Origin: an uncultured SAR116 cluster alpha proteobacterium
GTDB lineage: Bacteria; Pseudomonadota; Alphaproteobacteria; Puniceispirillales; Puniceispirillaceae
Direction: 5' to 3'
DNA length: 64,000 nucleotides
Assembly (NCBI GenBank): GCA_902518965.1
Contig: CABYIQ010000008.1
Span: 1-64,000 of the forward strand
Below are positions 1 through 64,000 of this stretch, piece after piece; position 1 is the first letter of the stretch; each line of letters starts with the position of its first letter. Below the pieces are notes generated by a model that was not told the DNA's origin, did no database searches, and saw only the letters and a program-made list of their open reading frames with translations. The position numbers and the translations under genes were made by a program.

Positions 1-826
1 TTCCGACTAATCCAGTAATTTCTGTTCCTACAAAAGTAATAATCGGGGTAGCGCTATTGCGAAAAACAATGTCGCGTACAGTTTTTGTTCTCAGGCCACA
101 TGCCCGAGCATATCGAACTGAATCGGAGGCTATAACCTCTAGAGCGATAGCCCTTGTTTGCTTAATTATGGGGGCCGCTGAGACGATCGCAAGGCAAACA
201 ACTGGTAAGACCAAATGTGCAAACGCTGAATGTGCTGCCCGCCAATTGGCAGTTAGCAAGCTGTCAATTAAGTAGCTCCCGGTAATGAAGTCAGGTGGAC
301 TGACCATTAGTGATATTCGTCCCATACCTGGCGGTGCCCATCTTAGCAAATAGAAGAAGACAAACAGCATGACAAGGCCAAGCCAATAGGTCGGAATTGA
401 AAATCCAAGCAGCGACATAACACGTGTGGTTTGGTCAAAACGGCCATTAGGATTAAATGCAGCTCGAAGGCCCAGCGGCACACCGATGAGTGTGCCAAGA
501 CCAATGCCCCAGAACAGCAGCTCAAGTGAAATTAAAGAACGTGACGAAATATCTTCAAGGACGGGTCTATTGGAAAGCCAGCTTTCCCCTAAGTCACCTT
601 GAACTACATTACCGGCATAAATCAGAAATTGTTTCCACAAAGGCTGGTCAAGACCAAGTTCTTTGCGGATCATGTCAAATTCTTCAGCTGTAGCAGTTGG
701 ACCTGCTAAGAGACCAACTGGGTCTAGTCCTCCGACCCGGACTAACATAAAGGTTAAGAAGACCACCCCGACCAAAAGCGGAATAACCATAAGTGTGCGT
801 CGAAAAATAAACTGTGAAAAATTCAT
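1..826 (-). CDS. Peptide/nickel-type ABC transporter permease (DppB-like), partial, runs off the window edge
   Basis: My translation of the minus strand from the ATG at 826: MNFSQFIFRRTLMVIPLLVGVVFLTFMLVRVGGLDPVGLLAG... with BPD permease features; no stop before position 1. Absent from the ORF track because it is open at the edge. Confidence 0.85.
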   Translation of the reverse strand, partial: MNFSQFIFRRTLMVIPLLVGVVFLTFMLVRVGGLDPVGLLAGPTATAEEFDMIRKELGLDQPLWKQFLIYAGNVVQGDLGESWLSNRPVLEDISSRSLISLELLFWGIGLGTLIGVPLGLRAAFNPNGRFDQTTRVMSLLGFSIPTYWLGLVMLFVFFYLLRWAPPGMGRISLMVSPPDFITGSYLIDSLLTANWRAAHSAFAHLVLPVVCLAIVSAAPIIKQTRAIALEVIASDSVRYARACGLRTKTVRDIVFRNSATPIITFVGTEITGLVG

Positions 827-920
827 AATTTAGGCGCTTGTTCGAGCAAGTTAATTGAAATGAATATGAGAAATAAAGAGCATTGCCGCCAGAAGATTGG
901 CGGCAATGCTAATCAAAGTG

Positions 921-2495
921 TTAGTCCATCTTCAGTTCACGCCAGCGCTCATGTTCGTCCGGATAATGTACCCAGCCACTCAGCTTGGGGTTCATTGCTT
1001 CGAATGTTGCTGGATAAGTTGTCAAAATCCATGGAGCATCAGTGACCCACAGCTTCTGCGCTTCGTCCATCATTGCCAGACGCTTACCGGCATCCAGCTC
1101 CTCGCGTGACTTGTCGATCAACTCGTCCACCCGAGAGTTGCTGTAAGCTGCTCGGTTGGAAACACCTTTAGAGTGTGAAATCAGATACATGGTATAAACT
1201 GGATCCAAAACGATTGGCCCATCTTCCCAAGTGAAGAAACACATACTCATCTTTTTTGGTGAACCTTTAGCCCGCATTTCTGAGGTTGTTACGCGGGTAG
1301 GCTGCACAGTCACGCCAATTTTCTTCAACATATCCGCTACCTGGATTGCAACAGGCTCCTGATGCCAGAAAGCATCTGCATAGAGGAGCTTGATTGGTTC
1401 GGAAATACCGTTTGGAAAACCGGCCTCAGCCAGAAGTGCCTTAGCTTTGCTCGGATTGTAGTCATAAGGATAGTGATTTGGGTTATACCCATCCACAATC
1501 GGAGGCACAACTGATTTTGCGATATCCGCCTGACCTGCAAAAACTGCTTTATTCAGAGCATCCTTATCAATTGCATAGTTAAATGCCTGACGAACTCGAA
1601 CGTCATCAAAAGGCTTACATTTTGGGTTCATTCGTGCAGAAGCGATAGAGCGACCAGAAGCGCGATCTACTTTCACATTCGAATCCTTCTGCAAATCAAC
1701 CACCTTTTGAATAGATGGGCGGTCAATTAAATGTACCTGACCAGTTTTCAGCAAAGTAACCCGGCTAGCTTCAGACGGTACTTCTTTATAGATCACCTTA
1801 TCGAAATGTAATTTTCCGCCGAAATAGTTTTTATTGGCAACATAAACAGCCTGATCATCCGGGCGCAAAGTTTCGAGATGATATGCTCCAAATCCTGCGG
1901 TGTTTGACTGCATCCACTTCAATGCCCAAGGGTCTTCGGTGGTGGCGTGCTTTTTGACTTCTGTCGAGTCATAAATTCCTGGAACATAAAGTGTTAGTGC
2001 TTTCAGGAAGATTGAACTAGGTGCCGATAATGTGAACTCAACTTCGTATTTTGAGATCGCTTTGACACCAGTTACATTTGACACCCGAGCGATAAAGTTC
2101 CCTGTCCGCTTCTGAGCAAATGATTTTGACCAACTCCACTCCACATCATCTGCAGTCAGCTCATTGCCATATGGGCTCTTAATGCCTTCACGCAGTTTAA
2201 ATACCCATGTTTTGCCATCAGGAGATATTTTCCAGCTTTCAGCCAGATGTGGCTTAACGGTTGCTGGGTCATTTTTCATCTGGCCATCAACCATCTTTTT
2301 GCCGTAAACAACCAAATTTTCATAAGTCTGTACAACTACATTCTGGGTGTGAGTCTTTAGAGCATCACCGTCAAAACCTTCTGGAACTTGAGGTGAGGCT
2401 ACTATTAGTGTTTCTGCTGAAGCAGCGGCCGCCATTGCCGAAAAGGCTAAAGAGGCTGCGGCAGATACCAGCAACTTGTTTTTGTGTTTTCGCAT
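921..2495 (-). CDS. Peptide ABC transporter substrate-binding protein (SBP_bac_5 family)
   Basis: Signal peptide MRKHKNKLLVSAAASLAFSAMAAAASAE; typical family motifs (LAESWKISPDGKTWVFKLREGIK). ORF track starts at 2567; the internal ATG at 2495 fits the signal peptide better. Confidence 0.9.
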   Translation of the reverse strand: MRKHKNKLLVSAAASLAFSAMAAAASAETLIVASPQVPEGFDGDALKTHTQNVVVQTYENLVVYGKKMVDGQMKNDPATVKPHLAESWKISPDGKTWVFKLREGIKSPYGNELTADDVEWSWSKSFAQKRTGNFIARVSNVTGVKAISKYEVEFTLSAPSSIFLKALTLYVPGIYDSTEVKKHATTEDPWALKWMQSNTAGFGAYHLETLRPDDQAVYVANKNYFGGKLHFDKVIYKEVPSEASRVTLLKTGQVHLIDRPSIQKVVDLQKDSNVKVDRASGRSIASARMNPKCKPFDDVRVRQAFNYAIDKDALNKAVFAGQADIAKSVVPPIVDGYNPNHYPYDYNPSKAKALLAEAGFPNGISEPIKLLYADAFWHQEPVAIQVADMLKKIGVTVQPTRVTTSEMRAKGSPKKMSMCFFTWEDGPIVLDPVYTMYLISHSKGVSNRAAYSNSRVDELIDKSREELDAGKRLAMMDEAQKLWVTDAPWILTTYPATFEAMNPKLSGWVHYPDEHERWRELKMD

Positions 2496-2535
2496 TTTAT
2501 CCTCCCTTTCAAATAGGATACACAAAACAGACAGG

Positions 2536-3267
2536 TCAGCTTTTCTGAGGATTGAAGAAAGGAACACGGAAGTTGTCCTTCACTTCTTTCAGAATATCAA
2601 TCACCTCGTACTGGGCATCAATTTGCCTGTTCAACTTTGGCGCTTCTAGCTGGTAGCGCCAATTACTGCCAAAACCTAGTGCCTTATCAACACTGACATA
2701 GGTTCCGCAATAAACTATGAAGTCACGCTTTGGAACGTTACTCACCCGCTCCCTCAAAACTGACAAAACGTCTGGTGGTGACAGAAATTTGTCCACGCCC
2801 ACTTCTTGATACAGTCGGCCATCAACCCAGCTGCGTAAAATGCAGTCATCCCAGCTATCTGCTATATCATCCCAGATCCAAAATTTTGTCGCTAGGTGAT
2901 TGACACAGGCTTGTTTTGAACCTGGTATAGATACGGTCTCAAGAGCCCTGTCGGTATGATCGCTTCCAACGCCAATATAAATCTGGTCGCTAACGTATAT
3001 GACAATCTCCACTTCACCAGAAGTTTGCGTGGATTGTACAAACACTGAATCGCTAGTATCTAATGCATGCAATCCAATCGGATAGATCCTTGGAGCTGGC
3101 ACATCAACGGCAATGTGGATACCAGATTTTGCGACCTCTTCCTGGTGAGCTACAGCTGACTGTGGGTCACGAGTGGCGGAGCCAAAATTGTACATACGTG
3201 CAATATGCAGAGATTGCTCTTTAATGTTCCCATCAATATGTTCCACGTTAATAGTTAACTTTTGCAT
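2536..3267 (-). CDS. DUF2848 family protein
   Basis: Whole-length resemblance to DUF2848 (IYIGVGSDHTDRALETVSIPGSKQACVNHLA). Confidence 0.75.
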   Translation of the reverse strand: MQKLTINVEHIDGNIKEQSLHIARMYNFGSATRDPQSAVAHQEEVAKSGIHIAVDVPAPRIYPIGLHALDTSDSVFVQSTQTSGEVEIVIYVSDQIYIGVGSDHTDRALETVSIPGSKQACVNHLATKFWIWDDIADSWDDCILRSWVDGRLYQEVGVDKFLSPPDVLSVLRERVSNVPKRDFIVYCGTYVSVDKALGFGSNWRYQLEAPKLNRQIDAQYEVIDILKEVKDNFRVPFFNPQKS

Positions 3268-3280
3268 AGGCCGTCCTTTT

Positions 3281-4393
3281 TTATGAATCGAATTCTGCTA
3301 AATCTAGGAGAACTGGATCAGTTCCGGGGCCAATATGTCTTCGCCACATCCAATAGCGTTTCAAGTTCCGCCCACCGGTGCTCCCAGGGCTAAATTCTTC
3401 ACGCCCATGTAAAAAAGCTAAATTATTCATTACTAACAAGTCACCTGGGCGCAGCAATGTCTTGAAGTTCAGATCTGGCCTTTCCAGAACTTCATCCAAA
3501 AAATCTAATGCCTCAATTTGAACGGCACTCAGCGGTTCTCCAGCCATCTCCATACCGGGCGTAATCATTATCCGTGCGTAATGCACCATTAGTTCCCCAT
3601 TTTTAAATTCGAGAATTGGTTTTTGAATGGTTGGGCCTTTTGATGGCCAAACATGGGATTGTGGAGCACGAAAATGATAGGTTTGAAAATAATGAGAAAG
3701 TAAATCTGGGCGCTCATTCATGATTGTTCCCAGGATAGATTGAGCAGAAATAATTGTGCTTTCACCACCTTGGTCTGAAGATTGGTAGCAAAAAAGCCCA
3801 AGGTAACAGGGCGGACGGGGCTCAAGACACCCATTGTCAGAATGTTTTGCTGAACGCTTAGCGCTAGCTCCTATGCGCGTAGGATCTGAATTTGCTGTGC
3901 CTTTATCTGCAACGGTAAAAAGGCGCAAATCATGGTCAATGCCTTGGCGCATAATCTGTCCAAAATAATTACAAATGGCCCAGCCTAGAATTTCGAACTC
4001 TTGCTCTGAGAGAGTCTCCGCTAAGTCTGTGTGGATAACAACAAAACCAAGGCCCTGGTCTAGTCTCTGACGCAGTTCTGGCATTTCTCTTGCCAGTGTT
4101 GGTAGACGAAAATCTTCCTGTGTTATCGTGTTTAGTTTTAGACCGTTAGCACGCACGAACTCTAATGAGCCAATAATTTCATCGCGGACTTGAGGGCTTA
4201 AATGAAAGTGAATGATTTCAGACTTAGCCGTTAAATCTTTGTCACTCCAACACCGTTCAGGCCATTTCTCTTTGGTCTGATTATGAAATTCAACTAGTTC
4301 TTCGTGTGATAGGCAAGTAGCTGTCATGCTATTAGCGTCGAAATCGGGCGATGATGAAAGCGACTCTTTTTGCAATACAAACTCTCTAATCAA
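3281..4393 (-). CDS. TauD/TfdA-family dioxygenase
   Basis: C-terminal LLRPGDLLVMNNLAFLHGREEF..GRNLKRYWMWR typical of TauD-family Fe/2OG oxygenases. Confidence 0.75.
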   Translation of the reverse strand: MIREFVLQKESLSSSPDFDANSMTATCLSHEELVEFHNQTKEKWPERCWSDKDLTAKSEIIHFHLSPQVRDEIIGSLEFVRANGLKLNTITQEDFRLPTLAREMPELRQRLDQGLGFVVIHTDLAETLSEQEFEILGWAICNYFGQIMRQGIDHDLRLFTVADKGTANSDPTRIGASAKRSAKHSDNGCLEPRPPCYLGLFCYQSSDQGGESTIISAQSILGTIMNERPDLLSHYFQTYHFRAPQSHVWPSKGPTIQKPILEFKNGELMVHYARIMITPGMEMAGEPLSAVQIEALDFLDEVLERPDLNFKTLLRPGDLLVMNNLAFLHGREEFSPGSTGGRNLKRYWMWRRHIGPGTDPVLLDLAEFDS

Positions 4394-4507
4394 AAAGAAA
4401 ATTTACGGTATTGATTACTGTGGAGTAGTCAAAAAGTTGTTGTCAATGCCTGACAGCCGTTTTTGCCAATAAATAATAATTCTATACATGCTATTTTCAT
4501 TGCCAAT

Positions 4508-6124
4508 TTATTTTTTAGCAATCAGGTAATCAGCAGTTCGAAGTGCAATAGCCTGAATTGTATTAGTCGGATTTACAGCCGCGGCTGTTACGAAAGCTGA
4601 ACCGTCAATTACAAATAGGCCTTGGACATCATGGGTCTCACACCATTTGTTTAGAACTGACTTTTCAGGATTGTTCCCCATGCGAGCGGTTCCCATTAGG
4701 TGAAAACCAGCTTCGGGCAATGAAGGGCTATCAAAAGTTTCATAACAGCCCGCCTGAAGCAAAGCTTTTTTGGCCATCTTCATGCCCATTTTCAGTGCTT
4801 TTTTTGCGGAAACTGGAGTCTTGTAAATCATCCGGGCTGCCGGTAGGCCGTCATCTGCTATATTTGTTTCACTGAGTACGACTTGGTTAGCTAGGTCTGG
4901 CATATCATCAGAGCAAATAGACAGACTATAAACATGGCCAAAGTGGCGTAGAAAATCATTATGGTGGTCATTTCCCCATGCAATCCTGCGCCCCATAGAG
5001 CCGCTAGCCGTCAACGCGGGGCCATGTGTGCCAAGAGCTTGCATTTTGAAACCGCGTTTGAAGTCACGGTTTCTATCTGTTTCATAAAAATGGTGACTTA
5101 CGAAACTCCCTGCAGAAATCCCCTTGTGGCCTTCAACCAGATCCTCAAATAGGCCAGATACCCTGGCTAGAGGATGTAGCATTAGGTTTTTGCCGACCAG
5201 ACTGGATTTATTGGCTAATCCTTTATGTTGGGTTTTATCTGCTGACAGTTTAAGTAAGCGAGCCGAGCCGACTGCATTACAGGCTAAAAGCACTCTTGGA
5301 GCTAACAACCTTTCTTCTTTGCCTGTTCTGTCCAAATATAAAACACCGCTTACCGAGCTAGAAGAGTCAGTAAGAATTTTAGTAACTCGCGTTTTAGTGA
5401 AAAGTCTTGCACCAGCCTTTATTGCCAGCGGCCAATATGTAATATCAGTGCTGGCTTTAGCCTTATGCGGACAATTTAGCTCACAGGGACCACAATGGTT
5501 GCATTGGCCACGCCCACTCCCATAAGGTTGTGAGTTCACGGCCATCTCTGCTGGCCACCATGACCACCCCAGTTCATTAAAAGCGTTGGCAATACGTTTT
5601 GCCCCCTCTGATAATGGCAAAGGGGGTAGCCTGTGGGGCGCGTCAATCGGGTACGCGGTGTTGCCTGATAGTCCGCTAACACCCATCATTTTTTCATTTA
5701 GTTGATAATAAGGCAACAAATCTTGATAGCTTATTGGCCAGTCTTCTCCCACACCATCCATTGTTCGTGTGCAAAAATCAGACGGGTGGAAGCGTGGAAA
5801 GTGACATGACCACATAATTGTACTTCCGCCCACAGCAGAATACATAAGAGGTTTTATCTCACTGTCCTCTGCGTCAATTTGAAGATCAAATGTCAAACGA
5901 CGCTGAGTTGGGTTGGGGCTCCAACAGGTTTGTCGTTTTATTTCCCAATCATTTTCATTTGCTGGAAAATCTCCGTCCTTTTGCCAGTCTCCGCGCTCTA
6001 AACAGGCGACTTTTAGTCCGCCTGCTGCCAATCTCCAGGCAGCAGCGGCTCCTGCAGCGCCAGCTCCAACAATAATAATGTCCAAACCCTTGTTTAGTTC
6101 ATTTGGCTGATTTTCTGGCTTCAT
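4508..6124 (-). CDS. GMC-family FAD-dependent oxidoreductase
   Basis: N-terminal IIIVGAGAAGAAAAWRLAAGGLKVACLERG; C-terminal HLMGTARMGNNPEKSVLNKWCETHDVQGLFVIDGSAFVTAAAVNPTNTIQAIALR. Confidence 0.85.
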   Translation of the reverse strand: MKPENQPNELNKGLDIIIVGAGAAGAAAAWRLAAGGLKVACLERGDWQKDGDFPANENDWEIKRQTCWSPNPTQRRLTFDLQIDAEDSEIKPLMYSAVGGSTIMWSCHFPRFHPSDFCTRTMDGVGEDWPISYQDLLPYYQLNEKMMGVSGLSGNTAYPIDAPHRLPPLPLSEGAKRIANAFNELGWSWWPAEMAVNSQPYGSGRGQCNHCGPCELNCPHKAKASTDITYWPLAIKAGARLFTKTRVTKILTDSSSSVSGVLYLDRTGKEERLLAPRVLLACNAVGSARLLKLSADKTQHKGLANKSSLVGKNLMLHPLARVSGLFEDLVEGHKGISAGSFVSHHFYETDRNRDFKRGFKMQALGTHGPALTASGSMGRRIAWGNDHHNDFLRHFGHVYSLSICSDDMPDLANQVVLSETNIADDGLPAARMIYKTPVSAKKALKMGMKMAKKALLQAGCYETFDSPSLPEAGFHLMGTARMGNNPEKSVLNKWCETHDVQGLFVIDGSAFVTAAAVNPTNTIQAIALRTADYLIAKK

Positions 6125-6194
6125 TAATTAATTGCCTTTGCACAAGCGCCTGCTTACCATTTTTTTACCTTAGTGTTTTTTTGGGTAAGGGCAA

Positions 6195-7337
6195 ATGTCG
6201 TTCGAAGTTTCCAGTTTGTGCGATTCAATAGACAAAATGATGCAAAAGCATCTACCAGTTGAAGAAGTTAGACGACGAGATGCGGCCGGTGAGCCGCCAG
6301 ACCACCTCTTAGAAGTTTTTGCTGATATGGGTTTGTTCAGACTAGTTATGTCAGAAAAAGAAGGTGGTTTAGGAGGCAGCTGGGAACAGCTCTCAATTAT
6401 ACAGGAGAGAATTGGTTATCATGCGACCATGGCAGCCTTGCTTTTCAACAGAGTAACCTGCTTTGGGATGATGACTTTGATAACATCTGGCAGCCCAACT
6501 CAGAAACAAGCCTGGATCCCAAAATTGCTTGCTGGAAAGGGGGCCTTTGCACTTGCCTTGAGTGAAGCAGAAGCTGGTAGCGATGCAGGCGCCTTGCAGA
6601 CACGAGCCGTAAAGAGCGGTAAAAATTGGAAAATCACAGGCAGGAAGATTTGGATTAGTGGCGCAAAGGCTGCTCTGCAAATGGTAGTTGCGGCTCGTAC
6701 AGATTCAAAAAGCAGAGGTGGAAAAGGAGTAACCTTATTTTTGGTTTCACCAAATGCTAAAGGAATATCTATGACACCGTTGGAAAAAATTGGAAATCGC
6801 TGCTCTTTATCATATGATATTGGCTTTGATGAAGTTGTAGTCTCTGATGAAGCGCGTTTAGGGGTGATCGGTGAAGGTTTTGACTGTCTTAAAAAAACAC
6901 TGTTTTATGCTCGTTCTGGATTAGCATCGGCAGTTGTTGGGACTGCACAGGCAGCTGTGGATGCTGCTCTGGTTCACGCCCGGGAACGCAAACAATTTGG
7001 CCAATCGATTGGACGTTTTCAGGTGCTAGCACATAGGCTGGCACATATGCAAACAGATGTAGATCTGGCGCGTCTTCTTACCCGAGAACTTGCTAAGTCA
7101 ATTGATGCAGGTAAAGACTGTACGCGGTTATCTGCACAGGCCAAGCTGGTTACTACTGAAACTTTGAAAAAAATTACTGAGCAAGGAATGCAAATTATGG
7201 CCAGCGCTGGTTATGCAGTTGAGAGTGATATGCAACGATATTGGCGGGATGCTCGATTATATACTTTTGGCGAAGGTTCGAGCGAAATTTTGTTGGATCT
7301 TATCGCGCAAGATATAGGAGTAGGAAGAGGGATTTAG
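6195..7337 (+). CDS. Acyl-CoA dehydrogenase family protein
   Basis: FALALSEAEAGSD, ARERKQFGQSIGRFQ, YWRDARLYTFGEGSSEI motifs. Confidence 0.9.
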   Translation: MSFEVSSLCDSIDKMMQKHLPVEEVRRRDAAGEPPDHLLEVFADMGLFRLVMSEKEGGLGGSWEQLSIIQERIGYHATMAALLFNRVTCFGMMTLITSGSPTQKQAWIPKLLAGKGAFALALSEAEAGSDAGALQTRAVKSGKNWKITGRKIWISGAKAALQMVVAARTDSKSRGGKGVTLFLVSPNAKGISMTPLEKIGNRCSLSYDIGFDEVVVSDEARLGVIGEGFDCLKKTLFYARSGLASAVVGTAQAAVDAALVHARERKQFGQSIGRFQVLAHRLAHMQTDVDLARLLTRELAKSIDAGKDCTRLSAQAKLVTTETLKKITEQGMQIMASAGYAVESDMQRYWRDARLYTFGEGSSEILLDLIAQDIGVGRGI

Positions 7338-7338
7338 A

Positions 7339-8208
7339 ATGACTAAGGCAGATCACACACTTCTGGCGATAGACACCGTTGTGAATCCTCATACATCCGA
7401 AATAGTAAAGATGCGCCCAGACTGGTCGGGGCGTTTTCATAAAGGTAAGTTTGGCCGTGATGATTCGGTGATGCAGGGGTATAGCTATGCAGAAATGCTG
7501 CGGCAAATGGATTCGGCGCGCATTGAAAAAGCTTTTCTCGTGGCCAACAAAACTGGCCAGTTAGGGCTTCAGGGCAGCTGGCATTTGCCTTATGAGATTG
7601 TAGCAAAAGCAGTTCAGAAATTTCCTGATCGCTTTTATGGTTTAGCTGGACTAGATCCTACAGAGGGCATGGAAGGAGTATACGCGCTGACTGAGGCGGT
7701 GGAAAGGTATGGTTTCATCGGTGCCCATGGTTATCCGCATTGGTTTGAGTTGGCCCCAGATAATGCCCGTTGGTATCCATTCTATAGCAAATGTGTGGAG
7801 CTAGATATTCCGATATTGTTGCAAGTAGGCCAGTCCCTTGTTTACGAACCAAAGCGGCCTCTGCAATCTGTGGGTCGTCCAATTAGCCTCGATCCAGTTG
7901 CTTGTCATTTTCCAGAATTGAAGTTGGTTGGAATTCACATAGGCATACCTTGGACAGATGAAATGATTGCGATGGCTTGGAAACATGACAACGTCTACAT
8001 TATTGCAGACGCTCATGCTCCTAAATACTGGCCGGAGAGTTTTGTGCGTTTTATTGATAGCTATGGGCGACACAAGGTGATGTTTGGGACTGATTTTCCA
8101 GTTTTAACATTTGAGCGTTACCGACGTGAAGTAGATGACCTTGGATTAAGGGCTGAGTCTTATAAAGCTTTTATTCGCGGTAACGCGGAGCGAGTTTTCA
8201 AGTTGTAG
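7339..8208 (+). CDS. Amidohydrolase 2 family (ACMSD-like metal-dependent hydrolase)
   Basis: GIHIGIPWTDEMIAMAWKHDNVYIIADAHAPKYWPESFVRFID..KVMFGTDFPVL. Confidence 0.8.
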   Translation: MTKADHTLLAIDTVVNPHTSEIVKMRPDWSGRFHKGKFGRDDSVMQGYSYAEMLRQMDSARIEKAFLVANKTGQLGLQGSWHLPYEIVAKAVQKFPDRFYGLAGLDPTEGMEGVYALTEAVERYGFIGAHGYPHWFELAPDNARWYPFYSKCVELDIPILLQVGQSLVYEPKRPLQSVGRPISLDPVACHFPELKLVGIHIGIPWTDEMIAMAWKHDNVYIIADAHAPKYWPESFVRFIDSYGRHKVMFGTDFPVLTFERYRREVDDLGLRAESYKAFIRGNAERVFKL

Positions 8209-8210
8209 AA

Positions 8211-9560
8211 ATGATTATAGATCTGCCATTCAAAGAACGTTCTGTCATAACAAAAATTCAAGAGAAAAACTTTTCTCAAACCATGGATTTATGTTTCTCC
8301 CGTCATCCTTATTATCGTGCCCAATTTAAACAAATGGGGCTCTTGCGAGGTGATATAAAAAGTTTAGCAGATATTCATCTTTTACCTGTAATCTCGAAAA
8401 AGGATTATGCTGCAGAACCTGAAGCCTTTCGTTTGGAAACAACAGGCCTAGAAGAAGAAGCTACTATTAATTGGGATGTAATGCATACTACGGGCACAAG
8501 TGGTGGCAGGCCCACTCCTTTTTATTCAACCAGCTATGATTTCTTCAATACGCTTACTGCTAACCGCAGAGCTTTAGAGATAAGACAGGTGCGTGACACT
8601 GATAGTGTTGCGAATCTCTGCCCAATGACTCTTTACCCATATGGGGCTTATCACCGCACTATTGCAGCTGCTAATGTCATGAAAATCCCTGTAATTAGTC
8701 CATTACCTGGTCGTCCCTCGAAGCATTTTCATTGGACCGCCGGTCTTGATGAGGTCGTCGAGACAGTTTCTCGAACGAAAGCAACAATATTATGGGGGGT
8801 CACAAGCTTTGTGCGGAGGGTGTTAATGCGTGCTGAAGAGTTGCGTGCTGATTTTTCTGAGGTACGGTTGGCCTTTGTGACCGGTGAGGCGGTGAGCAGT
8901 GAAATGCGCCGAGACTTAACAAACAGAATGCGCAGAATTGGTCGCAAAGATGCTTTTATTAGTATTTCCTATGCAGCTACGGAAATGCAGGTAGGGTCTG
9001 TGGAATGCTGTCCAGATTCCGGCTATCACAATCCTGCCCCAGATCATTTTTATTTTGAGATCGTTGATCCAGACACGCACAAACCTCTTCCTGAAGGGGA
9101 ACGTGGCCTGTCTGTACTCACTCATCTAGACCGTCGTGGAACTGTCCTTTTGCGCTACGCTTTGGGTGATTTTGCAGCGCTCAGCACAGAGCAATGCCCA
9201 CATTGCGGTAGCTGGACCGACCGGTTTATAGGGATGCCTTCGCGGGCGGATGATTTAGTTAAGGTTAAAGGAATGCTTATAAATCCAGAAGTGGTAACGG
9301 ATTTGTTGTTGGCTGACGGACAGGTGGGAGAATTTCAGATCATAGTGGAAAAAGAGGTGCAAAATGACCCACTTTCTGCAGATAGATTTCGGCTGCTGTT
9401 AGATATCGATCCAAAGACTGATATTGAACGGATTGCTGAATCTGTTCGTGTGGCTATTGGAGTACGGCCGATTATTGAGCGTTCCGAACGAACAGCTATT
9501 TTTGACCCAGATAAATCTCTAAAAGCAAAAAGGTTTGTCGATTTACGGGGTCAGTTGTAA
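8211..9560 (+). CDS. Phenylacetate-CoA ligase (PaaK)-like adenylate-forming enzyme
   Basis: MHTTGTSGGRPTPFYST nucleotide-binding loop; ISYAATEMQVG; C-terminal DDLVKVKGMLINPEVV. Confidence 0.8.
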   Translation: MIIDLPFKERSVITKIQEKNFSQTMDLCFSRHPYYRAQFKQMGLLRGDIKSLADIHLLPVISKKDYAAEPEAFRLETTGLEEEATINWDVMHTTGTSGGRPTPFYSTSYDFFNTLTANRRALEIRQVRDTDSVANLCPMTLYPYGAYHRTIAAANVMKIPVISPLPGRPSKHFHWTAGLDEVVETVSRTKATILWGVTSFVRRVLMRAEELRADFSEVRLAFVTGEAVSSEMRRDLTNRMRRIGRKDAFISISYAATEMQVGSVECCPDSGYHNPAPDHFYFEIVDPDTHKPLPEGERGLSVLTHLDRRGTVLLRYALGDFAALSTEQCPHCGSWTDRFIGMPSRADDLVKVKGMLINPEVVTDLLLADGQVGEFQIIVEKEVQNDPLSADRFRLLLDIDPKTDIERIAESVRVAIGVRPIIERSERTAIFDPDKSLKAKRFVDLRGQL

Positions 9561-9572
9561 AGGGTTTTAAAT

Positions 9573-11540
9573 ATGGCGCAGCATAATCTTTATCCGAATG
9601 TCTTCAGGCCTCTGAAAATTGGACAGACTGAGGTGCGCAACCGTATTTTTGTTCCAGCCCATACCACCAATTATGGTGAGAATAATTTACCTTCAGACCG
9701 CCATTTAGCCTACCACAAAGCGCGAGCGGCAGGTGGGGCGGGGTTAATAATTTTTGAAGGTATTCGGGTTCATAAATCCTCGCTAGGCCGGCAGCAGGGT
9801 GTAAATGGCTATGAAGCCGCTTCGATACCCAAATTCAGTGAAATAGCCAAGGCAGTGCAGGGTGAGGGAAGCCGCCTTTTTGGACAAATTTTGCATCTAG
9901 GGCGACATATCGATGGGAATTTTGCAAGGATGGCCTCGTGGTCAGCATCCTCTATACCGTGGACAGCGACGGCTCCGGCCCCACACCCAATGACTGAAAA
10001 TGAAATTAAATTAGTTATAGGAGCACATGCAGATGTAGCTGCTAACCTATTGGAAGCTGGGTTAGATGGTATTGAATTACAGCTTGCCCATGGTCATCTA
10101 CTGCAACAGTTTTTATCGCCTATAGCAAATGAGCGTGGAGATAAATATGGCGGTAACTTAGAAAACCGAATGCGCATTGTGCTGGAAACAGCCACAGCAG
10201 TTCGCCAAATGATCGGGGCAGACCGCACCATGGGTGTAAGAATAAGCGCAGATGAATTTCTACAAGGTGGGCTAACACTCGATGATATGTGCGCAGTGAT
10301 TTTCAAGCTTGCTTCAGCTGTTCAGCTTGATTTTGTAAACGTTTCACATTCTGCCTATCATGGCAGCTATACTATTTCTACTCAGATGGCCGACATGGCT
10401 TTTAGTAATCAGCAATTTAGATATCTAACAGAGGCGATAAGTACAAATCTTGATGGATTAGAAAGAAAGCCAGTGATTATGTCAGTTTGTCGTTACAATC
10501 GCGTCGAATTGGCAGAAGATATGTTAGCGACTGGAAAGGCTGATATGATAGGTATGGCCCGCGCTCATGTAGCTGATCCCGATTTAGTTAATAAGGCTTA
10601 CTCAGGAAACGTTAAGGACACCATTCCTTGTATTGGATGTAATCAGGGTTGTGCAGATATGCTAGCCCAGTCACTTGCGATATCATGTTTGACAAACCCA
10701 AGAGCCGGCAAGGAGGCAGATTGGCCAGCTCCTCTCCTGCAATCAACCAAAGTTAAAAAACCAGTGTTAGTCGTTGGCGGCGGCCCAGCGGGGATGGAAG
10801 CGTCTGGTATTTTAGCAGAGCGGGGATTTTCAGTGACGCTTGCAGACAGTCATTCAGTTTTAGGAGGCACTTTAAATTGGCTGGAAAAAATGCCGTTGCG
10901 AAAGGAATTTTTGCAGTTAAAAAAGCGTCAGATGCGGCGTCTTGAGCAGCATAAGGTGAACCTTCAGCTGGAGTGTAAAGTCGAAGATGATATGCTAGAG
11001 AAGCATCAAGATAGCCACATTATCTGGGCTGCTGGAGCTCAGGCTCAGGCTCAGGCTCTATCTAGTGGCGGGCTCGCACTTACTCTCGAACAAGCTCTTA
11101 CAGACCCGGAAAAACTTGGAAAAAAAGTTTTGATGGTTGACCATCTCGGCACCTGGGCTGTTGTTTCAGTGGCAGAATTTCTCGCCGATATAGGAAAACA
11201 AGTAAGCCTTATCGTGCCAACGGGCATCGCTGGTTGGAAAATAAGCATCTATAGTTCCTTTGCCTTAAAACATCGATTAAAAGAAAAAAATGTTCAATTG
11301 ATCCCGGGTCACCGGTTACTTGATTTTGCAAATGGGCGTGCGGATATTGAAGATTTGTCTGTACATGATAGTACTCAGGCCCTCTTAGCGGATAGTGTTA
11401 TCGCACCAATTTCCGGCAAACCAAATGGGCCACCGGATAAGGATAGAGCTATTTTGAATATTGGCGATAGTGTATCGGCCAGAACTGCCCTTGAAGCGGT
11501 GTATGAGGGACATGAAACAGCCTTATTCTTGGGGAGTTGA
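9573..11540 (+). CDS. OYE-family FMN/FAD oxidoreductase (2,4-dienoyl-CoA reductase / trimethylamine dehydrogenase type)
   Basis: N-terminal FRPLKIGQTEVRNRIFVPAHTTNYGENNLPSDRHLAYH; CIGCNQGCAD Fe-S cysteines; VLVVGGGPAGMEASGILAERG Rossmann motif. Confidence 0.85.
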   Translation: MAQHNLYPNVFRPLKIGQTEVRNRIFVPAHTTNYGENNLPSDRHLAYHKARAAGGAGLIIFEGIRVHKSSLGRQQGVNGYEAASIPKFSEIAKAVQGEGSRLFGQILHLGRHIDGNFARMASWSASSIPWTATAPAPHPMTENEIKLVIGAHADVAANLLEAGLDGIELQLAHGHLLQQFLSPIANERGDKYGGNLENRMRIVLETATAVRQMIGADRTMGVRISADEFLQGGLTLDDMCAVIFKLASAVQLDFVNVSHSAYHGSYTISTQMADMAFSNQQFRYLTEAISTNLDGLERKPVIMSVCRYNRVELAEDMLATGKADMIGMARAHVADPDLVNKAYSGNVKDTIPCIGCNQGCADMLAQSLAISCLTNPRAGKEADWPAPLLQSTKVKKPVLVVGGGPAGMEASGILAERGFSVTLADSHSVLGGTLNWLEKMPLRKEFLQLKKRQMRRLEQHKVNLQLECKVEDDMLEKHQDSHIIWAAGAQAQAQALSSGGLALTLEQALTDPEKLGKKVLMVDHLGTWAVVSVAEFLADIGKQVSLIVPTGIAGWKISIYSSFALKHRLKEKNVQLIPGHRLLDFANGRADIEDLSVHDSTQALLADSVIAPISGKPNGPPDKDRAILNIGDSVSARTALEAVYEGHETALFLGS

Positions 11541-11570
11541 AACAACTATTTAATCAGCTTATGGACAAGT

Positions 11571-12323
11571 CTATTGGGCGCTATAGCCGCCATCTACTAA
11601 TAGATCTGTGCCGGTAATAAAAGATGATGCGTCGGAAGCAAGAAACAAAGCTGCTTTGGCTATGTCTTCAGCTTCTCCCAAGCGACCTAATGGATATGCT
11701 GTCTTGAGTGCTTTTTCTGCCTCTTCTGCTGTACCATAAATCTCAGTTAGTCGAGGAGTAAGAACAGCGCCTGGAGAAAGTGCTACCACTCTAATGCCGT
11801 CCTCAGCATGGTCTAGGGCTAGAGCTCGGGTAAATTGTAATATTCCACCTTTAGTGGTGCAGTAAGGAACCGCACCTTTAATTGCAACGTGGCCTAGCTG
11901 AGAAGCTATATTTATAATGACTCCGTTGCCTAAAGCCTGCATCTGAGGTATCACCATTTTGGAAATCAAAAATGCCCCAGTTAGGTTAACTGAAATTGCC
12001 GTTTGCCATTCTTCAAGAGACAATTCAGTGATCGGTGCGCGCCGTGTGCGAGCTGCTGCATTGTTCACCAGAATATCAACAGCTTTGTTTTTTTTCAAAA
12101 TTGGGGAGAGTTTTGTTTCAAGCTGTTCTGCGTCTGATATATCAACCTCTACGATGGAAGTTTTTTCCCCGAACTCTTCTTTAAGGGTTTTGAGTGGGTC
12201 TAATGATTGGTCCACTAGAATCAGATGCGCTCCAGCAGTATGATAACTTCTGGCAATAGCTTGCCCAATTCCCTGAGCTGCACCGCTGACCAATGCTGTT
12301 TTTCCTTTAAGGTCATTCAGCAT
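11571..12323 (-). CDS. SDR-family oxidoreductase
   Basis: KTALVSGAAQGIGQAIA, ILVNNAAAR, YCTTKGG active site. Confidence 0.9.
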   Translation of the reverse strand: MLNDLKGKTALVSGAAQGIGQAIARSYHTAGAHLILVDQSLDPLKTLKEEFGEKTSIVEVDISDAEQLETKLSPILKKNKAVDILVNNAAARTRRAPITELSLEEWQTAISVNLTGAFLISKMVIPQMQALGNGVIINIASQLGHVAIKGAVPYCTTKGGILQFTRALALDHAEDGIRVVALSPGAVLTPRLTEIYGTAEEAEKALKTAYPLGRLGEAEDIAKAALFLASDASSFITGTDLLVDGGYSAQ

Positions 12324-12388
12324 TTCTATTGGCTCTCCTGACTGGATGAATTTGCCTTATACTGTTTCTTTTCAGCCGGCCAAACACT

Positions 12389-12871
12389 TCATTGAAGTGC
12401 TTCAAGAATTGCCTCAGCACTAGAACCAGTCAATTGACCAGGCTCTTCAATAAAGGAATGTATAATGATACCTTTGTCTGCAATAAAGCCGCATCGTTTT
12501 GCTCGTTCACCCAAAACTGGTCCAAAATCCCTTGTCACTCCCAAGGCTTGGGCTAGTTCAGCTCGGCTGTCTGCAAGCATTACAATTTTGCCTAAGGCTC
12601 CAACTTGTTCTCCCCAGGCCTTCATAACATGAGCATCATTCACTGATATGCAGGCTACAACATCAACAGCTTTCCTAGCGAATGAGTCAAAGAGCCGAAC
12701 AAAACCAGGTAAATGGGTGTTTGTGCAGGTCTGCGTAAAGGCGCCAGGTACGTAAAAGAAAACAACTCTTCTCTCTCCGCACCAGTCTAAAAGATTAATT
12801 TCCTCGACGGAGTCTTCTGTTTTTGTGTGAATTGTAACGTTAGGAAGTTTTGTTCCGACAGCTAAAGCCAT
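12389..12871 (-). CDS. Peroxiredoxin (Prx5/redoxin family)
   Basis: VVFFYVPGAFTQTCTNTHLPGF; ORF track starts at 12898 but the ATG at 12871 (MALAVGTKLPNV) fits the family start. Confidence 0.85.
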   Translation of the reverse strand: MALAVGTKLPNVTIHTKTEDSVEEINLLDWCGERRVVFFYVPGAFTQTCTNTHLPGFVRLFDSFARKAVDVVACISVNDAHVMKAWGEQVGALGKIVMLADSRAELAQALGVTRDFGPVLGERAKRCGFIADKGIIIHSFIEEPGQLTGSSAEAILEALQ

Positions 12872-12994
12872 TTCAGCACCCAAATAAATTAATTGCAAAA
12901 TTTACCTATTTCACTAAATCAAATTCATTTGCAGTTGTCCACTTAGAGACTTTTATAATCAATGCATACGGTGATTATTTCAATGTGTGGCCAT

Positions 12995-13996
12995 CTAAGA
13001 ACTGAATTGGTCCTCGTATGCAAATAATGAAACTGCGCCTCCAGTATGAAGGAAGATGACATCTCCATCCTCTGAAATTTGGCCAGACTGAATCTGGCCA
13101 ATCAATCCTGCCATGCCCTTTCCTGAATAGACGGGATCGAGCAAAATACCCTCATTACGGGCGAGCATATTTGTGGCCTCAACCATTGTCTGAGTTGGAA
13201 TGCCATATCCTTCGCCAACATAGCCATCATCTACGATTACCTTTTCGCGGGGTAGGGGTTTGTCTGTAAGCTGGGCAGCAGTTTTCACAGCTAGATTGTA
13301 AACATTTTCAATTTGGACCTGTTCTGGCTGACGCACGCTTATACCTAGGATCGGAATATCGCATTTCAGAGCATGAAAACCAGCAATCATGCCAGCATGG
13401 GTGCCCGCGCTGCCTGTTGATAGGACAACAAGCTTAGGATGAATTTGCATGGCTTTACATTGCTCTAACAATTCCTGCGCTGTTGAAACATAGCCAAGTG
13501 CGCCAATTTCATTAGAACCGCCACCGGGAATAAAATATGCATTTCGCCCTTCTGACTTCAGTCGCTCAGTAACCGCTTTGGCTTCTGCGTTCATATCTAG
13601 GCCAGCGGGGCGGAATTCGATTTTTGTGTTAAACATGCGGTCAAATAGAACGTTTCCTGTCTGCTCATACTCTGCGCTTTTTTTAGGAACTCTGCGTTCA
13701 AGAAGAGCGTAACAGTCAATGCCAAGCTTACAGGCTGCTGCTGCTGTCTGGCGAACATGATTGGATTGCACCGCCCCTTGCGTGACAACAATGTCAGCCC
13801 CGATCTCCAAGGCATCTGCCATGAGAAATTCTAGCTTGCGTGTTTTATTTCCGCCAGTTGCAAGTCCGGTACAGTCATCCCGCTTTATCCATAAACGGGG
13901 CCCTTTTAGGGCTTTAGTTAATCGGGGCATTTCTTCCAATGCTGTTGGCTGGTGACATAAATTCACGCGTTTAAATCCCGCTAAAATGTCGCCCAT
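12995..13996 (-). CDS. D-cysteine desulfhydrase / ACC deaminase-like PLP enzyme
   Basis: LWIKRDDCTGLATGGNKTRKLEFL, QGAVQSNHVRQTAAAACKLG; family-level call. Confidence 0.8.
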   Translation of the reverse strand: MGDILAGFKRVNLCHQPTALEEMPRLTKALKGPRLWIKRDDCTGLATGGNKTRKLEFLMADALEIGADIVVTQGAVQSNHVRQTAAAACKLGIDCYALLERRVPKKSAEYEQTGNVLFDRMFNTKIEFRPAGLDMNAEAKAVTERLKSEGRNAYFIPGGGSNEIGALGYVSTAQELLEQCKAMQIHPKLVVLSTGSAGTHAGMIAGFHALKCDIPILGISVRQPEQVQIENVYNLAVKTAAQLTDKPLPREKVIVDDGYVGEGYGIPTQTMVEATNMLARNEGILLDPVYSGKGMAGLIGQIQSGQISEDGDVIFLHTGGAVSLFAYEDQFSS

Positions 13997-14046
13997 ATTG
14001 TTCCCCTTTTTATATTTGCAAGTGTTTCTATGCTCTAAAGTTTGGG

Positions 14047-14883
14047 TCAGTTCTCTGAAACTAGTCTTGAATCAAGAAGTTGACCCTCGCGCGCCAGGAT
14101 TGGATAGGCAATTGAGGCGATGTGACTGTTAAATTCTTTAAATGCCAGTCCTGTTTCAAGATGCAAATCACTTGATTCAAGAACTTCTACCCGCCCTTTA
14201 GCCAAGCGTTTCAGATGGCTTTTTCTGCTTTTTCTTTGGCGTAGGGTAAATTCGTTCTTCTCTTCAAGTAATTGCCGCGCAATGCCAACATCACCAGAAA
14301 CCAGAACATTGCCTGCTAAAGAGATATTTGCAATTACCTTGTCGTGCATGCTGCAAAGTTCCGCTAAACCCTCTGAAGAAAAGCGGATACCTTCTCGGTC
14401 TTTGTTTGCGGCAAGCTTTGAAAGTGTCTTTGAAATCACATCTCCTGCTGCTTCAATTGCGATTGCAAATTCAAGAAGGTTGCTCAATTCCTTTCGGTGG
14501 GCATCGTTGCTGTTTTTAATGCTGCTCACACCAGATAGTTCTGATACATAACGCCGCGTCCCATTAAGGGCTTCATTGATGACCAAATCTTTTTTTACAA
14601 CCCTATCCATTTGCTTGACGTCATATTCCTTAAATAATTCCATGATGGGGAGCATCATTTCTTCGGTCAGTAGAAGCATCCTTTGTATTTCACGCCTAAT
14701 ACTCGCAATCGCTACTTCAATATTGTCTAAATTATCGTGATTAATCACAGAACGGTAATGCACTGGCATTTCATCTAAACTCGCTAATTCTTTAGCCATT
14801 AATTTTGAAGCTGCGCGTTCTAAAAGACCACTGAATGGCACAGCCAATAGCAATAATAAATTAAATGCTGTGATGTAGGAAGT
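14047..14883 (-). pseudogene. 5'-truncated Na/Pi-cotransporter family protein (PhoU-like C-terminal part only)
   Basis: Reading upstream of the TTG at 14853 gives SYITAFNLLLLLAVPFSGLLERAAS, the last transmembrane portion, then unrelated sequence and a stop; the transporter core is missing. Confidence 0.65.
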
Positions 14884-15147
14884 ACGCCGCGTGAACTATC
14901 TGAGAATTTTCCCCATTTGGATTTTAATAATTTAGATGAATGCTGGTGGCATCAAGGTGAAAAAGATCACCGCGGCATCTCTGTTGAGCCTGAAGAGGTT
15001 TTGATGGAAAGGGCGAGCAGGTTTTCTGCATATCTAAAGCGCGAAAACATTCACTCAACAGCAATTGTTTCTCATGGTAATTTTATTCGTGCGTTGACTG
15101 GAATAAAACCTAATAATTGTGACATACTTGAGTTTGACCCTCATTAA
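14869..15147 (+). pseudogene. 5'-truncated histidine phosphatase (phosphoglycerate mutase-like) fragment
   Basis: In-frame reading from about 14869: CDVGSTPRELSENFPHLDFNNLDECWWHQGE...IVSHGNFIRALTG; the N-terminal RHG motif half is absent. Confidence 0.65.
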
Positions 15148-15190
15148 TTTTTAGGAATATTTTCTGTTTCTAGACAATACAGGCTTGCAA

Positions 15191-16693
15191 ATGGAGAAAA
15201 AATATATTTTGGCTATCGACCAGGGGACCACTTCAACCCGGGCGATCATCTTTGACCAGAAGCTCCAACCTCTGGCCACGGCACAAGAAGAGTTTGCTCA
15301 GCACTTTCCACAATCTGGCTGGGTGGAGCATGACCCTGAAGATTTATGGCTAACAACAGTAGCTATGTGTCAGCAGGCATGTGAGCGCGAGAATGTAGAT
15401 CCTGTTCATATTGCTGCTATCGGCATCACTAACCAGCGTGAAACGACGATTGTTTGGAACCGGCATACTGGACGTGCGATATACAATGCCATTGTTTGGC
15501 AGGATCGCCGCACAGCTGATTATTGTCGATTCCTGAAAGAGGCCGGTCATGAACCAGAGGTTACGCGCAAGACAGGGTTGCTACTTGATCCCTATTTTTC
15601 GGCAACAAAGCTGAATTGGATTCTTGAAAATGTAGATGGTGCGCGCGCTGCAGCAGATGCTGGCGATCTTTTATTTGGAACAGTTGATAGTTATCTTATT
15701 TGGAGGCTCACAAACGGGGCCTCGCATGTAACTGACGCAACCAACGCTGCGCGAACCATGATGTACAACATCTCAGAGGGGTGTTGGGATGATGAGCTGT
15801 TGGCGTTGTTCGACATTCCCAAAAAAATGCTGCCACAAGTGCGAGACAGCTCTGGCGATTTTGGTGTGACACGACCTGATTTGTTCAGCGGTTTCAAAAT
15901 TCCCATTTTAGGAGTGGCTGGCGATCAGCAGGCCGCTACCGTCGGTCAGGCCTGTTTTGAGCCTGGCATGGTCAAATCCACCTATGGTACTGGTTGTTTT
16001 GCTCTAATGAATACAGGCAATAAATTGGTTTTTTCCAATAACAAACTGCTTACCACCATTGCATATCAGATTAATGGTGAGCCAGTTTTTGCATTAGAGG
16101 GTTCAATTTTTGTTGCGGGTGCTGTGGTGCAGTGGCTGCGTGATGGGCTGAAAATGATTCAGCACGCCTCTGAGACAAAGGCATTGGCCGAAGCTGCCAG
16201 TGATACAGAACAGGTCTATTTTGTTCCCGCCTTTACTGGCCTTGGGGCGCCCTATTGGAATGCTGATTGCCGTGGTGCTATTTTTGGGCTTACCCGGAAT
16301 ACAGGTCCTGCAGAGATTGCAAAGGCAGCACTTGAAAGTGTGGCTTTTCAGACACGTGATTTGATTGAGGCGATGCGGGAGGATTGGGGAGGGTCTGGTC
16401 AGGCTGTCTTACGAATCGATGGTGGCATGGTTGCAAATGACTGGGCGATGCAGGCGTTGGCTGACCAACTTGGATCTCCTGTTGACCGGCCAACCATTAC
16501 CGAAACAACAGCGGCCGGTGCTGCCTATCTTGCGGGACTGGCTGCAGGTCTCTGTCCAAAGCCGGCAGATTTCGCTCAGCAATGGGTGCTTGAAAAGCGC
16601 TTTGAACCTAGACAGTCTTGTGAACACACAGATACGCTTTATGTAGGATGGCAGCGTGCTGTGGCCCGGTTGCTTCATGACCCAAAAATCTGA
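15191..16693 (+). CDS. glpK: Glycerol kinase
   Basis: [57 protein letters not shown]. Confidence 0.95.
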
Positions 16694-16761
16694 CTGCACC
16701 CTAACAGCAGATAAAGACCGTACTAGATAAGTTCTAAGTAAAAAAGATAGGAACACGTACA

Positions 16762-17343
16762 ATGAGTAACGATCAATTAATGAAACAAGTGTTTATAGAG
16801 GGGCGTACTCATCGTATTTTCAAAGATAGGCCTATTGATGAAAGCTTGCTTCATCGGCTTTATGAATTAGCAAAAATTGCGCCTTCTTCCTCTAATCTTT
16901 GCCCCATGCGAATCTCGTTTGTAGTATCGAAGCAACAAAAGCAAAAGGTGATTGATGCAGCAGCAGAGGGCAATAAACCAAAAATTGAATCAGCACCTGT
17001 GGTAGCCATCGTTGCTCACGACACAAAATTTACCGACCATATTGAAAAATTAGCACCTCATATGAATGCTGAAACCTTTCGGCAGCAAAGTGAGGAAAAA
17101 TTGAAACAAGTTGCAATAGAAAATAGCTGGCTGCAGGCTGGTTTTTTGATTTCAGCAGCGCGCGCCCTTGGTCTTGATTGTGGCCCGATGGGTGGTTTTA
17201 ATAAGGCAATGATAGACAATACTTTTTATAAAGACTCTTCATGGCGCTCTAATTTTTTGATGAACATAGGATATGGTGATGAAACTCAACTGCATCCACG
17301 TGGCCATCGCCTTTCTTTTTATGATGCATGTTCAATTCTTTAA
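16762..17343 (+). CDS. Nitroreductase-family protein, RutE/malonic semialdehyde reductase-like
   Basis: RTHRIFKDRPIDESLLHRLYELAKIAPSSSNLCPMR...AARALGLDCGPMGGF. Confidence 0.8.
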   Translation: MSNDQLMKQVFIEGRTHRIFKDRPIDESLLHRLYELAKIAPSSSNLCPMRISFVVSKQQKQKVIDAAAEGNKPKIESAPVVAIVAHDTKFTDHIEKLAPHMNAETFRQQSEEKLKQVAIENSWLQAGFLISAARALGLDCGPMGGFNKAMIDNTFYKDSSWRSNFLMNIGYGDETQLHPRGHRLSFYDACSIL

Positions 17344-17544
17344 TGGCGTTAAATGGAATTAGCTTTTTGGAACTACAGCTTAGTTCCATGGGCTTCTGTA
17401 GATTGGCAGAATTGATTCACGATTAATCCGTTAGCCTGTGGTACTGAAGTTTTAAATCATTTCGCCAAAACTAAGATATTCCTCCCTAAAATACATTCTC
17501 CCATATAGATAGACACAGACAATAGCTTATGATTTCATAATCAC

Positions 17545-18420
17545 ATGTCACGTCCTGTATTTATTGAGGCGGCTCTAAATGGCCCATGGTCGCAAAGACG
17601 ACAGCCCCTGATGCCTGTGACAACTGATGCGTTGATTGCCCAGGGTATTGATTGCGCCAGAGCTGGAGCGTCAGTCATACATATCCATGTCTATGATCCT
17701 GACACTGGTCAACAATTCGAGAATTTTGATGCCTATAGGACAGTAATAGAGGGCATTCGTGAATATGAAGATGTGATTGTCTACCCCACATTGCCTCTTT
17801 CTGGCTTTGGTAAGACTGACCAGACCTTTACTGCTGAAGCCCGCTTTAAAACTGTTGAGAAACTTGCTAAAGCAGGTCTTCTGGAATGGTCCGTGATTGA
17901 TCCTGGCACAACTCAGATAACAGAACTGGATCCCACAAATAGCGAACAAGTTCAGTTTTTATATATTAACAGTGAAGCTGAAATCAGATACGGTCTTGAG
18001 CTTGCCAGCCGGTATGATTTTGTTCCCAGCTTTGCTATTTATGAGCCGGGGTTTTTGCGCTTGGGCGCGATGCTCTTCAAAAATGCAAAGGGCTGCCCCA
18101 GACCGATTTACCGTTTTATGTTTTCTGATAAATTCAGCTTTGGCTTTCCGGCTGAGGAGATATATCTATTAGCCTACATCGACTTGTTAAAACAGACCAA
18201 CCCAGAAGCGGTTTGGATGATTGCTGGTCTACAGGTCAATCTGAGAGGGATTGTTAGTACATGTCTTGAGGCGGGTGGGCACATCCGAACTGGTTTGGAA
18301 GATAGCTACTTTTATTCTGAGACAGGCAATCTCGAACTTGTGAGACAGACAACAAAAATTGTCCTCAATGAAAATTATGAGATTGGCACAGCAGCACAAC
18401 TGCGCCAGCAACTAGCCTGA
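17545..18420 (+). CDS. BKACE-family protein (3-keto-5-aminohexanoate cleavage enzyme, DUF849)
   Basis: VFIEAALNG, CARAGASVIHIHVYDPDTG, ETCLEAGGHIRTGLED-type C-terminus (here STCLEAGGHIRTGLED). Confidence 0.8.
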   Translation: MSRPVFIEAALNGPWSQRRQPLMPVTTDALIAQGIDCARAGASVIHIHVYDPDTGQQFENFDAYRTVIEGIREYEDVIVYPTLPLSGFGKTDQTFTAEARFKTVEKLAKAGLLEWSVIDPGTTQITELDPTNSEQVQFLYINSEAEIRYGLELASRYDFVPSFAIYEPGFLRLGAMLFKNAKGCPRPIYRFMFSDKFSFGFPAEEIYLLAYIDLLKQTNPEAVWMIAGLQVNLRGIVSTCLEAGGHIRTGLEDSYFYSETGNLELVRQTTKIVLNENYEIGTAAQLRQQLA

Positions 18421-18473
18421 CTTTAAATTTTTTACGTCCCAAAAATGGTGCATGGCCATTTCTTTGATTTAAA

Positions 18474-19667
18474 TTAAATTAGCATAGGTAAATCAACTGG
18501 CGCACGGCTTGAAAGCAACTCCGCACCATCAGGGCGCACTACAATATTTTCTTCATGAACCATCATGAGCCCATCACCATAGCTAAGTGACGGTTCTATG
18601 GTAATCACCATATTTTCTTTCAATTCCGTTGCATCAAAGGAGGCGAGTGAAGGTTGTTCTGTTAATTGCATGCCCAATCCATGTCCAAGTCGACCTATAT
18701 CTCCACCAGATTGATCCATTTCCGCTAAAACTGCCGCAATACACTCAAATAAATCTAGACATGTGTTTCCAGGTTTAGCGGCCTCTATTCCCGTTTGCGT
18801 AGCTCTCCACAAAACATCATAAGCTCTTTTTGAATCTTCAGTGGCATGTTCAATCGACCAATTCCGGTCAAAATCACAAAAGTAGCCATCCCAAGTGCAA
18901 CCTGTATCAAGCATCATTATGTCTCCATGCTGAAGGGGACGTTGTGTTGGAGGTGAAATTACATTTGAGTAGCCCCCTTGACCGGCTGCGCCCACTAAAT
19001 ATGGTGCGTCATCAGCACCATGGCTGATCGCGCTCAGTCGAAACTCTCGAAACACCTCTTCAAGTGGGATTCCTATATGCGCAAACTCTGGAACAGCTTC
19101 AAAAGCCGCTGAGCCAATAGCACATATATATTTCAGTTTTTGAATTTCAGCTTTAGACTTAACCATCCGAAGTCCTTGCACAATGCCTGTTACATCAACT
19201 ATCTTTAGACCTTGAAGAGAGGTATTCAGGCGTTCCCAGTCAGAAAGGGGCATCTGTAATTTAGTCTCATGCCCTTTCATTAAGCCAATTTTTTCGCGCT
19301 CTTTAGCGAATGGCTTGAGCAGGTCAATCAAAAGACTTATGCCGTCATCCTCTGGATTGGGGGCACCCCATGTACGAATATCCTCGATCCAAGTTTGCCG
19401 CATTAATTCGGCACCTATTTCAGGAATTATTGCGACTGGTTTTCCGGTCGCTGGTACGAACAAAAACCAAGGTCGAGTGGGACTTTGCCAAAATAAAGTA
19501 TGAAAACCAGTAAAATAACGCACGTCCTGTTCACTCATTAATAGCATGCCAGCAACATCATTTGCAGCCATAAGAGTTTGCGCATTAGTTGTACGTTCAC
19601 TGAATTCTTTATCTGGGAACCCTCGGATTGGTTTCTCAAGGCTGACTGGCATGATTTTAATTTCCAT
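18474..19667 (-). CDS. M24-family Xaa-Pro peptidase/creatinase-like
   Basis: LDTGCTWDGYFCDFDRNWSI, GHGLGMQLTEQPSL, MVITIEPSLSY metal-binding motifs. Confidence 0.85.
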   Translation of the reverse strand: MEIKIMPVSLEKPIRGFPDKEFSERTTNAQTLMAANDVAGMLLMSEQDVRYFTGFHTLFWQSPTRPWFLFVPATGKPVAIIPEIGAELMRQTWIEDIRTWGAPNPEDDGISLLIDLLKPFAKEREKIGLMKGHETKLQMPLSDWERLNTSLQGLKIVDVTGIVQGLRMVKSKAEIQKLKYICAIGSAAFEAVPEFAHIGIPLEEVFREFRLSAISHGADDAPYLVGAAGQGGYSNVISPPTQRPLQHGDIMMLDTGCTWDGYFCDFDRNWSIEHATEDSKRAYDVLWRATQTGIEAAKPGNTCLDLFECIAAVLAEMDQSGGDIGRLGHGLGMQLTEQPSLASFDATELKENMVITIEPSLSYGDGLMMVHEENIVVRPDGAELLSSRAPVDLPMLI

Positions 19668-19914
19668 TTTTTGAGCACAGTTTTATGCCAAAACGCGTAG
19701 CATTTCATTTGTGACATATGTGCGTACAAAAGCAAAAATTAAATCATCAAATTACTTTAACTTTTGTACAGTAAGTCAAAAAGTAATTTTTAAAGAAACG
19801 GTGCTTGTTTAAGCAAAATATATACTTACTTATGTCGGATTTCTTGACGTAGAGCGTTCAGCGTAGCTGGAAATAAAGGACTATTTAGGTGTTTTTTTGG
19901 ATTGAAGCTTTACA

Positions 19915-20130
19915 GAGGCGTAGTTGAGTTTCATTCCGATACAAATTGAGTTCGCATGGACGATGTGTTCTCTTGGGCGGTAACTCAAAGCCGGCCCCAT
20001 ACCCAAAGGGGGACACCCCTAGAAACTCAACTACTCAAGAATCTTAGCAGTAAATGGTGACTTGAGAAGTGCCAATTTGTGAAGAGTGTTTCACTAATTG
20101 AAATAATGTATCTCAGTTGTGCTGAATAAC
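19915..20130. repeat. Structured noncoding repeat C, copy 1
   Basis: Perfect 13-bp stem GTAGTTGAGTTTC (19920-19932) / GAAACTCAACTAC (20022-20034); similar to 37495-37695 over about 200 bp. Confidence 0.75.
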
Positions 20131-20151
20131 ATTGTAAATAAAAAGCAGTTT

Positions 20152-20562
20152 TTACTTCTTGGGCGGCCTTTTTTCAAAACTGGGCAGTCCACTGGGTAAA
20201 TAATGATAAGGCTGCAAGTCACAGGTAAATATTGCAGCCTTTGCCTCAAATGTGCTTGGATCGTCCAATGTTCCGACTTTTACTATCATTGAATTAGGAC
20301 GAGATGGACTCTCCGTTCCAATTGCTGTTCCGCATTTATCACAAAAATGACGCGTGACCGGCGTTTCCAGATCTTTTCTAGAAAATGTAGTTACATTGCC
20401 TGAACTGTAACTGAACGAATCTTTGGGAAACACCATAACAATATTTGGATTACCACCCGTAATATACTGGCATTCCCTGCAATGACATTGGAAAGCAGTT
20501 TCTGGATCAGAACTAATTTCATATCTAATATTTTGGCAGTAACACCCACCAGAAATTTTCAT
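20152..20562 (-). CDS. GFA-family protein (CENP-V/GFA domain)
   Basis: GGCYCQNIRYE, CHCRECQYITGG, HFCDKCGTAIG zinc motifs. Confidence 0.85.
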   Translation of the reverse strand: MKISGGCYCQNIRYEISSDPETAFQCHCRECQYITGGNPNIVMVFPKDSFSYSSGNVTTFSRKDLETPVTRHFCDKCGTAIGTESPSRPNSMIVKVGTLDDPSTFEAKAAIFTCDLQPYHYLPSGLPSFEKRPPKK

Positions 20563-20832
20563 TACTCCACCTCCGTTATCTGTTAGATAAGTTTCTCAGA
20601 TTGAATGAGTTTTGCAAGCTTCAAAAAATCTATCGAAAAAAGAATTGGATACAGAATAGGCATTGAAACCACAAAATAAAATTAGTTAAATTTACTAAGG
20701 CTTTGATCTGATGGACTATGACGGTAAGCTGCCAAGTCTGCGTTGGCGGCCCCTGGTTTTTTGCTAGGTCGGCTGAAACTCCGGACTGTGGTTTTGTTCA
20801 CAGAGTTTGGATATAAAAGTAGGTAAAATACA

Positions 20833-21981
20833 TTGCATTCAGATATTTTGAAACTGCCATCTTCTGGAACTTATTTGGGTCGTGTCTGGAACCCAGCATT
20901 CTCAGGGCCGAGCGTTGTTACAATTAGAAATCGCAGAGTAGTAGATTTAACTTCTAAGGATGCGCCCCTTTCCTGTGATATTTGTGAAATGGAAGATCCT
21001 GTTGGTTTCATTAGATCAACTGTTGGGTTGGACTTAGGGGACATAGATGAAATTTCTGCTAACCCTGTTGAACTAGATAAATTACATTTTTTGGCGCCTT
21101 GTGATTTGCAAGCTGTTAAAGCTTGTGGGGTTACCTTTGCAGGTTCAATGGTCGAAAGAGTTATAGAAGAAAAAGCTGCTGGAGATCCATTAAAAGCCGA
21201 GGCAATTCGCCAAAGGGTGGGTGCCAAAATTGGTGAAAGCCTAATGAATATAGTGCCTGGATCAAAAAATGCGGAAAACGTAAAATCTTCGTTAATTGAT
21301 GAAGGACTTTGGAGCCAATATTTAGAGGTGGGGATAGGGCCTGATGCTGAAGTGTTTTCAAAATGTCAGGTCCTGGCCTCTGTTGGTAACAATGCGAATG
21401 TGGGCCTCCATCCTTCGTCAAAATGGAACAATCCAGAACCTGAAATTGTTTTAGCAGTTAGCTCAAAAGGAAAAATTGTTGGTTGCACATTAGGAAACGA
21501 CGTTAATTTGAGAGATATTGAAGGGCGCTCAGCGCTACTTTTATCAAAAGCAAAAGACAATAACGCATCTTCTTCAATAGGACCCCTTATTAGACTTTTT
21601 GATGAAACCTTTGACTTAACGTGTGTAAGAAACGCCGAATTGAAGCTGAGAGTGGAGGGGGAAGATGGGTTTATATTGAATGGGTCATCTTCTATGCAAA
21701 AAATTAGTCGAGATCCTATAGACCTAGTCAAGCAGACAATTGGAGATCATCATCAATACCCTGATGGTTTTATGCTTTATTTAGGTACCTTGTTTGCTCC
21801 AACTAAAGATCGAGATGAGGTGGGTGGGGGTTTTACGCATAAAATTAACGACAAGGTTACAATAAGCTGTGACGATATAGGCGTTTTAACAAACCAAGTG
21901 AAATATTCCACAGAATGCCAAAAATGGGAATTTGGTATCAGTCGATTAATGAGGAATTTATCTGAGAGGCACTTGCTCTAG
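20833..21981 (+). CDS. Fumarylacetoacetate hydrolase-family protein
   Basis: EPEIVLAVSSKGKIVGCTLGNDVNLRDIEGRSALLLSKAKDNNASSSIGPLI. Predicted start is a TTG. Confidence 0.75.
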   Translation: MHSDILKLPSSGTYLGRVWNPAFSGPSVVTIRNRRVVDLTSKDAPLSCDICEMEDPVGFIRSTVGLDLGDIDEISANPVELDKLHFLAPCDLQAVKACGVTFAGSMVERVIEEKAAGDPLKAEAIRQRVGAKIGESLMNIVPGSKNAENVKSSLIDEGLWSQYLEVGIGPDAEVFSKCQVLASVGNNANVGLHPSSKWNNPEPEIVLAVSSKGKIVGCTLGNDVNLRDIEGRSALLLSKAKDNNASSSIGPLIRLFDETFDLTCVRNAELKLRVEGEDGFILNGSSSMQKISRDPIDLVKQTIGDHHQYPDGFMLYLGTLFAPTKDRDEVGGGFTHKINDKVTISCDDIGVLTNQVKYSTECQKWEFGISRLMRNLSERHLL

Positions 21982-22084
21982 CTACATCAAATTTACCGAG
22001 CACCTAAAACCAACAATCATTATCTTAATCTATAGCCTATCTTATTTTGAACAAACATTCACCAAAATACTGCCTGAAGTTTTC

Positions 22085-22290
22085 ATTAAAAGGAGAGAAT
22101 AGTAGTTCTCCTCCCTGAACTTTGGGCTGCCTTTGTGCAGCCCATTTTTATTTAAAAACATATTTTAGATAAAAAACCTCGCAGATTACTCTGCGAGGCA
22201 TAGTCTTTGCTTAAGGGAGAATGTGACACTGGGTCATCCTCACCAATCCAATCCATCCAACGGCTCAGTGTCACACTTTTTTAACAGAGA
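22085..22290 (-). ncRNA. Candidate structured RNA / repeat B, copy 1 (inverse orientation to copy 2)
   Basis: Reverse complement matches 45362-45575; hairpins GTGACACTG..CAGTGTCAC, CCTCGCAGA-GTAA-TCTGCGAGG-TTTTTT (minus strand) and GGGCTGC..GCAGCCC. Confidence 0.5.
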
Positions 22291-22439
22291 AAACTCTCAT
22301 TATTCAGCCTTTCCCTTTTAACTTTTTGAAATTGGTTTTTGCCGGTCGGATTGAGAGTAAAGGCTGGGACCTGTCTAAATTTAATTAGTTCAAGTAAGGA
22401 GACTGCAAAACAATTGCATGTTGCACGGTCTTCGGTGCT

Positions 22440-23417
22440 ATGCTGTATATGCATGCTGAAGAATTTTTTACAGTTGAGAATAAAATGGTTTGGTGGCGCC
22501 GCAAAAAATTGAAGATCGAAACCCTTTGGTTTCGGATGGTTAAGTTTTTCTATTCGTTTCAAGCCAATAATTATAGAAAAGAAAACTATTTTTTTAACGC
22601 CACAATGGTAAATGTAAAAGAGGCAAATAGAAAAAGCATCGATCCAAGTGATGCAATTGTTAAATGTTCTTTTAAAGACAAGGATTACTTACTTCACTCC
22701 ACTCCGACGAGTTTAATTCAAAACTATGCCCACAAATATGGTGTTTGGGAGCCAGACCTCGCCAATTTTATATATTGTATTCTTCAAAACCAGAGTCAAA
22801 GTGGTTTATTTATAGATATCGGAGCAAATGTTGGCGCTACAACGATTCCACAAGCGTTAAATTTTCCTTGTCTAGATTTCTTGTGTATTGAGGCTCATCC
22901 AACAGTTTTTCAGGCATTAAAAACGAACATTAAATTGAATTCGTTGGATAATATTTGTTGTGTTAATGGCGCTGTATCGAATAGAGCCAATGGAACTAAA
23001 TTAAAATTTTATGCACAGAGATCCAATGCTAATAATTTAGGTTTATCATCATTACATCTAAATGATGATATTGAAGATTATGACGTTTTGTCGGTTGAAA
23101 GCATTAAAGTTGATCATCTGAACGAAGCTAATAGTGCCAAGGTATTGATGATTAAAGTCGATACCCAGGGTAGTGAGTTAGATGTACTCCAATCTTGTGT
23201 CAACATTATCAGACAAAATCATCCAATTATTCTATTTGAATTTGAAGAACGTTACCACGACAACCCTCAAAAAATGAGAAAAGACATAACCAAATTTTTT
23301 GAGGAACTAAACTATAAACTTTATACTGTGCCAAAATCAGAAAATGTTATGTTTCGATTACGCCTTGATAATTACTATCGGGGAGATGTCGTCGCTGTCC
23401 CAAATAAAGACCATTGA
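22440..23417 (+). CDS. FkbM-family methyltransferase
   Basis: GLFIDIGANVGATTIPQA, LCIEAHPTVFQALKTNIKLN, MIKVDTQGSELDVLQ. Confidence 0.85.
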   Translation: MLYMHAEEFFTVENKMVWWRRKKLKIETLWFRMVKFFYSFQANNYRKENYFFNATMVNVKEANRKSIDPSDAIVKCSFKDKDYLLHSTPTSLIQNYAHKYGVWEPDLANFIYCILQNQSQSGLFIDIGANVGATTIPQALNFPCLDFLCIEAHPTVFQALKTNIKLNSLDNICCVNGAVSNRANGTKLKFYAQRSNANNLGLSSLHLNDDIEDYDVLSVESIKVDHLNEANSAKVLMIKVDTQGSELDVLQSCVNIIRQNHPIILFEFEERYHDNPQKMRKDITKFFEELNYKLYTVPKSENVMFRLRLDNYYRGDVVAVPNKDH

Positions 23418-23461
23418 TTGGGTTCATAAGTTTTTTACTCAAATTTTATGGAGTGCGTTGA

Positions 23462-23755
23462 ATGGCAAAAGGTTACATGATTAGTGCGCATAGACGCGCT
23501 GCTGACCCAGAAAAAGCTTCAGCCTATAGGGAGTTAGCCATACCTGCTTTGTTATCGATGGGGGGGAAATTCTTGTCTTCGGGTGGCAGAGTTGTCGCAA
23601 AAGAAAACGGCTTGGCTGAGCGCACAATTCTCATTGAATTCGAGAGTTTTGAAGCCGCAGTGAACGCTTATGAAAGTGAGGCTTATCAAAAGGCTCTGAA
23701 ACTATTAAGCGGAGGAGCTGACAGAGATGTAAGACTATTTGAAGGCGTTGATTGA
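23462..23755 (+). CDS. DUF1330 family protein
   Basis: Small ferredoxin-fold-like protein: YRELAIPALLSMGGKFLSSGG..LIEFESFEAAVNAYESEAYQKA. Confidence 0.75.
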   Translation: MAKGYMISAHRRAADPEKASAYRELAIPALLSMGGKFLSSGGRVVAKENGLAERTILIEFESFEAAVNAYESEAYQKALKLLSGGADRDVRLFEGVD

Positions 23756-23778
23756 GTTTAAGAGAATTTTAATTGAAA

Positions 23779-24669
23779 TTAAACGTTTATTGGAAGAGTT
23801 TCATCCAAAGCCCACTCACTCATTGAATTGTCATAAATTTTTAAATTTTTAAACCCGAGCTGGTAAAGTATAAAGGCGTCAAGTGTGGCGGCTATCCCAC
23901 CTCCGCAGTAATTAACAATGATATTATCCTTTGTTATCCCCATACTCTCTATAAGCTCTTGTGCCTTTTCAAATGAGATAAACTTTTCAGTATCCTCCTG
24001 GACAAATTTGTGAAAGGGAATGTTTAAGCTTTTTGGAATGTGACCCGGACGCCCATACCGTTTGCTTAAACCATCATGAATATCTTTTGTGAGAGCATTG
24101 ATTAGGATGTGATTATTTGCGTTGATTGCTTCTAAAACATATTCTTTGTCTACAAAAATATCTTCTTTTAAATCCAAATTAAAATCGGCTGGCGGAAACT
24201 CAGTTATTCTAGTCTCTGTTGGAAGGCCTAAGTTTAGCCACTCTTGGAATCCGCCATTAAGTATGCTCACCTTTTTATAACCAACAACGTATAGCATCCA
24301 CCAAAATCTTGTAGCCCATTGAATTCCATTCCGGGAATAGAGTATGACATGGCAATTATTGCCGACACCTTCGTGTTGAAAAGAGACTGCCAGTTCTGTC
24401 AACTCTGGGAGTGTAAAACTGTATGCGCTTCCTTTTTTTGAAAAACTATTTTGCAAGTCCAAGAAAGCTGAGTTAGGTATGTGGGCTTTTTTGTACTCTG
24501 ACGATCCGCTAACTACATCATACGGCTTGGTAGGATGGTCGTCTGTATAGTTTAAAAAAGTCGAACAATCAAAAATGCGAACATTAGCATTATCTAGGTT
24601 TGAATTTAACCAAACACAATCCACTATTGATGATCGACTCCCATAAAAAGATCCATGTTTTGAATTCAT
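23779..24669 (-). CDS. Thiosulfate/3-mercaptopyruvate sulfurtransferase-like (tandem rhodanese)
   Basis: VIDCVWLNSNLDNANVRIFDCS, GGFQEWLNLG, VNYCGGGIAATLDAF with the active-site Cys. Confidence 0.8.
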   Translation of the reverse strand: MNSKHGSFYGSRSSIVDCVWLNSNLDNANVRIFDCSTFLNYTDDHPTKPYDVVSGSSEYKKAHIPNSAFLDLQNSFSKKGSAYSFTLPELTELAVSFQHEGVGNNCHVILYSRNGIQWATRFWWMLYVVGYKKVSILNGGFQEWLNLGLPTETRITEFPPADFNLDLKEDIFVDKEYVLEAINANNHILINALTKDIHDGLSKRYGRPGHIPKSLNIPFHKFVQEDTEKFISFEKAQELIESMGITKDNIIVNYCGGGIAATLDAFILYQLGFKNLKIYDNSMSEWALDETLPINV

Positions 24670-24960
24670 TCAAAATACACTCTTCTGCGTTATTGGTTGG
24701 CCTACACTTTCTGACATGAAACATTAGAATACCTGAAAATCCAATGCTTGCACTTTCCTTATTAGTGGTTTTGGAACGGGTGGAAGGTAGTTTGACGCCC
24801 CACTAATGCACCAAAAGATACCTGACTGTCAACTATATCAATAGCTTAGCATTTCTGTAGCTTGGGTAAAGTACCTAATTCTGGATAACAGCCTAGGTTC
24901 GAGAACCATGACCCGGGAACACTGATGATATTTGGGAATCATAATTTTCCTAAATTGGGT
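24670..24960 (-). mobile_element. Degenerate tRNA-Gly attachment remnant with element-end and integrase-leader sequence, minus orientation
   Basis: Minus strand: ATGCTAAGCTATTGATATAGTTGACAGTCAGGTATCTTTTGGTGCAT...CCTTCCACCCGTTCCAAAAC...TCTAATGTTTCATGTCAGAAAGTGT, parallel to 59466-59586 and 60763-60845. Confidence 0.65.
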
Positions 24961-25102
24961 ATAATTGATTTTCTTTGTGAAGGTGATGGACGCCTTTATT
25001 GAGGGTCTTGCCGTTTGTCTTCAGATGAGACAGACTTTGATGTGATGTTGAGGTCAAAAAGTATAGAGAATTTTTTAAGTAGAAATATAATTTCTAATCA
25101 GC

Positions 25103-26839
25103 ATGGGGGTTGTGATGAATAAACCAGTGGGCCCCGTTCACGATTTAATCATCCGGAATGGTCAAGTTGTTGATGGAACAGGCGCGGAAGGATTTGAAGG
25201 CGATATTGCTATCCGCGACGGTATTATTCAAGAAATTGGCCAAGTTCATGGTCACGGAAAAGAAGAGATTGATGCATCTGGTCACGTTGTAACTCCTGGT
25301 TTTGTAGATATCCATACCCATTATGATGGGCAAGCGATTTGGGATAAACACTTAAAGCCGTCTGCTATCCACGGGGTGACCTCTGTTGTTATGGGTAATT
25401 GTGGAGTTGGGTTTGCTCCTTGCCGTCCGGATGACCGGAACAAGTTGGTCGAGTTGATGGAAGGTGTCGAAGATATTCCGGCTCCTGTGATGCACGAGGG
25501 CCTTGAATGGTCATGGGAAACATTTCCAGAATATCTTGATGCACTGGATCGTGGGCAACGTGATACAGATATTTGTGCGTTGCTCCCTCATGCTGCGGTT
25601 CGAGTGTATGTGATGGGGGATCGGGCGATACGACATGAAGCGGCGACTCCTGAAGATATGGACCAAATGAGAAAATTGGCAGCAGAAGCTTCTCATGCTG
25701 GCGCTTTTGGATTCTCTTCATCACGGACAATTAGTCATAAAAGTAAAAAGGGTGATTTCACTCCTACTTTACGTGCAAATGAGCTTGAACTAACAGCCAT
25801 AGCAAAAGGCTTGGCTGATGCTGGTCATGGGTTTATTGAAATGGTCTCTGATTGGGATGAACCTAGTCCGGAGGAAGAGTTTAAGATGTTCCGCCGCGTT
25901 GTGGAGGCAAGTGGAAGACCTATGGTATTTACCTGTAACCAGCGGCATGATGGGCGCGGCACATTTTGGAAAGACTTAATGACCTATGCAAGAGAAGCAC
26001 GTGATGATGGTCATATCTTAAGACCTGTTGTCGCTCCACGTCCAATCGGCGTAATGCTTGGCCTTAACGGCTCCCAAAACCCGTTTTCTGGAACACCCAC
26101 ATATCGGTCTATTGAGCATTTGCCTCTTGACCAGAGAGTTGAGGCTATGTCTCAACCAAATATACGGACCAAAATTTTGTCAGAAGACCCAGTCAAACAA
26201 AGTACATTCCCACTCATACATCGAATCCTGTTTACACAAATGTTTCGACTTGGTTCTCCAGCTAATTATACACCTTCGCCTGAAGAATCGATTTCAGCTA
26301 TGGCTCAAAACTTAGGCGTGTCTCCACAAGAGATGGCCTATGATATTTTGCTAGAAAATCAAGGACGTGGATTTATATATGCGCCCCTAGTGAATTATGC
26401 GAATTACACAATGGATGCATGTGCAGAAATGCTTGATGACCCATATTGCATAATGGGCCTTGGCGACGGCGGCGCACATGTGGGGTTTATTCTGGATGCT
26501 GGTTACCCAACTTGGTTAATCAGTTATTGGAACCAAAAACAGAAACGTTATTCTGTTGAAGAAACTGTGCGCAGGCTCACTTCTGACACTGCAAAAGCTG
26601 TTGGATTATTCGACCGTGGACGTATTGCGGTGGGGTTAAAAGCTGATTTAAACGTCATTGATTGGTCATCGGTAAGGGCAGGAGATCCTTACCTGATATC
26701 AGACCTTCCTGCTGGCGGCAGTCGCCTGATGCAGGAAGTTTTTGGTTACAAGGCGACAATCCTGTCCGGAGAGCTAACTTATCGTGATGGTGTTGCAACC
26801 GGAGCTACGCCCGGAAAACTTGTTCGAAGTCACGCCTAA
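25103..26839 (+). CDS. N-acyl-D-amino-acid deacylase/D-aminoacylase-like amidohydrolase
   Basis: LIIRNGQVVDGTGAEGFEGDIAIRDG, VTPGFVDIHTHYDGQ, MGNCGVGFAPC, GDGGAHVGFI. Confidence 0.85.
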   Translation: MGVVMNKPVGPVHDLIIRNGQVVDGTGAEGFEGDIAIRDGIIQEIGQVHGHGKEEIDASGHVVTPGFVDIHTHYDGQAIWDKHLKPSAIHGVTSVVMGNCGVGFAPCRPDDRNKLVELMEGVEDIPAPVMHEGLEWSWETFPEYLDALDRGQRDTDICALLPHAAVRVYVMGDRAIRHEAATPEDMDQMRKLAAEASHAGAFGFSSSRTISHKSKKGDFTPTLRANELELTAIAKGLADAGHGFIEMVSDWDEPSPEEEFKMFRRVVEASGRPMVFTCNQRHDGRGTFWKDLMTYAREARDDGHILRPVVAPRPIGVMLGLNGSQNPFSGTPTYRSIEHLPLDQRVEAMSQPNIRTKILSEDPVKQSTFPLIHRILFTQMFRLGSPANYTPSPEESISAMAQNLGVSPQEMAYDILLENQGRGFIYAPLVNYANYTMDACAEMLDDPYCIMGLGDGGAHVGFILDAGYPTWLISYWNQKQKRYSVEETVRRLTSDTAKAVGLFDRGRIAVGLKADLNVIDWSSVRAGDPYLISDLPAGGSRLMQEVFGYKATILSGELTYRDGVATGATPGKLVRSHA

Positions 26840-26982
26840 AAGGCAAAAAGCTTCATTGAAATATGTTGGAGTTTTTTTGAGTGAACGGTTATTATCTTTG
26901 GAAACACTTCCATAGCCTTGAGAGGTGTTTTTTAAAGTAAGAAAATTTTCAATTTTTAACTTAGACTTTCACGCAATCAAGT

Positions 26983-27759
26983 CTACAAATCTCCTAGCTT
27001 TCGCTCCACCCGTAATTCTTGCTGGTGCATCAACTTTTCGGCAAAAGACATATGTTGGGCCATGATCTCCCTAGCCCGTTGGGCATCACCTGTTTCCAGA
27101 GCTTGGAGAAGATTGAGCTGAAACTCACGCCCTTTTGCCCACAGCTCGTGGTTCGGAGGCTCAAAAAGACGCCTTGTCGTTGTCACTTCGGATAAGACCT
27201 CAGCCATAAAGCCAATGATAAAGCCCAGAAGATGATTTTCAGCATGGGCGGCAAGTCTGGCATGAAAGCGAAGAGAGGCTTCGTGGTGGCGTCTGTCATC
27301 TTCCTTGCTCTGCGGTGGTGTCTCATATTCCTCAGTTATGGCCTCAAGTTCCCCTATTGCTGCCGCATCCAGTTTTCCCGCTAGATCAGCCGCAAGCTCC
27401 GGCTCCAGTTGTTTTCGTAACTGATAAATATCACTAATCGTTAGGTGCCTAAAATAGAAATAATTGGATAGCAAAGCACGTGTTCTAGTTTCTGATACTT
27501 CATGAACAAAACATCCACCACCTGGCCCCGTTCTGGTTTTGACAAGCCCTTGTGCTTCTAAAATACGCATTGCTTCGCGAATAGTTCCTTTCGCCATGCC
27601 AAAAAGCGTGATGAGCTCCGCTTCATTTGGCAGTTTGTCACCCGGCTTAAGTGCATTTGATACAACATATCCCTTGATCGCCTCTGCTACTTGCAGCGGT
27701 CGGCTGGCTCGGTTTTCAGCATTATTGTCACTGATTGAGTGGGAAGTGGCATGCGACAT
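26983..27759 (-). CDS. GntR/FadR-type transcriptional regulator
   Basis: HTH: LKPGDKLPNEAELITLFGMAKGTIREAMRILEAQGLVKTRTGPGGGCFV. ORF track begins at 27843; the internal ATG at 27759 is preferred. Confidence 0.85.
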   Translation of the reverse strand: MSHATSHSISDNNAENRASRPLQVAEAIKGYVVSNALKPGDKLPNEAELITLFGMAKGTIREAMRILEAQGLVKTRTGPGGGCFVHEVSETRTRALLSNYFYFRHLTISDIYQLRKQLEPELAADLAGKLDAAAIGELEAITEEYETPPQSKEDDRRHHEASLRFHARLAAHAENHLLGFIIGFMAEVLSEVTTTRRLFEPPNHELWAKGREFQLNLLQALETGDAQRAREIMAQHMSFAEKLMHQQELRVERKLGDL

Positions 27760-28684
27760 ATGAACTAGCCTTCTGTAATGATAATTTAGGTTTTTTTTGG
27801 TGGCATGTTTTCTCTGCACGAGGACATCTAGCGGCAAAAGCACATCCTATGGGCGGGTTTAATGGGTCTGGCAACTCGAATTGTTGCTCAGTGTAGAGGT
27901 CAGCATTCTGACGCGGTGCTGTTCTGGCAAGCAGTTCTGTGTAAGGATGTAAGGCCTGTTGAAAAAGTTTGTCCGCGCGTCCTATTTCAACGATTTCACC
28001 ATAATACATGACAGCTACCTTTTCACAAAAAGCTTCTATCACGGCAAGATCATGTGAAATAAACACATAGGTAAGGCCAAACTTTTCTTTTAGTTTTACC
28101 AGCAACTCAAGCAGTTGAGCCTGCACTGAAACATCCAGTGCAGAGACAGGTTCATCCAGAACAAGGATTTGTGATCCGGCCAGTAACGCCCGTGCAATCC
28201 CAATACGCTGGGCCTGACCTCCGGAAAACTCGTGGGGATAGCGATCAAGCGCTGATAAAGGCATGTTCACAGCAACCATGATTTCCTGCAATTTAATTTC
28301 TGCTTGCTGGTGGTTGAGTCCAGCAAGTGCCCTTAGCGGTGTAGCCAGAATCTGTCGGATAGTCTTACGTGGATTGAGGCTCCCTGCAGGATCTTGAAAG
28401 ACATATTGTATTGCGCGATTGCGATCTGATGCCGGCATATCCTGCAAGGGGCTACCTTCAAGTCGAACTAAGCCGCCATCTGGAGTATAAAGTCCAACCA
28501 TTAACCGGGCGAGTGTGGACTTCCCGCAGCCCGATTCGCCAATGATACCAAATCTTTCGCCAGGTTTAATTGATAGGGATACATTTTTTACAGCTGGCAA
28601 TATACGATGCGGCTCAAAAATGCTTGTTCGTTTTAGGATAAAATTTTTATTTACTCCAGTTAGCTCCAAAATCGCTCTAACCAT
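27728..28684 (-). CDS. Peptide ABC transporter ATP-binding protein (DppF-like)
   Basis: GESGCGKSTLARL, FSGGQAQRIGIARAL, LDEPVSALDVS; C-terminal CAFAARCPRAEKTC. Confidence 0.9.
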   Translation of the reverse strand: MVRAILELTGVNKNFILKRTSIFEPHRILPAVKNVSLSIKPGERFGIIGESGCGKSTLARLMVGLYTPDGGLVRLEGSPLQDMPASDRNRAIQYVFQDPAGSLNPRKTIRQILATPLRALAGLNHQQAEIKLQEIMVAVNMPLSALDRYPHEFSGGQAQRIGIARALLAGSQILVLDEPVSALDVSVQAQLLELLVKLKEKFGLTYVFISHDLAVIEAFCEKVAVMYYGEIVEIGRADKLFQQALHPYTELLARTAPRQNADLYTEQQFELPDPLNPPIGCAFAARCPRAEKTCHQKKPKLSLQKASSYVACHFPLNQ

Positions 28685-30548
28685 CGTCGAGCTCCATTCT
28701 GATGCATCTTAGCGAACGACCCCCAATCAAATTTACATCAATTGGCCTCTTTTGGCAGGCCGGTGTAACAAACGAGCATCTTGGTGCAAAAGCACATCCG
28801 TCAGGCAGATCTTCAAGCAACGGCGGGCTACCGTTGATAGCCCGAGGCATGGCCTGACCTTTGCCCAACTGTGGTAAGCAATCTAGGAGCGCTTTTGTGT
28901 AAGGGTGTCTGGGTTTTTCCAGCACCGCTTTTGTTGATCCAGCTTCGACGATCTGACCTGCATACATGACTGCAATTCTATCGCTAATTTGCGCGACAAC
29001 ATTCATGTCATGTGAGATGAAAAGTAGTGCCAATCCACGCTCGCGCTGCAGACGCTTAAGAATATGCAGAATTTGTGCCTGCACGGTTACATCAAGTGCT
29101 GTGGTGGGCTCATCAGCAATGATCAATTCAGGGTCGTTTGCGAGCGCTATGGCAATGCCGATCCGTTGTCGCATTCCACCAGAAAGCTCATGCGGATAGG
29201 ACTTCATTACGCGTTCTGGACTAGCAATCCTGACATCTTTGAGAAGTTGTACTGCCTTAGCTTCAAGTGCTCTCCGGCCCATACTACCATCATGTACTTT
29301 AATGCTTTCAATAAGCTGGTCACAGATATTGTGCAAAGGATGAAGGCTGGAATTCGGGTCCTGAAAAACATAAGCAATGCGTTTCCCGCGATACTCTCGC
29401 ATTTGCTCAAATTTCAAAGATAGAAGGTCTGTCCCTTCAAATAGGATCTTCCCACCAGTAATCACTGCTGGAGGTGAAGCAACAAGTCCTGTCAACGACA
29501 ACGCTGTAACCGATTTTCCAGAACCACTCTCGCCAACCAGAGCTAAGCATTCTCCTCTACCAATATGAAAACTTACATCACGGATAGCCTTAGTGGTTTT
29601 GCCAGCTATTTGAAAATCTGTTTTCAACCCAGACACAGAAAGTAGACCGCGCTCTTCAGTTCTTGGCAGTGGCAAGTCGCGGTCTATTTTTGTTATAGGC
29701 AAAGCTCTTCGGAGGGCTCCTTTAGCTAGCCGCGGATCTAAAGCATCACGGATTCCATCCCCCAGAAGATTGATCCCCATGACTATGGCAAAAATCATTA
29801 TTCCCGGAATCAGTGATGTATGGGGGTGGGTGATGAGAGCAGCGCGTCCCTCCCCAAGCATAGAGCCAAGATCGGATTGAGGTGGCTGAGAGCCGAGCCC
29901 AAGAAACGACAGCCCAGCTGTTTCTAAGATCATCCAGCCTACCGTTGTCGAAAAAGCGACAACAATCACAGAGATAAGATTGGGCATTAATTCAAACAGC
30001 AGCAGTGAGAATGTATTTCGCCCAGAAAGCTTTGCAGCAGCAATGTAATCAGATTGCGCGATAGCGAGTGTCGCCCCACGAACATTACGGGCAAAGAAAG
30101 GGATGTTTACGATCGCAACGGCGATCAGCGCATTCATCAGACTTGGGCCCAACACTGCAACAATGGCCAGTGCAAGTAGTATATAAGGAAAGGCCATCAG
30201 CACATCAATCGAGCGCATTAGGATCATATCTAGGCGCCCTCCATAATAGCCAGCAAGAATACCTATCAATGATCCTGCAGTCGCGGCTATTATAGCGGCA
30301 GCAACTCCTACCATTAGGCTTAGACGAGTGCCCCAGAGAAGGCGTGAGAGAATGTCTCTACCCAAATGATCTGCGCCGAGAAGGTGGCCTTCTCCAAACG
30401 GAAGCATAAACCGGTTTGATGTATCAATTACATTAGGGTCGGTTAGACCGAAGACCGGTGTTAACAGTGAGACTATGAGTATTAGTAAGAGCATGACTGC
30501 GCCGAAGGCAGCTAAGCGATTGCGTATAATTCTGGTCACCAGTTCCAT
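28677..30548 (-). CDS. Fused peptide ABC transporter permease (DppC-like) and ATPase (DppD-like)
   Basis: N-terminal permease (LLGADHLGRDILSRLLWGTRLSLMVGV) continuous with Walker A GESGSGKSVTALSL and signature LSGGMRQRIGIAIAL in one ORF. Confidence 0.9.
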   Translation of the reverse strand: MELVTRIIRNRLAAFGAVMLLLILIVSLLTPVFGLTDPNVIDTSNRFMLPFGEGHLLGADHLGRDILSRLLWGTRLSLMVGVAAAIIAATAGSLIGILAGYYGGRLDMILMRSIDVLMAFPYILLALAIVAVLGPSLMNALIAVAIVNIPFFARNVRGATLAIAQSDYIAAAKLSGRNTFSLLLFELMPNLISVIVVAFSTTVGWMILETAGLSFLGLGSQPPQSDLGSMLGEGRAALITHPHTSLIPGIMIFAIVMGINLLGDGIRDALDPRLAKGALRRALPITKIDRDLPLPRTEERGLLSVSGLKTDFQIAGKTTKAIRDVSFHIGRGECLALVGESGSGKSVTALSLTGLVASPPAVITGGKILFEGTDLLSLKFEQMREYRGKRIAYVFQDPNSSLHPLHNICDQLIESIKVHDGSMGRRALEAKAVQLLKDVRIASPERVMKSYPHELSGGMRQRIGIAIALANDPELIIADEPTTALDVTVQAQILHILKRLQRERGLALLFISHDMNVVAQISDRIAVMYAGQIVEAGSTKAVLEKPRHPYTKALLDCLPQLGKGQAMPRAINGSPPLLEDLPDGCAFAPRCSFVTPACQKRPIDVNLIGGRSLRCIRMELDDG

Positions 30549-30550
30549 GA

Positions 30551-31498
30551 TCAGCTTTTAACTCTTGGATCAAGCCACAATTGGGCAGCGTCAACGATTA
30601 TATTGAAGATGACATAACAACTTGCGACGAAAAGAACACCGCCTTGGACTAGTATGATGTCTCGGGCAAGGATTGCATCCACCAGCATGCGTCCCACACC
30701 CGGCCATTGAAAAACGATCTCAATATATACCGCGCCTGAGAGAACAAATCCGGCCTGTAGGCCTAAAACGGGGAGGATTGAGACAATCGCATGGCGTAAC
30801 GCGTGGCGAAGGATGACCCGTCTTTCAGGTGCACCTTTAGCCCGGGCAGTGCGTATGAAATCCAGCCGAAGAACCTCCAGCATCGCAGCTCGTGACAAGC
30901 GGGCTATCACCCCAGTGGCGACGGCGGCCAGCGCTAGCGCTGGCATAACAAGATGGCTAAGGAGATCAGAAAGGCCGCCTCCACCGTACAAGGCATACAT
31001 CCCAGAGGCAGGAAACCATCTCAATTGGACCGCAAAATAAAGGATCATCATCATCCCAAGAAAAAATGATGGGACAGAAATGCCTATTAGTACGGAAAAG
31101 GTAATGAATTTATCAGCCCAGCTATACTGACGTGTTGCCGAAATGACACCTGCCATGATTCCGAGAAGCGAGCAAATTAAAAAAGCCGTCCCTGAAAGAA
31201 TCAGTGTAGCATGGAACCGCTCGATAATTTCATCGATTACTGGGCGGTTGAGGGCAAAGGAGCGGCCAAAATCCCCTTGGAGAATATTGCCAAGCCAAAT
31301 GAAGTATCGCTGGAATAGTGGCCGATCGAGACCAAGCTGCTGATTAAGCTGTGCAACATTTTCCGGTGTTGAATATGAGCCAAGGATCGCCATTGCCGGA
31401 TCACCTGGGATCAGAGAGAGAATTACAAAAACGACCAGCGTTATTCCAAGTAGGACAGGCACTGCCGCCAGAATTCTTAAGATTAAATAGCGAGTCAT
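30551..31498 (-). CDS. Peptide ABC transporter permease (DppB-like)
   Basis: MTRYLILRILAAVPVLLGITLVVFVILSLIPGDPA; RTARAKGAPERRVILRHALRHA. Confidence 0.9.
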   Translation of the reverse strand: MTRYLILRILAAVPVLLGITLVVFVILSLIPGDPAMAILGSYSTPENVAQLNQQLGLDRPLFQRYFIWLGNILQGDFGRSFALNRPVIDEIIERFHATLILSGTAFLICSLLGIMAGVISATRQYSWADKFITFSVLIGISVPSFFLGMMMILYFAVQLRWFPASGMYALYGGGGLSDLLSHLVMPALALAAVATGVIARLSRAAMLEVLRLDFIRTARAKGAPERRVILRHALRHAIVSILPVLGLQAGFVLSGAVYIEIVFQWPGVGRMLVDAILARDIILVQGGVLFVASCYVIFNIIVDAAQLWLDPRVKS

Positions 31499-31563
31499 AG
31501 CAAAGAGACTAAATCGCAAAAAGTGTGCTGGCCATCATTATAATGGCCAGCACCAAGTTCACT

Positions 31564-33141
31564 TTATTTTTTTTGAACGTCCTTTAGGAGGAGGAGGAAG
31601 GACGGTTGCAGAGAGAAGTTCTGTACCTTGCTGCTCGTCACCGCATTTTGTTTCCAGTTGGCGACAAACACCCATGGAGCATCTTCCTGAACGACGGTCT
31701 GCATTTCTTTGTAGAGGCGGGCTCTTTCGGCTTGATCGGTTGAGGAACGCGCAGCTTCTAGCAACTCATCCACCTTTGGGTTAGAATAGTAGCCAGAATT
31801 GAAGCCACCCTTGTCCGGCCAGGCTGCCGTGCGTAAGGCCAAATAAGGCAGGGTATCAGGATCGTTTGTCATCCAAGCCATTTCAGCCATGTCTGCTTTG
31901 CCTTCAAGGCCAGGGTTCACCTCACCCAGAAACGCGTTCCATTCGAACGTCTTGATTTCAACATCAAAACCTACTGCGGAAAGATCTGCCTGGATCGCTG
32001 TGCCCATCGCCACCGGGTCAAGCATGCCGGAACCACCCTGGGTCACGTAGAAGGTTAGTTTTGCATTGGAAACACCAGCTTCTTTCAAGAGGGCTTTGGC
32101 TTTTGCTGGGTCGTAAGGATATGGCTCGAGTGCATCATTATAAGCCCAAGCAAAAGCTGGTGGTGTCGGTCCCGCTGCTATGGCTGCTGTTCCTTCGAGT
32201 ACGTCTTCAACAATGGCCTTTTTGTTGATGGCATAATTCGCCGCTTGACGCACCAACTTGTTTGCAAAAGGACCTTCCTTGGCATTTAGAATGAGGAACC
32301 AAACATGCGGCCCTGCCTGCTCAGCAACAGCAAAATTATTGCCAGAGAATTTTGCCAGTGACGTGGGTGGAACTTCTACCATCATGTCAATTCCGCCAGA
32401 AAGCATTTCAGCAACACGTGTATTCCCATCGGTGATAGGACGAAAGATTACGGCTTCGGTGCCTGCTTTGCCTTCCCAATGCCCTTCATTTCTGGAAACA
32501 ATAACAGCTTCATTTGACTTCCAGGTGTCAAACTTGAATGCCCCTGTTCCAACAGGGTTGCGGCCAAAATCTTTGCCATACTTCTTTATCGCAGCAGGGG
32601 AGGCAATAAGCCCTGTCGGATAGGCAAGATTTGAGAGAAATGGAGCGTACGGCGCATTTAGTGTAAAGCGAACGGTACTGCTATTTACAGCCTCAACTTT
32701 TTCAATAGCAGAGAAAAAGAAACTAAGCGGAAATGGCCCAGTATTGTGGAAAGGATGTTTGTCATCAAGCATCCGATCGAAGTTGAACTTAACAGCATCT
32801 GCATCAACATTAGTGCCATCTTGGAATTTCACACCTGAACGGAGTTTGAAGGTGTAAGTCTTTCCATCAGCGCTAATGTCCCAGCTCTCTGCAAGAGCAG
32901 GTTCAACCTCAAGAGCGCCATCTTTGTAACGCACGAGGCCATCATAAATGTTCATAAGGATACGGAAGTCATTGACCGCCGTCACAGTAGCTGGATCAAG
33001 AGATTTGGGTTCGGCGATCTGTCCCACCACTAGCACATTGTCTGGAGTGCTAGCTGAAACAGAGCCCATAAAAAATCCACTTGATACTACCAGCATAATA
33101 GCCGCAAATACGGTGCGGTAAGCCGATTTAATAATAATCAT
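31564..33141 (-). CDS. Peptide ABC transporter substrate-binding protein
   Basis: SBP_bac_5 features; ATG at 33141 preceded (minus strand) by GGAGGTAAC ribosome binding site and followed by a signal peptide. ORF track start is 33282. Confidence 0.9.
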   Translation of the reverse strand: MIIIKSAYRTVFAAIMLVVSSGFFMGSVSASTPDNVLVVGQIAEPKSLDPATVTAVNDFRILMNIYDGLVRYKDGALEVEPALAESWDISADGKTYTFKLRSGVKFQDGTNVDADAVKFNFDRMLDDKHPFHNTGPFPLSFFFSAIEKVEAVNSSTVRFTLNAPYAPFLSNLAYPTGLIASPAAIKKYGKDFGRNPVGTGAFKFDTWKSNEAVIVSRNEGHWEGKAGTEAVIFRPITDGNTRVAEMLSGGIDMMVEVPPTSLAKFSGNNFAVAEQAGPHVWFLILNAKEGPFANKLVRQAANYAINKKAIVEDVLEGTAAIAAGPTPPAFAWAYNDALEPYPYDPAKAKALLKEAGVSNAKLTFYVTQGGSGMLDPVAMGTAIQADLSAVGFDVEIKTFEWNAFLGEVNPGLEGKADMAEMAWMTNDPDTLPYLALRTAAWPDKGGFNSGYYSNPKVDELLEAARSSTDQAERARLYKEMQTVVQEDAPWVFVANWKQNAVTSSKVQNFSLQPSFLLLLKDVQKK

Positions 33142-33180
33142 GGTAGTTACCTCCCATTCGGTTGACATTGCAACAGTCAA

Positions 33181-33210
33181 TTTATCATGATAAATATTGA
33201 TCATGATAAA
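33181..33210. promoter_or_regulatory. Candidate operator: palindrome TTTATCATGATAAA plus repeated TCATGATAAA
   Basis: Perfect 14-bp palindrome at 33181-33194, second half-repeat at 33201-33210, in the divergent intergenic region between 33141 and 33270. Confidence 0.5.
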
Positions 33211-33269
33211 TAGGCAAATCAAGAAAAAAATGTTTTTACCAAAACCAGTAAATTTGACAAAGATTACCC

Positions 33270-33947
33270 ATGACTTTCTCACTTCTTCATCTAGATAAAC
33301 CTTCCGGCTGCTTTGCTGGGGCTACTGCAACAGGTAATCTTTGTGTTGGTGGCTGGGTTTTGCGAGGCCACCCACACGTAGGTCTTACCGCATCCCAAGG
33401 CGCAGAACCAAGCGTTCTCTGGGGAGAAGACGCACTTATCCAGATGCAAAAAGGATTATCGGCACCTAGTGCAGTTGAGCATGTTACCCGAATTGACCCA
33501 AGGAGAGAGTGGCGGCAGATGGCAGCTATCGGTTGCGACGGCAAGGTAAGCGCTTTCAGCGGCCAGCAGAACGGACCTATTATAGACGAAATTATTGAAG
33601 ATGGGCTGATTCTGACGGGAAATATTCTCAGTAATGAAACCGTTCTGGCTAGTATGTATGATACATTTATTGGTTCTAGTGCTTCTATTGGAGATAGGCT
33701 TATTGCTGCTCTTAGGGCTGGCGAAAAAGCTGGTGGTGACAGTCGAGGATTAATGTCGGCAGCACTACTTATTTTACCACCTGATTCTCCGCCTTTGACG
33801 CTTCGGGTGGATTTTGATGAAACGCCGATTGATCGGCTGGAATTGTTGCTTCAAAAAACAAGGGAACCAGCTTACAGCACTTGGCTAAAGACTCTTCCCC
33901 ATCATCCGGATCCTCATATTGCTGATATTACCCAGAGCGCTGAATAG
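33270..33947 (+). CDS. DUF1028 family protein
   Basis: LCVGGWVLRGHPHVGLTASQG, LILTGNILSNETVL, LIAALRAGEKAGGDSRG. Confidence 0.8.
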   Translation: MTFSLLHLDKPSGCFAGATATGNLCVGGWVLRGHPHVGLTASQGAEPSVLWGEDALIQMQKGLSAPSAVEHVTRIDPRREWRQMAAIGCDGKVSAFSGQQNGPIIDEIIEDGLILTGNILSNETVLASMYDTFIGSSASIGDRLIAALRAGEKAGGDSRGLMSAALLILPPDSPPLTLRVDFDETPIDRLELLLQKTREPAYSTWLKTLPHHPDPHIADITQSAE

Positions 33948-33950
33948 AAA

Positions 33951-35153
33951 ATGAGCGGAAAGATAACAGCCATGCTGGATGATATTGCCTCCTGCTCTGA
34001 TGGACGGCCAGGTGTAACACGGTTACCTTTTACATCAGAGCACCATCGTGCAGCCGCCATAATTAAAGGGTGGATGGAGGAGACAGGTCTTGCTGTGCAC
34101 ATGGATGCTGCTGGAACAATAATCGGAAGGCGCGAAGGTGTAGCTGACGGCCCAACGCTACTCTTCGGTTCACACCAGGATTCAGTCCGCAACGGTGGCA
34201 AATACGATGGGATTATGGGGGTGTTGCTTCCAATTCTTGCACTGCGGGAAATTAAAAATTTGTCCCTTCCCTTTTCTGTTCAAGTTATGGCCTTTGCTGA
34301 TGAAGAAGGAGTTCGCTTTCCGACAGCTTTGATAGGTTCGCGAGCTCTTGCAGGAAGCTTCGATCCATCTGCCCTGGAACTTAAAGACCAAGACGGAATT
34401 TCCATACATGATGCAATGGTTGAATTTGGTCTTAGGCCAGATGGAATAGAATCACTTGATCTAAGAAACAGGTCAATCATTGGTTATGTCGAAACCCATA
34501 TTGAACAGGGGCCGGTGCTGGATAATGAAAATGTACCTCTTGGCGTCGTCACAGCCATTGCCGGCATAGAGCGCCACCATATTTCTTTAAGGGGAATTGC
34601 AGGGCACGCCGGAACAACCCCAATGCGTGGGCGACAGGATCCGTTGACTTGTGCTGCTGAGTTTTTATTGGCGGCAGAGAGAATTGCCAGTGAAACACCT
34701 GATCTCATTGCCACTATTGGCAAGCTGAATGTTTTGCCGAATGCAGTCAATGTGATCCCAGGTGAAGTTTCAATGATCTTAGAAATAAGATCTGCGGTGG
34801 ATAGAGTTCGCGAACAGGGCGGTAAGTCTATTATCAATGAGATGAGGGAGATTGCCGCGGGCCGCGCCATCGATTTTACCTGCCGGAAGACATACACTCA
34901 ACGAGCAGTGCCATGCGACGCGAAGCTAAAAAATTTGTTAAAGAAAGCAGTTTATTCTAGTCACTACGAAGCTAAAGAACTTCCTTCTGGCGCAACCCAC
35001 GACGCTTCTGCCATGGCAGACCTATGCCCGATTGCAATGTTATTTGTAAGATGCCATGGAGGAATAAGCCACACACCGGAAGAACTTGCTGAAGAAGCAG
35101 ATATGCAGGAAGCGGTGAATTGTCTGGTTAATTTCTTGAAGCTTTTAAAATAA
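33951..35153 (+). CDS. M20-family Zn hydrolase (allantoate amidohydrolase / N-carbamoyl amino acid hydrolase type)
   Basis: LLFGSHQDSVRNGGKYDGIMGVL, FADEEGVRFPTALIGSRALAG, YVETHIEQGPVLD, GATHDASAMADLCP. Confidence 0.9.
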   Translation: MSGKITAMLDDIASCSDGRPGVTRLPFTSEHHRAAAIIKGWMEETGLAVHMDAAGTIIGRREGVADGPTLLFGSHQDSVRNGGKYDGIMGVLLPILALREIKNLSLPFSVQVMAFADEEGVRFPTALIGSRALAGSFDPSALELKDQDGISIHDAMVEFGLRPDGIESLDLRNRSIIGYVETHIEQGPVLDNENVPLGVVTAIAGIERHHISLRGIAGHAGTTPMRGRQDPLTCAAEFLLAAERIASETPDLIATIGKLNVLPNAVNVIPGEVSMILEIRSAVDRVREQGGKSIINEMREIAAGRAIDFTCRKTYTQRAVPCDAKLKNLLKKAVYSSHYEAKELPSGATHDASAMADLCPIAMLFVRCHGGISHTPEELAEEADMQEAVNCLVNFLKLLK

Positions 35154-35174
35154 ACAAACCACCAACTAAAAGGG

Positions 35175-35350
35175 CCTTACTTCGGATAACATCCCAGTTT
35201 CTAGGTGCCAAAACGTAAAATTGAAGTTACTGATTTTCTTTGGTAATCAGATTAGGACTAAAGGTGAAGGGGCGGGCTTAAAACAGGTTCATCTGCGGCT
35301 TTTGGACCGCGGTCCTTTGATGGGTTGGCAGAGCATCTAGAAAGTGGTTT
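35175..35350 (+). repeat. Dispersed repeat family A, copy
   Basis: GGATAACATCCCAGTTTC..GTTACTGATTTTCTTTGGTAATCAG..TCTGCGGCTTTTGGACCGCGGTC..TGATGGGTTGGCAGAG. Confidence 0.65.
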
Positions 35351-35379
35351 CATGACCCTAAAGTTCTGAATTCTTATTT

Positions 35380-36555
35380 TTGTTTATTAAGAAAGTTTTT
35401 AGGGTGTCAAATAACAACCTATTCAGCCCTGCAAATATAAGAGGCGTCGATTTTCCAAACAGGATAGTCGTGCCACCAATGTGTCAATATTCTGCACATG
35501 AAGGATATGTAGATGATTGGCATCTAGTGAATTTGGGTCGATTCGCCATGGGTGGTGCTGGATTAATTATAACTGAAGCCACCGCTGTTCAAAAAAAAGG
35601 CCGCATAACCCACGGCTGTCCGGGCATTTGGAAAGACGAGCAAATCATTGGGCACTCAAGAATAGCGCAATTCATTTCTAGAAACGGAGCCATTCCTGGC
35701 ATCCAACTGGGACATGCTGGGAGAAAGGCAAGCATGCAAAGGCCATGGTATGGGAATGGCCCTTTAAATGAAGATGATTTTGAGCGTGGAGATATGCCGT
35801 GGAATATTGTTGCACCATCGGCTTGCTCGGTGGGTGAGGGGTGGCAAATTCCTGAAGAGATGTCTGAAGAACAAATTTGTGAATTGATCGATGATTTCAT
35901 AGCCGCTGCGAGGCGAGCTATAAGCGCAGGCTATAAAGTAATAGAGTTACATGGCGCTCATGGTTATTTAATTCATAGCTTCTTATCGCCCGTGAGCAAC
36001 AAACGAACTGATAAATATGGAGGTGACTTATCTGGACGCATGAAGTTGGCAATTGACATCTCAAGTGCTTTAAGACGCTCTATCTCAGATGAAACGCCGT
36101 TGTTTTTTAGAGTTTCCTCAACAGACAATCTTGAAAATGGTTGGTCTATCGAAGATTCGGTGGAGCTCGCGAAGGAACTAAAAAAAGTTGGTGTGGATGT
36201 AATCGATTGTTCTTCTGGCGGTATTTCTGGATCTGCAACAGCAGCCAGAGGCAAAAGAATGCCAGGGTATCAGGTCCCTTTTGCAGAAAAAATCAAACAG
36301 AACGCTGATATAATGACGATGGCAGTTGGTCTAATCACCCACCCAGAACAAGCAAATCAGATTATCGAAAGTGGAAAAGCAGATCTTGTTGCAGTCGCAA
36401 GAGAAGCTTTGTTTAACCCTATGTGGGCTGCGCAGGCGGCGCAATATCTGAATCAAGATAAACAGTTTACACTTTGGCCAAAACAATCTGGGTGGTGGTT
36501 AGAGAGACGTGAAAAATCTTCAGAATTCTACAGTCCAGACTTAAATAGTGATTGA
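35380..36555 (+). CDS. NADH:flavin oxidoreductase (OYE/YqjM-like)
   Basis: LFSPANIRGVDFPNRIVVPPMCQYSAHEGYVDDWHLVNLGRFAMGGAGLIITEAT. True start possibly a GTG at about 35404. Confidence 0.9.
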   Translation: MFIKKVFRVSNNNLFSPANIRGVDFPNRIVVPPMCQYSAHEGYVDDWHLVNLGRFAMGGAGLIITEATAVQKKGRITHGCPGIWKDEQIIGHSRIAQFISRNGAIPGIQLGHAGRKASMQRPWYGNGPLNEDDFERGDMPWNIVAPSACSVGEGWQIPEEMSEEQICELIDDFIAAARRAISAGYKVIELHGAHGYLIHSFLSPVSNKRTDKYGGDLSGRMKLAIDISSALRRSISDETPLFFRVSSTDNLENGWSIEDSVELAKELKKVGVDVIDCSSGGISGSATAARGKRMPGYQVPFAEKIKQNADIMTMAVGLITHPEQANQIIESGKADLVAVAREALFNPMWAAQAAQYLNQDKQFTLWPKQSGWWLERREKSSEFYSPDLNSD

Positions 36556-37385
36556 GCAAGATGTGGGCGTTGTCTGGAATATCAATCGCTGTGCACGATC
36601 TCGAACTTACAGAGTATTTCTATGGAAAGGTTTTGGGACTTGGAACGCCAAAAGAACGAAATAATTCAAATTGTATATTTGCATCATCTCATTCAGTTCT
36701 TCGCCTGAGTAAGCCTTCAAATAAACTTATCAAAAACGCAAACGCTGTTTTTAAATCAGCTCTAAACAGTTACGTTATGCTGGAAATTCCTAACCTGGAA
36801 GAAGCAGAAGCGTTACTTAAAAATAATAGGGCAAACTTTAAAAAGGTATCTGGCTCTAAAGATATTGCAGATAGCTTGTGCATATCTCTGCCCTGCCAAA
36901 ATATTTTGATGGTTTACGCGTCAATTTGTCAGGTTTTTGAAGAAGATTTTGAGCAGGTAACTTTTGAAAACTGGAAGCTACATCATGTCAATCTGCAAGC
37001 AGCTGATGTCAGAAAGTCTGTAAAGTTTATTGCCACAAACCTCGGGTTTAAAGAGGGCAGTTGGAGAGCTCCAGATGGAAAAGGTGATTTCAGCATAGAT
37101 CCGAGGGATTTATCAGTGTTTCCACTTGGTAGCTTCAATGGTGGTTTACACATCATAAAGCCCGATCCTGGCTTCGCTTTGCGCAATAATTTCGCTCATA
37201 ATCCATCTATAGGCGGACATCCAGCAATAGTGGTTCAGGATATTCAAGAAGTGAAAAATCGATTAGAAGCAGAAAACGTTTTAATCACGGACGCGGGCAC
37301 ATATGCAATGGTAGATATGCATCAAATCTATTGTCTTGATCCAAGTGGAAATGTAATCGAGGTCAATCAATACAAACCAGAATGA
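36552..37385 (+). CDS. VOC (glyoxalase/bleomycin resistance) family protein
   Basis: ISIAVHDLELTEYFYGKVLGLG; second domain HHVNLQAADVRKSVKFIATNLGFKEG. Confidence 0.75.
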   Translation: MSKMWALSGISIAVHDLELTEYFYGKVLGLGTPKERNNSNCIFASSHSVLRLSKPSNKLIKNANAVFKSALNSYVMLEIPNLEEAEALLKNNRANFKKVSGSKDIADSLCISLPCQNILMVYASICQVFEEDFEQVTFENWKLHHVNLQAADVRKSVKFIATNLGFKEGSWRAPDGKGDFSIDPRDLSVFPLGSFNGGLHIIKPDPGFALRNNFAHNPSIGGHPAIVVQDIQEVKNRLEAENVLITDAGTYAMVDMHQIYCLDPSGNVIEVNQYKPE

Positions 37386-37424
37386 TTTTTCCATTATAGT
37401 GTATGATTAAACTTCAAATTTGTT

Positions 37425-37490
37425 GATGGGGCTGTGGCTGCGCGGCCTGCGGCTTGCGGACCGCGGTTGTATGATGGGTTGGCAGAGGTG
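37425..37490 (+). repeat. Dispersed repeat family A, partial copy
   Basis: GGGGCTGTGGCTGCGCGGCCTGCGGCTTGCGGACCGCGGTTGTATGATGGGTTGGCAGAG. Confidence 0.65.
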
Positions 37491-37494
37491 GTGA

Positions 37495-37695
37495 GGTGTA
37501 GTTGAGATTCAGTCCAATACAAATCGGTTCGTAATGATAATGTGTCTTCTTGGGCGGTAATTCCTAGCCGGTCCTATGCCACCCCCTAGAAACTCAACTG
37601 CAATGATATCGTAACAGCAATTGGCGACTTTCAAAGTGCTGATATGTTAAGAACGTTTCACTTATTGAAATTCTATCTTGTATCAGTCTCTGATG
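37495..37695. repeat. Structured noncoding repeat C, copy 2
   Basis: Same closing stem GTAGTTGAG (37498-37506)/CTCAACTGC (37593-37601), with a G-U pair replacing the copy 1 pair; shares CTTGGGCGGTAA, CCCCTAGAAACTCAACT, GTTTCACT-ATTGAAA. Confidence 0.75.
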
Positions 37696-37731
37696 TCTTC
37701 AAAGAATAAATCCGCTAATATCAGAATCGAG

Positions 37732-39537
37732 TTATGCAATTTGTTCTGAACGCTGAAGCGTCCACAGGTCTAAGTAACGTCCGTTCTGTTTTAATAATTC
37801 TCTGTGCGTCCCAACCTCAACCACGACACCATTTTCCAACACAATGATTTTATCGGCTTTCAATACTGTTGAAAGCCGATGAGCAATCATGACCACTGTT
37901 CTGCCCTGACTAGCTCTTTCAAGGGCCTCTTGGATTTCGTGCTCGGTTTCGCTGTCAAGGGCACTTGTTGCCTCATCTAGTAACAAAATTGGGGGATCTT
38001 TTAAAAGTGTGCGTGCGATGCCAACCCTTTGTTTTTCGCCACCAGACAGCTTTAATCCGCGTTCGCCAACAACTGTGTCGTATTTTTGTGGCAATGACAT
38101 AATGAATTTGTGGATTTGTGCATTTTTGGCAGCATTAATAACTTCAGTATGAGTGGCATTTTCGCGTCCATATGCGATATTATAGTGGATTGTGTCATTA
38201 AAAAGCACAGTATCCTGAGGAACAACACCGATAGCCTGATGCAGACTGTCTTGAGTAATGTCACGCACATCCTGCCCATCGATGAGGACTGCACCGTTTG
38301 TAACGTCATAAAACCGGAACAAAAGACGGCCAATTGTGGACTTTCCGCTTCCTGATGGTCCGACAATTGCGACAGTTTTTCCAGCAGGTACATCAACAGT
38401 TATTTCCTTAAGAATTTGTCGTCCCTGATCATATGAAAAGCTAACTTTTTTGAAATGAAGGTTACCGCTAGCGATTTTCAGTGCTGGCGCCTTTACGCGG
38501 TCTTTTATTTCAGTTGGCTCATCAAGAAGATCAAACATTTGTCTCATATCAACCAGGGCCTGCCTGATTTCTCGGTAAACCGTGCCGAGAAAATTTAGTG
38601 GCATTGTGATTTGAATCATGTAGGCATTGACCAGCACAAAATCACCAACAGTGAGTTCACCAGCCTGAACGCCCAAAGCAGCAAGAAGCATAACGGATAG
38701 TAGACCAATTGTAATCAGAACCGTCTGGCCAAAATTTAAAAATGCCAGTGAATAGCTTGTTTTAAGAGCAGCAGCTTCATATCCTGCCATCGCAATGTCA
38801 TACCGCGCAGCCTCTCGCTTGGCAGCTCCAAAATACTTTACTGTTTCAAAATTTAACAGGCTATCTATGGCCTTTTGATTGGCGTCCGTATCGTTTTCAT
38901 TCATCTTGCGCCGTAGTTTCACACGCCACTCTGTGACGCCAAATGTGAACCAGACATATATGCCAATGGTGGCGAGTATAATGCCAACATATCGCCAATC
39001 TTGCAGTTTCCAAAATATGGCCAGGCTGATAAAAATTAATTCAAGTAACAAAGGCCCTGTTGAAAATACCAGATACCGTAATAGGAACTCGACACCCTTT
39101 ACACCTCGCTCAATAATCCTACTCAAACCACCTGTCTTTCGGGTAATGTGATATCGCATAGACAACTTGTGAATATGTTCGAAAGTTTCCAGTGCCAGCC
39201 GACGCAGGGCACGTTGTGCGACCTTTGCAAAAAGTGAATCACGAAGCTGTTGGAAACCATTTGTCGCTATCCGAGCAAAAGCGTATGCAACTGTTAACCC
39301 AATTGCACCTAGCGCAAAATTTGGTATATTCTCTCCCGCAAGATCATCGACGGCCCATGCCTGTAATATGGGGCCAAGAATTGCGATTGCCTTTGCTGCC
39401 ACTAATGCTAAAAGAGCTAGCGCAACTCGCGCACGAAGGTTGAAATTATTTGACGGCCAGATGAACGGAGCGACACGTTTTATTACGCGCCACGCAGCTT
39501 CGCCTTCACTCTGTTCAGATGCAGGCTTGGAATTCAA
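37732..39537 (-). CDS. ATM1-type ABC transporter, fused permease and ATPase
   Basis: VAIVGPSGSGKSTIGRLLFRFYDVTNGAVLIDGQDVRDIT; LSGGEKQRVGIARTLLKDPPILLLDEATSALD; N-terminal domain resembles mitochondrial ATM1-type half transporters. Confidence 0.9.
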   Translation of the reverse strand: MNSKPASEQSEGEAAWRVIKRVAPFIWPSNNFNLRARVALALLALVAAKAIAILGPILQAWAVDDLAGENIPNFALGAIGLTVAYAFARIATNGFQQLRDSLFAKVAQRALRRLALETFEHIHKLSMRYHITRKTGGLSRIIERGVKGVEFLLRYLVFSTGPLLLELIFISLAIFWKLQDWRYVGIILATIGIYVWFTFGVTEWRVKLRRKMNENDTDANQKAIDSLLNFETVKYFGAAKREAARYDIAMAGYEAAALKTSYSLAFLNFGQTVLITIGLLSVMLLAALGVQAGELTVGDFVLVNAYMIQITMPLNFLGTVYREIRQALVDMRQMFDLLDEPTEIKDRVKAPALKIASGNLHFKKVSFSYDQGRQILKEITVDVPAGKTVAIVGPSGSGKSTIGRLLFRFYDVTNGAVLIDGQDVRDITQDSLHQAIGVVPQDTVLFNDTIHYNIAYGRENATHTEVINAAKNAQIHKFIMSLPQKYDTVVGERGLKLSGGEKQRVGIARTLLKDPPILLLDEATSALDSETEHEIQEALERASQGRTVVMIAHRLSTVLKADKIIVLENGVVVEVGTHRELLKQNGRYLDLWTLQRSEQIA

Positions 39538-39699
39538 CGAACTTTTTATGTGGCTGCTCCTGATTTAAAATTTTACCCTTAAAAAACCGGCTCAAGGGCA
39601 ACCTTACATTCGAATTTAGAGTGCACAAAATGATACCGCAGATTTTCTGCAAAGACTTGAGCATTAATTCAAATAAAGATGTGATACAGCGTGCAGATT

Positions 39700-39861
39700 T
39701 TAAGCAGAAGGCTTGTTTTCAGGTTGTTTGATAGAATTGCATTTGTTATCAGAGCACCAACAACCGTGTTTCATTTTACTTGCTGCTGCGACAACTAATG
39801 CTCCAATAAACAAACCAGAGATAAGGTGTACTTTTGCATTTATAGCACTAGCTAAAAACAT
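39700..39861 (-). CDS. Possible small membrane protein (53 aa)
   Basis: My translation: MFLASAINAKVHLISGLFIGALVVAAASKMKHGCWCSDNKCNSIKQPENKPSA; hydrophobic segment plus Cys motif; upstream AAGGAT. Not in the ORF track. Confidence 0.35.
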   Translation of the reverse strand: MFLASAINAKVHLISGLFIGALVVAAASKMKHGCWCSDNKCNSIKQPENKPSA

Positions 39862-40084
39862 TTTTTCATTATCCTTCTTTATGCCAAACTTGTTGCGTTT
39901 GGCAGAATTTGCGCATGAGAATAAGCACCAACAGGAACGCTGTGGTTGTCATAATTCTATCGAGTTTTTGAAATAGGTTAACCATACATGTATTTACGAG
40001 TTGTAGGGCTTTTGGTTCACTATCATGTAGAATGTCTTCCATAAAGCGGCGGCCGGTATTGAGGATGTGTTTTGTGAGATTGTC

Positions 40085-40270
40085 TAGCCTCAGGTTCCAG
40101 GTCCGAGTGCCAATTACAGCGCTCCTGAACCTCGAACTGGGTTACTGATTGGCTTTGGCAATCAGGTTTGGTTTTGTTTGAAGAGGTGGGGTTAAAAAAA
40201 GGCGCGTCTGCGGCTATCGGACTGCAGTCGTGTGATGGGTTGGCAGAACTGTCAGACCGTGGTCTTGTTT
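40085..40270 (+). repeat. Dispersed repeat family A, copy
   Basis: GGGTTACTGATTGGCTTTGGCAATCAGGTTTGGTTTTGTTTGAAGAGG..GCGTCTGCGGCTATCGGACTGCAGTCGTGTGATGGGTTGGCAGA. Confidence 0.7.
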
Positions 40271-40476
40271 AGCCCTAAATCTTGAAGTATAACTCAATCT
40301 CATCGAAGGACTTCAATCTACCTAATCACTGTTCGATAAATAAGTACAAAAACAACAAAGCAGAAAGGGTATTCATAAAGAAATCAAATCTATTTTTCTG
40401 AGCAACAAGTACCTTAAATTACAAGTCATTGAAGCTGAGACATACATTTGCAGGAATTAAGTGATGAGAACACTGT

Positions 40477-40863
40477 TTAAAAGCTGTCACATGAAGCAAC
40501 AACAGAAAATATTCCCTTAGGCATTGATTGCATCATAGTAAAAGTTTTGCTTTCAACATCAAAAGTAACGATTGCTACAGTAACCTTTGAACCATCAATT
40601 AGCACGGCTGTGTCCGTCCCATGGTAAATTTTATTTTTTACTGACAATTCCAATTCAACATCGTATGGAGAGTCAAAGGCACCTCCGCTCAATTGCATTA
40701 GCTGGTTATCTACTGCCATTTTAAATGGTTTGAATCTGACTTCTGTTACACCATCGGCAGTGTTTTCTTGCCCTTCATCAGCAATACAGTAATACACCGT
40801 CTTTGCCCACGCTGGATGAAAAAACAGAGCCAGAAGAATAGCACTCACTATGTGTCTTATCAC
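40477..40863 (-). CDS. Hypothetical exported protein
   Basis: Signal peptide MIRHIVSAILLALFFHPAWA; no family recognised. Confidence 0.5.
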   Translation of the reverse strand: MIRHIVSAILLALFFHPAWAKTVYYCIADEGQENTADGVTEVRFKPFKMAVDNQLMQLSGGAFDSPYDVELELSVKNKIYHGTDTAVLIDGSKVTVAIVTFDVESKTFTMMQSMPKGIFSVVASCDSF

Positions 40864-41142
40864 TCACTCACTCACTTTCACATCGTTCCTATTTGACTCT
40901 CTCATAAAAACACTGTCATCCGTGTTATAATCTCAACTTAATCCCTCTGTTACAAGTCATTCAAGCTGAAATCCACCGTTGCAGATAAGCAAAATATCAT
41001 GACAACATTGCCGAAGTTCACAGGGAGTTAATGTTGTCTAAGCGGATGGTGCTTTTTGCTATGGCGAGTCCACGTGTAATTGCTCAGCATTCAGAACACG
41101 CTTTTTCAATAATGATATTTATTTTTGTTTTTATTGTCTGTG

Positions 41143-41262
41143 GTGGAGAGTAGGTCTGCGCTACTATCATGCAACAATTCCAATTAAACTGGCAGTATAG
41201 CTGTAGTTCAATTGGAAATGGTGCTTCAGTGTAGCGCAGACCTACTTCTCAGCCGCACCATT
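41143..41262. repeat. Large imperfect palindrome with a perfect 16-bp arm
   Basis: AGTAGGTCTGCGCTAC (41149-41164) / GTAGCGCAGACCTACT (41231-41246), with a second inner stem ATTCCAATTAAACT / AGTTCAATTGGAAAT. Confidence 0.8.
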
Positions 41263-41412
41263 ACCTTACTCATCGTACCCACGATACCCACGTCAACCCA
41301 CTATTATCCCGAGCTTTTCGGTGTGTAACTGACTGGGTGGGTTTGCTGTTGAATAACTTTATAGTCATATCTTTCAACATGCCTCGTCCTAACTCCCAGT
41401 TCGCTTGCAAGG

Positions 41413-42069
41413 CTAATCTTTCTTGGACTGTGTCAACCACTGAGCGAAACGCAATGCCGGCCATATTGCAAGTAGTTGTGCTGCAATAAAAAAGCCGCTG
41501 GCTTGAGGTGCAATTCCAGAAAAAGTATCTGAAAACGACCTTGCAATTGTGACAGCTGGATTTGCAAAGCTTGTTGAAGATGTGAACCAGTATCCAGCAG
41601 AAATATAAAGCCCAACCAGAAGTGGGACATTAGTTGGTGCATTGATACGCCCCATCAAAATGACAAATATCAAGCCAAATGTAGCCACGAATTCAGCTAA
41701 ATATATCGGGGGGCTGGCTCTATCTGTTTGTGCAATTTGCAATATCGATAAGTCAAACATCACATGGGCAAGCGCAGTCCCCGCAATACCGCCAACAACT
41801 TGACTAATAATATAGAAAAAAGATGCTATGGCAGACAAATCTCCAGAGCAGTAAAATGTTAGTGTTACTGCTGGGTTAAAGTGAGCCCCCGATACTGGTC
41901 CTAAAATAGTTATTAGGACAAATAGTATACAGCCTGTTGCTAGAGTATTGCCAATCAATGCGATAGCGTCTATTCCGCCAGATAATTGATTTGCCATAAT
42001 CCCAGAGCCAACCACCGTTGCAACAAGGAGTAACGTTCCAATAGCTTCAGCACATAATTTTCTTATCAT
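41413..42069 (-). CDS. MIP-family aquaporin
   Basis: AEAIGTLLLV, GPVSGAHFNPAVTL and second NPA box (SFANPAVTIAR). Confidence 0.9.
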   Translation of the reverse strand: MIRKLCAEAIGTLLLVATVVGSGIMANQLSGGIDAIALIGNTLATGCILFVLITILGPVSGAHFNPAVTLTFYCSGDLSAIASFFYIISQVVGGIAGTALAHVMFDLSILQIAQTDRASPPIYLAEFVATFGLIFVILMGRINAPTNVPLLVGLYISAGYWFTSSTSFANPAVTIARSFSDTFSGIAPQASGFFIAAQLLAIWPALRFAQWLTQSKKD

Positions 42070-42163
42070 TATTCAAACCCTCGTACCTTCGATAACTGGA
42101 ACATTTTTTGACTCCAACTGAGTCAACGAAATGCCTCATTGACTTGGGAAGCTGTCTGGCTGG

Positions 42164-42562
42164 TCACTTACTTCTGAAATAATCTCGATTGAGAGGTTGG
42201 GACGCTATTTTACAAATTAGCCAAAAAACAGCAAAAACTAGCCAGATTATCAGTTCAGTTAAAGGGACATCACTTTTAAACACGATAATTCCACCGGTTA
42301 GTACAAGATAAAAAAGATACTGGGTTAAAAAATGTATCGGCAGATACTCTTGATTTCGCCCAATAATGTGAAGAACACCATAATGGGCAAAGGTGAGGAG
42401 AATTGCTATTCTGATGGCTTGTAGTCGATTAATGGGTATCTCTTCAGCACTGGAAGTTACCCATGGAAAATAGATAGTGATGCCTAGAAATTCGGAAGCC
42501 GAGACAGTGATGGTCCAAATCACAAACAGTGCAATGACAGCATTTGCAAGAAGCTTAAGCAT
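42164..42562 (-). CDS. Hypothetical integral membrane protein
   Basis: 132 aa ORF with several hydrophobic segments; no family recognised. Confidence 0.5.
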   Translation of the reverse strand: MLKLLANAVIALFVIWTITVSASEFLGITIYFPWVTSSAEEIPINRLQAIRIAILLTFAHYGVLHIIGRNQEYLPIHFLTQYLFYLVLTGGIIVFKSDVPLTELIIWLVFAVFWLICKIASQPLNRDYFRSK

Positions 42563-42720
42563 CTATATTTTTACCATTGTTTATTCACCATCAGTTTAGC
42601 TACATTTAATTCAGATGGTGAATATGGAATATTTGTGGAGAAATTAAAAGAATTCAATTCTGATAGAGTTGAAAAATAATATTGTTCAATTTATTGGTTC
42701 TTTTTCAGAGGTAACCAAAT

Positions 42721-43626
42721 TTGTCATCACGTTCATGGTTTCTGCTTTTCAGCCTTGCCTTTATCTGGGGAGCATCATTCTACTTCATTGAAATTGGATT
42801 AATCTACCTAGACCCTTTTTGGCTGGTAAGTATAAGGCTTTTATTTGGGGCTTTACCGCTGGTGTTGTGGTTGTTTCTTCGAAAAATAAAACTGCCTATA
42901 AAACTACGCTTTTGGACATCTGTTATGGTAATGGGTGTCCTAAACAATTTTTTGCCTTTCAACTTCATAGCCTTTGGCCAATTACATGTGACTGGTGGAA
43001 TGGCTTCTATTGTAAATGCGAACACCGCCTTCATGGGTGTAATTGTTTCTGGTCTTTTTTTGGCCACTGAACCAGCGACTTGGAACAGGGTTGTTGGTGT
43101 AATTATTGGGGTTGCCGGAGTTGCCATAGCAATTGGGGTTACGTCTGAATTACCCACAGGAGATGCCAGCTACTTATTATTGGGGAGTCTGGCAATTATT
43201 CTAGCTACAATAGCTTATGCATTTGCTGGTGTTTGGGGGAAAGTAAAATTAGCTGAATATTCGCCAACCCAAAGTGCAGTTGGTATGCTTATATGTTCCT
43301 CATTTATCTCAGTTTTATGCAGCTTTCTTATTTCTGGGCCACCAAGCATGGTGATGGTGAGTCATCCATTTGACCTGATACAGGTGGTTTTGGGATTGGG
43401 TGTTTTGGGAACTGCGCTGGCTTATCCATTGTATTTTAAAATACTAGAGGTAGAAGGGTCATCGAATTTGATGCTGGTAACAATTATAGTTCCAGTATTT
43501 GCGATAATTCTTGACGGCATACTATTGAATCAATTTGTTACAGGGTCTGATTTATTTGGTTTCGCTTTAATTGCGATAGGCCTATTTATTATGGATGGGC
43601 GTCTAAAATGGTTAACGGGCAATTGA
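42721..43626 (+). CDS. EamA/DMT-family transporter
   Basis: LFSLAFIWGASFYFIEIGLIYLDPFWLVSIRLLFGALPL..FGQLHVTGGMASIVNANTAFMGVI. Confidence 0.85.
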   Translation: MSSRSWFLLFSLAFIWGASFYFIEIGLIYLDPFWLVSIRLLFGALPLVLWLFLRKIKLPIKLRFWTSVMVMGVLNNFLPFNFIAFGQLHVTGGMASIVNANTAFMGVIVSGLFLATEPATWNRVVGVIIGVAGVAIAIGVTSELPTGDASYLLLGSLAIILATIAYAFAGVWGKVKLAEYSPTQSAVGMLICSSFISVLCSFLISGPPSMVMVSHPFDLIQVVLGLGVLGTALAYPLYFKILEVEGSSNLMLVTIIVPVFAIILDGILLNQFVTGSDLFGFALIAIGLFIMDGRLKWLTGN

Positions 43627-43631
43627 GCCAA

Positions 43632-43740
43632 TCTGTCACACAACCCATGAACACATAACCTATACACCCCCTATGGCCCATGCACGGGGTAGGACACATG
43701 ATGTGTAATCATGTTAAATGCACAGATAAGAGATACATTT
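43632..43740 (+). repeat. Direct repeat D, copy 1
   Basis: CACACAACCCATGAACACATAACCTATACACCCCCTATGGCCCATGCACGGGGTAGGACACATGATGTGTAATCA. Confidence 0.75.
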
Positions 43741-43807
43741 AAGGTGCATTTTATTAAGGTAAATGTATAATCACTTTAAAATGACCTTGCAGTTACTATC
43801 TGACTAG

Positions 43808-44848
43808 GTGGATAAAATGGTTCGTATACTATTTACACTTGTACTGAGTTTGACAATATCAGCATCCGCTTGGGCTGGAAATTGGAATGCCAAGGGCAAA
43901 GACAAGCCAAAAGACCTTTTCGGTGTGGTCCTGACTAACAATGAACACAAGGTCCAGAAAGGCAATATTGCACTTTTGGATACAACAAATAATCGTCTTG
44001 TTGAAATAGGCCTTAATGGCAAAACATTGTGGACAGCAGATTTACCCAAAGGGTTTGCAAACTATAAAAATCTAAACGGAGGCAGTGATATTGAGTGGCT
44101 GGACTCTTCAGACACTTTCTTAGTGGCTGTTCCCAATACTGGTTTTTTTGAGATGGACCGGAAGGGGAAAGTTCTAAACAAATGTATGAACAAATTTATC
44201 AGTCATGACGTTGATAAACTTAATGACGGTTCATTCGTGTTTGTTAATGGATGGGACGACAAAGGTAAAGATGAGCCAATCATCACGAAGGTATCGAGTG
44301 ATTGCAAAGTTCTTTGGGTAAAAAAGAAAGATTTTTTCCAAGTTGAAGAAAAAGACCTAAATAGTCGCTTTCTGAAAGACAAAGCCTTTTTGCACGTGAA
44401 CTCCATCCGAGTCCTGCCAAATAACGATATTATGGTAAGCATTCGCAATTATGACCAAGTGGTAATCATAAGAGATGAAAAAATCTTGAAACGTTTTAAA
44501 AATGCTCCGGGGGTTCATGACCCATCAGATGTTATCGTTGAGGAAAATGAACAGGTTTTTTATTACGCAAACCGGGCTAGGCCACAACAAATTATTAGAC
44601 GTAATTTCGAAAACCCTGATGCCGAACCACAGGTGATATGGAGCACACCTGGCAGGGAATGGGCACCACTTAGAACAGTTCAGAAATTAGGCAATGGGAA
44701 TTGGTTAATTACCGGTTCTAAAAATATAGGCCAAATTACACCCAGCGGAAATTTAGTTTGGGGGATTCAATTTCCAGAATTCAGACATCAACGGGAAACA
44801 AAGAAAAAAGCTACCTACATATACAAGGCCGCCTTTGTTTCTCCATAA
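43808..44848 (+). CDS. Exported arylsulfotransferase-like / beta-propeller protein
   Basis: Signal peptide MVRILFTLVLSLTISASAWA; repeated blade-like motifs (NIALLDTTNNRLVEIGLNGKTLWTADLP; NDIMVSIRNYDQVVII). Confidence 0.6.
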   Translation: MDKMVRILFTLVLSLTISASAWAGNWNAKGKDKPKDLFGVVLTNNEHKVQKGNIALLDTTNNRLVEIGLNGKTLWTADLPKGFANYKNLNGGSDIEWLDSSDTFLVAVPNTGFFEMDRKGKVLNKCMNKFISHDVDKLNDGSFVFVNGWDDKGKDEPIITKVSSDCKVLWVKKKDFFQVEEKDLNSRFLKDKAFLHVNSIRVLPNNDIMVSIRNYDQVVIIRDEKILKRFKNAPGVHDPSDVIVEENEQVFYYANRARPQQIIRRNFENPDAEPQVIWSTPGREWAPLRTVQKLGNGNWLITGSKNIGQITPSGNLVWGIQFPEFRHQRETKKKATYIYKAAFVSP

Positions 44849-44855
44849 ACGCTAG

Positions 44856-44963
44856 GCTGTGTAACACCCCATAAACATAATACCCACACACCCCCTATGG
44901 CCCATGCATGGGGTGGATCACATGATGTGTAATCACTCGCAGTGCAAAGTTAAGTGATACATG
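44856..44963 (+). repeat. Direct repeat D, copy 2
   Basis: GTAACACCCCATAAACATAATACCCACACACCCCCTATGGCCCATGCATGGGGTGGATCACATGATGTGTAATCA. Confidence 0.75.
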
Positions 44964-45189
44964 TAAGTGACTATTCGTTAGGGTTATAAATACACCTAAA
45001 TGCTTATCCATAGATTATTGGGAATAGCACTCTCAGTGATACACTTACTCTGTACTGATAACGGTAAGCATTTACTGATGTACAAACTGATGTACATTTT
45101 GTGCCTATTGACAGTGAATGCAGGAAACTTAACCTATTGATAAGGCTTACATAGAGATGCAGCTTGGTGCATGGGTACAGTATCAATCA

Positions 45190-45204
45190 CCCTTCACCCG
45201 CTCC
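45190..45204 (+). mobile_element. tRNA-Gly 3'-end attachment remnant
   Basis: CCCTTCACCCGCTCC, identical to the 3' end of the tRNA-Gly gene (reverse complement 60831-60845). Confidence 0.7.
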
Positions 45205-45361
45205 AATTTCCAAGACAAAAGGTCCGTGGACCGCGGTACAAGTTACTGTTTCCAAACAGCTTATGCTTCGGAGCAAGAATCAGCTTTATGTCTGTGCGGG
45301 TAAGGTTGCAGGCAAGCTTGAGTAGGAACGCCGTGCTACTAGCGTCCGCCTAAAGGGGGTT

Positions 45362-45575
45362 TCCTCTATTAAAAGAGTGTGACACTGAGCCGTTGGATTG
45401 TTTGGATTGGTGAGGATGACCCAGTGTCACATTCTCCCTTAAGCAAAGACTATGCCTCGCAGAGAAATCTGCGGGGCTTTTTTGATAAAAAATGCCTCCA
45501 ATAAAAATGGGCTGCACAAAGGCAGCCCAAAGTTCAGGGAGGAGAACTGTTATTCTCATCTTTTAATGGGAACTT
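45362..45575 (+). ncRNA. Candidate structured RNA / repeat B, copy 2
   Basis: Near-identical to the reverse complement of 22085-22290; GCCTCGCAGA-GAAA-TCTGCGGGGC-TTTTTT forms a terminator-like hairpin. Confidence 0.5.
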
Positions 45576-45754
45576 CGGGCTGTAATTTGGTAGATGTTTG
45601 TCCAGAATGAGGCTGGCTCAGAACTTGCACTCAGCCTGAGGATTATAATTAAATTATGATTGTTCTCTCAGATTGTTTGCTTGAACCCCTTTAAGACGTA
45701 AAGCCAGCATGCGTGAAAAGCGGAACTTGGGAAATTGCGCACTTGCAAAGAATA

Positions 45755-46510
45755 TCACTGCCCAGTGTAGGGCAAGCTTTTCAGACCATCTTTAAACCAG
45801 CCTGTGATCCCATTGCGCAGGTGACTAAGATTTGAATAACCGAGTTGATTGACAAGAGCATTTCCTATCTTTGTTGTTCTATTACCAGTTCGGCAATACA
45901 GCACTATTTGGGTATTTAAAGATGGAACAAGGGATAAAAATTTTTCTTGAAAATCTTTATGGAGACGGCCGCCTTTTGTGAAAGCAGTTATTGTTTCTGC
46001 ACCGTCTATAATTCCTGTTTTTTGCCATTCATCCTCTCTGCGAATATCAACAATCACAGCACCTTGAGCTTGCGCCTCTAATAATTCACCTGAGTTCACC
46101 TGTCCCAGTGTCAAAGGTCTGCTGACTGCTACTAGTTCAACTTCAAAAATCAGAGTGGCATTTGGCGGTATCACCCCTCCCGCCCCTGCGATTCCATAAC
46201 CCATTTCAGGTGGGATTGTCAGACGGCGAATTTCCCCAATGGCCATACCCTCAATACCTAAGTCCCAGCCTTTTATCACTTGGCCTTTTCCAAGTATGAA
46301 GCTGAACGGCTTCCCACGTGGGCGCGAGGCATCAAAAACTGTCCCATCGGTAAATTTGCCCTCATAATGGACAGAGATTTGTTGGTTTGCGGTCGCGAGT
46401 TTGCCGCTTCCCTTTTGCAGCGTTTCAACAATAAATCCCTCATTTGCTATAGCTGGCAAAGAACCTAAAACCCACATTGCAAACATAAGCGTAAAAATAC
46501 GTTTAATCAT
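45755..46510 (-). CDS. Exported FKBP-type peptidyl-prolyl isomerase fused to a rhodanese domain
   Basis: N-terminal signal peptide; SVHYEGKFTDGTVFDASRPRGKPFSFILGKGQVIKGWDLGIEGM (FKBP); C-terminal VIVDIRREDEWQKTGIIDGAETI..VLYCRTGNRTTKIG (rhodanese with Cys). Confidence 0.9.
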   Translation of the reverse strand: MIKRIFTLMFAMWVLGSLPAIANEGFIVETLQKGSGKLATANQQISVHYEGKFTDGTVFDASRPRGKPFSFILGKGQVIKGWDLGIEGMAIGEIRRLTIPPEMGYGIAGAGGVIPPNATLIFEVELVAVSRPLTLGQVNSGELLEAQAQGAVIVDIRREDEWQKTGIIDGAETITAFTKGGRLHKDFQEKFLSLVPSLNTQIVLYCRTGNRTTKIGNALVNQLGYSNLSHLRNGITGWFKDGLKSLPYTGQ

Positions 46511-46639
46511 GATAATTTCCAGTTCTGATGACTGCTGCTATATCGCTAATTGTTATCAAGATTGTTTCAGAAAGTCATGTAGTCACTATCTTCAATCACA
46601 CTTCCGAGATGATGTGAATTGAATGAGCGGGCGCATTAT

Positions 46640-46939
46640 TTAGTTCTCTAACAAATGGTCGAATTTATCTATTAATCCTTCAAAAACCTCAACTCGAGCG
46701 CCAGTATCTCTAATTTCATTCAACTTTCCATCACCAAATTTTCTTAAAAATGTTTTTGCGGACTTTTCTTCATCATAGATCCGGATAGCAATTCTTTGCT
46801 CAGGTTTTGGATTTAGCGTAATTCGATAAATCAACCCGTATTCCTTCGCTTCTTGCAAAACCATTGGATTTAGGAGCGCTTCAGCACCTTTACGCGCAAA
46901 TTCGTTTTGAAATGTGATCTTTATTATCCGAGCATACAT
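46640..46939 (-). CDS. Hypothetical protein, possibly ABM/ferredoxin-fold-like
   Basis: 99 aa ORF; weak fold-level impression only. Confidence 0.5.
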   Translation of the reverse strand: MYARIIKITFQNEFARKGAEALLNPMVLQEAKEYGLIYRITLNPKPEQRIAIRIYDEEKSAKTFLRKFGDGKLNEIRDTGARVEVFEGLIDKFDHLLEN

Positions 46940-47251
46940 TGCGGTTCACCCCAATAGCGAAATACTAAAGTAAGTTTTCCAGAGGTCGTCTAATTTGCCA
47001 ACCCCCATATAGCGTTGATGCGGAGCAGGTTCAGTGGGAGTCCTTTTTATGCGGCCACCACGAAATTGCCCATGAGATCGATTGCAATAGGTTTATAAGA
47101 ACCCTCCCATTCCTGCCATCTATGTAATGGAACAAAAAATGAAGCTGGCGGTGCAACATTTGCACAGCTGTGCTGCATATCAACTGCTGTTAGATCCAAA
47201 TTAAATGTATTTGACTAAATCCTCGTTGAGTTTTTTGAAAGGAGAAAAGTT

Positions 47252-47719
47252 ATGAGATTACTATTAATTACTATATTGGCAGGATTTATTCCTACAATGG
47301 CTTTTGCCGATGGTCATACAACCCCGGGTGCTGGTTATGGCACGGCGATAACTGTTGGCTCAAAGAAAATAGAAGGCACTTCAGGCGTTCTAGTGCATCA
47401 GACCACGAATGATGTTTGGATTTGGGAAAACCCCCTAAAAGGATTTCCAAAGGCTACAAGCGCTACTTGCGACCAATTTTTTGCTTTTGCATCAGGTCAG
47501 CAACAACCAATTGGTGGCTCCTTCACCTGTCAGTCAGTTGATGGAGACGGAGATGGTTTAATTAGCACAGGAGCCTTTCAGCAAGATGGTACGGCCCTGA
47601 TTACTCAAATCGCAGGCACGGGTAAGTGGGCGCAACACGTTGGGACACAATTTATAGGGAAAACCGATATTCAGGCTGATATGTCCACATCTGTGTATTC
47701 ATGGACACCAAAAAAATAG
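47252..47719 (+). CDS. Hypothetical exported protein
   Basis: Signal peptide MRLLLITILAGFIPTMAFA; RBS-like AAAGGAGAAAAG upstream. Confidence 0.6.
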   Translation: MRLLLITILAGFIPTMAFADGHTTPGAGYGTAITVGSKKIEGTSGVLVHQTTNDVWIWENPLKGFPKATSATCDQFFAFASGQQQPIGGSFTCQSVDGDGDGLISTGAFQQDGTALITQIAGTGKWAQHVGTQFIGKTDIQADMSTSVYSWTPKK

Positions 47720-48124
47720 GACCGCTTCCTAGACTTTTCCACTTCTGGCCAGTGATGACAAGAATTTCAGAAAGGTGAAGACGGCGTCTAGCATGAAGCA
47801 TTTGGCGGGAACTTAATTGTTGATAAATGTTGGACGCAAGCACCTCCGCTCAACAACCCTACCCTCCAATCAAAAGATAACTTCGGCTATTAATTAAAAT
47901 GCATCAGCAACTCTGGTGTGTGCAGAGTGACTTTCGGGCCATGGTCCTTGAATCCCGGGCCACAAATACCGGGCATTATATTTTGTGTCGGAACAACGGT
48001 CTGTTTACAGGTGATTGTCGTAAGACTCAGATAACAAGTTTGCACGCTAGGTGCCGCTCGAGCCAAGCCGACCAACTGCGGCCAGGTCATGAGGCCGGAA
48101 GACATCCCGTCCGGAGAGGAACAC

Positions 48125-51100
48125 ATGGAACGTTTCGCTGATTTCGTAGTGAACAATAGGATTAAAGTGGCAATTGCGACCATGCTGATGGCCTTCGCAA
48201 TCTTTGCCGGCATTCCCAATTTGAAGCTTGATACAGATGGCCGGGTCTTTATGGCTGCCGACAATCCTGACAAGATTCTGCTCGACAGGTTTGAACAGGA
48301 ATTTGCCAAAGACGACAATCTGGCAATCATCGTTGTGCCCAAAGATGGAGAGGTCTTCACGCCAAAAACGCTCGGCGCGATTGGCGCGATGACTGAGGAC
48401 CTGTGGAACCTTCCTTATATACGGTTGGTCAATTCGATCACACGGTTCCAAAACACCTATGCCGATGGCGACATGATGGTGGTCAAAGATCTGGTGCCCG
48501 AACCATCCACGGTCACCGTTGAGGAAGCTGCCGCCGCGAAGATCGCCGCACTTGACCGAATTGAACTCCGTAACAGCCTGATAAATGAAGACGGCTCAGC
48601 CACGGCAATTTCGGTGATCTTCCGCCTACCTGGTATCGATCTTGTTTCGGAAATTCCGGATATCAATGCCGAGTTCGAGCCGCTACTAGAACAATACCGC
48701 GCTGACTATCCAGACATCACATTCAAAGCCAGCGGCTCAGTTGCGATCAGCCAGGCCTTTGCCACAGCCAGCCAGAGAGATGGTGAAACCCTGACCCCGG
48801 CGATGCTGTTGTCGATGCTGTTAATAGTGGGGCTGCTGTTGCGATCAGCCACTGGGTCGCTGCTGATTTTGATTCTCGCGGCACTGTCGGCACTGGTCTC
48901 GCTAGGCGCGCTGGGATGGACCCACATTCCAATCAATTCCGCTACCGCCGTTGCCCCGCTCATGGTCATCACCCTTGCCGTGGCCAGCAGTGTCCATGTG
49001 CTCTCCTCAGTCCGCCAGACGATGCTGGAGACCGCCGACCGCACCATCTGGGCACGCCGTGCGCTGACTGACCACGGGCTTGGCATCACGGTGGCTGTCT
49101 TCACCACGGCCATTGGCTTTCTGTCGTTGAATTTCTCAATCTCGCCGCCCTTCCGCCAGCTTGGCAACATGGTGGCAGGCGGCATGATCGGCGTCTGGGT
49201 CTTTACTATGTTCCTGCTTCCCGGGCTGATCTGCTGGGTTCCAATCCGCCAGAAGCGTGACGAAGCGTCGGTCGACCGCCTCATGGTCGCGCTGGCTGAG
49301 TTTGTTATCCGCCATCAGAGGCGCCTTCTTCTTGGCATTCCAGCGATCATTATTGGGTTTGGCGCCGGCATCTCACAAATTAAGCTCGAGGATGATTTCC
49401 TGCGCTATTTTGACGAGAGTTTCGAGACGCGCCAGGCAACCGACCTCTATGAAACCAAGCTTGGCGGACTGAATGTCCTCGAATATTCAGTCGATACCGG
49501 AGAAGAGAACGGCATCAATTCGGTCGAATATCTGAAAAAGCTTGATGATTTGTCAGCCTTCCTGCGCGCGCAGCCGGAGGTCAGCCACATCCGGTCGCTT
49601 AGCGACACGATCAAGCGGCTGAACATGAATATGAATGGCGACGATTCTGCCTTCTACCGGATTCCGGAGAGTGACGAGGAAGCCTCGCAGTTCTTGTTCC
49701 TGTACGAGTTGTCGCTTGGCTATGGCATGGACCTGACAGACCAGATCAATGTCGACCGCTCCTCGACTCGGGTCTCAGCCTTTGTCGGCTATGCCACAAC
49801 ACGCCAGCTGATCGCGCTCGACGAAAAGGTTCAGACATGGTTTGACGCAAACGCACCTGAACTTAAGAGCCCGGTCACCGGCCAGACGCATGTCTATACG
49901 ATGATCTCAGCCCGCGACGTGCCGTCGATGCTGCGGGGCACGACACTTGCGCTTGTGTTCATATCCTTTGTGATTTTCCTTGTGCTCCGTAATCTCAAGC
50001 TTGGCATCGTCTCCCTGGCACCGAACCTACTGCCGGCGATGATGGGCTTTGGCCTATGGGGCTATATGGTCGGTAATGTGACGTTAGCCGTATCTATTGT
50101 CGTGGCCATGACGCTCGGCATCGTTGTCGATGACACAGTGCATTTCATGCTGAAATACGCCAATGCCCGCAAACGTGGCAAAAGCGCAGAGGACAGTGTG
50201 CGCCATGCTTTCAAATCGGTTGGTATGGCACTGACAGTGACCTCGCTCGGTCTTGTCATCGGCTTTACCATTCTTGGCCAGTCCGGCTTTGCGGTGAACC
50301 GCGACATGGCCAGGCTGACAGCCATCACACTCAGCTTTGCACTGTTTGTTGATTTCCTCTTCCTCCCACCGCTTCTGATGTTTCTGGACAGGATAAAAAC
50401 CATGAAGATCAATGCCACCTCCACCGCTTCGCTTGCGATGATCACCACCCTTGCCAGCGCAGCGTTGTTGCTTCCGCTGGCCAAGCCGGTCGAGGCCTCC
50501 AATGAAAAGGGGCTCGCCATAGCAACCGAAGTCGACAACCGCGACAAAGGGTGGGGCGACGTCACCGTCGAGGGCGAAATGGTGCTGAAGAACAAGGCCG
50601 GCAATGAGTCGGTGCGCAAGTTCCGCTCCACTATTCTGGAGGCCGCTGATGTCTCGGAAGGTGACCGTTCGATCATCACCTTCTCGCAGCCGCGCGATGT
50701 GCGTGGCACGGCCCTGCTGACCCATTCGAAAATCGAGCCAGATGATGATTCGCAATGGATCTTCCTGCCGGCGGTGAAGCGGGTGAAACGCATTTCCTCC
50801 TCGAACCGGACAGGCAAATTCGTCTCCTCAGAATTCTCCTATGAGGACCTGGGATCAGAGGAGGTCGCCGATAATGAGCATATCTGGCTGGAAGATGCGC
50901 CCTGCGTACATGACAACGCGCTGACCTGCGCCGCTGTGGAAAGCCGCCCAAAAAACAAGCGGTCCGGCTATTCAAAGCGTGTGTCCTTCATCGATCTTGA
51001 TCAATATCGGGTGCATCAGATTGATTTCTACAACCGCCGCGGCGACCTTGAAAAATCGCTGAAGTTTAAGGACTACAAACAATATGAGAGGGCGTTCTGG

Positions 51101-51235
51101 CGTGCCCACACCATGCTCATGGACAATATGCAAACGGGCAAATCAACACGGCTCTCCTGGGGCGAATACAGCTTTCGCCAGGGGCTAAGCGAGCGTGACT
51201 TCACACCGCAGAGACTTCCCAAGGCCTACCGATGA
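48125..51235 (+). CDS. RND/MMPL-family transporter fused in frame to an outer-membrane lipoprotein-sorting (LolA-like) domain
   Basis: RND/SSD region (VAMTLGIVVDDTVHFMLKYANARKRG) followed without a stop by MKINATSTASLAM...VTVEGEMVLKNKAGNESVRKFRSTILEAADVSEGDRSIITFSQPRDVRGTALLTHS. ATG at 48125 preceded by GGAGAGGA; ORF track starts at 48089. Confidence 0.85.
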   Translation: MERFADFVVNNRIKVAIATMLMAFAIFAGIPNLKLDTDGRVFMAADNPDKILLDRFEQEFAKDDNLAIIVVPKDGEVFTPKTLGAIGAMTEDLWNLPYIRLVNSITRFQNTYADGDMMVVKDLVPEPSTVTVEEAAAAKIAALDRIELRNSLINEDGSATAISVIFRLPGIDLVSEIPDINAEFEPLLEQYRADYPDITFKASGSVAISQAFATASQRDGETLTPAMLLSMLLIVGLLLRSATGSLLILILAALSALVSLGALGWTHIPINSATAVAPLMVITLAVASSVHVLSSVRQTMLETADRTIWARRALTDHGLGITVAVFTTAIGFLSLNFSISPPFRQLGNMVAGGMIGVWVFTMFLLPGLICWVPIRQKRDEASVDRLMVALAEFVIRHQRRLLLGIPAIIIGFGAGISQIKLEDDFLRYFDESFETRQATDLYETKLGGLNVLEYSVDTGEENGINSVEYLKKLDDLSAFLRAQPEVSHIRSLSDTIKRLNMNMNGDDSAFYRIPESDEEASQFLFLYELSLGYGMDLTDQINVDRSSTRVSAFVGYATTRQLIALDEKVQTWFDANAPELKSPVTGQTHVYTMISARDVPSMLRGTTLALVFISFVIFLVLRNLKLGIVSLAPNLLPAMMGFGLWGYMVGNVTLAVSIVVAMTLGIVVDDTVHFMLKYANARKRGKSAEDSVRHAFKSVGMALTVTSLGLVIGFTILGQSGFAVNRDMARLTAITLSFALFVDFLFLPPLLMFLDRIKTMKINATSTASLAMITTLASAALLLPLAKPVEASNEKGLAIATEVDNRDKGWGDVTVEGEMVLKNKAGNESVRKFRSTILEAADVSEGDRSIITFSQPRDVRGTALLTHSKIEPDDDSQWIFLPAVKRVKRISSSNRTGKFVSSEFSYEDLGSEEVADNEHIWLEDAPCVHDNALTCAAVESRPKNKRSGYSKRVSFIDLDQYRVHQIDFYNRRGDLEKSLKFKDYKQYERAFWRAHTMLMDNMQTGKSTRLSWGEYSFRQGLSERDFTPQRLPKAYR

Positions 51236-52446
51236 TCGCGAAAATTACCTTGTGCCTTACCGTTGTCTTCTCAGCGGCATTGGCCACTTTTGCTTGCCTG
51301 ACAGGTCATTCAGCCAGAGCCGAGATCGGTACCGAGCATCGCGGTGAAATCATAGTGGAAGCAAGCTGGTATCCGCAAAGCGCAGCCTATGCCGGCCAGA
51401 AAAATAGCTTTGTCTATCTTGAAGCGCGTCCTGAACTGGTGATCTATGGCGATTCTGCCGAAGCGCGAGTCCAACCCCGCATCAGCGGCGGAACGGCTGG
51501 CGACGGCCTCATTGACTTCCGTGAGGCCTATGTTACCGCGCGCCTTGGCGACGCCGATATCCTTGTCGGCAGCACCATCCTTTTCTGGGGCAAGGTGGAA
51601 AGCTATAATCTGGTCGATGTGGTCAATGCTAAGGATTTCAGCCGTGGCTTGATGCGAAGCGAAAAACTCGGCGCGCCGATGCTGCGCCTGTCCTGGCCGG
51701 TTGGACCCGGGCAGCTTGACCTTTTAGCAATCGATTTTGCCGAGAACATCTATCCCGGGATGGCGAGCCGCGAACGGCCGGCGCTTCGCATTGCGAACGG
51801 AGCCAGCTATTCCAGCGGGGCCAAGCGTGACGACATCGCCAACGCCGTCCGCTGGTCCGGATATTTCAACAATATTGATCTTGGCGTTAGCTGGTTTCGC
51901 GGTACTGGCTCCGCCCCGCGGCTTCTGCCACAGTCGGACGGCACACTGAAGCCGGATTATAGCCGCATCACCCAAGCCGGGCTCGATATCCAGTATCTTC
52001 GCGGCGATTCCATATTGAAGGCCGAACTAGTCCGGCGGTCTGGTCAGTATAACAGGCTTGGCATGACGCCAACCTATCACGCCGGTGTCTTTGGGATCGA
52101 ACATAATATCTATGGAATCATGGATGGAGGCCAGGACATTGTGCTGCTCGGCGAATATGCCCGCGACAGCCGCAAGGGCCTGGCGCATAGCGGCTTACAG
52201 AACGACCTGACGGTCGGCGGCCGTTGGCTTTGGAATGATGTCGAAGACACCGAGGTGCTTGGCCTTCTAACTCGCGACCTTAACAATGGCGCACAAACAA
52301 TAACAGTCAGCATCGATCGTCGAATTTCCGAAGAAGTAACCTTCGAGGCCAGCGCCAGAGGCACGTCGCGCTATGCCAGCGACCCGAACAGTTCGGCGTT
52401 GCAGAAGGACAGCGCCGTGATCATGGCTCTAATCTACAGGTTTTAA
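51232..52446 (+). CDS. Exported outer-membrane beta-barrel protein (DUF1302-like)
   Basis: Signal peptide, alternating beta-strand pattern, terminal aromatic (ALIYRF); overlaps the stop of the RND gene by 4 bp. Confidence 0.7.
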   Translation: MIAKITLCLTVVFSAALATFACLTGHSARAEIGTEHRGEIIVEASWYPQSAAYAGQKNSFVYLEARPELVIYGDSAEARVQPRISGGTAGDGLIDFREAYVTARLGDADILVGSTILFWGKVESYNLVDVVNAKDFSRGLMRSEKLGAPMLRLSWPVGPGQLDLLAIDFAENIYPGMASRERPALRIANGASYSSGAKRDDIANAVRWSGYFNNIDLGVSWFRGTGSAPRLLPQSDGTLKPDYSRITQAGLDIQYLRGDSILKAELVRRSGQYNRLGMTPTYHAGVFGIEHNIYGIMDGGQDIVLLGEYARDSRKGLAHSGLQNDLTVGGRWLWNDVEDTEVLGLLTRDLNNGAQTITVSIDRRISEEVTFEASARGTSRYASDPNSSALQKDSAVIMALIYRF

Positions 52447-52489
52447 GGGCCGGAATAAATTTCTCGTCCACATATGCGGCGTAGGGTAG

Positions 52490-52541
52490 TGGGCCCAGCA
52501 GTAATCGAACTCCCGACATGCAGATTATGATTCCACTAACC
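52490..52541 (-). pseudogene. tRNA-Met(CAT)-like 3' fragment
   Basis: Minus strand GGTTAGTGGAATCATAATCTGCATGTCGGGAGTTCGATTACTGCTGGGCCCA: anticodon-loop ATCATAA and GTTCGAT T-loop recognisable, 5' half missing. Confidence 0.6.
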
Positions 52542-52584
52542 TAAACAAAATTACCTTCCTCTAAAATAGCCTAAATATCACAGG

Positions 52585-52690
52585 ACCGCGCAGCAACAGC
52601 CCCCACCCCCCGAACAAAAACCATAGCTGATTGCCAAAGGCAATCAGTAACCCCGGTCCGTGGTCCACGGACCTTAGAACTGGGTTCAGG
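52585..52690 (-). repeat. Dispersed repeat family A, copy (minus orientation)
   Basis: CAGCAACAGCCCCCACCCCCCGAACAAAAACCATAGCTGATTGCCAAAGGCAATCAGTAACCCCGGTCCGTGGTCCACGGACC; contains two palindromes. Confidence 0.7.
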
Positions 52691-52798
52691 CAAGGTTGCG
52701 GGTAAGGTTTTGATAGTTGACCATATGGGCTAATATGCTAAGCTATTGATATAGCTGGATTCAGTCACAAATTGGCGCGTGTGTTAGGCTTCGAACTT

Positions 52799-52813
52799 CC
52801 CTTCACCCGCTCC
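52799..52813 (+). mobile_element. tRNA-Gly 3'-end attachment remnant
   Basis: CCCTTCACCCGCTCC preceded by element-end sequence ATGCTAAGCTATTGATATAG (52734 onward) and followed by an integrase fragment. Confidence 0.75.
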
Positions 52814-52879
52814 AAATCATCAATCACATGATGTGTATCTCATTGAAATGTAAGCATGTGCTATGTTTGCAGGAGATGA

Positions 52880-53101
52880 GTGATGTACAAAGTGATGTAC
52901 AATTCCAATGCCCATTACGTGTCATGCAGGGCTGGTATCTATTACTACACAAGACGTGTTCCTATTGATGTAAGACAGTATTATGCCTCCCCTCGCCTAT
53001 CCTTTAGTCTGAGAACCAAGTCATATTCCGGGGCTGTTCGTGCAGCTCGGTCAGTGACACAGCGTTTTGAGGATTTTACGAGCATTAGACATGTCTTTTG
53101 A
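52880..53101 (+). pseudogene. N-terminal fragment of a tyrosine integrase
   Basis: AGIYYYTRRVPIDVRQYYASPRLSFSLRTKSYSGAVRAARSVTQRFEDF parallels NGIYYYSRRVPADLHKRFNKDRVIISLRTRSQDKALRSAQTLSDRLERY of the intact integrase; catalytic domain absent. Confidence 0.8.
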
Positions 53102-53534
53102 ATACTTCTGTCCTGCCGTTTTCAAAAACAAGCAATGTATCGAAAGGCTCTTTGCTATTTCCCATCTCCATGCCTGGAGAACCAATAGGCATTCCGGGAA
53201 CAGTCAAACCAAGGGCCTGTGGCCTCTCAATTAGCAACCTATATATATCACTCACCGGCACATGGCCTTCAATAAAATATTGGCTAATGGTTGCTGTGTG
53301 ACATGAATTCAGTTCGGTTGGTATATCTAATTGTGATTTTATAGACTTTAATACCTCATCATTTACGAATTGAACTTCGGCTCTCACCCCACCCAAAATC
53401 ATCCTTTTGACCCATTCACCGCAACAACCACAAGTTTCTGTCCGGTAAACAATTAAAGTCTCGGACATGGAAAAAACATTGGCTGGGATTGCAGTGATTG
53501 CAAGAGTTCCAATAATAAAGTCGCGTCGGTTCAT
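53085..53534 (-). CDS. DUF411 metal-binding protein
   Basis: Tat-like start MNRRDFIIGTLAI; YRTETCGCCGEWVKRM; NSCHTATISQYFIEGHVPVSDI. Confidence 0.85.
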   Translation of the reverse strand: MNRRDFIIGTLAITAIPANVFSMSETLIVYRTETCGCCGEWVKRMILGGVRAEVQFVNDEVLKSIKSQLDIPTELNSCHTATISQYFIEGHVPVSDIYRLLIERPQALGLTVPGMPIGSPGMEMGNSKEPFDTLLVFENGRTEVFKRHV

Positions 53535-53743
53535 TGATGAGCCTCATTTAGATGATTGATTAGAAACATAAATGGTCAAACTCTTTCAATTGTTCAATAC
53601 ATGGTTTCTATAATTTAGTCTGTGCATGGGCTTTAAAGGGAATACAATGATTTTTAGATTGCTGTGCAAATTGATTAAAGCCATCATTAAATGATTGCAG
53701 TCTTGCACTAGTTCTCATTAAATGAAAAGGGGGAGGTGTCCAT

Positions 53744-54946
53744 TTGCTAGCAAATTACCTCGAATATGTCTTTAAACCGAGAACACGTTATCCAAAAAGT
53801 TGGGCTCCAGCTTTTACTGCCATACAACTTGGTTTTATTGCTGGCGGTATTGGTCTTGTTGGCAGAGACGCACTCTTGTTTTTTACAGTGCAAAATTGGC
53901 ATTTAGTAATCTTTGCTGAACTTTGTTTTGCATCAATTATCGCTCTTGGGTTTTTATTACACACTTTGGGTTATGCCCAAGTTGGAGTCGTCATCTCATG
54001 TTTGGCTGGTGTAGGCTCGGCTACAGCCTTTATTACACTTTTGGGATGGGATTCCATGTTCCATCTTTGGTATATTAATTTGGCAATCCTTTTGATTGCG
54101 GTGCCGATACGAATTAGTCTTAAGACGGCATTAGCTGGACTCATTATTTTACTTTATGGGGGAATGTTTTTTAATTTTTCTAGTCAAGATGGTTACGTTA
54201 ATGTTCCCTACCTCACAGCAAGCCTTTTAGGTTTAAGTAATATTTTTGGTACCCTACTTGTTCTCGGCATTCCGATGGGCATGTATTCAAAATTTTTAGT
54301 CCAAGAACGTGAAACCTCGGAGAGATTGCTCCACAATATAATGCCAAAACAAATAGCCGAAATTCTGAAAAACTCCTCAGAACCAGTGGCCTTAGAAAAT
54401 CCAGATATTAGCGTTATGATGGCTGACATAGTAAACTTCACATCATTTTCTGATAATGTTTCTGCGGAAAAGGTGGTCAAATTATTAAATGGCATTTTTT
54501 CAAGATTTGATGAAGTTGTTCTAGAGTATAGTGTTGAAAAAATTAAAACCATTGGGGACGCTTACATGGTTGTAGCAGGACTGCCAGAGGCAAGGGCTGA
54601 CCATGCGCAAATATTGGTGGATATGTCCGCCAAATTTATAGAAATTGCAAGCGAATATAATGACCACGAGGGAAACCCAATTCAAATTAGGATTGGCATC
54701 CACTCTGGGCCAGCAGTTTCAGGTGTAATTGGGAAATCAAAGTTTGCATTTGACGTTTGGGGAGATACAATCAATACCGCCGCTCGCCTTGAGAGCAATG
54801 GTGAGCCTGGCAAAATACACCTCTCACAAAGAACTTTTGACCTGCTTGACAAAAACTCCAGTTTTAATGTCAGAAGCCAATCAATTAGTATGAAGGGCAA
54901 GGGAGTAATGCAGACAATTTTAATTGGTCAGGCTGTCAAGCAATAA
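53744..54946 (+). CDS. Membrane-anchored class III adenylate cyclase
   Basis: N-terminal hydrophobic segments; catalytic motifs MMADIVNFTSFS, KIKTIGDAYMVVAG, FDVWGDTINTAARLES. Confidence 0.9.
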   Translation: MLANYLEYVFKPRTRYPKSWAPAFTAIQLGFIAGGIGLVGRDALLFFTVQNWHLVIFAELCFASIIALGFLLHTLGYAQVGVVISCLAGVGSATAFITLLGWDSMFHLWYINLAILLIAVPIRISLKTALAGLIILLYGGMFFNFSSQDGYVNVPYLTASLLGLSNIFGTLLVLGIPMGMYSKFLVQERETSERLLHNIMPKQIAEILKNSSEPVALENPDISVMMADIVNFTSFSDNVSAEKVVKLLNGIFSRFDEVVLEYSVEKIKTIGDAYMVVAGLPEARADHAQILVDMSAKFIEIASEYNDHEGNPIQIRIGIHSGPAVSGVIGKSKFAFDVWGDTINTAARLESNGEPGKIHLSQRTFDLLDKNSSFNVRSQSISMKGKGVMQTILIGQAVKQ

Positions 54947-55144
54947 GACAATTTCTTTCAGTGAACCATCGTTCTTTTTGAGTCTTGATACAACCGTTTT
55001 ATTTTTATTATTCACGGCCATGTTCTCAGCCGGTACCACCGCTGCCGAACGTTCCACTTATCTTTGGAAATTTTCACTTACTGCCATTTGGTAATTATCT
55101 GGTTCTGGGGTTTTCATTTTACATGTTTTGATCAATCATTTCCC

Positions 55145-55597
55145 ATGGTCACTGATAAGATACATGAAGTGTTAACGACTGGTATTGGACACATAGGATG
55201 TGTTTCTTCATCTTTGAGACCATTTCATTCTGATGTTTTGGGTGTCATTTACAATCGGGATTCTGAGGAGATATCTTGTTGTCTTAATAGAGAGTCCAGC
55301 GAGCCATTCTTGAATAATTTGGTTGTTGGCTCAATGGTCAGCCTTTTTGTAGGTGCTATTAGCCATGAAGCTTATAACATAAAAGGACCTGTAACAGCGT
55401 TACGGGATGTTCAAGAAAATGAAAAATTTGTCTGTGATAAATTAAGGCATGGGATTTACGAACCTTTCGCTGCATTAGGGATCACGCAAGATTTAGCAGA
55501 CAGGTATTGGTTGAGAACTCCAAACGTGACGGTAGTATTTAAAGTGAATAAAATTTTTATCCAAACGCCTGGACCAGACGCAGGCAAGCAAGTCTAG
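55145..55597 (+). CDS. DUF447/flavin reductase- or PNPOx-like protein
   Basis: MVTDKIHEVLTTGIGHIGCVSSSLRPFHSDVLGVIYNRDSEEISCCLNRES; weak fold-level call. ORF track start is 55064. Confidence 0.5.
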   Translation: MVTDKIHEVLTTGIGHIGCVSSSLRPFHSDVLGVIYNRDSEEISCCLNRESSEPFLNNLVVGSMVSLFVGAISHEAYNIKGPVTALRDVQENEKFVCDKLRHGIYEPFAALGITQDLADRYWLRTPNVTVVFKVNKIFIQTPGPDAGKQV

Positions 55598-55615
55598 GTA
55601 ATTCTGAGAAATTCT

Positions 55616-56005
55616 ATGATTAATGAAGAACATCTTCCAGCTCTCCAAGGTATGTTTCCAAGTTGGATTACCACGTCATCAAGCGAAGGTGAACCTAATA
55701 CAACCGTCATCTCTCAAATATGGTATGTAAGTGCAAATGAGGTTGCATTGTCATTTCAATTTTTCAATAAGACAAAAAAAAACATCAGTCAAAATCCCTT
55801 TGCTTACGCTACAATTTTAAATCCTGAGAATTTTGATATGTTTAATTTAGAGCTACAATATGCGCGTACTGAGAGTGATGGTGACCTATTTGATGAAATG
55901 GATATGAAACTCGAAGCAATCGCCTCCATGACTGGAATGTCTGGTATTTTTGAATTGAAAGGTGCAGACATTTATAAAGTGCTGTCAATTATAAAAACAA
56001 ATTGA
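55616..56005 (+). CDS. Pyridoxamine 5'-phosphate oxidase-fold protein
   Basis: LPALQGMFPSWITTSSSEGEPNTTVISQIWYVSANEVALSFQFFNKTKKNISQNPFAYATI. Confidence 0.7.
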   Translation: MINEEHLPALQGMFPSWITTSSSEGEPNTTVISQIWYVSANEVALSFQFFNKTKKNISQNPFAYATILNPENFDMFNLELQYARTESDGDLFDEMDMKLEAIASMTGMSGIFELKGADIYKVLSIIKTN

Positions 56006-56065
56006 AAAGCAGCTGCCAGGTTTCATGGTTATGATGGTGTTTCCAGATGAATATGGAGCCTCATT

Positions 56066-57547
56066 TTGATGCATGAAAATGACATCGACGATGTAAAACG
56101 TCTGTTAGAACGTCGAAATAACGAAATCAATATTATTGAAAAAGTTGCATCTAAAATAAACAAATCATTGGATATGGATGTGATCGCCAATACTATGCTG
56201 GAAAGTATGCACGAGTATTTTGACTTCGAACACTCCATGATACTTTTAGTAGATCAGAATGAAAGCTCCCTCAAAGTAATTGCAACTTATGGCTACGATG
56301 ACCAGGGTATTGGCGCTGAGGTGAAAATTGGCGTTGGTGTTATAGGCATGGTAGCCAAAAAGAAAAAATTAATGCGATTGGGTAATATGGGCGCGCAAAA
56401 ACAATACGTTAACGCGATCAAAGAGCAAGTCCAGCCTGTGAACAAAGGAAAACCTTTGGACGAAATAGTTTTACCAGGCCTTCAAAATGCCGAAAGTCAA
56501 GTGGCGATCCCAATGTTGATAGAAAACGAGCTTATAGGAGTGTTTTCAGTTGAAAGTGATAGGGTAAATATTTTTGATAAGTCAGATGAGCTTATCATTA
56601 AAATATTAGCTAATCAGGCAGCTAGCGCACTTCAAAATGCCAAACTTTACAATTTAGAACAACAACGCTTACGCGAACTAGACAGAGCCCATGCAGAGTT
56701 AGCTGACTTAAACTTAAATTTGGAAAAAAAAGTGTCTGACCGGACAGAGGAATTGGTCGCGCTGTCTGAAAAACTCTCAAAATATTTTTCTCCACAAGTT
56801 TACGATTCAATTTTTTCTGGAGAATTAGATGTAAAAATTCAAACACAGCGGAAGCCACTCACTGTATTTTTCTGTGATCTCCAGGGTTTTACACACTTAA
56901 CGGAAAAATTGGAACCTGAGATATTGACTGAAATTTTGACTGAATATTTAACAGCGATGTCTAGGATTGCTATCAATTGGGGCGGGACTATAGATAAATA
57001 TATTGGTGATGCAATCTTAGTATTTTTTGGTGATCCAGAAAGTAAAGGAAACAAAGAGGATGCAATCGCATGTGTTTCCATGGCGCTTGAGATGCTTGAT
57101 AAATTAGAATCCTTGAGGGAGGGTTGGCGGGAAAGAGGAATAGCTAGCTCTCTTAACGCGAGAATAGGAATACACTCAGGTGTATGCACAGTTGGAAATT
57201 TTGGCTCAGAAGATCGTTTAGATTACACCGTTATAGGAAATGGTGTCAATTTGGCATCAAGACTTGAGTCAAGCGCAGAGCCGAACAAAATTTTAATATC
57301 GGAAGACACTTATCTTCTAGTTAAAGATGAGATGAAATGCGTCAAAAAACAGGATATCTCAGTAAAGGGAATTTCTTATCCAATTAAAACCTATGAGGTT
57401 TCAGGTTTTTCGGCAAATAGTGACTCTTATTCATCGAAGCTTGTCAAATCAATCCCGGGCCTCTCATTAACTTTTGACCCAAATGAAATAGAAGATAACG
57501 ATCGAGCAATGAAGCTGATTTCTGAGATTCTAAGTCGACTGGTTTAG
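56066..57547 (+). CDS. GAF domain plus class III adenylate cyclase
   Basis: GAF region (FDFEHSMILLVDQNESSLKVIATYG), coiled coil, catalytic motifs FFCDLQGFTHL, KYIGDAILVFFGDPES, DYTVIGNGVNLASRLES. Confidence 0.9.
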   Translation: MMHENDIDDVKRLLERRNNEINIIEKVASKINKSLDMDVIANTMLESMHEYFDFEHSMILLVDQNESSLKVIATYGYDDQGIGAEVKIGVGVIGMVAKKKKLMRLGNMGAQKQYVNAIKEQVQPVNKGKPLDEIVLPGLQNAESQVAIPMLIENELIGVFSVESDRVNIFDKSDELIIKILANQAASALQNAKLYNLEQQRLRELDRAHAELADLNLNLEKKVSDRTEELVALSEKLSKYFSPQVYDSIFSGELDVKIQTQRKPLTVFFCDLQGFTHLTEKLEPEILTEILTEYLTAMSRIAINWGGTIDKYIGDAILVFFGDPESKGNKEDAIACVSMALEMLDKLESLREGWRERGIASSLNARIGIHSGVCTVGNFGSEDRLDYTVIGNGVNLASRLESSAEPNKILISEDTYLLVKDEMKCVKKQDISVKGISYPIKTYEVSGFSANSDSYSSKLVKSIPGLSLTFDPNEIEDNDRAMKLISEILSRLV

Positions 57548-57760
57548 TGAACTTTTGAAATTTCAAAAATGCTATTTTAAACAATGCACAAAGCCGCCGC
57601 TCTATATAAGCCTAATTAATAGGTTTTTTGTCCTACATTCACTGTCAATATGGTGTTTGAATGAAATACCCAATTATAATAATACGGAACTGGTGCCGCT
57701 AGAAATAGAATAGCGACGGTGTTTGTTTCTGATAAATCAAAAAACTAATGAACACTGAGG

Positions 57761-58126
57761 CTAATTCTGACCCACTCTCCTTTTCTGAAGTTGACGCAAG
57801 CGGTCACTCAAGACTGCTACGACCCCCCTAATGATAATATCAGTTTCTGCTAGCTTTTTTTCAAAATCCTCTTTCGTGACGTGGACAACGTCAACCTCAG
57901 AATAGGCTCTTGCAGTGGCAGTCCTAAGTTCTGAATCTATCACTCCCATCTCGCCAATAATTTCTGTTTCTTTAAGCGTAATATCTGGTTTGTTAGATGA
58001 TAAATTTCCTGGAAAATACACACCAACACTCCCAGAGGCGATAAGATATAACCCATCCGCTGCATCGCCCACATTGAATATTACCTGTCCCGCATTGTAT
58101 CGCTTTTTTTCCATGGTCTCCCTCAT
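57761..58126 (-). CDS. Stand-alone cyclic nucleotide-binding domain protein
   Basis: YNAGQVIFNVGDAADGLYLIASGSVGVYFP...IIGEMGVIDSELRTATARAYSEVDVVHV; no DNA-binding domain. Confidence 0.85.
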   Translation of the reverse strand: MRETMEKKRYNAGQVIFNVGDAADGLYLIASGSVGVYFPGNLSSNKPDITLKETEIIGEMGVIDSELRTATARAYSEVDVVHVTKEDFEKKLAETDIIIRGVVAVLSDRLRQLQKRRVGQN

Positions 58127-58310
58127 TAGAAAATATTTTTCTGAACTACGAATGATAGTAAGGAAAAAATAAAACTATGAACATATTCATAATGATTAAA
58201 TTCATTTGGCTCAATTCTGCCCTCGCACAAATTACGAAATATAGTGAAAATCAGTCAAACAAAGGTTAACGCTTCATGGGCAATGTACGGCAAACAGTTT
58301 ATAAGAAAGA

Positions 58311-59225
58311 CTACCGTGTCATTTGAAGGAATTGTTGTATCAGAGGGATTAAAACATGCGGAGCATCCTCCTGACAAAAATGTCCAGCGCCAGGTATTTC
58401 AACAACTGGTGCATTTGGATATAAACTCTTGAAATCATCAATTTGATATTGCGGATCAATTGCATTATCCTCCATGCCAACAGCAAGCATTGCTGGCTTA
58501 CTCTTTATTTCGTCTAACATAGGAAAACCTTCTTTGACGTATGGCACTATTCGACGAAGTAGTGCATCAAGAGGGAATTCAATTGCGCCAATTGCTGAAT
58601 TTTTATCCGGAAAAGCGGAAGCATAGGCTCTTACCCAATTGGGATCCAGTGCTTCATTCGTTTTCAGTCCAAGACGTTGCATTATAGAAACTAAACTCGT
58701 TCCAATATTTCCAAGCACCTCTTCGATAGTTCCAGCGTTATAAAGTTCTCCCACAAATTGAAACCATGGGGAAATGACTGTTTGACGGATCCCACCATAA
58801 CCAGTCACGGAGTTTAAAAATATAAATCGTGAAACCTGTTCTGAGTTTCGCAGAGCATAGGCAACGCCAATGGGCCCACCCCAATCTTGCATGACAAAGG
58901 TAATCTCAGTTAGTTCTAATTTTTCAATGAGGCCAGCTAAATTATCTACATGGGTTTTTAAAGTGTATTCGCGATCTTGGGGTGTCTCGCTTTTTCCAAA
59001 TCCCATATGATCTGGTACAATAACCCGATTATCGCGAGACAGCGGCGGAATAAACTTTCTATAAATATATCCCCAAGTTGGTTCTCCGTGTAAGCAAATT
59101 ATTGGTGTCCCTACACCCTCATCAACATAATGCATTTTGAACCCATTTCCTGAAAAGAAATTTGGTTTAAAGGGCCATGTATCGTTAAAAGTTTCTTGAG
59201 CAAGAATCATAAGACCTCTGATCAT
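58311..59225 (-). CDS. Alpha/beta hydrolase, haloalkane dehalogenase-like
   Basis: IICLHGEPTWGYIYRKFIPPL, FVMQDWGGPIGVAYA, AGHFCQEDAPHVLI. ORF track start 59312 lies inside repeat A, so the ATG at 59225 or 59210 is preferred. Confidence 0.8.
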   Translation of the reverse strand: MIRGLMILAQETFNDTWPFKPNFFSGNGFKMHYVDEGVGTPIICLHGEPTWGYIYRKFIPPLSRDNRVIVPDHMGFGKSETPQDREYTLKTHVDNLAGLIEKLELTEITFVMQDWGGPIGVAYALRNSEQVSRFIFLNSVTGYGGIRQTVISPWFQFVGELYNAGTIEEVLGNIGTSLVSIMQRLGLKTNEALDPNWVRAYASAFPDKNSAIGAIEFPLDALLRRIVPYVKEGFPMLDEIKSKPAMLAVGMEDNAIDPQYQIDDFKSLYPNAPVVEIPGAGHFCQEDAPHVLIPLIQQFLQMTR

Positions 59226-59249
59226 ATCAATTAGTGTTAGAAATAAAAC

Positions 59250-59415
59250 CACGGTCCGACGTCTCTGCCAACCCATCGTAGAACCGCAGTCCGTGAGCCG
59301 CAGACCGCGCAACCACAGCCCTCACCCCCTCAAACAAACCTAGAGCTGGTTGCCAAAGCCAATCAGTAACCCCCGTTTCGAGGTTCGCGAGCCGCGAAAC
59401 TCGGAACTGGGCTGT
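59250..59415 (-). repeat. Dispersed repeat family A, copy (minus orientation)
   Basis: Reverse complement GGGGGTTACTGATTGGCTTTGGCAACCAGCTCTAGGTTTGTTTGAGGGGGTGAGGGCTGTGGTTGCGCGGTCTGCGGCTCACGGACTGCGGTTCTACGATGGGTTGGCAGAG. Confidence 0.75.
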
Positions 59416-59527
59416 TATCCAAACTGTTATCCAGAATAAGGCACTTTACCTTTAGTGCGGATGTGCTAAGCTATTGATATAGTTGAAAGTCAGGTATCTT
59501 TTGGTGCATGGGTAGGGCGTCGAACCT

Positions 59528-59586
59528 CCCTTCACCCGCTCCAAAACTACCAAGATCCAAGGTGCAAGTGCCTGATTTTCAAGCAT
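59528..59586 (+). repeat. 59-bp inverted repeat, left copy (tRNA-Gly 3' end plus attachment arm)
   Basis: CCCTTCACCCGCTCCAAAACTACCAAGATCCAAGGTGCAAGTGCCTGATTTTCAAGCAT; exact reverse complement of 60787-60845. Confidence 0.95.
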
Positions 59587-60778
59587 GCTGGTTCTGCGTC
59601 TCGGGTTCTAGAACCTCGATCCTTTTTAGCCATTTCTGCTTCACCTTTAGGTCATATCCAAGCCCATATTTTTGACCAATATGGGTTGTTGCCCAACCCC
59701 CCAAGGAATCCACGATATCAGAAGGGCACTCTATATTTCGAAGTCTGTCCCGGAAACTGTGCCTGAATGAGTGTACCACACACCCATCAGGAACTCTTGG
59801 CTTTAGCCACTTGTTGATAGCGGCACTAGCGGAGTTTGAATTCAGTTCCTTGTCCCTTATGTAACTTGGGAAGGCAAACTCGTGGTTCGAATTGACTATG
59901 CGTTTTGCAGCCCAAAGCGACGCGCCAACAAGGGGTATTTGTCTTTCACTGCTCTTGGTTTTCAAAGGTCGCCATGGATATGCTAGAAGATTTACATGGG
60001 GGATGTCACTGTTAACACTGATATCTTTTACGTGAAGCCCTGCCGCTTCAGATAAACGCATTCCAGTATCGCTTATTAGGGCAATCAGCCAGCGGTTGTC
60101 GTCATCAATATCCATGCATTCAGTTTGAAGGTTGTGAATGAATGGCAATGGAATAGGCAATCTTCTTTTGGTTGCAAAATCGTCAGGAATAAAAGTAGCA
60201 GCGAATGGGTTGTTGCAATTAAGCCCTCGTTCTTTTATCGCCAGATTCAAAATTGATTTAATGCAGGAGAATATTCGTCTAACCGAAGATGAAGTAAGGC
60301 CTTTTGAAAATAGATGCTCTCTGAAGGCTGAAGCATCGCTGAAGGTGAGGGCTGTTATTTCAGCTGCAGGTGCTGTTTCTTTTAGGTAGGTAACTGCGCG
60401 ATGTGCAACTTGGAAAAAAGTCTTCCTGCGTCCACCACCTTTCAACGATAGATAAAGTTCTAAGGCATCATCGAGTGTGAAGTTAGACTGTGGTGAAGAC
60501 GCTGGTAGGTTTTGGCGGACATAAAGGCCAAGTTCCCTGCTATGAAAAAGCTCAAGTCGTAAGCTTTCCCAATACCTTTCCAATCTATCTGAAAGCGTTT
60601 GTGCCGAACGCAACGCTTTGTCCTGCGACCTCGTTCGCAGGGATATGATCACGCGGTCTTTGTTGAAACGCTTATGAAGGTCTGCCGGAACACGACGAGA
60701 GTAGTAATAGATGCCATTACGGCTGATTAAATAGGAGCTATTCTGGATCACAGTTTGGTACACACTTCCTGACGTCAA
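59579..60778 (-). CDS. Tyrosine recombinase/phage-type integrase, apparently intact
   Basis: Catalytic residues recognisable: DTGMRLSEAAGL (Arg), VHSFRHSFRDRL (His-x-x-Arg), GGWATTHIGQKYG (Trp/His and Tyr). Start codon uncertain (TTG at 60778 or GTG at 60763). Confidence 0.95.
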   Translation of the reverse strand: MTSGSVYQTVIQNSSYLISRNGIYYYSRRVPADLHKRFNKDRVIISLRTRSQDKALRSAQTLSDRLERYWESLRLELFHSRELGLYVRQNLPASSPQSNFTLDDALELYLSLKGGGRRKTFFQVAHRAVTYLKETAPAAEITALTFSDASAFREHLFSKGLTSSSVRRIFSCIKSILNLAIKERGLNCNNPFAATFIPDDFATKRRLPIPLPFIHNLQTECMDIDDDNRWLIALISDTGMRLSEAAGLHVKDISVNSDIPHVNLLAYPWRPLKTKSSERQIPLVGASLWAAKRIVNSNHEFAFPSYIRDKELNSNSASAAINKWLKPRVPDGCVVHSFRHSFRDRLRNIECPSDIVDSLGGWATTHIGQKYGLGYDLKVKQKWLKRIEVLEPETQNQHA

Positions 60779-60786
60779 ACATTAAA

Positions 60787-60845
60787 ATGCTTGAAAATCA
60801 GGCACTTGCACCTTGGATCTTGGTAGTTTTGGAGCGGGTGAAGGG
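60787..60845 (-). repeat. 59-bp inverted repeat, right copy, overlapping the tRNA-Gly 3' end
   Basis: Exact reverse complement of 59528-59586. Confidence 0.95.
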
Positions 60846-60904
60846 ATTCGAACCCTCGACCCCAACCTTGGCAAGGTTGTGCTCTACCCCTGAGCTACAC
60901 CCGC
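60830..60904 (-). tRNA. tRNA-Gly (anticodon GCC), CCA encoded
   Basis: GCGGGTGTAGCTCAGGGGTAGAGCACAACCTTGCCAAGGTTGGGGTCGAGGGTTCGAATCCCTTCACCCGCTCCA folds as a cloverleaf. Confidence 0.97.
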
Positions 60905-60982
60905 ATCGCCGCATGGTTATAGCAGGTGACAGGCGAGAATATCAAGGGGAAAAAGAAGGCCGAAAGAAACTTTGAACTCCCT

Positions 60983-62110
60983 CTATAACGCTGCTTTCAA
61001 CGCTTCTACCACCCTGTCCTGTATAGTGGAATCGAGATAGGGGTGCATCGGCAGGGCTAGCACATCTGCTGCTAGCGCTTCAGTGACTTTCAGGTTGCCT
61101 CTGGAGATGGGATAGTGTGCGTAGGGTTTTTGTGTATGCATAGGGTGCGGATAATAGACGGCTGTTGGCACGCCATCTTTTCTCATACTGTCCTGTACCG
61201 CTTTCCGGTCTGTGCCTTTCGGCAGACGGATCACGTATTGTGCCCAGCTAGAGGTCGCTGTCGCAGATAATTCTGGAATGATTACGCCGCAACCAGCCAG
61301 CTTATCAGCATACCGGTCAGCTGCCTTTTGGCGCAAAGTTAATTCTTCATCGAAAATGCCCAGCTTAGCCAAAAGCACAGCAGCTTGAATAGTATCCAGG
61401 CGCGCTGTCATACCAAGCCGCTCATTCTCATACTTATCTGCACCCTGTCCATGTACCCTTGCAGACCGGGCAATTGCGGCTAGCTGGTCATCATTGGTAA
61501 ATAGCGCACCGCCATCCCCATAACAGCCTAGTGGCTTAGCCGGAAAAAAGCTGGTGGCTGTGGCTGAACCGAATGTGCCGACGACATTATCAGACAGGGT
61601 GGATCCAAAGCTCTGGGCTGCATCATCCAGCATCCATAGTCCGCTGTCTTGTGAAAAAGTCGCAATTCTGTCCAGCGCAGCAGGCTGACCAAACAGGCCA
61701 ACTGGGATTATGCCAACCACGTTCAGCCCTGCCTTCTGGCCTGCGGCTAGCGCATCTACAAGTCGGTCTGGGTCGAGATTAAAGCTGCTCTCTTCTACCT
61801 CAGCAAAAATAGGCACCGCGCCTAGCACGGCGATCGCTTCTGCGCTGGCTGCAAACGTAAAGCTTGGCACAATCACTCCTTCGCCGGGCTTCACTCCCAG
61901 CCCCAAAAGGCCAAGAATCAGCGCATCCGTTCCGGATGAACAAGAAATTGCATGTTTCACATTCAACCGCTTGCAAAAGTTAGCTTCTAGCTCGTCAACT
62001 TCTGGACCCATGATGTATCGACCATGATCTAGAACCTTATTTAGACGAGCGTCTATCTCAGGGCGTAGACGTCTTTGCTGGGTGGCTAGATCAATAAAGG
62101 AAACAGTCAT
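60983..62110 (-). CDS. DegT/DnrJ/EryC1-family aminotransferase
   Basis: SCSSGTDALILGLLGLGVKPGEGVIVPSFTFAASAEAIAVLGA; DDAAQSFGS; SFFPAKPLGCYGDGGALFT. Confidence 0.9.
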   Translation of the reverse strand: MTVSFIDLATQQRRLRPEIDARLNKVLDHGRYIMGPEVDELEANFCKRLNVKHAISCSSGTDALILGLLGLGVKPGEGVIVPSFTFAASAEAIAVLGAVPIFAEVEESSFNLDPDRLVDALAAGQKAGLNVVGIIPVGLFGQPAALDRIATFSQDSGLWMLDDAAQSFGSTLSDNVVGTFGSATATSFFPAKPLGCYGDGGALFTNDDQLAAIARSARVHGQGADKYENERLGMTARLDTIQAAVLLAKLGIFDEELTLRQKAADRYADKLAGCGVIIPELSATATSSWAQYVIRLPKGTDRKAVQDSMRKDGVPTAVYYPHPMHTQKPYAHYPISRGNLKVTEALAADVLALPMHPYLDSTIQDRVVEALKAAL

Positions 62111-62129
62111 TAGTCTTAACACTCCGTTT

Positions 62130-63113
62130 TTACGTCTCATTAAGCTGCTGCAAGCAGCCAGTCATTTGTTCCATAACAGTCTGAACTGCGACGCCTTCCT
62201 TGCCATCTGTCAGGGCCGGCTCGCCAGTTTGGCAGACCTTAATAAAAGCTGAAACTTCCTCTTTTAAAGGTTCGTTCTCTTTAACCGGGAGATGGACGGG
62301 GTTAGCGCGTTCCACCACAAACAGCTCGCCAGCTTGTGTGATATGATCGCTGAACAGTGTCAGCTTTTCTGGCCAGGGCTTAGTATCATCAAACATTAAA
62401 GAACCGGTCTGGCCAGTTACAATCAGCCGATGTTCTTTGATTGGATTTATCCAGCTTGTGGTCATGCCCGCACTTACTCCTCCGGCGAAACCCAGCCCTG
62501 TGGATAACACATCGATAATGCCAGGCGTAATATGAGCGGCTCCATGACAGGTCACGGAAGTGGGCAGGCTGCCAGTCAGCGCCAGAATCAGAGATAAATC
62601 ATGCGGACATAAATCAAATAGTGCAGATTCTGTATTGCGGATGCGGCCCATGGCTAATCTGTTTGCCTGTATATGTCGAAGCTTTCCAACTGCCCCGCCT
62701 TTCACCTGCGCTAACAATTCGATAAAGGCTGGATGATAGCGGATCAGATGGCCTATCATTAGTTGACGATTTGCCTTTATTGCAGCTCTGTTCATCGACT
62801 TGGCTGATGCTAGGTGCAGGCTCATCGGCTTTTCAACAAAGACATGTTTGCCTGCTCCCAGCGCCTCTACAGCTAGCTGCTCATGAACTTGGGCAGAAGC
62901 AGAAATCATCACACCATGAATGTTTTTATCAGCACAGACAGTTGGAAAAACTGCTGCATGTGTTGAAAAGTTCTGCGCAAATTCAGCTGCTTTTTCAGAA
63001 CTGCTATCAACAACGTAATGTAGCACGCCTAGACGGGCACAAATCCTTGCAATATTTCGGCCCCACATTCCACAGCCAATCACAGCAATTTTAATGTTTT
63101 GATGAGCGCTCAT
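62130..63113 (-). CDS. Gfo/Idh/MocA-family oxidoreductase
   Basis: IKIAVIGCGMWGRNIARICARLG; GKHVFVEKPMSLHLASAKSM. Confidence 0.9.
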   Translation of the reverse strand: MSAHQNIKIAVIGCGMWGRNIARICARLGVLHYVVDSSSEKAAEFAQNFSTHAAVFPTVCADKNIHGVMISASAQVHEQLAVEALGAGKHVFVEKPMSLHLASAKSMNRAAIKANRQLMIGHLIRYHPAFIELLAQVKGGAVGKLRHIQANRLAMGRIRNTESALFDLCPHDLSLILALTGSLPTSVTCHGAAHITPGIIDVLSTGLGFAGGVSAGMTTSWINPIKEHRLIVTGQTGSLMFDDTKPWPEKLTLFSDHITQAGELFVVERANPVHLPVKENEPLKEEVSAFIKVCQTGEPALTDGKEGVAVQTVMEQMTGCLQQLNET

Positions 63114-63323
63114 GAAACGATCCATCTGCAATGAGTTAGCGACTTAAGAAACTATTGTCTCTCTTAAGCCACCCCAATGCAGTGGGTCAATTGTTGCATT
63201 TTGTTACATTACGATTGCTTTTCTCTATCTGCTGAACTCCTCTCCTGTTTCTTGTCATTTAACAGGAAGGCCGCTACAATTTTCCCATAGTTTTTTTACC
63301 GCCTATATGCAGAGTTTTCAGAA

Positions 63324-63857
63324 TTGGATGCCTCTTCAGCTTTTCAAGATAGCCTGCCAATTACATCTGATCAGCTTCTTGAAATGCTGACAGATAAAGG
63401 CTTTTTCTATCAACGTATTGACCATATACCGTTGCGCACAGTTGCTGATTCAAAACAAGTCAGGGATGGGTTCTTAACAGCGCAACAAGGTGGAGGCCAT
63501 ATTAAAAACCTATATTTGCGGGATAAGAAGAAAAATAGTTTTCTGTTGGTGCTCCCTGAAGATGCAGAACTTGATTTGAAAGCGCTTCCGGCTCTTATTG
63601 GCTCGTCCCGTCTGTCTTTTGGCTCAGAAAATCGGCTGTTTGACAATCTGGGCGTTCGGCCAGGAGCCGTGACGCCATTGGCCATGGTTACTGGTGTTCA
63701 TCATGCTGTTACCTTATATATGGACAGTCGCTTGCGCGAGGTTGTTTATCTGTACATGCATCCGCTTGTCAATGACCGCACTGTGGCAATGAGACCTGAG
63801 GATGTCGAAGCATTCCTGAAGCAACATGGAGTTGTTATTAACTGGGTTGAACTTTGA
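63324..63857 (+). CDS. YbaK/ProX-type aminoacyl-tRNA deacylase (prolyl-tRNA editing domain)
   Basis: HIKNLYLRDKKKNSFLLVLPEDAELDLKALPALIGSSRLSFGSENRLFDNLGVRPGAVTPLAMV. Confidence 0.85.
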   Translation: MDASSAFQDSLPITSDQLLEMLTDKGFFYQRIDHIPLRTVADSKQVRDGFLTAQQGGGHIKNLYLRDKKKNSFLLVLPEDAELDLKALPALIGSSRLSFGSENRLFDNLGVRPGAVTPLAMVTGVHHAVTLYMDSRLREVVYLYMHPLVNDRTVAMRPEDVEAFLKQHGVVINWVEL

Positions 63858-64000
63858 CAATTTTTTGACCCAGCACCAAAAGAAGAACATTTTAAAATTA
63901 AGGCTACAGCTCAGCCAGTTTATTTGTTAAACATAGTCAAATTTCTTACATGCTTTTATTTGGATTGACCTATGATAGACCCGATTATTTCTAATGCACC

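Follow-up and report, generated by a model that had tools for sequence, protein, structure and literature searches.

Integrative elements in tRNA genes that carry an inverted second copy of their attachment site

The lambda-type integrative islands and prophages found in tRNA genes (P4-like islands, ICEs, tycheposons) share a tyrosine integrase with an extra N-terminal domain, insertion at the tRNA 3' end, direct attL/attR core repeats, paired arm-type sites on both sides of the core, and variable cargo. The elements analyzed here have the same traits, but also contain a second, inverted copy of the P arm and core inside the element, and, to our knowledge, no such part has been described for these islands, nor was one found in the papers retrieved. 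The yeast 2-micron family plasmids (FLP/FRT) are small elements with a tyrosine recombinase and two long identical inverted repeats, each with a recombination target; in contrast, the present elements are integrated in tRNA genes, their sites are asymmetric, no replication gene was seen in the cargo examined, and no homology was detected as far as tested. The strand-biased circularizing SE elements (PMC9345347) are marine tyrosine-recombinase elements of about 7 kb with inverted motifs at their ends. However, SEs have two recombinases and 19-bp imperfect terminal core motifs, and tRNA is not mentioned in that paper, whereas two complete elements of the present family, L129 and L177 (loci are numbered with the prefix L, genomes with G), have a single integrase and direct tRNA cores at both ends, together with an internal inverted site. 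The pTN3 integrase of Thermococcus, which also targets a tRNA gene, was shown to invert DNA between inverted att sites (PMC5495485), but there the inverted sites are separate chromosomal copies, while here the inverted pair is built into each element. Finally, in CTX-phi and integron cassettes inverted att-like sequences belong to the mobile DNA and fold from single strands with short loops; here the arms are 1.2-5 kb apart and double-stranded attL and attR exist. Literature searches found neither DUF6538 integrases nor an inverted internal att copy in such elements, although most subscription journals and all bioRxiv preprints were outside their coverage, and the family is thus only apparently undescribed.

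The inverted repeat behind tRNA-Gly

The analyzed window is a stretch of 64,000 nt, the contig CABYIQ010000008.1 (C8) from its first base, in the assembly GCA_902518965.1 of an uncultured SAR116 cluster alphaproteobacterium (1.94 Mb, 70 contigs, 76% complete). The initial annotation described an integrase gene enclosed by perfect 59-bp inverted repeats containing the tRNA-Gly 3' end. This observation proved correct, the repeat being one base longer: 59527-59586 is the reverse complement of 60787-60846 (60/60 nt), with 1200 nt between the copies. A perfect 60-nt repeat at this spacing cannot arise by chance. The features of the locus and of the related remnants on the same contig are as follows.

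60830-60904, minus strand: tRNA-Gly(GCC), identified by ARAGORN, the integration target; its last 17 nt (60830-60846) are the core O shared by all att copies and fall within the repeat
60787-60829, minus strand: arm between the tRNA end and int; with O it forms the tRNA-side repeat (attL: tRNA-O-arm)
60744-60764, minus strand: P' pair of tandem 12-bp arm-type sites inferred from sequence (TGTGTACCA-AAC-TGTGATCCA), overlapping the 5' end of int and wholly outside the inverted repeat; matches the P pair at 19/20 positions and was also recovered in the repeat search of the window
59579-60778, minus strand: tyrosine integrase of 399 aa with DUF6538, Phage_int_SAM_5 (core-binding) and Phage_integrase (catalytic) domains; R241, K273, H336, R339, W362 and Y371 intact
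59544-59586, plus strand: inverted copy of the arm (arm'), overlapping the last 8 nt of int
59527-59543, plus strand: inverted core O' (TCCCTTCACCCGCTCCA)
59413-59433, plus strand: P pair of tandem 12-bp arm-type sites inferred from sequence (TGTTATCCA-AAC-TGTTATCCA), about 101 nt before O'
59303-59526, plus strand: X, the P arm side of the internal inverted attR-like site; similar to 52584-52797 (direct repeats, 78-84%)
52584-52816, plus strand: second X-O unit in the same orientation as the X-O at 59.3-59.5 kb, a remnant of a related element
52904-53080, plus strand: N-terminal fragment of a related integrase next to that X-O unit, with its own P' pair just upstream (TGATGTACAAAGTGATGTACA)
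45190-45206, plus strand: third inverted copy of the tRNA-Gly core O

The overlap of the last 8 nt of the integrase ORF with the repeat, noted in the initial annotation, was confirmed. In an alignment of 20 homologues all catalytic residues (R-K-H-R-(H/W)-Y) are invariant. On this contig the core O occurs at 45190, 52798 and 59527 in one orientation and at the tRNA in the other. No direct partner of the tRNA copy was found on the contig; the distal attR is lost or lies beyond the contig end at window base 1. X-like sequence precedes the O copies at 52798 and 59527. In addition, a tRNA-Leu(GAG)-type core and arm at 41245-41347 is 96% identical over 103 nt to the attL of a second integrase of the same genome (see below), and is preceded by a 42-nt imperfect hairpin (41149-41246) instead of a tRNA body. 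The region from 41 to 61 kb is thus an island that has taken several related elements and is partly decayed, whereas the integrase itself is intact.

Distribution and anatomy of the elements

The second integrase of this genome (50% identical), behind tRNA-Leu on contig C25, has a perfect 38-nt inverted repeat whose second arm is the very end of the contig. Of 61 genomes searched (this one and 60 relatives), 50 have the integrase. The surroundings of homologues were collected from the relatives, from some 80,000 named genomes, from viral contigs, and from a broad class and order sample. The homologues are mostly from SAR116-cluster marine alphaproteobacteria. After removal of duplicates, 137 integrases remained: 99 have an inverted repeat around int, 22 are cut by contig ends, and 16 have no detectable repeat, so that the repeat is present in 86% of 115 untruncated loci. 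The loci include finished or single-contig genomes (Ruegeria sp. TM1040, G037, G020 and G013), and this recurrence in many independent assemblies, at the same place relative to tRNA and integrase, rules out an assembly artefact, the possibility raised beforehand as a refutation. Among 74 tRNA-linked repeats, 34 are 100% identical and 56 at least 97% identical, with a median length of 83 nt; in 54 of 74 the repeat begins 14-17 nt inside the tRNA 3' end. The targets are 16 kinds of tRNA gene by anticodon; they are Gly, Leu, Arg, Thr, Phe, Asn, Ser and selenocysteine tRNAs, the last at 7871-7967 of L218 (genome G254). In L216 (IMCC14465, G209), a 48-nt exact direct copy of the 3' part of tRNA-Arg (1327-1374 and 3879-3926) lies between tRNA and integrase, much longer than the usual 14-17 nt core.

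Outside the SAR116 order the close homologue is rare (5 genomes in a class sample of 385, which also held five genomes of its own order), but 5 of 6 such loci show the same inverted repeat. DUF6538 integrases only about 25% identical did not show it within 1.5-kb flanks; the layout therefore appears specific to this clade rather than general for DUF6538 integrases, though short flanks could hide long elements. In two incomplete SAR116 single-cell genomes, G023 and G033, 24 and 26 matches to this integrase family were found, respectively, many of them fragments, indicating extreme proliferation.

Complete elements explain the repeat. Their plan is tRNA-O-P'-int-(cargo)-arm'-O'-X-cargo-X'-O-flank, where the outer direct O copies are ordinary attL (tRNA-O-P') and attR (P-O-flank), the latter 4-13 kb further on, and X-O is an inverted copy of the attR half (P arm plus core). 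In L079 (G037, a single-contig genome) tRNA-Thr ends in CTCCGCCAGCACCA (O), and 6.7 kb downstream the same O occurs in direct orientation, preceded by X' and followed by ordinary flank. X' is the inverted copy (435 nt, 97.9%) of X, which directly follows the inverted O' beyond int. When related genomes, one per species, were searched for the empty site of this element, the tRNA matched but the joined flank did not. The same plan holds in L129 (4.1 kb, tRNA-Gly), L177 (Rhodobacteraceae isolate IMCC1909, 9.06 kb, tRNA-Ser, X 745 nt at 99.1%), L069, L070 and L092. In the finished megaplasmid of Ruegeria sp. TM1040 (NC_008043, L265), the element runs from tRNA-Phe at 14844-14918 to a direct O at 27655-27671, with an arm repeat of 85/85 nt and an X repeat of 1148/1148 nt. 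The same BRO-family gene (WP_011537156.1) is present, identical, once in each X copy (16490-17065 and 26834-27409), with a type I restriction-modification system between them; a further 147-nt inverted stretch (17389-17535/24668-24814, 97%) suggests that the repeat was once longer. Tandem elements share one array, X1'-O-arm2-int2 (L069, L092, L070, L101). L097 (G013, contig C1, 1653-1671 kb region) keeps O', X and X' (383 nt, 100%), but its arms no longer match, as if one arm had been exchanged with another element; a 931-nt perfect inverted repeat (269-1199 and 3301-4231) lies further out in this island. A search of the cargo for defense systems gave weak and varied hits only.

Comparison of the P side (X) with the start of int revealed a tandem pair with a 12-bp period, for instance GGTAGACCAAACGGTAGACC in L129 and TGATGTACAAACTGATGTAC in L073. 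In 41 elements, the pair lies a median 113 nt before O (interquartile 111-115) and again a median 65 nt after it, overlapping or just before the int start codon. This is the geometry of the P and P' arm-type sites of a lambda-type attP, and their binding by integrase is inferred by analogy. In the inverted internal copy the repeat ends inside or before the P' pair: the second P' repeat is intact in 39 of 41 attL sites but in 3 of 41 internal sites, while the first is kept in 27 of 41. The internal site is therefore P-O without a full P', and resembles attR rather than attP.

Predicted recombination and competing readings

The initial annotation proposed that inverted attachment repeats should lead to inversion rather than excision, and that the locus could be an ON/OFF switch for the integrase or a dead-end recombination product. 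This interpretation is supported only in part. The repeats are indeed attachment-site copies in inverted orientation around the integrase, and recombination between them would invert the segment. However, the layout is not a lone cassette or a dead-end product but the standard one of a whole integrase clade, the mobile unit is larger than the cassette, and the two inverted sites are not equivalent. Moreover, a freely reversible switch predicts both orientations, whereas int starts next to the tRNA and points away from it in 97 loci and points towards it in only two. In one of these, L085, int points at tRNA-Arg, and the flipped layout has a full P-O-P' before int and a bare tRNA-O opposite. 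The other, L166, has a perfect 108-nt inverted repeat, but its contig begins at the arm and may reflect an assembly choice, and no second junction was found in its genome; thus we do not accept it as proof of inversion.

We suggest, with moderate confidence, that the locus is the tRNA-proximal part of an integrative element of a distinct DUF6538-integrase family. The architecture of the elements is demonstrated by the sequence comparisons; inversion and its purpose, as well as excision and the circular form, are inferred from sequence alone. Given its outer ends, a complete element should excise and integrate as a circle by lambda-type recombination. With attL and an inverted attR-like site, integrase could only invert the piece between them, giving tRNA-O without P' (attB-like) at the tRNA and a full P-O-P' (attP) on the far side. 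For lambda-type integrases attP x attB is the reaction that needs no excisionase, so the flipped state should return. Further, a circle made by attL x attR would have one complete attP, the one before int, and re-integration would always put int next to the tRNA. In this model, both effects predict the observed orientation bias. On the other hand, no gene recognizable as an excisionase was seen in the cargo examined, although attL x attR recombination normally needs one, X repeats of 0.4-1.1 kb are longer than an att site requires, and 16 untruncated loci lack a detectable repeat. The internal site may act as a nearby competitor of the distant attR that diverts excision into a reversible flip, or serve a step of the transposition cycle. 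In the window, where the distal attR is missing from the contig, inversion would be the only att reaction still visible.

Several other readings appear unlikely. A phase-variable switch, read from the tRNA promoter in one orientation and silent in the other, agrees with the inverted core copies around int and with the two flipped cases, but is only weakly supported in view of the 97 to 2 bias and the non-equivalent sites. A copy-number device, in which the excised circle carries two long inverted repeats with a recombinase target in each and inversion during replication turns it into a multi-copy producer, as in the 2-micron plasmid, is similarly doubtful. The plan is closely similar (a 4-13 kb element, a tyrosine recombinase gene in one unique segment, near-perfect inverted repeats of up to 1148 nt, and concerted identity of the two copies), but no replication gene was found in the cargo examined, which did not cover every element, the two sites differ in P', and the elements are found integrated, with close homologues rare among viral, phage and plasmid records; a search of viral contigs for circular forms gave only a few true homologues.

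Slightly less improbable, but still unlikely, is a functionless passenger, that is, an old inverted duplication of the att region kept identical by gene conversion. The X repeats extend far beyond the arm-type sites and include coding sequence in TM1040, and arms and X are homogenized within each element although they differ between elements. Against this, retention in 86% of untruncated loci across integrases only about 40-60% identical, and the constant truncation of P' in the internal copy, argue for selection or for regeneration in every cycle. Single-strand folding, with the arms pairing to rebuild a double-stranded att site as in CTX-phi or integron cassettes, seems still less probable: the perfect arms could form a long stem and a strand-specific reaction would also give a fixed orientation, but the loop is 1.2-5 kb, complete elements already have ordinary double-stranded attL and attR, and no single-strand transfer or packaging gene was seen in the cargo examined. 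Finally, the mobile unit could be the integrase cassette alone, bounded by terminal inverted repeats like an insertion sequence, with X and cargo belonging to the host, since only the cassette is visible in the window and in many contigs cut at the arm. This is rejected by the complete elements, in every one of which X is repeated with the core at the far end in direct att orientation, and by the arm-type sites that X carries at a fixed distance from O.

Meaning of the internal site for the family

The near-perfect identity of repeats of up to 1.15 kb shows that the two copies are homogenized or remade often. A more far-reaching possibility, which we advance only tentatively, is that this large family has a built-in, direction-biased inversion device: integrase would flip its own gene between attL/attR-like and attB-like/attP states, and this flip, or a 2-micron-like amplification built on it, would be a regular step of the cycle of the element that also keeps the inverted repeats identical.

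The TM1040 and IMCC1909 elements reside in isolates and are therefore accessible to bench work. The inverted sites may also help explain broken contigs at such islands in SAGs and MAGs, since many contigs end at or near the arms. Integrative elements are usually presented as attL-cargo-attR with direct repeats, whereas here a whole clade, abundant in SAR116 and other marine alphaproteobacteria, carries an inverted attR-like site as a fixed part. If active, this site would link excision control, inversion, and concerted evolution in one enzyme system, and would provide a recombination tool with a predicted directional bias (inversion from attB-like/attP to attL/attR-like).
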